Source of the DNA: Candidatus Baltobacteraceae bacterium
GTDB taxonomy: Bacteria > Vulcanimicrobiota > Vulcanimicrobiia > Vulcanimicrobiales > Vulcanimicrobiaceae
NCBI GenBank assembly: GCA_036488875.1
Contig: DASXGW010000006.1
Span: forward strand, 1 to 35,429
DNA length: 35,429 nucleotides
Direction of reading: 5' to 3'
Shown: in pieces, positions 1-35,429 of the stretch
Numbering within the stretch: position 1 is the stretch's first letter
How the letters are laid out: the number at the start of each line of letters is the position of its first letter
Translations under genes and position numbers: made by a program
The notes under the pieces: model-generated
The model's input: only the letters and a program-made list of their open reading frames with translations
What the model was told of the DNA's origin: nothing
Databases searched by the model: none

Positions 1-141
1 ATCGTCGGCGCCATCGCCGGCGGGTAGGAAATGGACGTCCTCGTGCATATTCTTGAGTTCATAAAGAGGAGGGAATCGCCGTGGCTGGGACGCCTCGTTA
101 TCGCCTAGCGTTCTTCACCGTCGCCTTCGGGGCGCTCGCCG
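1..141. repeat. Left copy of 141-bp terminal direct repeat
   Basis: Bases 1-141 are identical to 35289-35429, compared base by base. The copy begins inside the last nine codons of the MoaD/ThiS-like gene (stop at 25-27, ending Ala-Gly-Gly) and runs into the first 61 bases of the gene that starts at 81. Because it crosses a gene junction in a sensible order, the repeat looks like one locus read twice at a contig closure rather than a functional repeat. A length of 141 equals a common maximum k-mer of de Bruijn assemblers, which is established knowledge about such assemblers and not proof for this contig. Confidence 0.97.
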
Positions 142-515
142 TGCTCTGCACCACTGCAGCGCCGGCCGCGCTCGACTTGGCAATTGGCGACAAGAAGACC
201 GTTTCCAATCAATCGAACAGCGACTGTAACGCGCGCGCTGAAAGCGCGCTGACCACCGTCATCTCGCGACCGGACCAAATCAATCCAGGCGAGTGGCGCG
301 CCATCGCGACCGTTCAACCGCCGGCCACGCCGCCGCAGGCCGCTTCGATTCACTGCTATCCCGACGGCAACGGCTACTTTGCGACCTTCGAATGTGCCGT
401 CGAAATCCCGCCGAGTCCAGTGTCGGCCACGGACTTGTGCGCGAAGCTCGGCGCAGCGTTCGACGCCAAACAATCCGCGTTCGGAACGAGTCCGAACGCC
501 GGGGGTAAGCAATGA
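81..515 (+). CDS. Putative secreted protein, four-cysteine family (copy 1)
   Basis: Protein of 144 residues that I do not recognise. The GTG start at 81 is chosen because a near-perfect ribosome binding site (AGGAGG at 67-72, spacing 8) precedes it. Residues 1-30 form a basic then hydrophobic signal peptide ending near Ala-Ala-Pro-Ala-Ala. The mature part has four cysteines in the blocks DCNARAESAL, IHCYPDG, ATFECAVE and DLCAKLG, which suggests two disulfides in the periplasm or outside the cell. The stop overlaps the next start by four bases (ATGA), so the two genes are probably translationally coupled. The next gene repeats the same cysteine blocks, so the pair arose by tandem duplication. 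No function can be inferred. The first 61 bases recur at 35369-35429. Confidence 0.75.
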   Translation: MAGTPRYRLAFFTVAFGALAVLCTTAAPAALDLAIGDKKTVSNQSNSDCNARAESALTTVISRPDQINPGEWRAIATVQPPATPPQAASIHCYPDGNGYFATFECAVEIPPSPVSATDLCAKLGAAFDAKQSAFGTSPNAGGKQ

Positions 516-1168
516 TACGGAACGGGCGTAGCTCCACCGCCATCCTCTTCGCCGTACTCGCGATTTGCGTCGCGATTCCGGCTCGCGCCGGCGTGGATCT
601 TAATACCGGAATACGGTACGTCTACGAGGGCATGACCGTCGACCAGTGCGGCGCGAAGGCGAAAACCGCGCTCGAATCCTACCTCGGCAGTGCGACGGAG
701 AAAAGTCCCGGCAGCGGCGACTGGCAGGCCTATTCGAAGCCCAACGCCTCGGGCCAGAATACGGCCGGCGCCATGGTCATCTGTACGGCGGTCGGCAAGA
801 GCATCGTCGCCACCTTTACGTGCGCGGTGCAAAGCCCGGGCAGCGCATTTGATGCGGGCTCGCTTTGTCTCAACATCGCGCACAACTTCTCCGGCAAGAC
901 CGTAACGGCGCTTGCGACGCCAACGCCGCCGCCGACCGGATGCGCCACGACCAATCTCGTCGGCACCTGGGTCTCCGATAGCGATTCAAAAGTCGTGCTA
1001 AAGATGGATACCGACGGAAATCTGAGCGATCCCGACGGCGTTTCCGGGAACTGGTACCTCGTGGGCAACACCGTAACGCTCACGTACTACGGCAACAAAA
1101 CGCTCAAGCTGTCGGCTGACGGCAAGCACATGAGCGGATCGGGAGCGAGCTATACGCGCAAGTGCTGA
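512..1168 (+). CDS. Putative secreted protein, four-cysteine family (copy 2) with extra C-terminal beta domain
   Basis: Protein of 218 residues. Residues 1-26 are a signal peptide ending Ala-Arg-Ala. Residues about 27-130 align by eye with the preceding protein: QCGAKAKTALES against DCNARAESALTT, VATFTCAV against FATFECAV, and SLCLNIAHNF against DLCAKLGAAF. After a Thr/Pro linker (ATPTPPPTGC) comes a domain of about 75 residues starting NLVGTWVSDSD. Its alternating GTW, DGNLSD, GNWYLVG and LSADGKHMSG pattern resembles small lipocalin-like beta-barrel domains; that is inference from pattern. It ends in a terminal cysteine that may pair with the one in the linker. Likely exported; substrate unknown. 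No intrinsic terminator with a T-run follows, only a short GCCGG/CCGGC inverted repeat. Confidence 0.75.
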   Translation: MIRNGRSSTAILFAVLAICVAIPARAGVDLNTGIRYVYEGMTVDQCGAKAKTALESYLGSATEKSPGSGDWQAYSKPNASGQNTAGAMVICTAVGKSIVATFTCAVQSPGSAFDAGSLCLNIAHNFSGKTVTALATPTPPPTGCATTNLVGTWVSDSDSKVVLKMDTDGNLSDPDGVSGNWYLVGNTVTLTYYGNKTLKLSADGKHMSGSGASYTRKC

Positions 1169-1241
1169 GCCGGCTACCCTACCGGCGTAAGAGCGCTTGC
1201 CGCGTTAATCGACGGCTCGCGCCGGGTAGTTTACGCCCGCT

Positions 1242-1457
1242 ATGGCAAATGAAATAAAGAAGACCGTTAAAAACGTGCGCGATGCCGTCAAAGAAGGCGT
1301 GCACCGCGGAAACGCCGACGTAGAACGCGAGAATCGCGAAGAGTACGGCGATCTCATGACTCCAGGCGAGAAAGCCGGATCGGTTGGACGCGAAGCCACC
1401 GAGGACGTAAAGGCCGAGGTGGACCGAGCTAAACGGAAGGTACGCGAGTCGACGTAA
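1242..1457 (+). CDS. Small highly charged hypothetical protein
   Basis: Protein of 71 residues, almost entirely charged or small residues, with no cysteine, tryptophan or hydrophobic segment. The heptad-like stretch from KKTVKNVRDAVKEG to the C-terminal DVKAEVDRAKRKVR predicts amphipathic helices. In composition it resembles small stress or hydrophilin-like proteins of the CsbD or LEA type, but no family motif is certain. The ATG start is the only good start in frame. Its last 29 bases overlap, tail to tail, the end of the diguanylate cyclase gene on the other strand, so one of the two 3' ends is constrained by the other. Confidence 0.6.
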   Translation: MANEIKKTVKNVRDAVKEGVHRGNADVERENREEYGDLMTPGEKAGSVGREATEDVKAEVDRAKRKVREST

Positions 1458-4400
1458 CGGCGATCAACCCGCACGTCTCCGCAACGGCCTCGGGCGAATG
1501 CGTCAAAACCGACGCCACCTGCCCGGGGTCGGTTTTTTCCCCGCTGGACAAACCAAACCACGCGTTTCTTCCCGCGTCCTTTGCCATATAGAGCGCCCGA
1601 TCGGCCAGCGCGACGACCTGCTCCCACGAGAGCGCTACGGGTTCCGTCTCGACGAACGGAAAGGCCGCAAAGCCGATTGACACCGTCTTGAGCAGCCACT
1701 GCCCGCCGCCGATCGAAAACGGAGTTCGAGCGATTGCTTCACGTAAGCGTTCGGCGATCTCGGGCGCGTCGTTCCGCGAGGTCGCGCGCGTAACGGCCAA
1801 AAACTCCTCGCCGCCCCAGCGGACCACGTAATCGGAAGAGCGGAATACCGACTCGAGACGGTCGCGCATCTGTGCTAGGACGCGGTCCCCCGCGGCGTGA
1901 CCGAGCTCGTCGTTGACTGCCTTGAAATGATCGACGTCGACGATGAAAAACACCAAGTCGGTCTTTTGCCGCAGCGCGAGTGCGACGTCTTCGTCGATGC
2001 GCTGCACGAGAAACCGGCGATTGAACAACCCGGTAAGCGTATCGGTGATCGTCATTCGCTCGAGCGCGGTATTGGCTTGGGCTAACTCAAACGTGCGCCG
2101 CTCGACGATCGCTTCGAATCGTTCGGCGCGGCTGCGCAAGATGGCGGTGCGTCCCCGCACGAACGCGACGATCGCTGCAATGAAGAGCGCCGCGGCGAAG
2201 AGCTTGAACCACCACGTCTCAAACCATGCCGGCATCGCGCGCACGTGCAGCGCGACCACGTTCGGACTCCACTCGCCCGACCGATTGGTAGCCCGCACGA
2301 GCAGCGTGTACTCACCCGGAGCGAGATTCGTGTACGTCGCGACACGGTGACTCGAATTGGCGTCGATCCAGTCGCTATTGTACCCTTTGAGGAGATAGCT
2401 GTAGTGCAGCAGCTGCGGCGCGGAATAGTCCAAGGCGGCGAACTCGACAGTGAGATCCCGCGCTCCGGGTTCGAGTCGAACGTCGGTGGTTTGGCTCCAT
2501 ACCGGAACCGTGCGATCCCCGGTTCGCAGTGCGGTGATCGCCACCGGCGGCGCGTAATGCCACGTTGCCGAAGCGTTGGGCGTCACGATGGTAACGGCAT
2601 ACATTCCGGCAAAAAATGACGTGCCGTCGTTCGCGCGAGCCACCGACCGGCTCCAGAATTCGCTTTCGGCGATGCTCACCGGCGGACCCAAGGGCAGACC
2701 CCGCATTCGCTGTGGATCGATGCGCACCATCGAGCCCGGCGCGCTCGCCCAAACGGTGCCGTTTGCGTCGACCGTTAAACCATCGACGTTTCCGGGCACG
2801 CCGTCGGACTGGTCCATGTGACGAACGGTCATGCTTCCGTCGGACCATTCCGTGAGCACGTTCAGCGGACCGCCGATGGCGCCGGCCCAAATGCGGCGGC
2901 TTTGGTCCTCTGCGAGCGAACTCATGGTTCCGGCTCCAAGCGACCCGAGGTTGCCGTCGTCGTGAACGAAGCGCGTGACCAAACCGGTCTCGGGATCGAT
3001 GCGATTGAGACCGTTGGCCGTGCCCGCCCAGATCCGGCCGTCGATATCTTCGTAGAGCACCGTCACGAAATCGTTCGAAATGGAACGCGGTCCGGAGCCG
3101 CGCCGGAAACGCGTCACCTTCCCGCTTCGCTGGTCCCATTCCGTGACGCCCGAGCTGGAGCCCGCCCACAGGCGATCTCCGTCTTGCAGCAGCGAAAAGC
3201 TTCGGCGCACCTGCTGATATTCACCGGACGGACATTCGATTGCCGCTTGCGCGGCCTGAAGCCGGCAAACGCCCGCGATCGTACCGATCAGCAGCGTACC
3301 GTTACTCTGAGCTAACGCCGATATGCTCGGGCGATCGGGAACGCTCAACGCGCCGCCGGCGCCGCTGCGCGGATCGAAGCGCACGACGTCGTGCGACCCA
3401 CCAGCCCAAAGTGCGCCGTCGCGCCCGGCTGCGACCGCGCGCACTCCCAAGTTACCGACGCCAAGAATATCGCTCGACGACAGCTCGTAGATACCGCGAT
3501 TGAGCGGATTGTGCGCGAGCAATCCGCCGGGGCCGTTAGCAATCCAAATCAAACCCGATCGGTCACGCACAAACTGCCACACGTCGCCCGGCATGTACCC
3601 GCTCGGGTTCGCGCGATCGACCGTAACGCGATGAACGCGGCTCGCCGCCGCATCGATAATCGATATCGCTCCGCCGGTACCCGCCCAGATCTTTCCGGGT
3701 GTCGCTTCGATCAACGTCCATTGCTCGCCCGGAGCCAGCGACGCATCGCCGTTCGACGCGTACGTCGTTACCGAGCGCCGGTCGGCTGCGATCGCGTAGA
3801 CCGCGTTCACGGCCCCCGCCCACATGCGACCGCGCACGTCCTCGTACAAGCTAAAGAAGGTTCCCGGATTGTTACGCTCGCCCGCATTGGTGACGAATCG
3901 CCGAAACGTGCGCGCTCCCGCGGGGCGATAAAACAGTCCGCGCACCGTCGCGACCCAAATCGCGCCGTTTCGATCGGTACGAATCGCCTCTACGCGCCGA
4001 TCGCCCTCGCCACCCGACCCGAGCGGCTCGCACGCGAAAACACCGCTCTGCGGATCGAACGAGTCGAGCCCGGCATCGCCGCCGATCCAGAGCCGGCTCC
4101 CAACGCGCGCGAGCGCGATAACGGCCGAGCTCCTGGGACCGCGTACGCCCTTTCCGTCGGGCGCCCAGTTCGTGAACGTTCCCGACGTTTCGTCGAGGCT
4201 GGTCAGCCCGTTGGAGGCGGTTCCGATCCACAGCCGCGGGCCGTCGGCCAGCAACGCCTCCACGCCCGCAGGAGCGGCCGCGTAGCCGGCTCCCGGCGTA
4301 AATGGGACAAACGCATACCCGTCGTAGCGTGCCAATCCGCCCGGCGTACCGACCCACAGAAACCCCGCTTCATCTTGTGCGACCGCGTACACGGCGGGTT

Positions 4401-4527
4401 GCGGCAGCCCTTGCGCCTCAATTCGGGTGAAGACCGGGTCGGCAATAGTCGCCCACGGCGACTCCGCCCGGACCGCGCCGCAGCCCAGGAAAACAAAAAG
4501 GACGAACGCCGTGAATACGCGCCCCAT
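1429..4527 (-). CDS. Two-component-type propeller sensor diguanylate cyclase
   Basis: Protein of 1032 residues. Order seen: signal peptide (1-21); about 650 residues of propeller repeats with motifs such as LWVGTPGGLARYD and RIWAGTANGLNRID (Reg_prop type, as in hybrid two-component sensors); a Y_Y_Y domain at about 690-760 (HYSYLLKGYNSDWID); one membrane helix at about 771-791; a short coiled coil; and a GGDEF domain at about 829-994. The catalytic motif is GGEEF, a known active variant, and the inhibitory I-site RSSD lies exactly five residues upstream, so c-di-GMP product inhibition is expected. The architecture predicts a periplasmic ligand sensor that makes c-di-GMP from GTP in the cytoplasm. 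It follows the phosphoesterase gene by 13 bases on the same strand. Confidence 0.93.
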   Translation of the reverse strand: MGRVFTAFVLFVFLGCGAVRAESPWATIADPVFTRIEAQGLPQPAVYAVAQDEAGFLWVGTPGGLARYDGYAFVPFTPGAGYAAAPAGVEALLADGPRLWIGTASNGLTSLDETSGTFTNWAPDGKGVRGPRSSAVIALARVGSRLWIGGDAGLDSFDPQSGVFACEPLGSGGEGDRRVEAIRTDRNGAIWVATVRGLFYRPAGARTFRRFVTNAGERNNPGTFFSLYEDVRGRMWAGAVNAVYAIAADRRSVTTYASNGDASLAPGEQWTLIEATPGKIWAGTGGAISIIDAAASRVHRVTVDRANPSGYMPGDVWQFVRDRSGLIWIANGPGGLLAHNPLNRGIYELSSSDILGVGNLGVRAVAAGRDGALWAGGSHDVVRFDPRSGAGGALSVPDRPSISALAQSNGTLLIGTIAGVCRLQAAQAAIECPSGEYQQVRRSFSLLQDGDRLWAGSSSGVTEWDQRSGKVTRFRRGSGPRSISNDFVTVLYEDIDGRIWAGTANGLNRIDPETGLVTRFVHDDGNLGSLGAGTMSSLAEDQSRRIWAGAIGGPLNVLTEWSDGSMTVRHMDQSDGVPGNVDGLTVDANGTVWASAPGSMVRIDPQRMRGLPLGPPVSIAESEFWSRSVARANDGTSFFAGMYAVTIVTPNASATWHYAPPVAITALRTGDRTVPVWSQTTDVRLEPGARDLTVEFAALDYSAPQLLHYSYLLKGYNSDWIDANSSHRVATYTNLAPGEYTLLVRATNRSGEWSPNVVALHVRAMPAWFETWWFKLFAAALFIAAIVAFVRGRTAILRSRAERFEAIVERRTFELAQANTALERMTITDTLTGLFNRRFLVQRIDEDVALALRQKTDLVFFIVDVDHFKAVNDELGHAAGDRVLAQMRDRLESVFRSSDYVVRWGGEEFLAVTRATSRNDAPEIAERLREAIARTPFSIGGGQWLLKTVSIGFAAFPFVETEPVALSWEQVVALADRALYMAKDAGRNAWFGLSSGEKTDPGQVASVLTHSPEAVAETCGLIAVTSTRVPSV

Positions 4528-4540
4528 GACCCGTCGTTTT

Positions 4541-5965
4541 CTACGGCGGCCCAGTATAGCCCGGCTTGTACGGTCCTTCGAAACCGTTGGGCATGACCGG
4601 CAACGGACGTGGCGGCCGCGTGAAGTCGAAGTCCGCGCGAAGGTCGCCTAGCTGGGGCGCGTTTTCGGGAACGGTCGGACGCGCATCGGGACGGCCGTCG
4701 GTTTTCGGATCGATCCGTTCGCCGTCGAGGAAATCGTCTTCGATGAATTTCACGTAGGCGTCGTGGCTGAGCGTTTGGTGATCGACGAAACCCTTACGCG
4801 CATAGGCACTGATGACCAATGCCGGCACGCGCAATCCATAGCCGAACGTATTGACGTCGGGCGGCACGACGTGGTCGTAGAAACCGCCCCAGTCGTCCCA
4901 GCTCAAAAAGATCGCGGTGGAATCCCAATACTTGCTGCGCGCGATGGCGTTCACGATGCCCGCGACGTAGGCTTGACCGGCGCTCAGCAATCCCGGAGGA
5001 TGTTCGCTGTAGCGATTTGACGGCGCCAGCCAAACCACCGACGGCAGATTCCCATTAGCGAGATCTCTAAAAAACAACGACGTGTCCTTGATGTTGCCGA
5101 GCTCGCCGTCTTCTTTCACGTCGACGAACGCCGGAAGCGGATTCCAAATGCTCGGCGTTCGTGCCGTTTGCGGTTTGAGCTTGCAGCTCGCCTGATCGCC
5201 GTCGCAGTCGGGCTCGAATCCGTCCATCACGTAGTACGCCCACGAAACGCGATGCGCGTGCAGCAAGTACGTGAGATCGGTCCACGGCGACGACGGGCGA
5301 CCGGGCACCCAATATCGCCGCGGCATGATGTCGTGCGGCTTTTCGTCGTTATCGGTGAACCGGCGATCGGACACGCAGCTCATTGGGTCCGTTGCGCTCT
5401 TACACTTGGCGGCCCATTCCGACACCATGTAGACGTGCAGCGGCAAACTCCACGATCGTACCGGCGCGAACATGCGATCCTGCAGCACGAAGTCGCGCGC
5501 GTAGGCCCAATACGTCGGTAACTCGGCTTCGGTATGATAGCCCATCACCGTCTCTTCGTGTCCCTTGACCGCGCACGTCGGTATGTCGGTAGGGCAGCCG
5601 CCTGGGCCCTGGAGATTTTCCATCACTTGAATGAAGCCGTCCATTTTACCGCCGTCGATGACCACGTCGGCGGCGTGCGCGCTGTGCGGACCGCCGGTAT
5701 TTTCGTCACCGGTCTCGTGATACGGACGAACGCACGGCCTCCCCGGCAGACTAGGCATGCACGCCACCGGAACGCCGCCGTTCATGGCGATGCCGTCGGC
5801 GCCCGGATACGTTCCGAAGTAACTGTCGAACGAGCGATTCTCTTGCATGATGATGACGACGTGCTGAATTTTATGAATATCGCCGGCACTCTCGCGCGGC
5901 GGTGCGGCCCCTGCGAGGAGCGGCAACGCCAACAGGGCTGCAGCTAGGCGGCTAAGCACGCGCAT
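4541..5965 (-). CDS. Secreted phosphoesterase (acid phosphatase/phospholipase C family)
   Basis: Protein of 474 residues. The ATG at 5965 is chosen because it overlaps the upstream MGMT stop by one base (TGATG) and is followed at once by a signal peptide (residues 1-21). Family marks of the phosphoesterase superfamily (PF04185 type, including AcpA acid phosphatases and bacterial phospholipase C) are ENRSFD at 42-47, the GTYPGADG segment, and [13 protein letters not shown] near 356-369, whose acidic residues and histidine are expected metal ligands. The reaction should be phosphomonoester or phospholipid hydrolysis outside the cytoplasm; the substrate cannot be told. A second, diverged member lies at 24284-25639. 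Co-directional with MGMT upstream and the diguanylate cyclase downstream. Confidence 0.9.
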
Positions 5966-6468
5966 CAAAAGAGCCGCGGCTGCACGACGATGGCTTCTTC
6001 GAGCTCGAGCAGCGCGCGCTTGAGCGGCAAACCGCCGCCGAAGCCTACCAACTCGCCGTTGCTGCCGATGACGCGATGGCATGGAATCACGATCGGTATG
6101 GGATTCGCGCCGTTGGCTCGTCCTACTGCCCGTGCGCCGTTAACGAGGCCGAGTTCGTCGGCGATGGCGCCGTACGATAGGGTCCGTCCGTACGGAATAT
6201 CGCACAGCCGTTTCCAGATCTGCAGCTCGAACGGCGTTCCGTGCGGCTCGAAGCGGAGATCGAACGTCCGGCGCTTGCGCGAAAAATACTCGTCGAGTTG
6301 TTTTCGCGCACGGTCGAGACCGGTTGCGGCCGCTCGCGTGGGGTTCGGGGTCGACTCTTTGCGCCTTGCACGGCCCGGCAGCCACGTTTCGACGAGAATG
6401 CCGTCGGCGTCGACCGTTACGTGCATCGGCCCAAACGCGGTTTCCAGCTCGCCCCGGTACAGTTCCAC
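5965..6468 (-). CDS. ogt: Methylated-DNA--[protein]-cysteine S-methyltransferase
   Basis: Protein of 167 residues, the usual length for Ogt/MGMT. The suicide acceptor motif IPCHRVIG is present with the cysteine at 130. The helix-turn-helix minor-groove region ([28 protein letters not shown] split over about 93-120) carries the arginine expected to flip the damaged base. It moves the alkyl group from O6-alkylguanine, or O4-alkylthymine, to its own cysteine in a single irreversible turnover. The GTG start at 6468 gives the typical short N-terminal domain ([14 protein letters not shown]). It is first in the minus-strand operon and divergent from the SGNH gene, with under 80 bases between the two starts. 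The symbol ogt is by family; ada-type regulators are excluded because there is no AraC domain. Confidence 0.93.
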
Positions 6469-6545
6469 GCAGCTTTGACCGCGCGGGGCGAGCGCCGGGT
6501 TGCGTCACCGCAGTGAAACCAATCCCCGCGGCGAAACGCCGCCCG

Positions 6546-7145
6546 ATGGTTCCGCTGCTCGTCGCCCTGGGCGATTCCATTACCTACGGGTGGGCGCTGC
6601 CGCATCCGTCGACGCAAAACTATGCCGCGCTCTATGCCCGCCGTACGGGCGATCGGCTCGTCAACCTCGCGGTGCCCGGATATACCTGCGCGCAGGTGCG
6701 CGTGCGGCTCTCGAAAATGCCCGCCGGTGCGGCGACGGTGATTCTCAACTGCGGCACCAACGATATCGGCGGATTCGGCGCAACCAAGGGCCATCTGCCG
6801 ACCGGCCATCATCGCATCCCGCCCGCGACAACGAGCGAACTGTTCTCGGCGGAGAAAGATTATAAAGACATCGTCTCGACGATTCGGAGAAAAGAACCGC
6901 GCGCCCGAATCATCGTGCTGACCATTCGGCACTGGCAGCGCATGACCGGACCTGAAGACCCGCGCTTTGCCAAGGACGTCACTACTTGGAACGCCATGAT
7001 TCGCAAGAGCGGCGTAAACGTCGTCGATATTGCTGCCGACCCGCGAATGTACCAAGGGGCCTACTTCAAACCCGACCTCATCCATCCGAACGTGGCCGGA
7101 AACGCCGCGATCGCAAACGACGTCCTCTTCGCTCAGCCAAAATGA
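6546..7145 (+). CDS. SGNH/GDSL hydrolase, cytoplasmic form
   Basis: Protein of 199 residues from the ATG at 6546. The GTG at 6513 is an alternative that adds 11 residues. SGNH blocks are complete: GDSITYGW (nucleophile Ser in block I), the LAVPGYTCAQ glycine (block II), CGTNDIGG (block III Asn) and DLIHPN (block V Asp and His). Members hydrolyse carbohydrate acyl esters, lysophospholipids or thioesters; the substrate here is unknown. No signal peptide is visible, unlike the next gene, which encodes a lipoprotein of the same family. The ATGA overlap with that gene indicates coupled translation. It is divergent from ogt, so both promoters must sit in the short space between them or within coding sequence. 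Confidence 0.87.
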   Translation: MVPLLVALGDSITYGWALPHPSTQNYAALYARRTGDRLVNLAVPGYTCAQVRVRLSKMPAGAATVILNCGTNDIGGFGATKGHLPTGHHRIPPATTSELFSAEKDYKDIVSTIRRKEPRARIIVLTIRHWQRMTGPEDPRFAKDVTTWNAMIRKSGVNVVDIAADPRMYQGAYFKPDLIHPNVAGNAAIANDVLFAQPK

Positions 7146-7870
7146 AACTTCGCGTCATCCTTAGAGCGTTACCCGGTGTGTTAGCCGTCCTGTTGGCCGG
7201 CTGTGCGCGCGCTCACGTCGCGACGTCTCCAGTCGTTCGTCTGGCTCCCGCCTGCGCGCGGCAAGCCATTCATCTCACGATCGTCGGCGATAGCCTCGCA
7301 CGCGGCTGGGGCGCGAGCGCTCCGAAAGATACGTTCGCCGCGCTCATCTATTCGGACGTCCGGCGACGGCATCCCAATGCGACGATGCGCAACCTCGGAA
7401 AGCCGGGTGCAACGACGGACGAGATCGCGGCCACCGAAGTTTCGCACCTTCACGCTGACGGGTGTTCTCTGGTCGTCGTCATCGCCGGTGCAAACGACGT
7501 GCAAAAGCTCTACACCCCGCATCATTTTTGGACGAGCTATACGAAGCTTCTTGCGAACGTGCGATCCCGCTTGCCCGATGCCGGAATCGTCGTTATCGGC
7601 CTTCCCGATGTTTCGTTGAGCCCACGAATTCCATGGGCTCTCAAGCCGCTCGAGTCGTGGTTATCGCGAAGTGGGAGCGCATCGATCGCCGCGTCGGCAC
7701 GAACGTACGGCGCCGCTTTCGTACCGCTCTACTCGCTTTCCCACAAAGAATCATCCCGGGCGAAATCCTTGCTGAGCGGCGACGGCCTGCATCCGAACGA
7801 TGCAGGCTACCGCATCATGGCCAGTGCGGCTTTACCGTCGGTCATGATGGTGGCGCAGTCGACCCGGTAA
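7142..7870 (+). CDS. SGNH/GDSL hydrolase, predicted lipoprotein
   Basis: Protein of 242 residues. The ATG at 7142 overlaps the previous stop by four bases and gives a clean lipoprotein signal: hydrophobic residues 9-18, then LLAGC with the lipidated cysteine at 21. SGNH blocks are GDSLARGW, the GKPGATTDE region, GANDVQ and DGLHPN. The protein is therefore an acyl ester or lipid hydrolase anchored to the outer side of a membrane. Its neighbour is a cytoplasmic paralogue, so the pair could act on the same ester on both sides of the inner membrane; that is inference. An 8-bp hairpin follows the stop at 7884-7905. Confidence 0.88.
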   Translation: MKLRVILRALPGVLAVLLAGCARAHVATSPVVRLAPACARQAIHLTIVGDSLARGWGASAPKDTFAALIYSDVRRRHPNATMRNLGKPGATTDEIAATEVSHLHADGCSLVVVIAGANDVQKLYTPHHFWTSYTKLLANVRSRLPDAGIVVIGLPDVSLSPRIPWALKPLESWLSRSGSASIAASARTYGAAFVPLYSLSHKESSRAKSLLSGDGLHPNDAGYRIMASAALPSVMMVAQSTR

Positions 7871-7883
7871 CCTTCAACGAGTT

Positions 7884-7905
7884 CGGTCTGCGCGGCGGCA
7901 GACCG
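7884..7905 (+). terminator. Hairpin after the SGNH pair, possible weak terminator
   Basis: CGGTCTGC (7884-7891) pairs perfectly with GCAGACCG (7898-7905) over a six-base loop, 13 bases after the stop. No T-run follows, so it does not fit a strong intrinsic terminator; it may instead protect the mRNA 3' end. Confidence 0.35.
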
Positions 7906-8010
7906 CGTTCGATTCGAATACCTCGAGAAAGATGCGATGCGCGTTGGCCTCATGAAAAGCTCGCCCTCGCTCCCATCCCTCTTTCTCGGGCCTTCGAGAG
8001 GCGTCCAATA

Positions 8011-8019
8011 TGGTATACT
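8011..8019 (+). promoter_or_regulatory. Candidate extended -10 promoter for the ankyrin gene
   Basis: TGGTATACT matches the extended -10 form (TG, one base, then TATACT at 8014-8019). No convincing -35 box lies 16-18 bases upstream, as is allowed for extended -10 promoters. Transcription would begin near 8026 and leave a leader of about 120 bases. The rest of the 7871-8010 stretch shows nothing else that I can support. Confidence 0.45.
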
Positions 8020-8022
8020 GCC

Positions 8023-8147
8023 GGGGTGCGCGCTGGGGCGCATCCCGTCCGCGGAAAGGACCGAGTCCACCCTCGTTCTTACGTTGATTGAGAACGCACC
8101 TTGAAGCCTGATAATGCGGACGCCGGGCATTCGAAAGGACGTTCTCC
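8023..8147 (+). promoter_or_regulatory. Structured 5' leader with two competing helices
   Basis: Perfect 9-bp hairpin (one G-U pair) formed by 8023-8031 and 8038-8046. Further down, GAGAACG (8090-8096) can pair with CGTTCTC (8140-8146), which sits between the ribosome binding site GAAAGGA (8133-8139) and the GTG start at 8148. The same segment can instead pair with CGTTCT at 8074-8079. The two helices exclude each other, the layout expected of a translational on/off switch. It matches no riboswitch class that I can name, and short helices do arise by chance. Confidence 0.35.
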
Positions 8148-9254
8148 GTGCCAGTGCGACAATTGCCGGCTCAGCCGAGCATAGAGCAACTCAAGACCCA
8201 GGCGAAAGATCTGTTGCGTGCGCAGCGCGCCGGTTCGCCTCAAGCCCTGCAACGCTTCAGAGAGTTTCATCCAAAGTTCCGTCGAGCAAACGATACGGAG
8301 ATTGCGCAGGCTTGGCTGAAGCTCAGCGACGCGCAATATGCCGTTGCGCGAGAATATGGATTCGCCTCCTGGCCCCGGTTGAAGGTCCGCGTGAGCGATC
8401 CGGCGCCTGTCGATCTTAGCCTTCCGCAGCATCTTCGGATTAAGGACGCCCCGTTTCGTCGCGCAGTCGATCTTCTCGACACGGGCGATGTTGAAGGCTT
8501 GCGCGCATACTTGCGCGCGAATCCGGAAATCGTTCGGCGCCGCATCTCGTTCGAGGGCGGCAACTACTTCCAAAATCCGACGCTCCTCGAATTCGTCGCA
8601 GAGAATCCGACCCGCCACGGGCACCTTCCGAAAAACATCGCCGAGGTCGCACGCGTCATTTTGGAAGCCGGCGGCAAAGAAGACCGCGAAAGCGTCGATT
8701 CGGCGCTGGATCTCGTTGCTTCCAGCAACGTCGCGCGGGAAAGCGGCGTGAAATCGGCGCTCCTCGACGTCTTGTGCGATTATGGGGCCAACCCCGGTAA
8801 CGCACACTATGTAGCGGCCCTCTTCGGCGAGTTCGACGCCGTTCGCAAGTTGGTGCAGCGCGGAACGAAGATCGATCTTCTCGTCGCTACCGAGCTCGGA
8901 TTGATCGATGAGGCGGCGCGACAACTCCCCATCGCCGACACCGAAACGCGCCACAAGGCGCTCGCAATGGCGGCGCAGCACGGTTACGTCGACATCGCTC
9001 GCCTGCTACTGGACGCCGGTGAAGACCCGAACCGGTTCGCGCCCGTCGGCGGTCACTCGCATTCGACCCCGCTGCATCAGGCAGCTTTAGCCGGTCATGA
9101 ACCTACGGTCCGCCTGCTGGTCGAACACGGCGCCGTGACGAGCGTTCGCGACATTTTGCACGACGCCACCCCGCTCGAATGGGCGCGATACGCCAAGCAA
9201 TCGAAAGTCGCCGAGTATCTCGAGACGGTGACGCCCGATGAACACGCTGATTGA
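8148..9254 (+). CDS. Ankyrin-repeat protein
   Basis: Protein of 368 residues, no signal peptide. The GTG start is supported by GAAAGGA eight bases upstream. Residues about 10-80 form a helical N-terminal region (SIEQLKTQAKDLLRAQRAGS, then AREYGFASWPRLK), a recurrent opening in bacterial ankyrin proteins that often ends in a similar SWP motif. The central part is diverged ankyrin. The clearest repeats are in the last 110 residues: KALAMAAQHGYVDIARLLLD, then STPLHQAALAGHEPTVRLL, then ATPLEWARYAKQSKVAEYL. Ankyrin repeats bind proteins, so a partner rather than an enzymatic reaction is expected; which one is unknown. It stands alone between other operons, with its own leader. Confidence 0.88.
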   Translation: MPVRQLPAQPSIEQLKTQAKDLLRAQRAGSPQALQRFREFHPKFRRANDTEIAQAWLKLSDAQYAVAREYGFASWPRLKVRVSDPAPVDLSLPQHLRIKDAPFRRAVDLLDTGDVEGLRAYLRANPEIVRRRISFEGGNYFQNPTLLEFVAENPTRHGHLPKNIAEVARVILEAGGKEDRESVDSALDLVASSNVARESGVKSALLDVLCDYGANPGNAHYVAALFGEFDAVRKLVQRGTKIDLLVATELGLIDEAARQLPIADTETRHKALAMAAQHGYVDIARLLLDAGEDPNRFAPVGGHSHSTPLHQAALAGHEPTVRLLVEHGAVTSVRDILHDATPLEWARYAKQSKVAEYLETVTPDEHAD

Positions 9255-9302
9255 CGCACCTGCTAGAACGGTTCGCGAGCGCCGACCGGCGAATGTGTCC
9301 TT

Positions 9303-11423
9303 ATGCGTCTTCTTCTTGCAACTTTCGCCGCTCTAACGCTTGCCGTCTTGGCGACCGTCCCCGCCCCGAGTGCGCCCGAAAATCCCTTGATGCAGCCGAG
9401 CACGTTACCCTTCGGCGCGCTGCCGTTCGATCGCATCGGCGACGGCGACTATCAACCGGCGATCGAAGCCGGGATGCAGCAGCAGCTAAAAGAGATCGAC
9501 GTCATCGCAAATAACGCCGCCCCGCCGACATTCGATAACACGCTGGTTGCGATGGAGAAGTCGGGGCGCCTGCTGCATCGGGCGATGGGTGCCTTCAGCG
9601 TTGAGGTCGCCACGAACAGCGATCCGGCGCTGCTGCACGTGCGGCAAACCATCGCGCCGGAGTTGGCGGCTCAGAGCGACGCGATCTATCTCAATCCGAA
9701 GCTTTTCGCGCGCGTGAAGGCAGTTTACGACAGTTTGGATCGGCTCAAGCTCGATCCGGAGTCGCGCCATCTCGTCGTAACCTACTACCGGCGCTTCACG
9801 CACGCGGGCGCGGGCCTCTCTTCAGCAAAACAGGCGCAATTGAAGCAGCTCGACCAGCAGCTGGCCACGCTGCAAGCCGGCTTCGAGCGCAAGCTGCTGG
9901 CGGCCACGGCCGCAAGCGCGCTGGTCGTCAAAAACAAGGACCAGCTCGTGGGCCTTGGCGACAGTGCGATCGCCGCCGCGGAGCAGGCGGCCAAAGCAAA
10001 AGGGGATCCCGGCGGTTACCTGATCGCGCTGCAAAACACGACGCAGCAGCCCGCGCTCACGCTGCTGCAGGATCGCGCCACGCGAAAACAGCTCTTTGAT
10101 AACTCGTGGACGCGCACCGAGCGCAACGACGACAACGATACCCGTTCGACGATCGTGCAAATGGCAAAACTGCGCATGCAGAAAGCACAGCTGCTCGGCT
10201 ATCCGGATTTCGCGGCGTATCAGCTAACGCAAGAAATGGCACAGACGCCGGCCGCCGTGGAGACGTTTCTGCGCGGTCTCATCGGACCCACGCGCGTGAA
10301 GGCCGGGCAAGAAGCCGCAGAGATTCAAGCGCAAATCGACCGCAGCGGCGAGCACTTTGCGCTGCAGCCCTACGACTGGGACTACTACGCGGAGCAGGTT
10401 CGCAAGGCGAAGTATAACGTCGACGATAACGAGATCCGGCCGTATTTCGAGCTCAACAACGTGCTGCAGAACGGCCTCTTCTATGCGGCGAATCAGCTCT
10501 ACGGCATCACGTTCAAAGAACGCCACGACATTCCGGTCTGGCAGCCCGACGTGCGGGTTTTCGAAGTCTACGACAAGAACGGCGCTCCGCTCGCCCTGAT
10601 GTACTTCGATTTCTTCAAGCGGGATAACAAACAGGGCGGGGCGTGGATGAGTTCCTTCACGGATTACTCCACGCTGCTAGGGACCAAACCCGTCGCCTAC
10701 AACGTCGAGAACATTCCAAAAGGGCCGCCGGGAGAGCCCACGCTGCTGACGATCGATAGCGTGAAGGGCATGTTTCACGAGTTCGGTCACGCGCTCAATG
10801 CGTTCTTCGCGGTCGAAAAATACCCGTCGCTTTCGGGCACCGCTCGACCGCGCGACTTCGTGGAGTTTCCCTCGCAGTTCAACGAACATTGGGCTCTCTA
10901 TCCATCAGTGCTCAAGCACTACGCGTTCAACTACAAAACGCACGAGCCGATGCCGCAAGAACTCATCGCCAAGATGGAGGAAGCTACAAAGTTCAACGAG
11001 GGCTATTCGATGGGCGAGAGCTTGGCAGCCGACGAGCTCGACATGGCCTGGCATTCGTTGCGGTCGGGCGCTCCGGCGGCGCCGGACGTCGATGCGTTTG
11101 AAACGCACGCACTCCAACTCTCCGGGACGGACTTCCCTAACGTTCCCCCGCGTTATCGTTCGACGTACTTCGCGCACATTTGGGCGAGCGGGTACGCTGC
11201 CGGCTACTACGCCTATATGTGGAGCGAGATGCTCGATGACGACGCCTATCAGTGGTTCGTCGACCACGGCGGTCTCACGCGCGCAAACGGCCAACGTTTT
11301 CGCGATATGATTCTCTCACGCGGCGACTCCGAGGACTACGGCCCGATGTTCCGCGCCTTTTACGGCAAGGATCCCGACGTCGGGCCGTTGTTGCAGTTTC
11401 GAGGGCTCGCGACGGGCAACTAG
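9303..11423 (+). CDS. Exported M3-family metallopeptidase (Dcp/oligopeptidase A-like)
   Basis: Protein of 706 residues, full length for the family. Residues 1-25 form a signal peptide, so a periplasmic peptidyl-dipeptidase or oligopeptidase role is likely. The zinc site is complete: HEFGH at 492-496 and the third ligand Glu at about 521 in DFVEFPSQFNEHW. The C-terminal YAAGYYAYMWSEMLDDDAY segment and the final RGDSEDYGPMFRAFYG are typical of M3 peptidases, the former contributing substrate-binding tyrosines. Known members cut short peptides of up to about 20 residues. The gene ends 12 bases before the membrane sensor gene and may be co-transcribed with it. The ribosome binding site is weak, which makes the start less certain than the rest. 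Confidence 0.94.
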   Translation: MRLLLATFAALTLAVLATVPAPSAPENPLMQPSTLPFGALPFDRIGDGDYQPAIEAGMQQQLKEIDVIANNAAPPTFDNTLVAMEKSGRLLHRAMGAFSVEVATNSDPALLHVRQTIAPELAAQSDAIYLNPKLFARVKAVYDSLDRLKLDPESRHLVVTYYRRFTHAGAGLSSAKQAQLKQLDQQLATLQAGFERKLLAATAASALVVKNKDQLVGLGDSAIAAAEQAAKAKGDPGGYLIALQNTTQQPALTLLQDRATRKQLFDNSWTRTERNDDNDTRSTIVQMAKLRMQKAQLLGYPDFAAYQLTQEMAQTPAAVETFLRGLIGPTRVKAGQEAAEIQAQIDRSGEHFALQPYDWDYYAEQVRKAKYNVDDNEIRPYFELNNVLQNGLFYAANQLYGITFKERHDIPVWQPDVRVFEVYDKNGAPLALMYFDFFKRDNKQGGAWMSSFTDYSTLLGTKPVAYNVENIPKGPPGEPTLLTIDSVKGMFHEFGHALNAFFAVEKYPSLSGTARPRDFVEFPSQFNEHWALYPSVLKHYAFNYKTHEPMPQELIAKMEEATKFNEGYSMGESLAADELDMAWHSLRSGAPAAPDVDAFETHALQLSGTDFPNVPPRYRSTYFAHIWASGYAAGYYAYMWSEMLDDDAYQWFVDHGGLTRANGQRFRDMILSRGDSEDYGPMFRAFYGKDPDVGPLLQFRGLATGN

Positions 11424-11435
11424 AATCAGCATCCA

Positions 11436-13139
11436 ATGAATGCGTCGCGGTCCCGAGTGATCGTTCGAACCATCTTCGTTGTCGCGTTTACCCTCTTGGG
11501 GACGGTGATCGAGGGCTCCGATCTCACGCTTCCCTGGCATCCGTACGGGTCGTTCGGGTTTCTCATGAATGGGCGGTCGGATGTAGTCGTGGTCTCTTCG
11601 GGCGCGGCGCGAGGCCTCCGCGTCGGCGATACCGTCGACGTCCTTCGCATGACGCCGGCAGATCGCTATGCCCTCGGGCGCGACGGCCTGCGCGTGGTAG
11701 AACCCGGGCGCGTGCTAGAAGTGCCGCTCACGTCCGGACGCGTCGTTACGCTCACGGCGCAAACACGCTTGCGCACTACCGCCGACAACGTCAGCAACGT
11801 TATCGAAGTGCTCGCAATGCTTTCTTACCTGATCCTCGCGGCAGTACTCGTCTTAATTCGCCCAATGCCGGCCACCTGGGCGTTCTACGCTTTCTCGTAC
11901 ACGTTCTGCACCTTCGCGGCGACCCCCAACACGTGGCCGTTCGCGATCGCCGTCCCCGCCTTTGCGCTTTTTACACTAGCAGGCGCGCTCTCACCGGGTG
12001 CGTTTGTTTCGTTCGCGCTGCGCTTTCCCGATGCAAACCCGCGCGGCGCGGGGGCGCTCCTCGAACGGGCGGCGCTCGTCATCGTCACACCCTTCCTCGC
12101 CGGGGTCGGCCTCTTCGACATCTTTAGCTACATATTTGCGGGCTTTGCCTCGCCGCCATGGCTCAGCACTACTGCGAACGTTCTGCGCGTTTCGGGGTAC
12201 GCGGCCGGCGTTGCGGCGTTGATCGTACGGTATTTCTCCGCGCCCGCCGACGAGCGTAATCGGCTGCGCTGGGTCGCGTGCGCGTTTGCCGTCGCATTCT
12301 TGCCGTTCCTCGCACTGAGGTTCGCCTGGACTCAAGAACTCCTGACCCCCGATCCAATTACGATCAATCTTTGTCAAGCGTGCGCCGTTTTCGCTCCGAT
12401 CGCACTCGCCTATACCGTTCTCAAGCATCGGCTGTTCGATATTCGGCTCGTGGTGAGCCGGGCGCTCATGTACACTGCCATGACGTCGTTCATCGTGGGC
12501 GTCTTGGCGCTCGTCGATTGGGCGTTTAGCAAGTGGCTCGAGCAATCGCGCTTTGCGACGATCGTGGAACTGGCGTTAACGCTGTTCCTTGGCGCCATGA
12601 TGACGACGTTGCACCGTCGCATCGAACAACTGCTCAATCGCGTCGTTTTTCGCTCCCAAGTACTGGCGGCGGCGGCTATACGGCGCTTCGCTCAAGAGAC
12701 GGACCTCATCGCCGACCCGCAGCGCCTGCTGTCGCAAACGCACGATGCACTCCGGCCTCGGTTGGAAGCGGATTACGTTGCGCTCTATACCGAGGATGGA
12801 GCGTCCTACGCGCTGAGCACGCCGCGAGACCCTGCCCTGCCGACAATCCTACCGGCAGACGATTTCGCGGTGTTGCGCGTTCGCCGGTGGAGCGAGCCGT
12901 TTGAATGTGACGAGCCGTCGCATCCCCTTCGTGGCGCGCTTTTCGTGCCGATGGTCGCACGAACGCGACTTGTCGGCTTCATTGTTTGCGGCCCGAAACG
13001 CGATCGCACGCACTATCTCCCCGAAGAAGTCGAAACCCTTACGATGCTGTCCCATCGAGTCGCCTCTTCGTACCTCTGGCTGACGGTCGTCTCGACGGCA
13101 CCGCTGCTCTCATCGCCGCCGTTCGAGTCGCCGGCGTAG
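11436..13139 (+). CDS. Membrane sensor with PDZ-like and GAF-like regions, no output kinase
   Basis: Protein of 567 residues. One N-terminal helix (about 10-28) is followed by an outside segment with a PDZ-like SSGAARGLRVGDTVDVL. A block of about seven or eight membrane helices spans 125-390. It contains the juxtamembrane motif KHRLFDIRLVVSRALMYTAM, characteristic of the membrane part of ComP-like and related histidine kinases. A soluble region at about 410-550 (DYVALYTEDGASYALS, then GALFVPMVARTRLVGFIVCG) looks like a GAF domain. The protein then ends: no HisKA, HATPase, GGDEF or phosphatase domain is present. It may pass its signal to a separate kinase or be a degenerate sensor. It ends five bases from the convergent gene on the minus strand. 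Confidence 0.8.
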   Translation: MNASRSRVIVRTIFVVAFTLLGTVIEGSDLTLPWHPYGSFGFLMNGRSDVVVVSSGAARGLRVGDTVDVLRMTPADRYALGRDGLRVVEPGRVLEVPLTSGRVVTLTAQTRLRTTADNVSNVIEVLAMLSYLILAAVLVLIRPMPATWAFYAFSYTFCTFAATPNTWPFAIAVPAFALFTLAGALSPGAFVSFALRFPDANPRGAGALLERAALVIVTPFLAGVGLFDIFSYIFAGFASPPWLSTTANVLRVSGYAAGVAALIVRYFSAPADERNRLRWVACAFAVAFLPFLALRFAWTQELLTPDPITINLCQACAVFAPIALAYTVLKHRLFDIRLVVSRALMYTAMTSFIVGVLALVDWAFSKWLEQSRFATIVELALTLFLGAMMTTLHRRIEQLLNRVVFRSQVLAAAAIRRFAQETDLIADPQRLLSQTHDALRPRLEADYVALYTEDGASYALSTPRDPALPTILPADDFAVLRVRRWSEPFECDEPSHPLRGALFVPMVARTRLVGFIVCGPKRDRTHYLPEEVETLTMLSHRVASSYLWLTVVSTAPLLSSPPFESPA

Positions 13140-13144
13140 CTGCA

Positions 13145-13705
13145 CTACCGCGATACGGCGTCCCGCGCCTCGGCCTGCCAGGCCTCGAGGGCGAGATCCA
13201 ACCCAATACGCGTGCGAAACGCGGCGTCGAAACGGCGTGGATTAAACGGCAGTTTGTTGACGCCGGTGAAAACCAAGTATTCGAAATCGGCCCACCGCGG
13301 ATTACTGGGATGGCGTTGTCGCCACGCATAGGCAAGGGGCCCGAGCTTCTTCCACACGTGCGGTGCAGTCATGGTGATTGGTGCGAACAAATCAGGATCG
13401 GCGATGCCACGGTTTATCAGCCGCGCTACCGCCTGATAAAACCCGCCGTACATCACCAAGCGGTGATCTAAGCCTTCGCTTAGCGCCTTTTCCAGTTGCG
13501 CCGGATCGTTAAAGTCGCAGCTTTCGAGATACTCGCGCGCCGACACCAGCTCCGGCGAGTTTAGGCGCCCCATCAGATCGACGTAGGTTTCGATCTGATA
13601 CGTCAGGCGCAGGTGCTTGAGTTGCATGATCGCCGCTACGGAACCGATCAGTACAACAAACGTACCGGCCAGCGCGGAAAGCGCGCCGATTTCATCCCAT
13701 CCCAT
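13145..13705 (-). CDS. Small membrane-anchored protein of unknown function (DUF4760-like)
   Basis: Protein of 186 residues. A single N-terminal membrane helix (about 7-27, ALSALAGTFVVLIGSVAAIM) is followed by QLKHLRLTYQIETYVDLMGRLNSPE and a helical soluble domain with no enzymatic motif. The opening helix plus a conserved charged amphipathic stretch resembles DUF4760-type proteins; this is a pattern judgement. It probably faces the cytoplasm. It is separated by 76 bases from the DJ-1/PfpI gene upstream on the same strand and converges on the sensor gene. Confidence 0.65.
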   Translation of the reverse strand: MGWDEIGALSALAGTFVVLIGSVAAIMQLKHLRLTYQIETYVDLMGRLNSPELVSAREYLESCDFNDPAQLEKALSEGLDHRLVMYGGFYQAVARLINRGIADPDLFAPITMTAPHVWKKLGPLAYAWRQRHPSNPRWADFEYLVFTGVNKLPFNPRRFDAAFRTRIGLDLALEAWQAEARDAVSR

Positions 13706-13781
13706 GGCATACGGTATTTATCGAGAGCGCTCCAGGTGCCTGTCCCAGGCCGGACACGCCACCGGTTCTCCGTTAAAAGCA

Positions 13782-14531
13782 TTAAGACAACGCGTTCGCT
13801 TGGGAGATGAAATCGGCGAGGATCTCGCGCACTTCTGCAACGACGGCGCTCGGTGCGGTAAGCGGCGATCCGGCGTCAAACGGGGGCTGCGGATTGTACT
13901 CAAACATGAGCTGCACCGTTTGCGCGTAGAATCGATCGCGCATTTCGGCGATCATCGCCAGCCCGAAGTCGAGTCCCGCCGTGACTCCTCCGCCCGTAAT
14001 GCGGTTCCGATCGCTGACGACGCGCTTGCGCACGCTCCTGGCGCCGAAGTGTTCCAGTACGTCCAACACAGACCAATGCGTCGTGGCGCGATAACCCCTG
14101 AGTAGCCCGGCGGCGCCCAGGAGCATCGAGCCCGTGCACACCGACGTTACGTACGAAGCCCGTGCGCCGCGATCGGCGATGAAGGCGACCGTTTCCTCAT
14201 CCCTCATCGCGTCGAGCGTTCCGATTCCACCCGGAACGAACAGCACGGTGAGATCCTTCGGGCACTCGGAAAGCGTCAGCGTCGGAAAGAATCGTAAACC
14301 CGAATCGCTGACGACCGGATCTCGCGTTTTCGCAACAACGTGTACCTTGGCTCCTCGCAAGAACGTAAACGCCGCGTGCGGAGCGACGAAGTCGAGCGCC
14401 TGCATATTGTCGTATACGAGCATCGCGATCGTATCGGGCCGGCTCCGCAGTAAAGGTGTTTTTGCGAGAGCCTCCCGCGTGAGCCAAGGGGCGGAGAGTG
14501 CGAGCAGCGCGGCAGCGCGGCGGTTCAACAT
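13782..14531 (-). CDS. Exported DJ-1/PfpI family protein (isonitrile hydratase-like)
   Basis: Protein of 249 residues from the ATG at 14531, where a signal begins: NRR followed by a hydrophobic run, ending near ALA at 23, so twin-arginine export is possible. A longer in-frame reading upstream lacks any family feature. The class I glutamine-amidotransferase fold is shown by AMLVYDNMQALDFVAP, LFVPGGIGTLDAM and the nucleophile elbow SVCTGSMLLGAAGLL, with cysteine at 132. This subgroup, close to isonitrile hydratase and to the sensor part of GlxA-like AraC regulators, also has TTHWSVLDVL; no DNA-binding domain is present here. Export is unusual for the family. It lies eight bases after the upstream gene and is likely coupled to it. 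Confidence 0.85.
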   Translation of the reverse strand: MLNRRAAALLALSAPWLTREALAKTPLLRSRPDTIAMLVYDNMQALDFVAPHAAFTFLRGAKVHVVAKTRDPVVSDSGLRFFPTLTLSECPKDLTVLFVPGGIGTLDAMRDEETVAFIADRGARASYVTSVCTGSMLLGAAGLLRGYRATTHWSVLDVLEHFGARSVRKRVVSDRNRITGGGVTAGLDFGLAMIAEMRDRFYAQTVQLMFEYNPQPPFDAGSPLTAPSAVVAEVREILADFISQANALS

Positions 14532-14539
14532 CGTTGCCG

Positions 14540-15238
14540 TTACCTGGGACCGGGCGAACCGTCGGACCAGTGGGGAACCGGAATAGTGATCGTCACCGGC
14601 TCGTACGCGCGAAACCAGTTCGGATCCGGGGGCTGGAGAATCGGCGAGTCCCTGAAAGTCGCGCCCCACGTTGCCACCTGATCTTTTGCAACGAACGGCA
14701 TGACGTGCGGACGCCACGGTCCGTGGGCGTGGAGTAAGTAGCCCTCCTTCGATAGCATCAGCGCTAGCGAGCCCGGGGCCGGATCGGTGAATTCGTGATT
14801 GGCATAGGCGGCTTTCGCCTTCGCTGCCATCTGCTCGAGGGTATTACCCGCGAGCGCCCATTGCGTACGCGCGTTGTATTGCGGGAGCACGCTTCTCACG
14901 GCCGGTGGATTGAGGCAACCCGGTCCGCGACCGTGCCAGTTCCAGAACTCATCGTCGTTGAAACCCGCGGTCCACGAGCGCCCGACTAAGCAGACCCATC
15001 CGTTCGTGCCTTTCGAAGCGACAACGTAGCCGTGCCTCGTCATGACGAGTATTTCGGCACGATCGGAGATCGACGACGGCCCTGCCGTGCGAGCCAGGGC
15101 GATTTCGGCCGCGCTAGGCATGAGGTACTTCTCGACCGGCGCCATCGTCGGATACGGGTTTGCCTGGGGCGCCTGAGCGTACGCAGCGGCGCAAGAGGCG
15201 AGGAGCGGAATAAGCGCGAGACACGCGACGTTTTTCAC
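14540..15238 (-). CDS. Exported protein of unknown function
   Basis: Protein of 232 residues. The GTG at 15238 is chosen because GGGAGG lies six bases upstream and the first 21 residues then form a signal peptide (KNVACLALIPLLASCAAAYA). The LASC sequence could be a lipobox, so a lipoprotein is an alternative to signal peptidase I cleavage after AYA. The ATG at 15283 in the same frame is less likely. The mature domain has AEIALARTAGPSSISDRAEI, TRHGYVVASKGTNGWVCLV and WNWHGRGPGCLNPPAV, with two cysteines and many tryptophans. I do not recognise the family and see no catalytic signature. It forms an operon with the DJ-1/PfpI gene eight bases downstream. Confidence 0.75.
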   Translation of the reverse strand: MKNVACLALIPLLASCAAAYAQAPQANPYPTMAPVEKYLMPSAAEIALARTAGPSSISDRAEILVMTRHGYVVASKGTNGWVCLVGRSWTAGFNDDEFWNWHGRGPGCLNPPAVRSVLPQYNARTQWALAGNTLEQMAAKAKAAYANHEFTDPAPGSLALMLSKEGYLLHAHGPWRPHVMPFVAKDQVATWGATFRDSPILQPPDPNWFRAYEPVTITIPVPHWSDGSPGPR

Positions 15239-15259
15239 GGAAGGCCTCCCAAACTTAAA

Positions 15260-15280
15260 ACAGTTTTCAAAGCGGTTCTC
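15260..15280. promoter_or_regulatory. CRGTT-type tandem half-sites in a divergent promoter region
   Basis: ACAGTTTTC (15260-15268) is followed by GCGGTTCTC (15272-15280), two similar 9-mers starting 12 bases apart, between the divergent exported-protein and LytS genes. Known LytTR-domain regulators bind 9-bp repeats with an ACAGTT-like core, usually about 21 bases apart, so this spacing is non-standard. A close relative of the first site, GCGGTTTTCAAAG, occurs at 31840-31852. Confidence 0.3.
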
Positions 15281-15313
15281 CATAGCCGGCGCAAAGGGCG
15301 CATATATAGTGAA

Positions 15314-15344
15314 GTGTCGCATTCCCAACCTCACGAAGCGACAC
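15314..15344. promoter_or_regulatory. Inverted repeat, possible operator upstream of the LytS gene
   Basis: GTGTCGC (15314-15320) and GCGACAC (15338-15344) form a perfect 7-bp inverted repeat with centres 24 bases apart, about 75 bases before the sensor kinase start. The spacing fits a dimeric regulator binding one DNA face over two turns. There is no further evidence. Confidence 0.3.
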
Positions 15345-15420
15345 CGCTCCCTGCACGGTTCGGGCGCCTCACGGCATCGTACGATGAATTTTGTCGGCCA
15401 AGCAGTAGAGTACACTTCAA

Positions 15421-16479
15421 ATGACGGGTACAGGCGTCCGCTCCCAATCACGCTCCTGGCTGTGGATTCCGTTAGCGTGGCTAGCGCTTGCGGTGATCGA
15501 CGCGAGTCAAACGGTCGTCGCCATGCACTCGATGGGCATGCATCACCATTGGGCGCTGCTGTTCTTCGTTTGGGTGGCAGGATGGCTGCCGTGGATTCCA
15601 GCGACGGCATTGATCTTGGCGATCGATCGCCGCTACCCGTTCCGCAATGCCCAGTGGGCTGCTCCGTTGGCGCTACACGTGAGCGCCGGGATTTTCATCG
15701 CGTTGACGCTCATGGCATGGCAACTGCTCCTCAACGTTGCCTTCAATCCAACGGAGCAGGTTCCACCGTCGGCCTTTCTTTCTCAGTGGACCAGCCTGCT
15801 GTGCCTGAGCCTTCTTTCGGCACCCGCCCTCTATACAATGGTGCTCGTGGCAAAGAATGCACTCCGCGCCCGCGAGCTGAGTCAACGCCTTGCCGCCGCG
15901 CAGTTAGGCGCGCTGCGTCATCAGATCGAGCCGCATTTTCTGTTTAACGCACTCAACGGGATCGCCGGACTCATTCGCGACGACCGCGAGGACGAAGCCA
16001 TCGCAATGATTGTTGCCCTTAGCGACTTTCTGCGACGGACGCTCAAAGGTTCTCAACTGCAAGAGGTGCCGTTGCGTGAAGAGGTCGAGTTTACGCGGCA
16101 GTATCTGGCCGTACAAAAGATGCGCTTTGCCGACCGATTGGGCGTCGATATCGACGTTCCAAGCGATCTCGAAAGTGCGCCGGTTCCCTATCTCATCTTA
16201 CAGCCGCTCGTAGAGAACGCCGTGGTGCACGGGATCGCAAAGCGCACCCAGGCCGGCCTGGTTCGCATCGTCGCAGCGCGGCAAAGCGGCACGTTGATCT
16301 TACGCGTCGCCAACGACGGCCCGGCTTTATCCGTGGACTCAAATGGCGGCGGCGGAATTGGCATCTCTAACGTGCGCGACCGATTGCTGCACCTCTACGG
16401 CGAGCGATCGACCCTCGATTTGCGCGATAACGGCTCCGGCGTCGAAGCGTCGATCTCCATTCCGTTGCGCGTTCGGTGA
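15421..16479 (+). CDS. LytS-type membrane sensor histidine kinase
   Basis: Protein of 352 residues. Four predicted membrane helices (about 13-30, 44-68, 80-104, 122-145) precede a short coiled region and a His_kinase domain of the LytS/YehU class. Phosphorylated histidine is 172 in QIEPHFLFNALNGI. The ATP-binding N box is LVENAVVHG (Asn 266) and the G box is GGGGIGISNVRDRL. There is no extracellular domain of any size, so the signal is probably sensed within the membrane. The stop overlaps the response regulator start by four bases (GTGA), so the two are stoichiometrically coupled. Start at ATG 15421; no strong ribosome binding site is visible. Confidence 0.94.
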   Translation: MTGTGVRSQSRSWLWIPLAWLALAVIDASQTVVAMHSMGMHHHWALLFFVWVAGWLPWIPATALILAIDRRYPFRNAQWAAPLALHVSAGIFIALTLMAWQLLLNVAFNPTEQVPPSAFLSQWTSLLCLSLLSAPALYTMVLVAKNALRARELSQRLAAAQLGALRHQIEPHFLFNALNGIAGLIRDDREDEAIAMIVALSDFLRRTLKGSQLQEVPLREEVEFTRQYLAVQKMRFADRLGVDIDVPSDLESAPVPYLILQPLVENAVVHGIAKRTQAGLVRIVAARQSGTLILRVANDGPALSVDSNGGGGIGISNVRDRLLHLYGERSTLDLRDNGSGVEASISIPLRVR

Positions 16480-17201
16480 GAACCCGCGCGATCGTCGTCG
16501 ACGACGAGCCGCTCGCACGCCGCAACGTGACGGCACTCCTGAGCGGCCATCGCGACATTGCGGTCGTCGGCGAATGCGCAAGCGGCGCAGAGGCGCTCGC
16601 CGAGATTCGGCGACTGAACCCGGACCTCGTTTTCCTCGACGTGGAAATGCCCGAATGCGGGGGGTTTGACGTGCTGGAAATGTTAGGCGTCGCCACTCCT
16701 CCCGCGATCGTCTTCGTTACCGCGTACGACACCTACGCGCTGCGTGCGTTCGAGGCCGGTGCGCTCGACTATCTCCTCAAGCCCTTCGACACCGATCGGT
16801 TCGCACGCGCGATCGCGCGCGCACTGGAGCGCATCGCTCAAAGTCGAGAGCGACCTCGCACCGAGGACAAGATTGCGATCAAGAGTATCGGCGGCGTCGA
16901 ATTCGTGCGCGTCGCCGATATCGATTGGATCGAAGCCGCCGACTATTACTCGCGGCTGCACGCCGGCGGACGTTCGCATCTCCTTCGCCGCAGCATGGCC
17001 GAACTCGAAGCCGATCTAAAGGACTCGTCGTTCTGCCGCATCCATCGCTCAACGATCGTGAACGTCGAGCGGATACGCAGCTTAAAACTCGACGAGGACG
17101 GCGAACACGGCGTTTTGCTCGCCGACGGCACAACCTTGCGCGTCAGCCGGCGGTACCGGCGCACGCTTCAGACGCTTCTCAGCAAAATAGGAGAGTCCTA
17201 A
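16476..17201 (+). CDS. LytR/AlgR-family response regulator
   Basis: Protein of 241 residues. Receiver domain at 1-120 with acidic pair Asp9-Asp10 (IVVDDEPLARR), phospho-acceptor Asp55 in LVFLDVEMPECGG, the switch Thr in FVTAYDTYA and Lys in YLLKPFD. LytTR DNA-binding domain at about 133-235 (VADIDWIEAADYYSRLHAGG, then FCRIHRSTIVNVERI and LRVSRRYRRTL). It is the partner of the kinase encoded directly upstream. LytTR proteins bind short direct repeats near promoters; possible CRGTT-type sites occur at 15260-15280 and 31840-31852. GTG start. Classic targets are envelope and secretion genes; here the targets are unknown. Confidence 0.95.
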   Translation: MRTRAIVVDDEPLARRNVTALLSGHRDIAVVGECASGAEALAEIRRLNPDLVFLDVEMPECGGFDVLEMLGVATPPAIVFVTAYDTYALRAFEAGALDYLLKPFDTDRFARAIARALERIAQSRERPRTEDKIAIKSIGGVEFVRVADIDWIEAADYYSRLHAGGRSHLLRRSMAELEADLKDSSFCRIHRSTIVNVERIRSLKLDEDGEHGVLLADGTTLRVSRRYRRTLQTLLSKIGES

Positions 17202-17226
17202 GGGAACCGTCGCGAACATCGACTGC

Positions 17227-17820
17227 GTGATCCCAGCCTCCGCTCACCCCCGGACGATCGCAGTCGACCTCGACGACACGCTTAACAATTTCTACGAAAC
17301 GTTGCAGAACGGTGAGTTCCCGCACGACCCAGCCGGTTCGCTGTCAGAAGAAACGTTCGAGCGTTACCTCCGGCTCATCCGTAACGGGGAACTGGAACCA
17401 GGCAACCTCATGAGCACCGCCTTCAACTATTGCCGCACCAAGATTCACCTGCGGTGTTGGCAAGAGGCCCGCGCGCGCCCCGATGGCGTTGAATTCATGC
17501 AATGGCTCAGACGCAATGGATGGCGTATTGTCATCTGTACGCGTCGTGACGTTCGGCTAGCGCTCGATTGCACGAAGGCCTGGCTACGAGAGAACGGGAT
17601 TCCCTTCGACTATCTTTTTATGACGCGAAGCAAAGTGGCGTTTTGCTGGGCATGGGGGATTCGGCACTTGGTCGATGACTCGGAGTTCAATATCGTTTAT
17701 GGAAGCAAGTATAACGTTAACGTCTACTACCCCATCTTGCCGCATCAGCAATCGTTACCGCCGAACAACGCGCGCGGTTTCCAGTCCTTCGACGAAGTGC
17801 GGCGATGGATCCAAGAGTAA
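17227..17820 (+). CDS. HAD-superfamily phosphatase, 5'-nucleotidase-like
   Basis: Protein of 197 residues from a GTG at 17227. HAD motifs are complete: motif I DLDDTLNN (nucleophile Asp14, acid/base Asp16), motif II VICTRRD (Thr105), Lys136 in the TRSKV loop and motif IV Asp150-Asp151 in HLVDDSEFN. The DLDDTL form and the small helical cap insert (about 20-95) suggest the deoxyribonucleotidase/NagD-like small phosphatases; the substrate is inferred only. Sampled 60-base lines are about 50-53% GC, against 67-68% in the LytR and pqqE lines counted. It overlaps the next gene by 16 bases, so the two act together in all likelihood. Confidence 0.85.
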   Translation: MIPASAHPRTIAVDLDDTLNNFYETLQNGEFPHDPAGSLSEETFERYLRLIRNGELEPGNLMSTAFNYCRTKIHLRCWQEARARPDGVEFMQWLRRNGWRIVICTRRDVRLALDCTKAWLRENGIPFDYLFMTRSKVAFCWAWGIRHLVDDSEFNIVYGSKYNVNVYYPILPHQQSLPPNNARGFQSFDEVRRWIQE

Positions 17821-18560
17821 GGCTGCTCGAGGACTTTTCCAAAGGCTTCGTCAGAGATAAAGCCAAGATCGAGGCCGAGCTATTCGGTTTCGAGTTCTTG
17901 GAGTCGTTGCTATCGGGCGGCGCGGCACTGGAATACGGAGCGCTGACCGACATACGGATGCTCCATCGATACAAGTTAGTCGACATCTCCGAACACAAAA
18001 TGAACCAGTTGATTCAGCTGCACGTTATGAAGCAACTCAACGTGTGCAGGTATTTCGGCGCGGAGAAGAACGACGTCTTCTGCTTCAACCTGGACAACAA
18101 CCACAAAACCGACAACACCGTAATTATCCCGGAACTGAGCACGGCCTTGGACACGCTGAGAACGTGCCTCCTCGGCTTAGGGTGCGAACCTCTAGTCGTT
18201 GCAAGCGGGCGCGGGTATCACGTGTCCTTGCGGCTCGACGTACCTATGGAGAACGCGCTGCTCTACCGCTTCATGGTCGCAATTGCGGCCCGTGCTCTCC
18301 TTCCGCTTTTGACCCGTGGCGACGATCACCGTACCGTCAAGATCAACTTTTATCCCGACATTAATATCGTCGACGTGGTTTCGCTGCGGCTATTTGGCAC
18401 CGTGCACGCAAAGAATAAGACCTTCAGTCACGTACTTACGCCAAACGGTCTTCTAAACGAAGACGATTCATGGAAATATTTCGAGCATTTCGTACGAAAC
18501 GGAACCACTAGTGCGGCAACGATCGTATCGGCGCTCGACGAGCTGCAGACGGCTACGTAA
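17805..18560 (+). CDS. Archaeo-eukaryotic primase (AEP)-like protein
   Basis: Protein of 251 residues, no close relative recalled. Three blocks match AEP primase/polymerase motifs in order and spacing: motif I VFCFNLDNN (Asp97, with Asn95 where many AEPs have the first Asp), motif II SGRGYHVSLRL at 134-144 (the SxH-type nucleotide-binding signature), and motif III VDVVSLRLFGTVHAKN at 189-204, like the D...RLPGSLHGKT run of PriS and LigD-Pol. No zinc finger or helicase domain is present. If active it would make primers or fill DNA; the Asn in motif I makes activity uncertain. Sampled lines give 42-52% GC, the lowest counted in the window, hinting at transfer. Its partner is the HAD phosphatase that overlaps its start. 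Confidence 0.65.
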   Translation: MDPRVRLLEDFSKGFVRDKAKIEAELFGFEFLESLLSGGAALEYGALTDIRMLHRYKLVDISEHKMNQLIQLHVMKQLNVCRYFGAEKNDVFCFNLDNNHKTDNTVIIPELSTALDTLRTCLLGLGCEPLVVASGRGYHVSLRLDVPMENALLYRFMVAIAARALLPLLTRGDDHRTVKINFYPDINIVDVVSLRLFGTVHAKNKTFSHVLTPNGLLNEDDSWKYFEHFVRNGTTSAATIVSALDELQTAT

Positions 18561-19728
18561 TTACTGATAGAAAACCGCGGCGTGCGGAATCACGGCACCG
18601 GTCCAGCCGTCGGGCCACGTGCAATGTTGCAGGTCGATGAGACGCGGGTCGAGCGTAAGCGAGCCGGTTTCTAAGTCGATCGACGCAAAATGAATCTGCT
18701 TGAGGAGCGATCCAAATCCGGTAATAACGATATTGCCGGTTCCCGGCTCGCGCGATAGCCAATGCGGGTATGCATCGGGGCCGAGGTAGAGGTGTGAAAC
18801 CTCCGTCGGATGCGCGGGATCCTTGACGTCGAGCGCAGCGATTGCGTGACCGCTGAACAACGGTTGGACCCAATAGTGACCGGCGACGACCGGCACTCCC
18901 GAGCAGCCGCGTTCGCCGAAGTCGTAGACGAAGTGAAGTTGAGCGCGTTCAGCCGTTAAGTCCGTCAGCGTGAAAAGACCGCAGTGACCGGTCTTGATCA
19001 TGACTGTCTTCCCATCTTCGAGCACTGCAGCGTCGTCTGGCTCCTGTGCCGCTGCGTCGTAGTGCGGCGGTTTCGGCAGTTTGAGCGTTTCCAGCAGTTT
19101 GAGGTCCGACAAGCGCCAAATCTGGATAACTTGCGTCGGTGCTTTAATATCGAGCGGCGGCATTGGCGCACTCGTGGTCACGACGCGGTCGATGTTCTCG
19201 AGAACGAGCAAACCGTAGGGACGAATGTTTGGATCGAGCCCCGGCACCGAAGCGTCGGATGCGCGAACGCTGCGACCGTGCCGGTCGAGTTCTACGAGCG
19301 CTCCCGGTTCGTCGCCATCCCAGCCTTTGATCTGATACGTCGCAAGGGTATGACCGTTTGAAAGCGCCGCGAAGCTGTGCGCGTGCGTATAGCCGCTTGC
19401 GCCGGCGAAGGAGTCCGTGAGGCGCGGATTGCGCGGATCGCTCACATCGAAGATCGCTCCGGCTCCAGCCATGAAGTCGCTCGCGAAGAGCAGGTGGTCG
19501 GGCGGCATCCCTTCGTTCGTGTGATGCGCCATCATCGCATGCGTTTGCGTCGGAGAAACCGCCACGAGTTTTCCAAAATCCCGGCCAACGTTATAAACTG
19601 CGAGGAAATCGTGCCCTTCGCCGTGGGCCGGCTCGTCGTTGGCCTCCATCGCCCAAACGACCAAGTACCGTTCGCCGGGCGCTTGCCGCGAGCGTGAGGA
19701 CGGCAAATACCAAGGCGGCGAAACGCAC
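18561..19728 (-). CDS. Exported selenium-binding-protein-like beta-propeller, apparent frameshift at N-terminus
   Basis: About 390 residues if one base is ignored. The body resembles the SBP56/methanethiol oxidase family: RYLVVWAMEANDEP, FLAVYNVGRDFGKLV, RPYGLLVLENIDRVVTTSAPM, VIQIWRLSDLKLLETLKLP and the histidine-rich THAMMAHHTNEGM. SBP56 homologues include methanethiol oxidases; the reaction here is unproven. The body's frame runs upstream into an unlikely N-terminus with no export signal. In another frame a GTG at 19728, with GGAGG close upstream (19734-19738), encodes RFAALVFAVLTLAASA, a textbook signal peptide. Removing one G from GGG at 19677-19679 joins signal and body exactly (ASA-GERYLVV). 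The gene ends flush against the AEP gene stop. Confidence 0.75.
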
Positions 19729-19853
19729 CGAAACCTCCGCTCGAAAGGGCGACGGGTAGGACTCGGGTCGATCATAGCATGGAACGGTTGGGCATTAGCG
19801 TTGCCGTGACGGCCCCGCGGGTGGCTCCGGTCCAGGCGGAGACCTGGCCAGGG

Positions 19854-19989
19854 AGTACTGGAACGCGCCTCAAGGTCGGGTAGGCCAAGTCCTCCTTTTC
19901 CGTCGATTTTGGCACCATTGGCTTTTTGGGCTTGTTAATTGTAGAATATAGCCCGGCTTCGAAGTCCGCATGGTTTACGTTCCAGTACT
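19854..19989. repeat. Perfect 12-bp inverted repeat flanking 112 bases
   Basis: AGTACTGGAACG (19854-19865) and CGTTCCAGTACT (19978-19989) are exact inverted copies. The enclosed 112 bases hold shorter complementary pairs (GCCAA with TTGGC, GGGCT with AGCCC) and a promoter-like sequence at 19918-19947. This 300-base stretch before the zinc-ribbon gene has no coding region that I can support. Possibilities are a structured RNA closed by a long stem, paired operators for looping, or the ends of a small inserted element; no clear target duplication is seen. Confidence 0.6.
19918..19947 (+). promoter_or_regulatory. Candidate sigma70-type promoter for the zinc-ribbon gene
   Basis: TTGGCT (19918-19923), 18-base spacer, TAGAAT (19942-19947), four of six and five of six matches to consensus. 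The predicted start near 19954 leaves a leader of about 80 bases before the ATG at 20035. The right arm of the 12-bp inverted repeat would lie in that leader and the left arm upstream of the promoter. Confidence 0.5.
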
Positions 19990-20034
19990 AGGCGAGTCGA
20001 ATCCGAACACTTATCTCGAGTGGGAGACTCGTAC

Positions 20035-20334
20035 ATGTATCAAGACGAAACGTTGACCTGCGTAGATTGCAGTCGTTCATTCACCTTTACCTCCGGCGAG
20101 CAGGAGTTCTTCGCGCAGAAGGGCTTCACGAATAAGCCGAATCGCTGCACCGATTGTCGCGCCGCCCGCAAGGCCGGCCGTTCAGGCGGCGGCGGCGGTG
20201 GCGGCGGAAACCGCGAGATGTTCAAGGCCACTTGCAGCCAATGCGGGGGAGTCGCGGAAGTTCCGTTCCAGCCGCGCGGCGACAAGCCGGTGTATTGCCG
20301 CGACTGCTTCAGCGCACGCCCGTCGTATCGCTAA
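20035..20334 (+). CDS. Double zinc-ribbon protein
   Basis: Protein of 99 residues from ATG 20035; a GTG at 20020 is possible. Two treble-cleft type zinc ribbons are visible. The first has CVDC (Cys9, Cys12) and CTDC (Cys38, Cys41) around SRSFTFTSGEQEFFAQKGF, the zinc-ribbon domain (zf-trcl type) common in environmental bacteria. The second has CSQC (Cys67, Cys70) and CRDC (Cys88, Cys91). A run of eight glycines links them. Such ribbons bind RNA, DNA or proteins; the role here is unknown. A strong terminator follows directly, so it is a single-gene transcript with a long untranslated leader. Confidence 0.9.
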   Translation: MYQDETLTCVDCSRSFTFTSGEQEFFAQKGFTNKPNRCTDCRAARKAGRSGGGGGGGGNREMFKATCSQCGGVAEVPFQPRGDKPVYCRDCFSARPSYR

Positions 20335-20342
20335 AAGACCGC

Positions 20343-20380
20343 AAGAAGAGCCTGCCGGCAACTGCAGGCTCTTTTTGTTT
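20343..20380 (+). terminator. Intrinsic terminator after the zinc-ribbon gene
   Basis: AGAGCCTGC (20347-20355) pairs with GCAGGCTCT (20364-20372) around an eight-base loop and is followed by a T-rich run, with A-rich bases on the 5' side that extend the stem. The desaturase start is only about 20 bases further on, so any promoter for the desaturase-pqq run must overlap this element, or the run depends on readthrough. Confidence 0.88.
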
Positions 20381-20400
20381 TGGGTAACACTTACGCTGCA

Positions 20401-21285
20401 ATGACTCGCGACACGCACAGCCGTCTTAACGGCATCGCGCTCACTCTCGTTCATCTCTGCGCCTTGGCCGCTTTTTGGCCGGCGCTTTTCCAATGGTCGG
20501 CGCTCGCGGTTGCCGCCATCATCGCCTACGCCACCGGCGCTCTGGGCATCACGCTCTGCTACCACCGGACCTTGACGCACCGCAGCCTGCGCCTGCGCAA
20601 GCCGCTCGAGTATCTACTAGCACTTTGCGGCACGTTAGCGATGCAGGGCGATCCGATCGAGTGGGTGGCCGTTCATCGCAAGCATCACGCCCACGCCGAT
20701 CGCGAAGGCGATCCGCACAGCATTCACTTGGGTTTCAAGTGGGCGCACATGGACTGGCTCTACCGCCGCAACGTCGCTCTTCCGACCGAGGAAGAAATCG
20801 CCCGTTACGCCCCCGACCTGTGCGCCGATCCGTTCTATCGCGCGCTGCGGTGGCTGAGCTTGCCGCTGCAAGTCGCGCTCGGTCTTCTCTTGCTGGCAAT
20901 TGGCGGATGGTCGTGGGTCGTGTGGGGGATTTTCGCGCGGTTGACCTTCTCCTACCACTCGACCTGGTTCGTCAACAGCGCCGCGCATATGTTGGGATAT
21001 CGAACGTATCAAACGACGGACCAATCGACGAACTGCTGGTGGGTCGCCCTCATTTCGTTCGGCGAAGGATGGCACAACAACCATCACGCGTTCCCGTTCT
21101 CGGCGCGCCACGGGCTGCGCTGGTTCGAAATCGACATGACCTGGTGGCACGTCAAGTTGCTCAAGTTCTTACGTCTCGCGGACCGGATTCGCGTCCCGAG
21201 CAAAGCCATGCGAGACCGCCTAAACTCACTAGCGAACGCGCGTTCGGTCCCCATGCCAGCGGACTCGGGCGGGACGGCAGCGTAA
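20401..21285 (+). CDS. Membrane fatty-acid desaturase (delta-9 type)
   Basis: Protein of 294 residues. All three histidine boxes that hold the di-iron centre are present: HRTLTH at 55-60, HRKHH at 92-96 and HNNHH at 225-229. Two pairs of membrane helices (about 11-50 and 155-185) frame them, the layout of acyl-CoA/acyl-lipid delta-9 desaturases, which insert a double bond into a saturated acyl chain using O2 and an electron donor. No cytochrome b5 or reductase domain is fused, so a separate ferredoxin or similar donor is needed. The start at ATG 20401 avoids the terminator. pqqA begins ten bases after the stop, so co-transcription with the PQQ genes is likely although the pathways are unrelated. 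Confidence 0.95.
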   Translation: MTRDTHSRLNGIALTLVHLCALAAFWPALFQWSALAVAAIIAYATGALGITLCYHRTLTHRSLRLRKPLEYLLALCGTLAMQGDPIEWVAVHRKHHAHADREGDPHSIHLGFKWAHMDWLYRRNVALPTEEEIARYAPDLCADPFYRALRWLSLPLQVALGLLLLAIGGWSWVVWGIFARLTFSYHSTWFVNSAAHMLGYRTYQTTDQSTNCWWVALISFGEGWHNNHHAFPFSARHGLRWFEIDMTWWHVKLLKFLRLADRIRVPSKAMRDRLNSLANARSVPMPADSGGTAA

Positions 21286-21295
21286 TACTTCCACT

Positions 21296-21391
21296 ATGAA
21301 ACAACGTTGGGAACGTCCGAATTTCGAAGAGCATCCGCTCGGAGCCGAAGTCACGGCCTACTTGACGGCGCCGCGCACGCCCAAAGACTAG
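21296..21391 (+). CDS. pqqA: PQQ precursor peptide PqqA
   Basis: Tiny gene of 31 residues, easily missed because of its size. The conserved precursor motif Glu-x3-Tyr is present as EVTAY (Glu18, Tyr22), the two residues that PqqE joins and that become the PQQ skeleton. It sits directly before pqqC, as expected for a PQQ operon. The N-terminal MKQRWERPNF with an early Trp is typical of PqqA (other species have MWTKP). The gene starts ten bases after the desaturase stop. Its stop codon TAG forms part of AGGAA, the likely ribosome binding site of pqqC. Confidence 0.88.
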   Translation: MKQRWERPNFEEHPLGAEVTAYLTAPRTPKD

Positions 21392-21402
21392 GAACCCGCC
21401 CG

Positions 21403-22086
21403 CTGAGGGCCAACGGCGACGACCGTTTCGTCGCGCGGCTTGAGGCCGTCGGCGCGCAACGGTACCACGACAAGCATCCCTTTCACGAGCGCCTCGTTGC
21501 CGGGGCGCTTTCGCGCGAACAGGTGCAGGCTTGGGTCGCCAACCGGTATTACTATCAAAAGCAAATCCCCGTAAAAGACGCCGCAATCTTGGCGAACTTG
21601 CCGTCGGCGGAGTATCGTCGCGTCTGGATCTCGCGCATTTACGATCACGACGGAACGCACGACGGCGAAGGCGGAACGATTTCCTGGCTCGCGCTCGCCC
21701 GGGCCGTCGGATTGGACGAAGATCGCGTGCGATCGGAATCCGACGTTGCGCCCGGTACACGCTTTGCCGTCGATGCGTACGTCAACTTCGCGCGGACGCG
21801 CCCGTGGCTCGAGGCGGTCGCATCATCGCTCACCGAGCTCTTCGGACCGCCGGTGATGCAGCGCCGCGTCGCCGCCATCGTCGAGCGCTATCCGTGGATC
21901 GATCGGTCCGGTTTGACGTACTTCGAGAACCGCATTCCGCTGGCGCAACGCGACGCGCAGTCGGCGCTGGAATGGGTGCTGCGGCACGCGACGACGCAAG
22001 AGCTGCAAGACCGCTGCGTCGACGCGCTGCGCTTTAAATGTGACGTCTTGTGGTGTATCCTCGATGCCACTGAACGCAGCGGATAA
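21403..22086 (+). CDS. pqqC: Pyrroloquinoline-quinone synthase PqqC
   Basis: Protein of about 227 residues. It catalyses the last step, ring closure and eight-electron oxidation with O2. Family marks: YHDKHPFHERLVAG, QAWVANRYYYQKQIPVKDAA, RIYDHDGTHDGEGG, RFAVDAYVNFAR and SSLTELF. There is no ATG or GTG in frame at the N-terminus. The CTG at 21403 has AGGAA (21390-21394) eight bases upstream and gives an N-terminus that aligns with known PqqC (RANGDDRFVARLEAVGAQ). The other option, a TTG at 21307, would read through most of pqqA in another frame. CTG starts are rare, so an upstream sequence error cannot be excluded. It overlaps pqqD by 23 bases. Confidence 0.93.
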   Translation: MRANGDDRFVARLEAVGAQRYHDKHPFHERLVAGALSREQVQAWVANRYYYQKQIPVKDAAILANLPSAEYRRVWISRIYDHDGTHDGEGGTISWLALARAVGLDEDRVRSESDVAPGTRFAVDAYVNFARTRPWLEAVASSLTELFGPPVMQRRVAAIVERYPWIDRSGLTYFENRIPLAQRDAQSALEWVLRHATTQELQDRCVDALRFKCDVLWCILDATERSG

Positions 22087-22339
22087 GCCGCGGCTCGGCA
22101 AGGGCGTGCGCGTGCGCCGCGAGACCGACGGTAGTTCGATGCTGCTCGTCCCCGAAGGCGCGCTCGCGCTCAACGCGACGGCGGCCGCGACGCTCGAGCT
22201 GGTCGACGGGACTCGCAGCGTCGCCGAGATCGCAGCGCAACTCGTCGAACGTTTTGACGTCGACGAACACCAAGCGAGCGAGGACGTCTCCCGGCTCTTG
22301 GAGCGTCTAGCCGAGCGGCGGTTCGTCGAAACGTCGTGA
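22064..22339 (+). CDS. pqqD: PQQ biosynthesis chaperone PqqD
   Basis: Protein of 91 residues, the normal PqqD size. PqqD is the RiPP recognition element that binds the PqqA leader and presents it to PqqE. Recognisable are PRLGKGVRVRRETDGSSMLLVPEGALALN, split over the first third, and the helical part VDGTRSVAEIAAQLVERFDV, like other PqqD proteins. The ATG at 22064 is preferred to the GTG at 22040, which lies deeper within pqqC. The stop overlaps the pqqE start by four bases (GTGA), consistent with equal production of the PqqD-PqqE complex. Confidence 0.93.
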   Translation: MPLNAADKPRLGKGVRVRRETDGSSMLLVPEGALALNATAAATLELVDGTRSVAEIAAQLVERFDVDEHQASEDVSRLLERLAERRFVETS

Positions 22340-23403
22340 ACGCACCGCGCCCGCTCTCGCTCCTGTGTGAGTTGACGTATCGCTGCAACCTGCAGTGTCC
22401 GTACTGTTACAATCCGCTCGATCTCCGTCGTTACGACGATGAGCTGACCGCGTCGCAATGGGAGCGCGTGCTCGCCGAGGCGGCGGCGATGGGCGTCGTG
22501 CAAGCGCATTTCTCCGGCGGCGAGCCGACCCTGTACCGGGGCTTAGAGCGCCTGGTGGCGGCCGCGCACGATGCGGGATTGTACGGCAACCTCATCACGC
22601 AAGGCACGTTTCTCGACGATGCGCTCCTCGACCGGCTGCTCGCAGCAGGCCTCGATCACGTGCAGATCAGCGTTCAAGCCGACGAGGCCGTACTCGCCGA
22701 CGAGATTGCCGGCGCGCACGTCCACGAGAAAAAACTCGACGCGCTCGCGCGCGTCGCTAAACGCGACGTCGCGCTCACGCTCAACTGCGTGCTGCACCGG
22801 CGCAACCACGACGCGATCGAAGCGATCGTCGCGCTCGCCGAGCGTTTTGGCGTCAGCCGTCTGGAGCTGGCGAACGTACAGTTCTATGGGTGGGCCTATC
22901 GCAATCGCGCCGCGCTGATGCCCACGCGCGAACAAGTGCGTCGCGGCGAAGCGGTCGTCGATGCCGCACGCGAGCGGCTGCGCGGCGTCATGGACATCGT
23001 CTACGTACTGCCCGACTATTTTGGCGATTTTCCCAAACCGTGCATGAACGGGTGGGGCAGCACCTTTCTGACCGTTGCCCCGAATGGTGACGTGCTGCCA
23101 TGTCCCGCCGCATCGGCCATCGACGGCATGACGTTCGAAAACGTGCGCGCGCGTTCGCTGGCCGAGATCTGGAACTCGTCCGAAGCGTTCGCGCGCTTTC
23201 GCGGCACCGATTGGATGCCGGAGCCTTGCCACTCGTGCGAGCGGCGGGAAACCGATTGGGGCGGCTGCCGCTGCCAAGCGTTTCTGCTTGCCGGCGACGC
23301 CGGGGCTACCGACCCGGCCTGCTCGCTCAGCCCGCATCACGACGTCGTCGTGCGCCTGCGCGACGGTGACGACGAAGCCGCCGCCGTTGCGCGTCTCCGG
23401 TGA
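22336..23403 (+). CDS. pqqE: PqqA peptide cyclase PqqE (radical SAM)
   Basis: Protein of 355 residues. Radical SAM cluster motif CX3CX2C is CNLQCPYC (Cys17, Cys21, Cys24). FSGGEPTLYRGLE follows, the SAM-binding GGE segment. The C-terminal SPASM part has GDVLPCPAAS, then CHSCERRETDWGGCRCQAFLL, enough cysteines for two auxiliary iron-sulphur clusters. PqqE forms the carbon-carbon bond between the Glu and Tyr of PqqA while PqqD holds the peptide. GTG start, four-base overlap with pqqD and four-base overlap with pqqB (GGTGA), so the run is translationally linked. Confidence 0.95.
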   Translation: MNAPRPLSLLCELTYRCNLQCPYCYNPLDLRRYDDELTASQWERVLAEAAAMGVVQAHFSGGEPTLYRGLERLVAAAHDAGLYGNLITQGTFLDDALLDRLLAAGLDHVQISVQADEAVLADEIAGAHVHEKKLDALARVAKRDVALTLNCVLHRRNHDAIEAIVALAERFGVSRLELANVQFYGWAYRNRAALMPTREQVRRGEAVVDAARERLRGVMDIVYVLPDYFGDFPKPCMNGWGSTFLTVAPNGDVLPCPAASAIDGMTFENVRARSLAEIWNSSEAFARFRGTDWMPEPCHSCERRETDWGGCRCQAFLLAGDAGATDPACSLSPHHDVVVRLRDGDDEAAAVARLR

Positions 23404-24275
23404 TTTTTCGTATTCTCGGATCCGCCGCCGGCGGCGGCGTTCCGCAATGGAATTGTGCCTGCGCGAACTGCATCGCCGCGCGTAGCGGCGTCGCGCCCCG
23501 GCGCACGCAGTCCGGTGCGGCGGTCAGCGCCGATGGCGATCGGTGGCTCCTCCTCAACTGTTCGCCGGACATAGCAGCGCAGATCGAAACGTTCGCGCCG
23601 CTGCAGCCGCGCTCGCTGCGCGATACGCCGATCGACGGTATCGCACTCACCGATGCAAACGTGGACCATTTGGGGGGCTTGGCGGCGCTGCGTCAATCGG
23701 GCAAGCATCGATTCGCGATCTGCTCGAGCCCGGTCGTTCGCGATATCGCCGTCGCCCAGACGGCATTTGCGCCGTTCGAGCGCGAGCCGCATCGCTGGGA
23801 CGCGCTGGCGGATGGGGAGTGGGGCGAGCGTTTTGGGTTACGTCTGCGCGGTTTTTCCGTACCGGGAACAACACCTGGATACGCCGGCAGGCGCGAAGAT
23901 CCAGGCGCGGTGTTCGCCTATGAAATCGGCGCCCCAGGGAACGGTGCGCCGATCCTTTTCGCACCCGTGTTTAGCGCAATTGATGGCCCTCTCTTCGAAG
24001 CGATCTCACGCGCAACGGTGGCGATTCTCGACGGAAGCTTCTTCAGTCATGACGAGCTCCTTGCCGGCGGGTTCATGGAGAAAACGGCGCGCCAGCTCGG
24101 CCATTCACCCGTCGGCGGGTCCGGCGGAACGCTCGACCGGCTGCGGGGCGTGCGAACGCGCATCGTTTTCACGCACGTCAACAACTCCAACCCGATGCTC
24201 GACCCGAGCTCCGCAGCCGCTGTCGACGTACGCCGCGCCGGCGCCGAGATCGCGTACGACGGGATGACGTTCTAG
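23400..24275 (+). CDS. pqqB: PQQ biosynthesis protein PqqB
   Basis: Protein of 291 residues, GTG start overlapping the pqqE stop. It has the metallo-beta-lactamase fold with PqqB marks: LGSAAGGGVPQWNC, the zinc-binding CACANC (Cys19, Cys21, Cys24), the DANVDHLGGL metal site at about 85-94, and LDGSFFSHDEL. PqqB is a non-haem iron hydroxylase acting on the cross-linked Glu-Tyr intermediate. It is the last gene of the run, so the order is A-C-D-E-B, whereas the classical Klebsiella order is A-B-C-D-E-F. No pqqF or other M16 protease is present in the window. Only eight bases separate its stop from the convergent phosphoesterase gene. Confidence 0.94.
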   Translation: MIFRILGSAAGGGVPQWNCACANCIAARSGVAPRRTQSGAAVSADGDRWLLLNCSPDIAAQIETFAPLQPRSLRDTPIDGIALTDANVDHLGGLAALRQSGKHRFAICSSPVVRDIAVAQTAFAPFEREPHRWDALADGEWGERFGLRLRGFSVPGTTPGYAGRREDPGAVFAYEIGAPGNGAPILFAPVFSAIDGPLFEAISRATVAILDGSFFSHDELLAGGFMEKTARQLGHSPVGGSGGTLDRLRGVRTRIVFTHVNNSNPMLDPSSAAAVDVRRAGAEIAYDGMTF

Positions 24276-24283
24276 CGTCTCTT

Positions 24284-25639
24284 TTAGTAGTCGTCGTCCG
24301 GCGGAACGTCCTCGCGTGCGGGGTCGGTAAAGAACGCCGCGCGTCTGAACGTCGGTATCGGTTGGAACGGCTGGAACGATTGCGAGAAATCGAAGCAATC
24401 GCGCAAGTCGTCGGCGCGCTCGTCGGTCGTGTGCAGCGACGGCAGGTCGAACGCTTCTTCGGTAAACTTCAGGATGCTGCCGAACTCGTGCTGCATGTGC
24501 GAGACGTAATGCGGCTTCGCCCACGGTGAAATGACGATCATCGGAACGCGCGGCCCGAGCCCCATGCGATCGAGCCGCGGCGGGACCACGTGATCGTACC
24601 AGCCGCCCCAGTCGTCCCAAGTAACGATAATCGCGGTCGAACTCCAAAACGGGCCGCGTCCGAGCGCGTTGACGACCGATGCGACCCACTCGGGACCGAA
24701 GGCGCCTTTCACGCCGACGTCTTTCTTGGTGGTGCGATTGGGAAACGGATGGTCGGAGTTTTGCATCGTGGGGACGACCCACGTGATCGACGGAATGTCG
24801 CCGATGACGGCGTCGTTAATCACGCGCGTCTCGGGCGAAACGACGTTTTGCCAACGCGGCGAAAACCGAATGTGCTTGATCGCGTCGAACGCCGACCAAA
24901 TATTTCCGAGCTGGTTGAGACCCGGCGCGTAGTACCGCCAGGGTACGCCGTTGGCCATGGCGACGTCGGCGAGCGTTTCGAAATCGAGGCACGGATAAAT
25001 GCCCGGCTCGACTTCGTTACCGTCGACGCCAATGAGCGAAACGCGCGCGTCGGGCGGTGAGTCGCAACCCCACGCGAACCGCGTCGTGCCGAGCTGATTC
25101 GGATTGCTCGCGATGTACCCAGCCTGGCCCGCGATCAGATACAGATGTGCCGGAAAGCTCGGCCCGGTGTTCGATTGAAACATCCGGTCGGCGAAGGTAT
25201 AACGCTTGGCCATGATCCAATACGGCTCGACCTCACGTTCGGGCACGTAGGCGTACGCAAACTCGTCGGGCTGCTTCGGCGTCGTCATCGCTTCGGCAAA
25301 ACCGTCCATGCGGCCGTTGTCGTACTCGGTCATCCACGCGCGGTGCTGATGGTCGACGTCTGCGGGATAGCCCAGGTCGACCGGCTCCAAGTTGACCGGC
25401 CCGATTCGCCGCTCGCCGATGCGCACCGTGTCGGCGCCCGGAAAGCCGTTAAAGAGGTTGTCGACGCTGCGGTTTTCCTGGACGACGATGACGACGTGCT
25501 TGATGTGCGACCGAAGCGCCGCGAGGTACGCGGCATCGACCGCCTGCCTGGCGCTCTGGGGGGTCTGAGCGAGCGCTGGGACGCCCGGCATTATGCAAGC
25601 AAGCGCTAGTGCTGACGCTAAAAAGCGTCTCGTCCTCAT
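24284..25639 (-). CDS. Secreted phosphoesterase, second copy
   Basis: Protein of 451 residues with a signal peptide (1-25, ending ALAQT). Same superfamily as the gene at 4541-5965: [18 protein letters not shown] (ENRSVD at 55-60) and [17 protein letters not shown] starting at about 340 keep the metal and active-site residues. TMQNSDHPF and VVISPWAK-like [13 protein letters not shown] are also typical of the AcpA/phospholipase C group. The phosphate ester it cuts is unknown. Differences in length and in the middle region show that it is an old paralogue, not a recent copy. It is divergent from the PQQ-type propeller gene with just 34 bases between the two ATG codons, so their promoters must overlap or lie in coding DNA. 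Confidence 0.92.
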
Positions 25640-25673
25640 CGAATTCCATCCATACCCGGGAATACTCTATTCC

Positions 25674-26984
25674 ATGGCTGCCCTAGCTCGCCCGGCCCTG
25701 GCGATCGCTGCGATCGCGTTAGCAACGTTTTACCTCCTTCCCGCCGCCGTTTCGGCGGGATTCTCGATTCACTTTCCGCTGTTCCATCGGCAGCCGACCG
25801 ACGGTTGGACGCAGTTTCGCTACGGACCCGACAACAACGCGGTAATCCCCGGAAAGCTCGAAACGTCCTGGCGCGTCGAGACGGGTGGCCAAATTTCCGC
25901 GAGCCCGACACTCGTCGGCAGCGTCCTCTATCTTGGAAATAATGACGGACATCTCTATGCAATCGATCCGGCGAGCGGACGCGCGTTCTGGACGTACGGA
26001 ACGCACAACCCGCTGATGAGCGCGCCGATCGTGTACAACGATTTGGTCATCGTCGGCGAAGGCGATGCCAACAGCATGGGCTCCAGTCCGCCCGAACCAA
26101 TCAAGGTCGGGCAAGGTCCGAGCTCGCTGATCGCGCTCGATCGCCGTTCGGGAAAGATTCGCTGGAAAAAAGTGATTGGCGGCTCCGGTATGCCGACTCC
26201 AGCAATCATCAACGGCGTTCTCGTGCAGCACAACGGCGCCGGTTGGGTCGGCGGTTACGATCCGGCAACCGGCGCGCGCAAGTTCGCGCATCATCTCGAG
26301 TCGGTCGCATCGATGTCGGCGATTCTTCCGCTGGGCGGCGATCAGTTCGTCACGACCGGTGTCGGCACCAACGCGGTGTGGAAGATGAGCGCCACGGACG
26401 GTTCCGTGCTTTGGCGCACCGTCTTTCCGCACGGCGCGTCGGGCATCGGCGACTGTCCGCCGGTGACCGACGGTAATCGCATCTATTGTGACTACGTCGT
26501 GCCCGTGCCGCCGGATACGGGCACACAAGTGGGCCGCCAGGCTCAACAGCGCGTTTTCGCTATCGACGTCAATACCGGAGCGAAAGTGTGGGACGTCGCT
26601 ACCGATCGCGGCACGCTCTTGCCGCGCAACGAAGCCGGCATTCCGCTGCTCGTCGACGGCGTGCTTTGCGCCGGCAACGCACTCGCGCCGGTCATGCGCG
26701 GGCTCTCCGCCGACACCGGCGACCCGCTGTGGGCCGTCAAAACGCACGGTCCGGTCAAAGGCGGCTTGGTTGCCGTTGACGGCGTCGTCTACTTCGGCGA
26801 CTACGGCGGCTACTTATGGGCGGTTGACGAACACACCGGCAACATCATCGGCGTGAAGAACGCGCACACGCGGTTCAACGTCGGCTCGCCGATCGTCGAC
26901 GGTAAGACGCTCATTGACGGCAGCGATACCGGCGCGATCCTCGCAATGCCGCTAGCCGACATCCGCGCGGCACACGATTCTTAG
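25674..26984 (+). CDS. PQQ-type repeat beta-propeller protein
   Basis: Protein of 436 residues. Residues 1-29 form a signal peptide or N-terminal anchor. Seven or eight blades carry the W-motif: GHLYAIDPASGRAFWTY, LIALDRRSGKIRWKK, GYDPATGARKF, MSATDGSVLWRT, VFAIDVNTGAKVWDV, GLSADTGDPLWAV and YLWAVDEHTGNII. This fold is shared by PQQ dehydrogenases and by BamB-like assembly factors that bind no PQQ. It is shorter than known PQQ alcohol dehydrogenases and lacks the vicinal Cys-Cys pair, so a true quinoprotein dehydrogenase is not supported. Proximity to the pqq operon (1.4 kb) still makes PQQ binding worth testing. Start at ATG 25674, just after the divergent gene. Confidence 0.87.
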   Translation: MAALARPALAIAAIALATFYLLPAAVSAGFSIHFPLFHRQPTDGWTQFRYGPDNNAVIPGKLETSWRVETGGQISASPTLVGSVLYLGNNDGHLYAIDPASGRAFWTYGTHNPLMSAPIVYNDLVIVGEGDANSMGSSPPEPIKVGQGPSSLIALDRRSGKIRWKKVIGGSGMPTPAIINGVLVQHNGAGWVGGYDPATGARKFAHHLESVASMSAILPLGGDQFVTTGVGTNAVWKMSATDGSVLWRTVFPHGASGIGDCPPVTDGNRIYCDYVVPVPPDTGTQVGRQAQQRVFAIDVNTGAKVWDVATDRGTLLPRNEAGIPLLVDGVLCAGNALAPVMRGLSADTGDPLWAVKTHGPVKGGLVAVDGVVYFGDYGGYLWAVDEHTGNIIGVKNAHTRFNVGSPIVDGKTLIDGSDTGAILAMPLADIRAAHDS

Positions 26985-27086
26985 GCCGCCGAGCGCTCGC
27001 ACGTTGCCGGCGCTTCTCATCGATTCTTAGTCTCTTTTCGGCCGGCTCCGGGCGGGGAGCGCCGATGCTTAGGGAAGATGAAGCTT

Positions 27087-28091
27087 ATGTCCCGCCCCCT
27101 CTCATGGCGCGCGGTTGCCGCCGTTTCACTCGCGTTGTCATTCTCGCCCCAAATCGCGCAAGCAGATACCAGCGCGAATCAGCAGCAAATTTGGGAGACG
27201 CAAATCGGCCAGCAAAAGTACGCCGAGTACGAGCAACGCGGCGAAATCGTGCCGCCGCAATCGCCGCTCTATCAAGCCATCGACTCGATAACCAAGCCCA
27301 TTGCGAAGGTCGCTGACTCGCAGTACTTTACACCGTTTCATTTCATCTTACTGAACGAGTCTACGCCGAACGCGATGGCCATGCCCGGCGGGAACGTCTA
27401 CATCACCACCGGCCTGATGTCGTTTCTGAAGAATCGCGACGAGCTCGCAGGCGTGATCTGTCACGAAGTCAATCACGACATTCACCACGACATGTACGCC
27501 GTCTATCAGGCCACCCAGGGCGGGCGCGCGCCGCAAGACCCCAACGCGATCGCCTACGAACGCCAGGTCGAGTCCAATGCCGATCGGGCCGGAGCGTACA
27601 CGTGCGCGAAGGCGGGGTTCAATCCGTGGGGGATGGTGTGGAACTTCCGGCTGCACGGTCAGACGCCGATGGCCGCCGCGCAGGAAGAGCCGAACTCGAA
27701 TCATCCTAGCGACTCCTCGCGCGCCTCGGATCTGATCGCGTTATTCCAAAGCGATCCGGGGACGTTCGCCAGGTTTAAAGATGACGTCGCGGTGGCAACG
27801 CCGCTTGCGACGCCGCAGGTTGCCCAGCAATACGGCTACCAACGGCCGCAGTATCAACAGCAGTATCCGGGATATCCGCAGCAACAGTATCCGGCGTATC
27901 CGCAAGCGCAGTATCCGCAGCAAGGCTATCCGCAACCGCAGTATCCGCAGCAAGGCTACCCGCAACCGCAGTATCCGCAGCAAGGGTACCCGCAAGCGCA
28001 GTATCCGCAGCAAGGGTACCCGCAACCGCAGCAGCAACAGCAGGGTCCGTATCCCCCGCCGCCGCTGCCGCCGTGCTATCCGTACTGCTAG
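27087..28091 (+). CDS. Exported M48-type metalloprotease with PQY-repeat tail
   Basis: Protein of 334 residues from ATG 27087 (AGGGAAG nine bases upstream); ATG 27078 lies too close to that site. Signal peptide 1-26 (ending AQA). The peptidase domain has NAMAMPGGNVYITTGLM, the zinc motif HEVNH at 126-130 and the third ligand Glu162 in VESNADRAG, as in M48 (HtpX/BepA-like) proteases that degrade misfolded envelope proteins. From about residue 240 the protein is a Pro-Gln-Tyr tail built on the 10-residue unit YPQPQYPQQG and ends PPPPLPPCYPYC with two cysteines. Such a tail is not part of the family and may mediate sticking or phase separation. Its stop overlaps the glutamine synthetase stop by four bases. 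Confidence 0.92.
   Translation: MSRPLSWRAVAAVSLALSFSPQIAQADTSANQQQIWETQIGQQKYAEYEQRGEIVPPQSPLYQAIDSITKPIAKVADSQYFTPFHFILLNESTPNAMAMPGGNVYITTGLMSFLKNRDELAGVICHEVNHDIHHDMYAVYQATQGGRAPQDPNAIAYERQVESNADRAGAYTCAKAGFNPWGMVWNFRLHGQTPMAAAQEEPNSNHPSDSSRASDLIALFQSDPGTFARFKDDVAVATPLATPQVAQQYGYQRPQYQQQYPGYPQQQYPAYPQAQYPQQGYPQPQYPQQGYPQPQYPQQGYPQAQYPQQGYPQPQQQQQGPYPPPPLPPCYPYC
27901..28020 (+). repeat. Tandem 30-bp repeat inside the M48 protease gene
   Basis: Four consecutive copies of a 30-base unit, each CGCAASCGCAGTATCCGCAG followed by CAAGGSTAYC, with only one to three differences between copies, and decayed copies on both sides (27841-27900 and 28021-28050). Each unit codes for ten residues and keeps the reading frame. 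Copy number is likely to vary between strains through slippage. Confidence 0.95.
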
Positions 28092-29551
28092 AACAGATTC
28101 CAGAGATACTGATTGTAGACTTCGTGATGGTACTGGACTTCTTGTGCTTTCACGAAGCTGCCAAGTAACCGCGGGCATCGGTCCGCGCTGGCCTGCTTGA
28201 GATCCGCATAACGTGCTTTGACGTCGGCACCGAGCAGCTCCGTCGTCCACGGAGATGTCCGGAAGTCGTGCAGCGCGTCGTAGATGTTGTCGGGCAGATA
28301 GTGCTCGGCCTGGCGCAGTCCTTTTTCGTCGCTGGTGCGACCATGCAGCCCCGTCTTGAAGACCGCCAGCAACACCATGTACGGATTTGCGTCAGGCGCG
28401 ACCGAACGCACCTCGGTGCGCATGCTGCGCTCGTTACCGAACGGAACCCGTACCATGGAACCCCGATCGATCGCAGAGGCCTTGATTTGGTTTGGCGCCT
28501 CAAAGTGCGGATCGAGCCGGCGATACGCATTGACGCTGGCGTTGAGCATCAAGCACACGTCGCGTCCGTGGGTGAGAATCCGGTCGACGAACTGCCAGCC
28601 GAACTGGCTGAGTTTCTCCTCGCCGTCGGGATCCCAGAACAGGTTCTTCCCGTCTTTGCTTACCGACACGTTGGTGTGCATGCCGCTGCCGTTCACGCCG
28701 ACGACCGGTTTGGGCAGGAAGCTCGCCGTCATCCCGAGCCGCGTGGCGACCTGGCGGCAGATCAGCTTGTAGAGCTGAATTTGGTCGGCCGCCGCAACGA
28801 CTTCGCCGTAGCTATAGTTGATCTCGAACTGCGAAGGCGCGACCTCGGGATGGTCCTTTTCATTTTGGAATCCCATGGCGCGCTGCACTTCGGCCACCGT
28901 GTCGATAAAAGTGCGCAGCGGGTCGCCCGGCAGCGAGTGATAGTAGCCGCCGGTATTGACGTAATCGAACTTCCCGGTTTCGTGATAACGGCGTTCCGCA
29001 TCGAGCCCTTCGAAGAGGAAGCCTTCGATTTCGTTGGCCGCGTTGAGCGTGTAGCCGTCGTTGGCGTAGCAGTCCTTGGAGAGCTGCTTGAGCGCGCCGC
29101 GAATGTCGCCGGCAAAGGGCGAACCGTCGCGGTCGAGCACGTCGCCGAAGACCAGCACCTTGCCGGGACCGAAGATATCCGACGGCGCCCAATAGAACGC
29201 ACTCCAATCCAGGCTCAGTCGCAAGTCGCTTTCGCGCTGCGGCGTAAACCCGCGAATCGACGATCCGTCGAACGTCAGATTGTCGTGCGAACCCAACAAG
29301 AACTTCTTGTCGTAATCGAGCATGTGCAGCCGGCCCTCGAGGTCGGTGAACAACACGGTTACGGCTTTGATGCGTTTTTCGTCGGTGAGATATTTGAGGC
29401 GCTGCTCGGCCAGTTGATGGGCGGCGACGCGCTCTTTACGTTGTTGTTTAGCAGCGAGATTTAGATCCTCGAGCTCGTTATACGGCAGCTCGAGAAAATC
29501 GCGCAGTTCGGACGACATCGGCTGTCTCTGAACTCCTTCGGTCGGCTTCAT
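28088..29551 (-). CDS. glnA: Glutamine synthetase, type I
   Basis: Protein of 487 residues from ATG 29551, preceded by GGGGGAGG at spacing 9. It makes glutamine from glutamate, ammonia and ATP. Signatures: FDGSSIRGF, NEIEGFLFE, APSQFEINYSYGEVVAAAD, VVGVNGSGMHTNVSVSKDG, and MVRVPFGNERSMRTEVR near the C-terminal third. The NLYDLP-type tyrosine loop, the adenylylation site of the enterobacterial enzyme, is not visible, so control by GlnE-type modification is doubtful. An alternative identity is a GlnA-like gamma-glutamyl-amine ligase; the full set of GS motifs favours GS. It is transcribed after the S9 peptidase gene, 159 bases downstream of its stop. Confidence 0.9.
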   Translation of the reverse strand: MKPTEGVQRQPMSSELRDFLELPYNELEDLNLAAKQQRKERVAAHQLAEQRLKYLTDEKRIKAVTVLFTDLEGRLHMLDYDKKFLLGSHDNLTFDGSSIRGFTPQRESDLRLSLDWSAFYWAPSDIFGPGKVLVFGDVLDRDGSPFAGDIRGALKQLSKDCYANDGYTLNAANEIEGFLFEGLDAERRYHETGKFDYVNTGGYYHSLPGDPLRTFIDTVAEVQRAMGFQNEKDHPEVAPSQFEINYSYGEVVAAADQIQLYKLICRQVATRLGMTASFLPKPVVGVNGSGMHTNVSVSKDGKNLFWDPDGEEKLSQFGWQFVDRILTHGRDVCLMLNASVNAYRRLDPHFEAPNQIKASAIDRGSMVRVPFGNERSMRTEVRSVAPDANPYMVLLAVFKTGLHGRTSDEKGLRQAEHYLPDNIYDALHDFRTSPWTTELLGADVKARYADLKQASADRCPRLLGSFVKAQEVQYHHEVYNQYLWNLF

Positions 29552-29710
29552 CGGTGTTATCCTCCCCCAGCGGTGCGTTATCACCGTATTTCGCCGGGAC
29601 ACCGGCGGGTTACGCTGGCCCGCTACACAATCCGATGATGCCGCGTTTATGCATCCGGTAAACGCCGCCTTGTGGATAAGGGCACGTTCCGGAGGATAAC
29701 CGGCCCGGAG
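29552..29710 (-). promoter_or_regulatory. glnA leader with a perfect anti-ribosome-binding-site segment
   Basis: Read on the minus strand, the ribosome binding region GGAGGATAAC (29565-29556) has a perfect 10-base complement GTTATCCTCC at 29700-29691. Between them are a 7-bp hairpin (GCGTTTA/TAAACGC, 29665-29643), a GCGGG/CCCGC hairpin and a GCCGG/CCGGC hairpin. If transcription starts above 29700, a long-range stem could hide the ribosome binding site. No match to the known glutamine riboswitch (glnA motif) is apparent. Confidence 0.45.
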
Positions 29711-31783
29711 CTAGGGGTTGAGGTACTTGCCGAGCCAGTCGAGCATGATGTGCAGCCGCTCCACGCGGTGGATCGGCGATCCCGTTCGGTTGAGATCGTG
29801 ATTCTCGTTGGGAACGGCGACGTATTCTACGGTTTGCCCCAGCACCTTCAGCGACGTATATTCTTGCAGCGTCTGATCGATCGGCGCGCGCGTATCTTCG
29901 TCGGAGTGCAGCAGCATCAACGGCGTGTGAACGCCTTCTACGTACGTCAGCGGCGAGAACTTGGCGTAATCGGTGCTCGCCGGGTTCCACGCCGGCCCCC
30001 ACGTGTAGTAGCCGCCGCCCAGGCCGCCTTTGCCCGCGAAATCGGCCGCCAAATTTTCGCTCACGAGATTACTGACGCCGCGCTCGGCGACACCGGCTTT
30101 GTACCGATCGGTGTGCGCGACCACCCACATCGTGGCGTAACCGCCGTAGGAACCGCCGGAGACTCCTAGCCGGGTCGCGTCCACGTCGGGACGCTGCACG
30201 GCAGCATCCATGACGGCCTGTACGCCTTGGAACATGGCGTCGCCATAGTTCCCTTCCAACGCCTCTTCAAGGGCGTATCCGTGTCCCGTACTTCCGGCCG
30301 GATCGGAGAACACGACGTTATACCCCATCGATGCGTACACTTGGAACTCTTGAAAGAACGTGTCGCCGAACTGCGTTTCGGGGCCGCCGTGAATGTTCAG
30401 CAGGGTCGGATGCTTCGCGCCCGGCTTTCCGCCGGTGGCCGGCATGAACCAAGCCTGCACGGTGTTGCCGAGGGAATCTTTCACGGTGAACTCTTGCGGC
30501 GTCGACAGCGTCGCCGATTTGAGATAGTCGTCGTTAACGTGCGTGAGCTGCCGCGGAGTTCCGTTGACGACGTCGGTAACGTAGACGTCGGCGGGATGCG
30601 TGAAATCGCTGTAGAGATACGCGACGCGTTTGCCGTCGTGCGAAACCGAGCACGACCACGCTTCACCCTTGGGCGGCGTCGCGTCGCGAAACGTTCCGCT
30701 CGAGAGATCTAAAATGCGCAGGTTCGAATAACCCGGCCCGTCGACGTTGAGGAGTGCCCAGTCCGACGACGGCAGCATGTTGACGCAGAACCCGCCGCCC
30801 TCTTTCATGTCGGCGAGCAGCGAGTCGCCCCACGACGCCGTGTTTTTGGCGACGACCGTTTTTGCATCGCTGCCGTCAGGTTTTGCAACCGCGAGTGCGG
30901 GCAGCGCCGCCCCGTCCTTGACGTCTTGCGTGAGATAGTAGAGACGGCTGCCGTCGTTGCTGAATGACACCGCAAAGTTGGCCGGCAGCGACGAGCTCAT
31001 CTTCTGCATCGCGCCTCCCGTCGATGGGATCGTATAGACGTCGCTATCGGCCCCGTCGACCGGTTCATAGCGCGTCGAGCTGAAAAGCATCGTGCGATCG
31101 TCGGGCGACCATGCGGCGAAGCCTTCAGAGTACTGCCCGCTCGTGATCGCTTTGGCGCTGGATCCGTCGGCGTCGACCGTCCAGATGTGCTGATGGTCCT
31201 GATACACGTAGCCGGCGCCGTTGACTTGGAAGAAGAGTTGGCCGATCGTGCGGATGTCGGTGTTCTTTTGGTCCGCTTTCGGCGTAAACCCGGCTTTGGC
31301 GAAGTCGATGTAGGCCGCATGCGGCGGATCGCTCTGCGTGACGGTAAGCGCGATACGCTTGCCGTCGTGCGAGACGACCGGGCCCGAGACGCCCTCCTTG
31401 ACGTGCGTCAACTGAACGACCGTTTCCGTCGCGAGCGTGTAGCGATAGAGCTGCGGCTTCTGCTTGGGCATCGTGCGAACGAAAACGAAGCTCTTGCCGT
31501 CGGGCATCCAGTCGTAGTCACCGTCGCCCAGGTGTTTGGTCACGTTGTGCGTCAGGTTTCCGGTGGCAGCGTCGACGAGCTCGATCGACCGGTCGTAGGT
31601 GTTCTTCGGACCGTCCATCTTCGACGACTCGACGAGCACGTGCGTCCCGTCGGGGGAGATCAACGCGCTGCTGAGGTAGGTCATCTTGAACAAATCTTCG
31701 GGCGCAACCGAAGCGGCCATCGCCGGGGCCGCGCAGCACACCGCAAAACAGAAGGCTGCCAGAAACTTTCGCATGACGTTCAT
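29711..31783 (-). CDS. Exported S9-family (prolyl oligopeptidase/acylaminoacyl) peptidase
   Basis: Protein of 690 residues. Signal peptide 1-24 (ending AMAAS). Residues about 30-400 are TolB/WD-like propeller blades (SPDGTHVLVES, SHDGKRIALTV, SPDDRTMLFSST, SHDGKRVAYLYSD). The C-terminal alpha/beta hydrolase has LNIHGGPETQF, the nucleophile elbow GGSYGGY with Ser545, Asp630 in HSDEDTRAP and His662 in NENHDL, a complete triad. It should cleave short peptides or dipeptides outside the cytoplasm. ATG 31783 with GAAGG at spacing 9; ATG 31774 is possible. It is divergent from an amino-acid permease, which suggests peptide digestion and uptake of the products. Confidence 0.94.
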   Translation of the reverse strand: MNVMRKFLAAFCFAVCCAAPAMAASVAPEDLFKMTYLSSALISPDGTHVLVESSKMDGPKNTYDRSIELVDAATGNLTHNVTKHLGDGDYDWMPDGKSFVFVRTMPKQKPQLYRYTLATETVVQLTHVKEGVSGPVVSHDGKRIALTVTQSDPPHAAYIDFAKAGFTPKADQKNTDIRTIGQLFFQVNGAGYVYQDHQHIWTVDADGSSAKAITSGQYSEGFAAWSPDDRTMLFSSTRYEPVDGADSDVYTIPSTGGAMQKMSSSLPANFAVSFSNDGSRLYYLTQDVKDGAALPALAVAKPDGSDAKTVVAKNTASWGDSLLADMKEGGGFCVNMLPSSDWALLNVDGPGYSNLRILDLSSGTFRDATPPKGEAWSCSVSHDGKRVAYLYSDFTHPADVYVTDVVNGTPRQLTHVNDDYLKSATLSTPQEFTVKDSLGNTVQAWFMPATGGKPGAKHPTLLNIHGGPETQFGDTFFQEFQVYASMGYNVVFSDPAGSTGHGYALEEALEGNYGDAMFQGVQAVMDAAVQRPDVDATRLGVSGGSYGGYATMWVVAHTDRYKAGVAERGVSNLVSENLAADFAGKGGLGGGYYTWGPAWNPASTDYAKFSPLTYVEGVHTPLMLLHSDEDTRAPIDQTLQEYTSLKVLGQTVEYVAVPNENHDLNRTGSPIHRVERLHIMLDWLGKYLNP

Positions 31784-31830
31784 AACGCGTCGCCTTCGGC
31801 ATGCGCTTCGCGCTGCCTCGTCGAGTCGCG

Positions 31831-31852
31831 GCGTTTGAAGCGGTTTTCAAAG
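31831..31852. promoter_or_regulatory. Palindromic site in the divergent S9 peptidase/permease promoter
   Basis: TTTGAA and TTCAAA form a 6-bp inverted repeat around GCGGTT. The sequence GCGGTTTTCAAAG (31840-31852) differs from ACAGTTTTCAAAG at 15260-15272 at only two of 13 positions. Both are in divergent promoter regions, so a common regulator is possible. Confidence 0.3.
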
Positions 31853-31873
31853 ATTTTTGAGGAAGATCGCTCG

Positions 31874-33205
31874 ATGAGGCCGCAGTTGCTGCGCCGGCTC
31901 AACACCTTCGATCTCGCATTGATCGCGGTCGGCATCGTGATCGGCTCCGGAATCTTCCGCACGCCGGCGGTCGTCGCACAGCGCGCACACCTGCCCGCGT
32001 TGATTCTCGGGTGCTGGTTTGCCGGCGGCATCATCGCGCTGATCGGCGCGTTCATCTTTGCCGAGCTCGCCGCGCGCCGGCCCTTGGACGGCGGACTCTA
32101 CGGCTATCTGAAGGATGCCTACCACCCGGTCGTGGTCTTCGTTTTCGGGTGGACGTTCCTGTTCATCGTCAGCACGGGCGCAAACGCCGCCGCGGCGGTG
32201 CTGTTCGCGGGATACGTGGAGCCGCTGGCCGGGATAAACGTCGACACCCGGCTCGTCGCTGCAGTCACGCTTCTCGCGCTCGCTTGCATCAATCTCCTCG
32301 GGGTACGCCAGGGCGGCAACTGGCAAAACGCGACGACGGTATTGAAGGCCGGCGCACTGGCTGCATTGATCGTCGTTTGCCTGTCGGCGCATCCGCAGGC
32401 TCACCAGGCCGCAACGCAAGTGCTGAGCGATCGCGTGGGACTTCTCGGTGCGCTGGGCGTCGCGATGCTTCCCATCCTTTTCAGCTACAACGGCTTCCAG
32501 AACGCTACGCTCATTTCTGCCGAAACGATCGAACCGGCGCGAACGATCCCGCGCGCGCTGCTGATCGGAATGATGGCCGTCGTCGTGCTCTACGTCTTAG
32601 CCAACTTCGGATATCTGCACGTTCTGGGCGCGACGGCACTGGCCGGCAGTACGGTTCCCGCCGCGGCTGCGATGGACGCGGTCGTCGGCCCGATCGGCGA
32701 AAAGCTCATCGCGATCGCGATTGCACTCTCGACGCTCGGCTACCTCAGCACGTGCATGCTCGTCCACCCTCGCGTCTACTATCACATGGCCGCCGACGGT
32801 CTATTCTTCCGGCCGCTGGCATGGGTCAGCGAATCTCGACGGGTACCCGTCGTCGCGATCTTGCTGCAAGCCGTCATCGCGTCGGCGATCGCCCTGAGCG
32901 GAAGCTACGAGCAAATCATCAACTGGGTCGTTTTACCGCAATGGCTCTTTTCGGGTCTGGCGGCCGTCGCGCTCTTCATCTTCCGCCGGCGTGATGCCGG
33001 CAAGCCCGCGCCGGCCACGCGCGTGCCGGGGCATCCGTATACGACGGCACTGTTTATCGCCGCTCTCGCCGGGATCTTCATTAGCGAGTTCGTCATCTAT
33101 CCGCGCGACACCGTGTACGGCATTGCCGTACTCGTCAGCGGCGCAATCGTCTTCGCGGTGTGGCAGCGCCGGCGGCGCCCGCCGCAGCCGCAGATAACGC
33201 CGTAA
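31874..33205 (+). CDS. APC-superfamily amino-acid permease
   Basis: Protein of 443 residues with about 12 hydrophobic helices. The start ATG 31874 has GAGGAAG eight bases upstream; a much longer frame upstream is antisense to the peptidase gene and not real. The first helix carries the substrate-binding GSGIFRTP signature of the amino acid-polyamine-organocation family (residues 24-31). FSYNGFQNATLISAETIEPARTIPRA, split across helix 6 and its loop, is typical of LAT/exchanger-like members. It is expected to move amino acids across the inner membrane with proton or by exchange; specificity is not readable. Its last 71 bases overlap the end of the convergent gene, which is unusually long for such an overlap. 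Confidence 0.93.
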   Translation: MRPQLLRRLNTFDLALIAVGIVIGSGIFRTPAVVAQRAHLPALILGCWFAGGIIALIGAFIFAELAARRPLDGGLYGYLKDAYHPVVVFVFGWTFLFIVSTGANAAAAVLFAGYVEPLAGINVDTRLVAAVTLLALACINLLGVRQGGNWQNATTVLKAGALAALIVVCLSAHPQAHQAATQVLSDRVGLLGALGVAMLPILFSYNGFQNATLISAETIEPARTIPRALLIGMMAVVVLYVLANFGYLHVLGATALAGSTVPAAAAMDAVVGPIGEKLIAIAIALSTLGYLSTCMLVHPRVYYHMAADGLFFRPLAWVSESRRVPVVAILLQAVIASAIALSGSYEQIINWVVLPQWLFSGLAAVALFIFRRRDAGKPAPATRVPGHPYTTALFIAALAGIFISEFVIYPRDTVYGIAVLVSGAIVFAVWQRRRRPPQPQITP

Positions 33206-33860
33206 GGCCGTCGCCGACCGAAGCGAACCGGCGGTAGCTATTTTGCCGCTGCTCCACGCGTCCCCAGCCATGGAAGATCAACGTGTGGCCGTTATACTGC
33301 TGCTGCGCGACCGTGACGTCCCACAGATCGGGCAAGACCTGGCCGAAAGCTACGGTGATATCGGCGGAGTCGGTGTGCGCGGGTAAGACGCTCGGGTGAA
33401 AGTGCAGCGCAACGATACGATGCGACGGTTCGTCGATCCACATCGTTCCGTCGCCGTGCTCGTCGTCGCGCTCGAGGCTCGTGAAATCGACGGCAACTGC
33501 TGCGGCCGGGCATCGTTCGCACGGAGCTGACCCGGCACTAAAGCGGTACTCGGCTAGATACTTCGTATCGATCGGTAAGTGGTAATCGTCTTCAACGTAG
33601 GTCGGTTTGTTCGCATCGTCGCCGAGCGTGCGCATCTTCACCACGGCGCCGTCGTCGCGCAACACCATCGCGCGCGAAGAGCGGTCGACGTTGTGTGCCG
33701 GGCCGTGCTCCGTGTAACGGTAAGCAAGCGAAAACGCGGTGACTCCATGGCGTGTTGCGGCAAGCGCCCGTGCGGCATCGCCGGCGAGCGTTCCGGCGTC
33801 GGTCGCCGGCGCCGCCCCGAGCCCCGCGATGACGACCAGGAGCGCAAGTTTTGACCACAT
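33135..33860 (-). CDS. Putative exported protein of unknown function
   Basis: Protein of 241 residues from ATG 33860, where a signal peptide begins ([21 protein letters not shown]). The mature part, rich in beta strands, has [72 protein letters not shown] and [15 protein letters not shown]. The alternation, and the sentence-like GTMWID..SHRIV pattern, recalls LolA/LppX-like sheets that carry lipids, but this is a fold guess without a motif. Two cysteines in CERC may form a disulfide or bind metal. The last 24 residues (Ala-rich, then RRRLRR) lie in the 71-base overlap with the permease gene and may be a late extension after loss of an earlier stop. Confidence 0.65.
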
Positions 33861-33903
33861 GGCGAACAGGCTTCTACGAGCGCCCCTGCGTAATCCGCCG
33901 TAC

Positions 33904-35019
33904 ATGAGCAGCGTACGGGTTTTAGTCGGCACCCGTAAGGGCGCGTTCGTTTTGCGCTCGGACGGGACGCGAAAGAGCTGGCAGGTCGACGGACCGTTCT
34001 TTCCCGGATGGGAGATCTATCACGTCAACGGCTCGCCCGCCGAGCCGAACCGCATCTACGTTTCGCAAACCAGCGGCTGGTTTGGGCAGCAAATGCAACG
34101 CTCGGACGATGGCGGCAACACGTGGGAACCCATCGGTAACGAGTTTCTCTACGCCGGCGAGACCGGCACCCATCAATGGTACGACGGCACGCAGCGGCCT
34201 TGGGAGTTCAAGCGCATTTGGCATCTCGAACCATCGGCTACCGATCCCGACGTCGTCCACGCCGGCGCAGAAGACGCCGCCATCTTCCGCTCGGGTGACG
34301 GCGGGAAGACGTGGACCGAACTAGCCGCGCTGCGCAACCACGATTCCGCGCCGTCGTGGCAACCGGGTGCCGGCGGCATGTGCCTGCACACGATCATCTT
34401 CGATCCAAAAGATCCTCAACGAATCTTCGTCGCGATCTCGGCAGCCGGCGCGTTTCGCAGCGACGACGGCGGGCAATCCTGGAAGCCGATCAATCGCGGG
34501 CTCGTTTCGCAGTACATTCCCGACCCCGGCGCGGAAGTTGGCCACTGCGTTCATCGGCTTGCGATGCACCCGTCGCGTCCCAACGTGCTCTTCATGCAGA
34601 AACACTGGGACGTCATGCGAACCGACGACGCCGGCGAATCGTGGCGCGAGATTAGCGGCGATCTGCCAACCGACTTCGGTTTCGCCATCGACGTGCACGC
34701 GCACGAGCCGGACACCGTTTACGTCGTACCGATCAAGAGCGACGAGCAGCACTTCCCGCTCGAGGGCGCGCTGCGCGTCTATCGCAGCCGCAGCGGCGGC
34801 AACCAATGGGAGCCGCTAACGAAGGGACTGCCGCAGCGCGACTGCTACGTCAACGTCCTGCGCGACGCGATGGCCGTCGACGATCTCGATTCGTGCGGCG
34901 TCTATTTCGGAACGACGGGCGGGCAAGTCTACGCGTCCGCCGATGCGGGCGAAACGTGGTCGGCCATCGTTCACGACCTTCCCGCCGTGCTATCAGTCGA
35001 GGTACAGACGCTGGCGTGA
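33904..35019 (+). CDS. BNR/Asp-box beta-propeller (sialidase-like fold)
   Basis: Protein of 371 residues from ATG 33904, without a signal peptide ([17 protein letters not shown]). Six Asp-box motifs (S/T-x-D-x-G-x-T-W) are seen: [50 protein letters not shown] and [10 protein letters not shown], giving a six- or seven-bladed propeller. Automated annotation would call it exo-alpha-sialidase, but the arginine triad and FRIP motif of sialidases are not visible, so glycosidase activity is not supported. It is cytoplasmic by prediction. It overlaps the MoaD/ThiS-like gene by four bases (GTGA), which implies a joint function. Confidence 0.88.
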
Positions 35020-35315
35020 TCCGAGTCGTGCTTCCGTCACACCTGCGCACGCTCGCTCGTATTGAAAGCACCGAGGTGGCTCTCGACGTGGATGGCGATG
35101 CAACGCAAGCAACGGTGCTCGATGCGCTCGAGGAACGTTTCCCCGTTCTTTGCGGGGCCATTCGCGATCGCACGAGCGGGCGACGCCGGCCGTTCATCCG
35201 ATTCTTCGCGTGCCGTCGCGACCTGTCGCACGAGTCCCCCGACGCTCCCCTTCCCGGTGCCGTGCGCGGCGGCGACGAGCCCTTCCTGATCGTCGGCGCC
35301 ATCGCCGGCGGGTAG
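35016..35315 (+). CDS. MoaD/ThiS-like ubiquitin-fold protein
   Basis: Protein of 99 residues from the GTG at 35016. The beta-grasp pattern is visible: [14 protein letters not shown], then [22 protein letters not shown] (the helix), [14 protein letters not shown], and a C-terminal [11 protein letters not shown] ending exactly in Gly-Gly, the group activated by E1-like enzymes in sulphur carriers (MoaD, ThiS) and ubiquitin-like proteins. No MoeB/ThiF, MoaE or ThiG gene is in the window, so its partner must be elsewhere, or the protein acts with the propeller encoded upstream. The pairing of a BNR propeller and a MoaD-like protein is, as I recall, repeated in other genomes. Length is slightly above the usual 80-90. 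Confidence 0.85.
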
Positions 35316-35429
35316 GAAATGGACGTCCTCGTGCATATTCTTGAGTTCATAAAGAGGAGGGAATCGCCGTGGCTGGGACGCCTCGTTATCGCCTAGCGTT
35401 CTTCACCGTCGCCTTCGGGGCGCTCGCCG
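35289..35429. repeat. Right copy of 141-bp terminal direct repeat
   Basis: Exact copy of bases 1-141. It contains the last nine codons of the MoaD/ThiS-like gene, the 53-base spacer with the AGGAGG ribosome binding site, and the first 61 bases of the secreted four-cysteine gene. Trimming one copy gives a 35,288-bp circle with an intact gene order across the join. Confidence 0.97.
35369..35429 (+). CDS. Secreted four-cysteine protein, 5' fragment (duplicate of gene at 81)
   Basis: The first 20 codons plus one base of the gene at 81-515, cut by the contig end. It is the same gene seen through the terminal repeat and should not be counted twice. Confidence 0.9.
   Translation, partial: MAGTPRYRLAFFTVAFGALA

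Follow-up and report, generated by a model that had tools for sequence, protein, structure and literature searches.

What could a protein of the primase fold be doing in partnership with a phosphatase? The question arises from a stretch of 35,429 nucleotides of a Candidatus Baltobacteraceae genome (GCA_036488875.1, contig DASXGW010000006.1), hereafter the window, in which a HAD-superfamily phosphatase gene runs into a gene for a 251-residue AEP-like protein. The initial annotation of this DNA described two genes sharing 16 bases, and the open reading frames agree (Table 1). The GTG start of the HAD gene is supported because the copy in a related genome, G101, begins alike (MIPASAHPRT in the window, MPANAHPRT in G101). 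A patch of lower GC had also been reported, and it is real: the pair has a GC content of 54.4%, compared with a mean of 61.9% (sd 2.2%) over all 1,334-base segments, and the minimum of the whole window at that segment length (53.9%) falls at the HAD–AEP pair. By gene, GC is 55.7% for the HAD, 53.0% for the AEP-like gene, 62.8% for the LytTR gene and 66.2% for pqqE, the last two values lying slightly below the line counts given in the annotation. GC3 is 0.69 in both genes of the pair and 0.69–0.80 elsewhere in the window; as the drop is smaller at third codon positions, part of it reflects amino-acid composition.

Table 1. Positions in the window of the overlapping genes and of their motifs, with conservation across the loci compared.
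Feature	Position	Strand	Details
HAD-superfamily phosphatase	17227..17820	+	ORF, GTG start, 197 aa
HAD motif I, DLDDTLNNF (D14 nucleophile, D16)	17266..17292	+	intact in 20/22 loci
HAD motif II, Thr105	17539..17541	+	invariant, 22/22
HAD motif III, Lys136	17632..17634	+	20/22
HAD motif IV, Asp150-Asp151	17674..17679	+	intact in 20/22
Stop/start overlap of the HAD and AEP-like genes, 16 bases	17805..17820	+	ATGGATCCAAGAGTAA
AEP-fold protein, putative degenerate primase (pseudo-primase)	17805..18560	+	ORF, ATG start, 251 aa
AEP motif I, VFCFNLDNN	18075..18101	+	Asn95 replaces first Asp, 23/23; Asp97 kept, 23/23
AEP motif II, SGRGYH (His139)	18204..18221	+	S134, G135, G137 and H139 invariant, 23/23
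AEP motif III strand, RTVKINFYP	18330..18356	+	position 181 (Asn181 in the window) is N, S or T, 23/23
AEP motif IV, RLFGTVHAK	18387..18413	+	Arg195 and His201, six residues apart, invariant, 23/23

As a single-sequence query, the AEP-like protein had no match in 59 relatives, phages, plasmids or viral contigs, and the built-in patterns of the search tool returned none from 85,000 species genomes; on that outcome alone it would have passed for an orphan. Among 149 genomes of the window's phylum there was one strong homologue, that of G101, whose AEP-like protein is 65% identical and is preceded directly, with the same overlap, by a HAD that is 72% identical to that of the window. From the window and G101 sequences we made by hand a DNA pattern that set motif II at a fixed distance from the motif III/IV region. 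Against genome contigs it gave 18 matches, of which 13 were true homologues and 5 arose by chance. The homologues lie in the G101 contig, three Sporomusa strains, two Desulfosporosinus MAGs, Lucifera butyrica, two Bacillota MAGs, three Opitutia/Opitutaceae MAGs and one unclassified bacterium. Profile searches added G178, G200 and G658, with two copies each, as well as G651, G684 and G687, bringing the total to 23 loci with the window included. A further candidate, L004, was rejected as a family member and is a LigD Pol domain. All loci were found with the AEP-like protein alone as query, the HAD playing no part.

The 23 loci span Eremiobacterota, Opitutia, Sporomusa and its relatives, Desulfosporosinus and other bacterial groups, and the distribution is patchy. 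With weak LigD-like matches left out, family members occur in 2 of the 149 genomes from the window's phylum, in 10 of 300 Negativicutes (the class to which Sporomusa belongs), in 4 of 83 genomes from the Desulfosporosinus class and in 1 of 384 sampled from the class that includes one Opitutia member; a 17-member profile run against the 149 genomes found nothing in the family beyond the window and G101. Copies are mostly single and chromosomal, and they recur in Sporomusa-like lineages. At the sensitivity used, no AEP homologue was found in 72,556 plasmids, 50,697 phages or 2.9 million viral contigs, for the last of which several forms of the query and a single DNA pattern were used, and a scan of viral contigs with the HAD alignment likewise gave no homologue. 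The HAD had one remote match, at 25% identity and E = 1e-4, in an uncultured phage of 484 kb.

Whether such pairs occur together in other genomes had been proposed as a test of the annotation, and the outcome was uniform: the HAD gene lies immediately upstream of the AEP-like gene in 23 of 23 loci. In one of these (L011) the HAD is broken by a run of Ns, leaving 22 complete loci, and in every complete locus the two frames overlap, the shared stretch measuring exactly 16 bases at 17 loci and 13–46 bases at the others. Within the 300 Negativicutes genomes, the AEP profile matches 10 genomes (12 loci), and the reverse search with a HAD profile returns the same 10 genomes and 12 loci together with one fragment of 57 codons that lies at the edge of a G173 contig. 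Pairwise identities of the HADs track those of the AEP-like proteins (r = 0.957 over 231 pairs, which are not independent of one another), the main groups of the HAD tree agree with those of the AEP tree, and dN/dS values of 0.07–0.24 place both genes under purifying selection. The HAD and AEP-like genes form one two-protein module, and we infer that their translation is coupled.

The assignment of the 251-residue protein to the AEP fold is established by structural modeling. With 13 relatives in the alignment, AlphaFold2 predicted the structure at a pLDDT of 91.3 and a pTM of 0.89, compared with a pLDDT of 41 from the single sequence. The best Foldseek match to this model was the CRISPR-associated Prim-Pol (CAPP) structure 7nqe (E = 2.7e-9, TM 0.65/0.74), followed by Prim-PolC, LigD Pol and human PrimPol, and every PDB match at E ≤ 0.001 was an AEP. 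The annotation had named a structural match to the AEP fold as its other test, and the model supplies one. The nearest sequence families are Pfam AEP-TOTE, matched by 11 of the 13 relatives (best 6e-6), and LigD_Prim-Pol.

AEPs are defined by the motifs hhhDhD/E (motif I), sxH (motif II) and hD/E (motif III), in which the acids of motifs I and III are essential metal ligands and motif II binds the nucleotide; the NTP site is completed by an Arg or Lys of motif IV and the residue six positions on (PMC5862659). In human PriS, H166, K318 and H324 are the proposed NTP-binding residues (PMC5862659). Motifs II and IV of our family conform to this description, motif II reading SG(R/H)G(Y/F)H across the family and R195/H201 having the spacing of K318/H324 in human PriS and R231/N237 in PolpTN2 (PMC5862659), whereas motifs I and III depart from it. 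The altered motif I and the motif II reported in the annotation were both recovered, with Asn at position 95 (CFNLDNN) and His at 139 in all 23 proteins. Its motif III was not. Asp190, the residue that resembles this motif, was rejected after alignment, where relatives carry D, N, K, H, Q or R. Aligned by hhalign to the TOTE AEP encoded at locus L051 (probability 90%), CFNLDNN falls on CFDVD and KINFYPD on HVEIRPE, which places the motif-III acid position at Asn181, where the TOTE AEP has Glu. A second TOTE AEP (L053) would allow motif III to lie one residue off; under either placement, residues 177–184 of this strand hold no conserved acid in the 23 loci.

Across the whole AEP-like protein, E23 and D97 are the only invariant acids in the 23 loci. 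The AEP-like protein is therefore likely, judging from its sequence, to be a nucleotide-binding fold that does not polymerise. Asn is able to coordinate metals, and a rearranged metal site may exist that uses E23. Near the N-terminus, K21 is invariant together with E23 in 23 of 23 proteins.

The partner had been annotated as a HAD phosphatase with a full set of motifs, and the window protein indeed has D14-x-D16, T105, K136 and D150-D151. Sporomusa-type loci read DIDNV in motif I with both aspartates kept, and the two exceptions at this motif, with E or F at position 14, are both in G200. The window HAD matches the PHROG family phrog_415, labelled polynucleotide kinase (E = 2.7e-12), as do all 14 of the 14 HAD members (best 6.9e-16); two other phage HAD families, one labelled phosphoheptose isomerase and one unnamed, match 12–14 members. 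Weak Pfam matches of the window HAD to Hydrolase and NT5C stay below cut-off (13.6 bits against 24.8 for NT5C, PF06941), and no curated HAD family fits above its cut-off.

Both HADs of G200 lack the nucleophile and the motif III and IV residues, and one of them (L072, 7945–10245, minus strand) is the C-terminal portion of a methyltransferase protein 767 aa long. Both nevertheless still overlap an AEP-like gene that encodes Asn95 and the NTP pocket. Retention of the overlap by these degenerate HADs suggests that physical contact of HAD and AEP-like protein is important even where phosphatase chemistry is gone, and the two nucleophile-less copies indicate that phosphatase activity would not be needed everywhere.

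The reading we tentatively favor, at somewhat less than even confidence, is that a nucleotide-recognising pseudo-primase guides or gates the HAD phosphatase within a complex. The AEP-like protein, its nucleotide pocket kept and two of its three metal-binding carboxylates lost, would bind without polymerising. Associated with the HAD, it would take up a free NTP or dNTP or a nucleotide-like signal, and this binding would gate or direct the HAD, which may remove phosphate from a nucleotide or a related small phosphate ester. We chose this reading because it draws on every conserved feature, namely a pocket left intact while the metal acids are gone, a complete phosphatase site, the gene overlap and the strict co-occurrence; our confidence goes no higher because we infer both the substrate and the interaction. 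Against it, the resemblance of the HAD to NT5C is weak, and sequence does not set the substrate of the HAD. A broader proposal, which we regard as rather doubtful, is that the pair constitutes a new regulatory or surveillance module, in which a primase-fold nucleotide sensor controls a phosphatase and the two genes have spread between phyla as a cassette. Primase folds are known as polymerases; a family that keeps its nucleotide pocket under strong selection in several phyla despite the loss of acid metal ligands, with a phosphatase always at its side, would clearly exemplify such a fold put to a use besides making nucleic acid. Being small and carried by named isolates (Lucifera butyrica and the three strains of Sporomusa), the pair lends itself to direct tests of function.

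The main rival to a gated phosphatase is healing of DNA or RNA ends, which we consider unlikely: the AEP-derived subunit would recognise a terminus or gap, and the HAD would remove a 3'-phosphate for another polymerase or ligase. The polymerase domains of LigD and Prim-PolC recognise a nucleic-acid terminus or gap, the Foldseek matches include both of them bound to gapped or broken DNA, and the top HAD family, phrog_415, carries the polynucleotide kinase name. That name, however, is an annotation and not a tested activity; the loci have no ligase, kinase, Ku or nuclease in common, and the invariant residues are those of the nucleotide pocket. Quite improbable, in our estimation, is that the AEP-like protein works as a primase, polymerase or terminal transferase through an unusual metal site made up of Asn95, Asp97 and perhaps Glu23, with nucleotides cleaned or supplied by the HAD. 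The predicted AEP fold and the invariant Asp97 and Glu23 fit such an enzyme, and the RepE/RepS family of AEPs, with Gln in motif III, likewise lacks the acid there (PMC5862659). But two of the three canonical ligand positions are non-acidic in 23 of 23 proteins, and loss of the motif-I acids abolishes activity both in PolpTN2 (double mutant DID to LIL; PMC5862659) and in CAPP (DxD to AxA; PMC8211822). At about 250 residues, the protein is also too short to hold a fused helicase or PriCT domain, and the loci have no replication gene in common. A working stand-alone primase, as in the initial annotation, is not supported, given the same non-acidic positions and the misassigned motif III; the annotation's more general description, in which a HAD phosphatase is coupled with a protein of the AEP fold, is supported, the pair being kept in every locus found. 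Its suggestion of plasmid replication is not borne out by the 72,556 plasmids searched, which held no homologue at the sensitivity used, though in one genome two copies sit in a mobile-element-like setting.

Less probable again is a role in defence or of a toxin–antitoxin kind, in which one component would alter nucleotides or nucleic acids under infection or stress and be held in check by its partner. A stand-alone, overlapping pair that is patchy across phyla and has no fixed neighbours fits such a role, and some of the AEP-like proteins weakly resemble the primase part of RT-UG10 systems. The window pair, however, has no match in PADLOC, the neighbourhoods share no defence genes, the remote HAD match is the only homologue in plasmids or phages, and the mostly single, chromosomal copies that recur within Sporomusa-like lineages speak against it. 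As for chance, namely neighbours of unrelated function brought together by accident, we give it practically no credence: it is refuted by the pairing in 23 of 23 loci from distant bacteria, the conserved overlap, the reciprocal co-occurrence and the correlated divergence.

How, then, does the pair compare with known systems? CAPP (PDB 7nqe, 7nqf, 7p9j), the best solved fold match, is an active primase-polymerase whose DxD motif consists of D177 and D179 (PMC8211822), whereas the AEP-like family has NxD and no motif-III acid. CAPP goes with CRISPR genes and our family with a HAD; in the shared-gene comparison, no cas genes were common to the 23 neighbourhoods. The closest named sequence family is AEP-TOTE (PF22548), against which members of the Sporomusa group score 19.7–21.7 bits (cut-off 27) and the window protein has no match at E ≤ 1. 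The TOTE AEPs that we compared keep their acids (FDVD, VE), and the one at L053 is followed by a helicase, whereas the AEP-like gene has none adjacent to it. LigD Pol and Prim-PolC share the predicted fold (6sa0, 2r9l), but LigD has DxD (FDLD in L004) where the family has NxD, and the family carries no ligase or phosphoesterase domain. The LigD profile PF21686 reaches E = 0.0066 at best in the family and 12.1 bits against a cut-off of 27.4 for the window protein; by eye, no partner ligase was recognised among the window's ORFs.

On the phosphatase side, NT5C and T4-Pnkp-like HADs (PF06941, phrog_415) share with our HAD the DxD/T/K/DD signature and an insert after motif I. What sets our HAD apart is that no curated family matches it above cut-off and that, in the profile-searched genomes, it appears only beside the AEP-like gene, save for the contig-edge fragment. 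Six AEP-like members match RT_UG10_large of PADLOC (best E = 2.7e-5), but the neighbours common to the AEP-like loci include no reverse transcriptase. PADLOC gave no match for the window pair and weak matches in some relatives only (HEC-01B, 0.0072; RT_UG10, 2.7e-5). Neither the HAD–AEP combination nor an NxD AEP family lacking the motif-III acid is in Pfam, NCBIfam, PHROGs or PADLOC, and a limited search of the open literature returned no published description of the pair, in line with the annotation's remark that it knew of no system of this form. Both parts belong to known superfamilies; within the reach of that search, their combination and the NxD AEP family are apparently undescribed.

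In both the HAD and the AEP tree, the window and G101 are placed among Opitutia sequences, and this placement, together with the patchiness and the low GC, points to horizontal transfer. No empty insertion site was found for the pair, the LytTR neighbour in the window having no close counterpart in a same-genus genome. Beyond the pair itself, no gene is common to all 23 neighbourhoods, and the recurring neighbours are only antisense artefacts, generic regulators, histidine kinases, chemoreceptors and transporters. G178 has two related copies of the pair (L050, 2000–8700; L051, 800–8167) beside SpoVG-like and repressor-like genes. Next to one copy is a tyrosine-recombinase-like gene, whereas the other has IS21-type genes for neighbours, along with a TOTE AEP whose acidic motifs are intact; the SpoVG-, repressor- and tyrosine-recombinase-like names were given by eye from the sequences. 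Settings of this kind suggest that the pair probably travels on mobile elements in at least some cases.

In two Sporomusa genomes (L042, 9811–11582; L047, 1740–3502), a sulfotransferase gene and an HPr-kinase-like gene lie directly upstream on the same strand, and these neighbours are absent from the loci of other lineages. The pair stands just before flgD-, flgE- and flgK-like genes in G658 (L082, 10615–18009) and G684 (L084, 4827–9827), and the pair of L045 is also near flagellin-like genes. An XPB/ResIII-type helicase gene lies directly upstream of the pair in a Bacillota MAG (L044, 9286–10947, minus strand). Elsewhere in the window, two secreted phospholipase C/acid-phosphatase-like proteins are encoded on the minus strand (4541–6082 and 24284–25639), and pqqC-, pqqE- and pqqB-like genes follow one another at 21307–24275 as a PQQ synthesis cluster.
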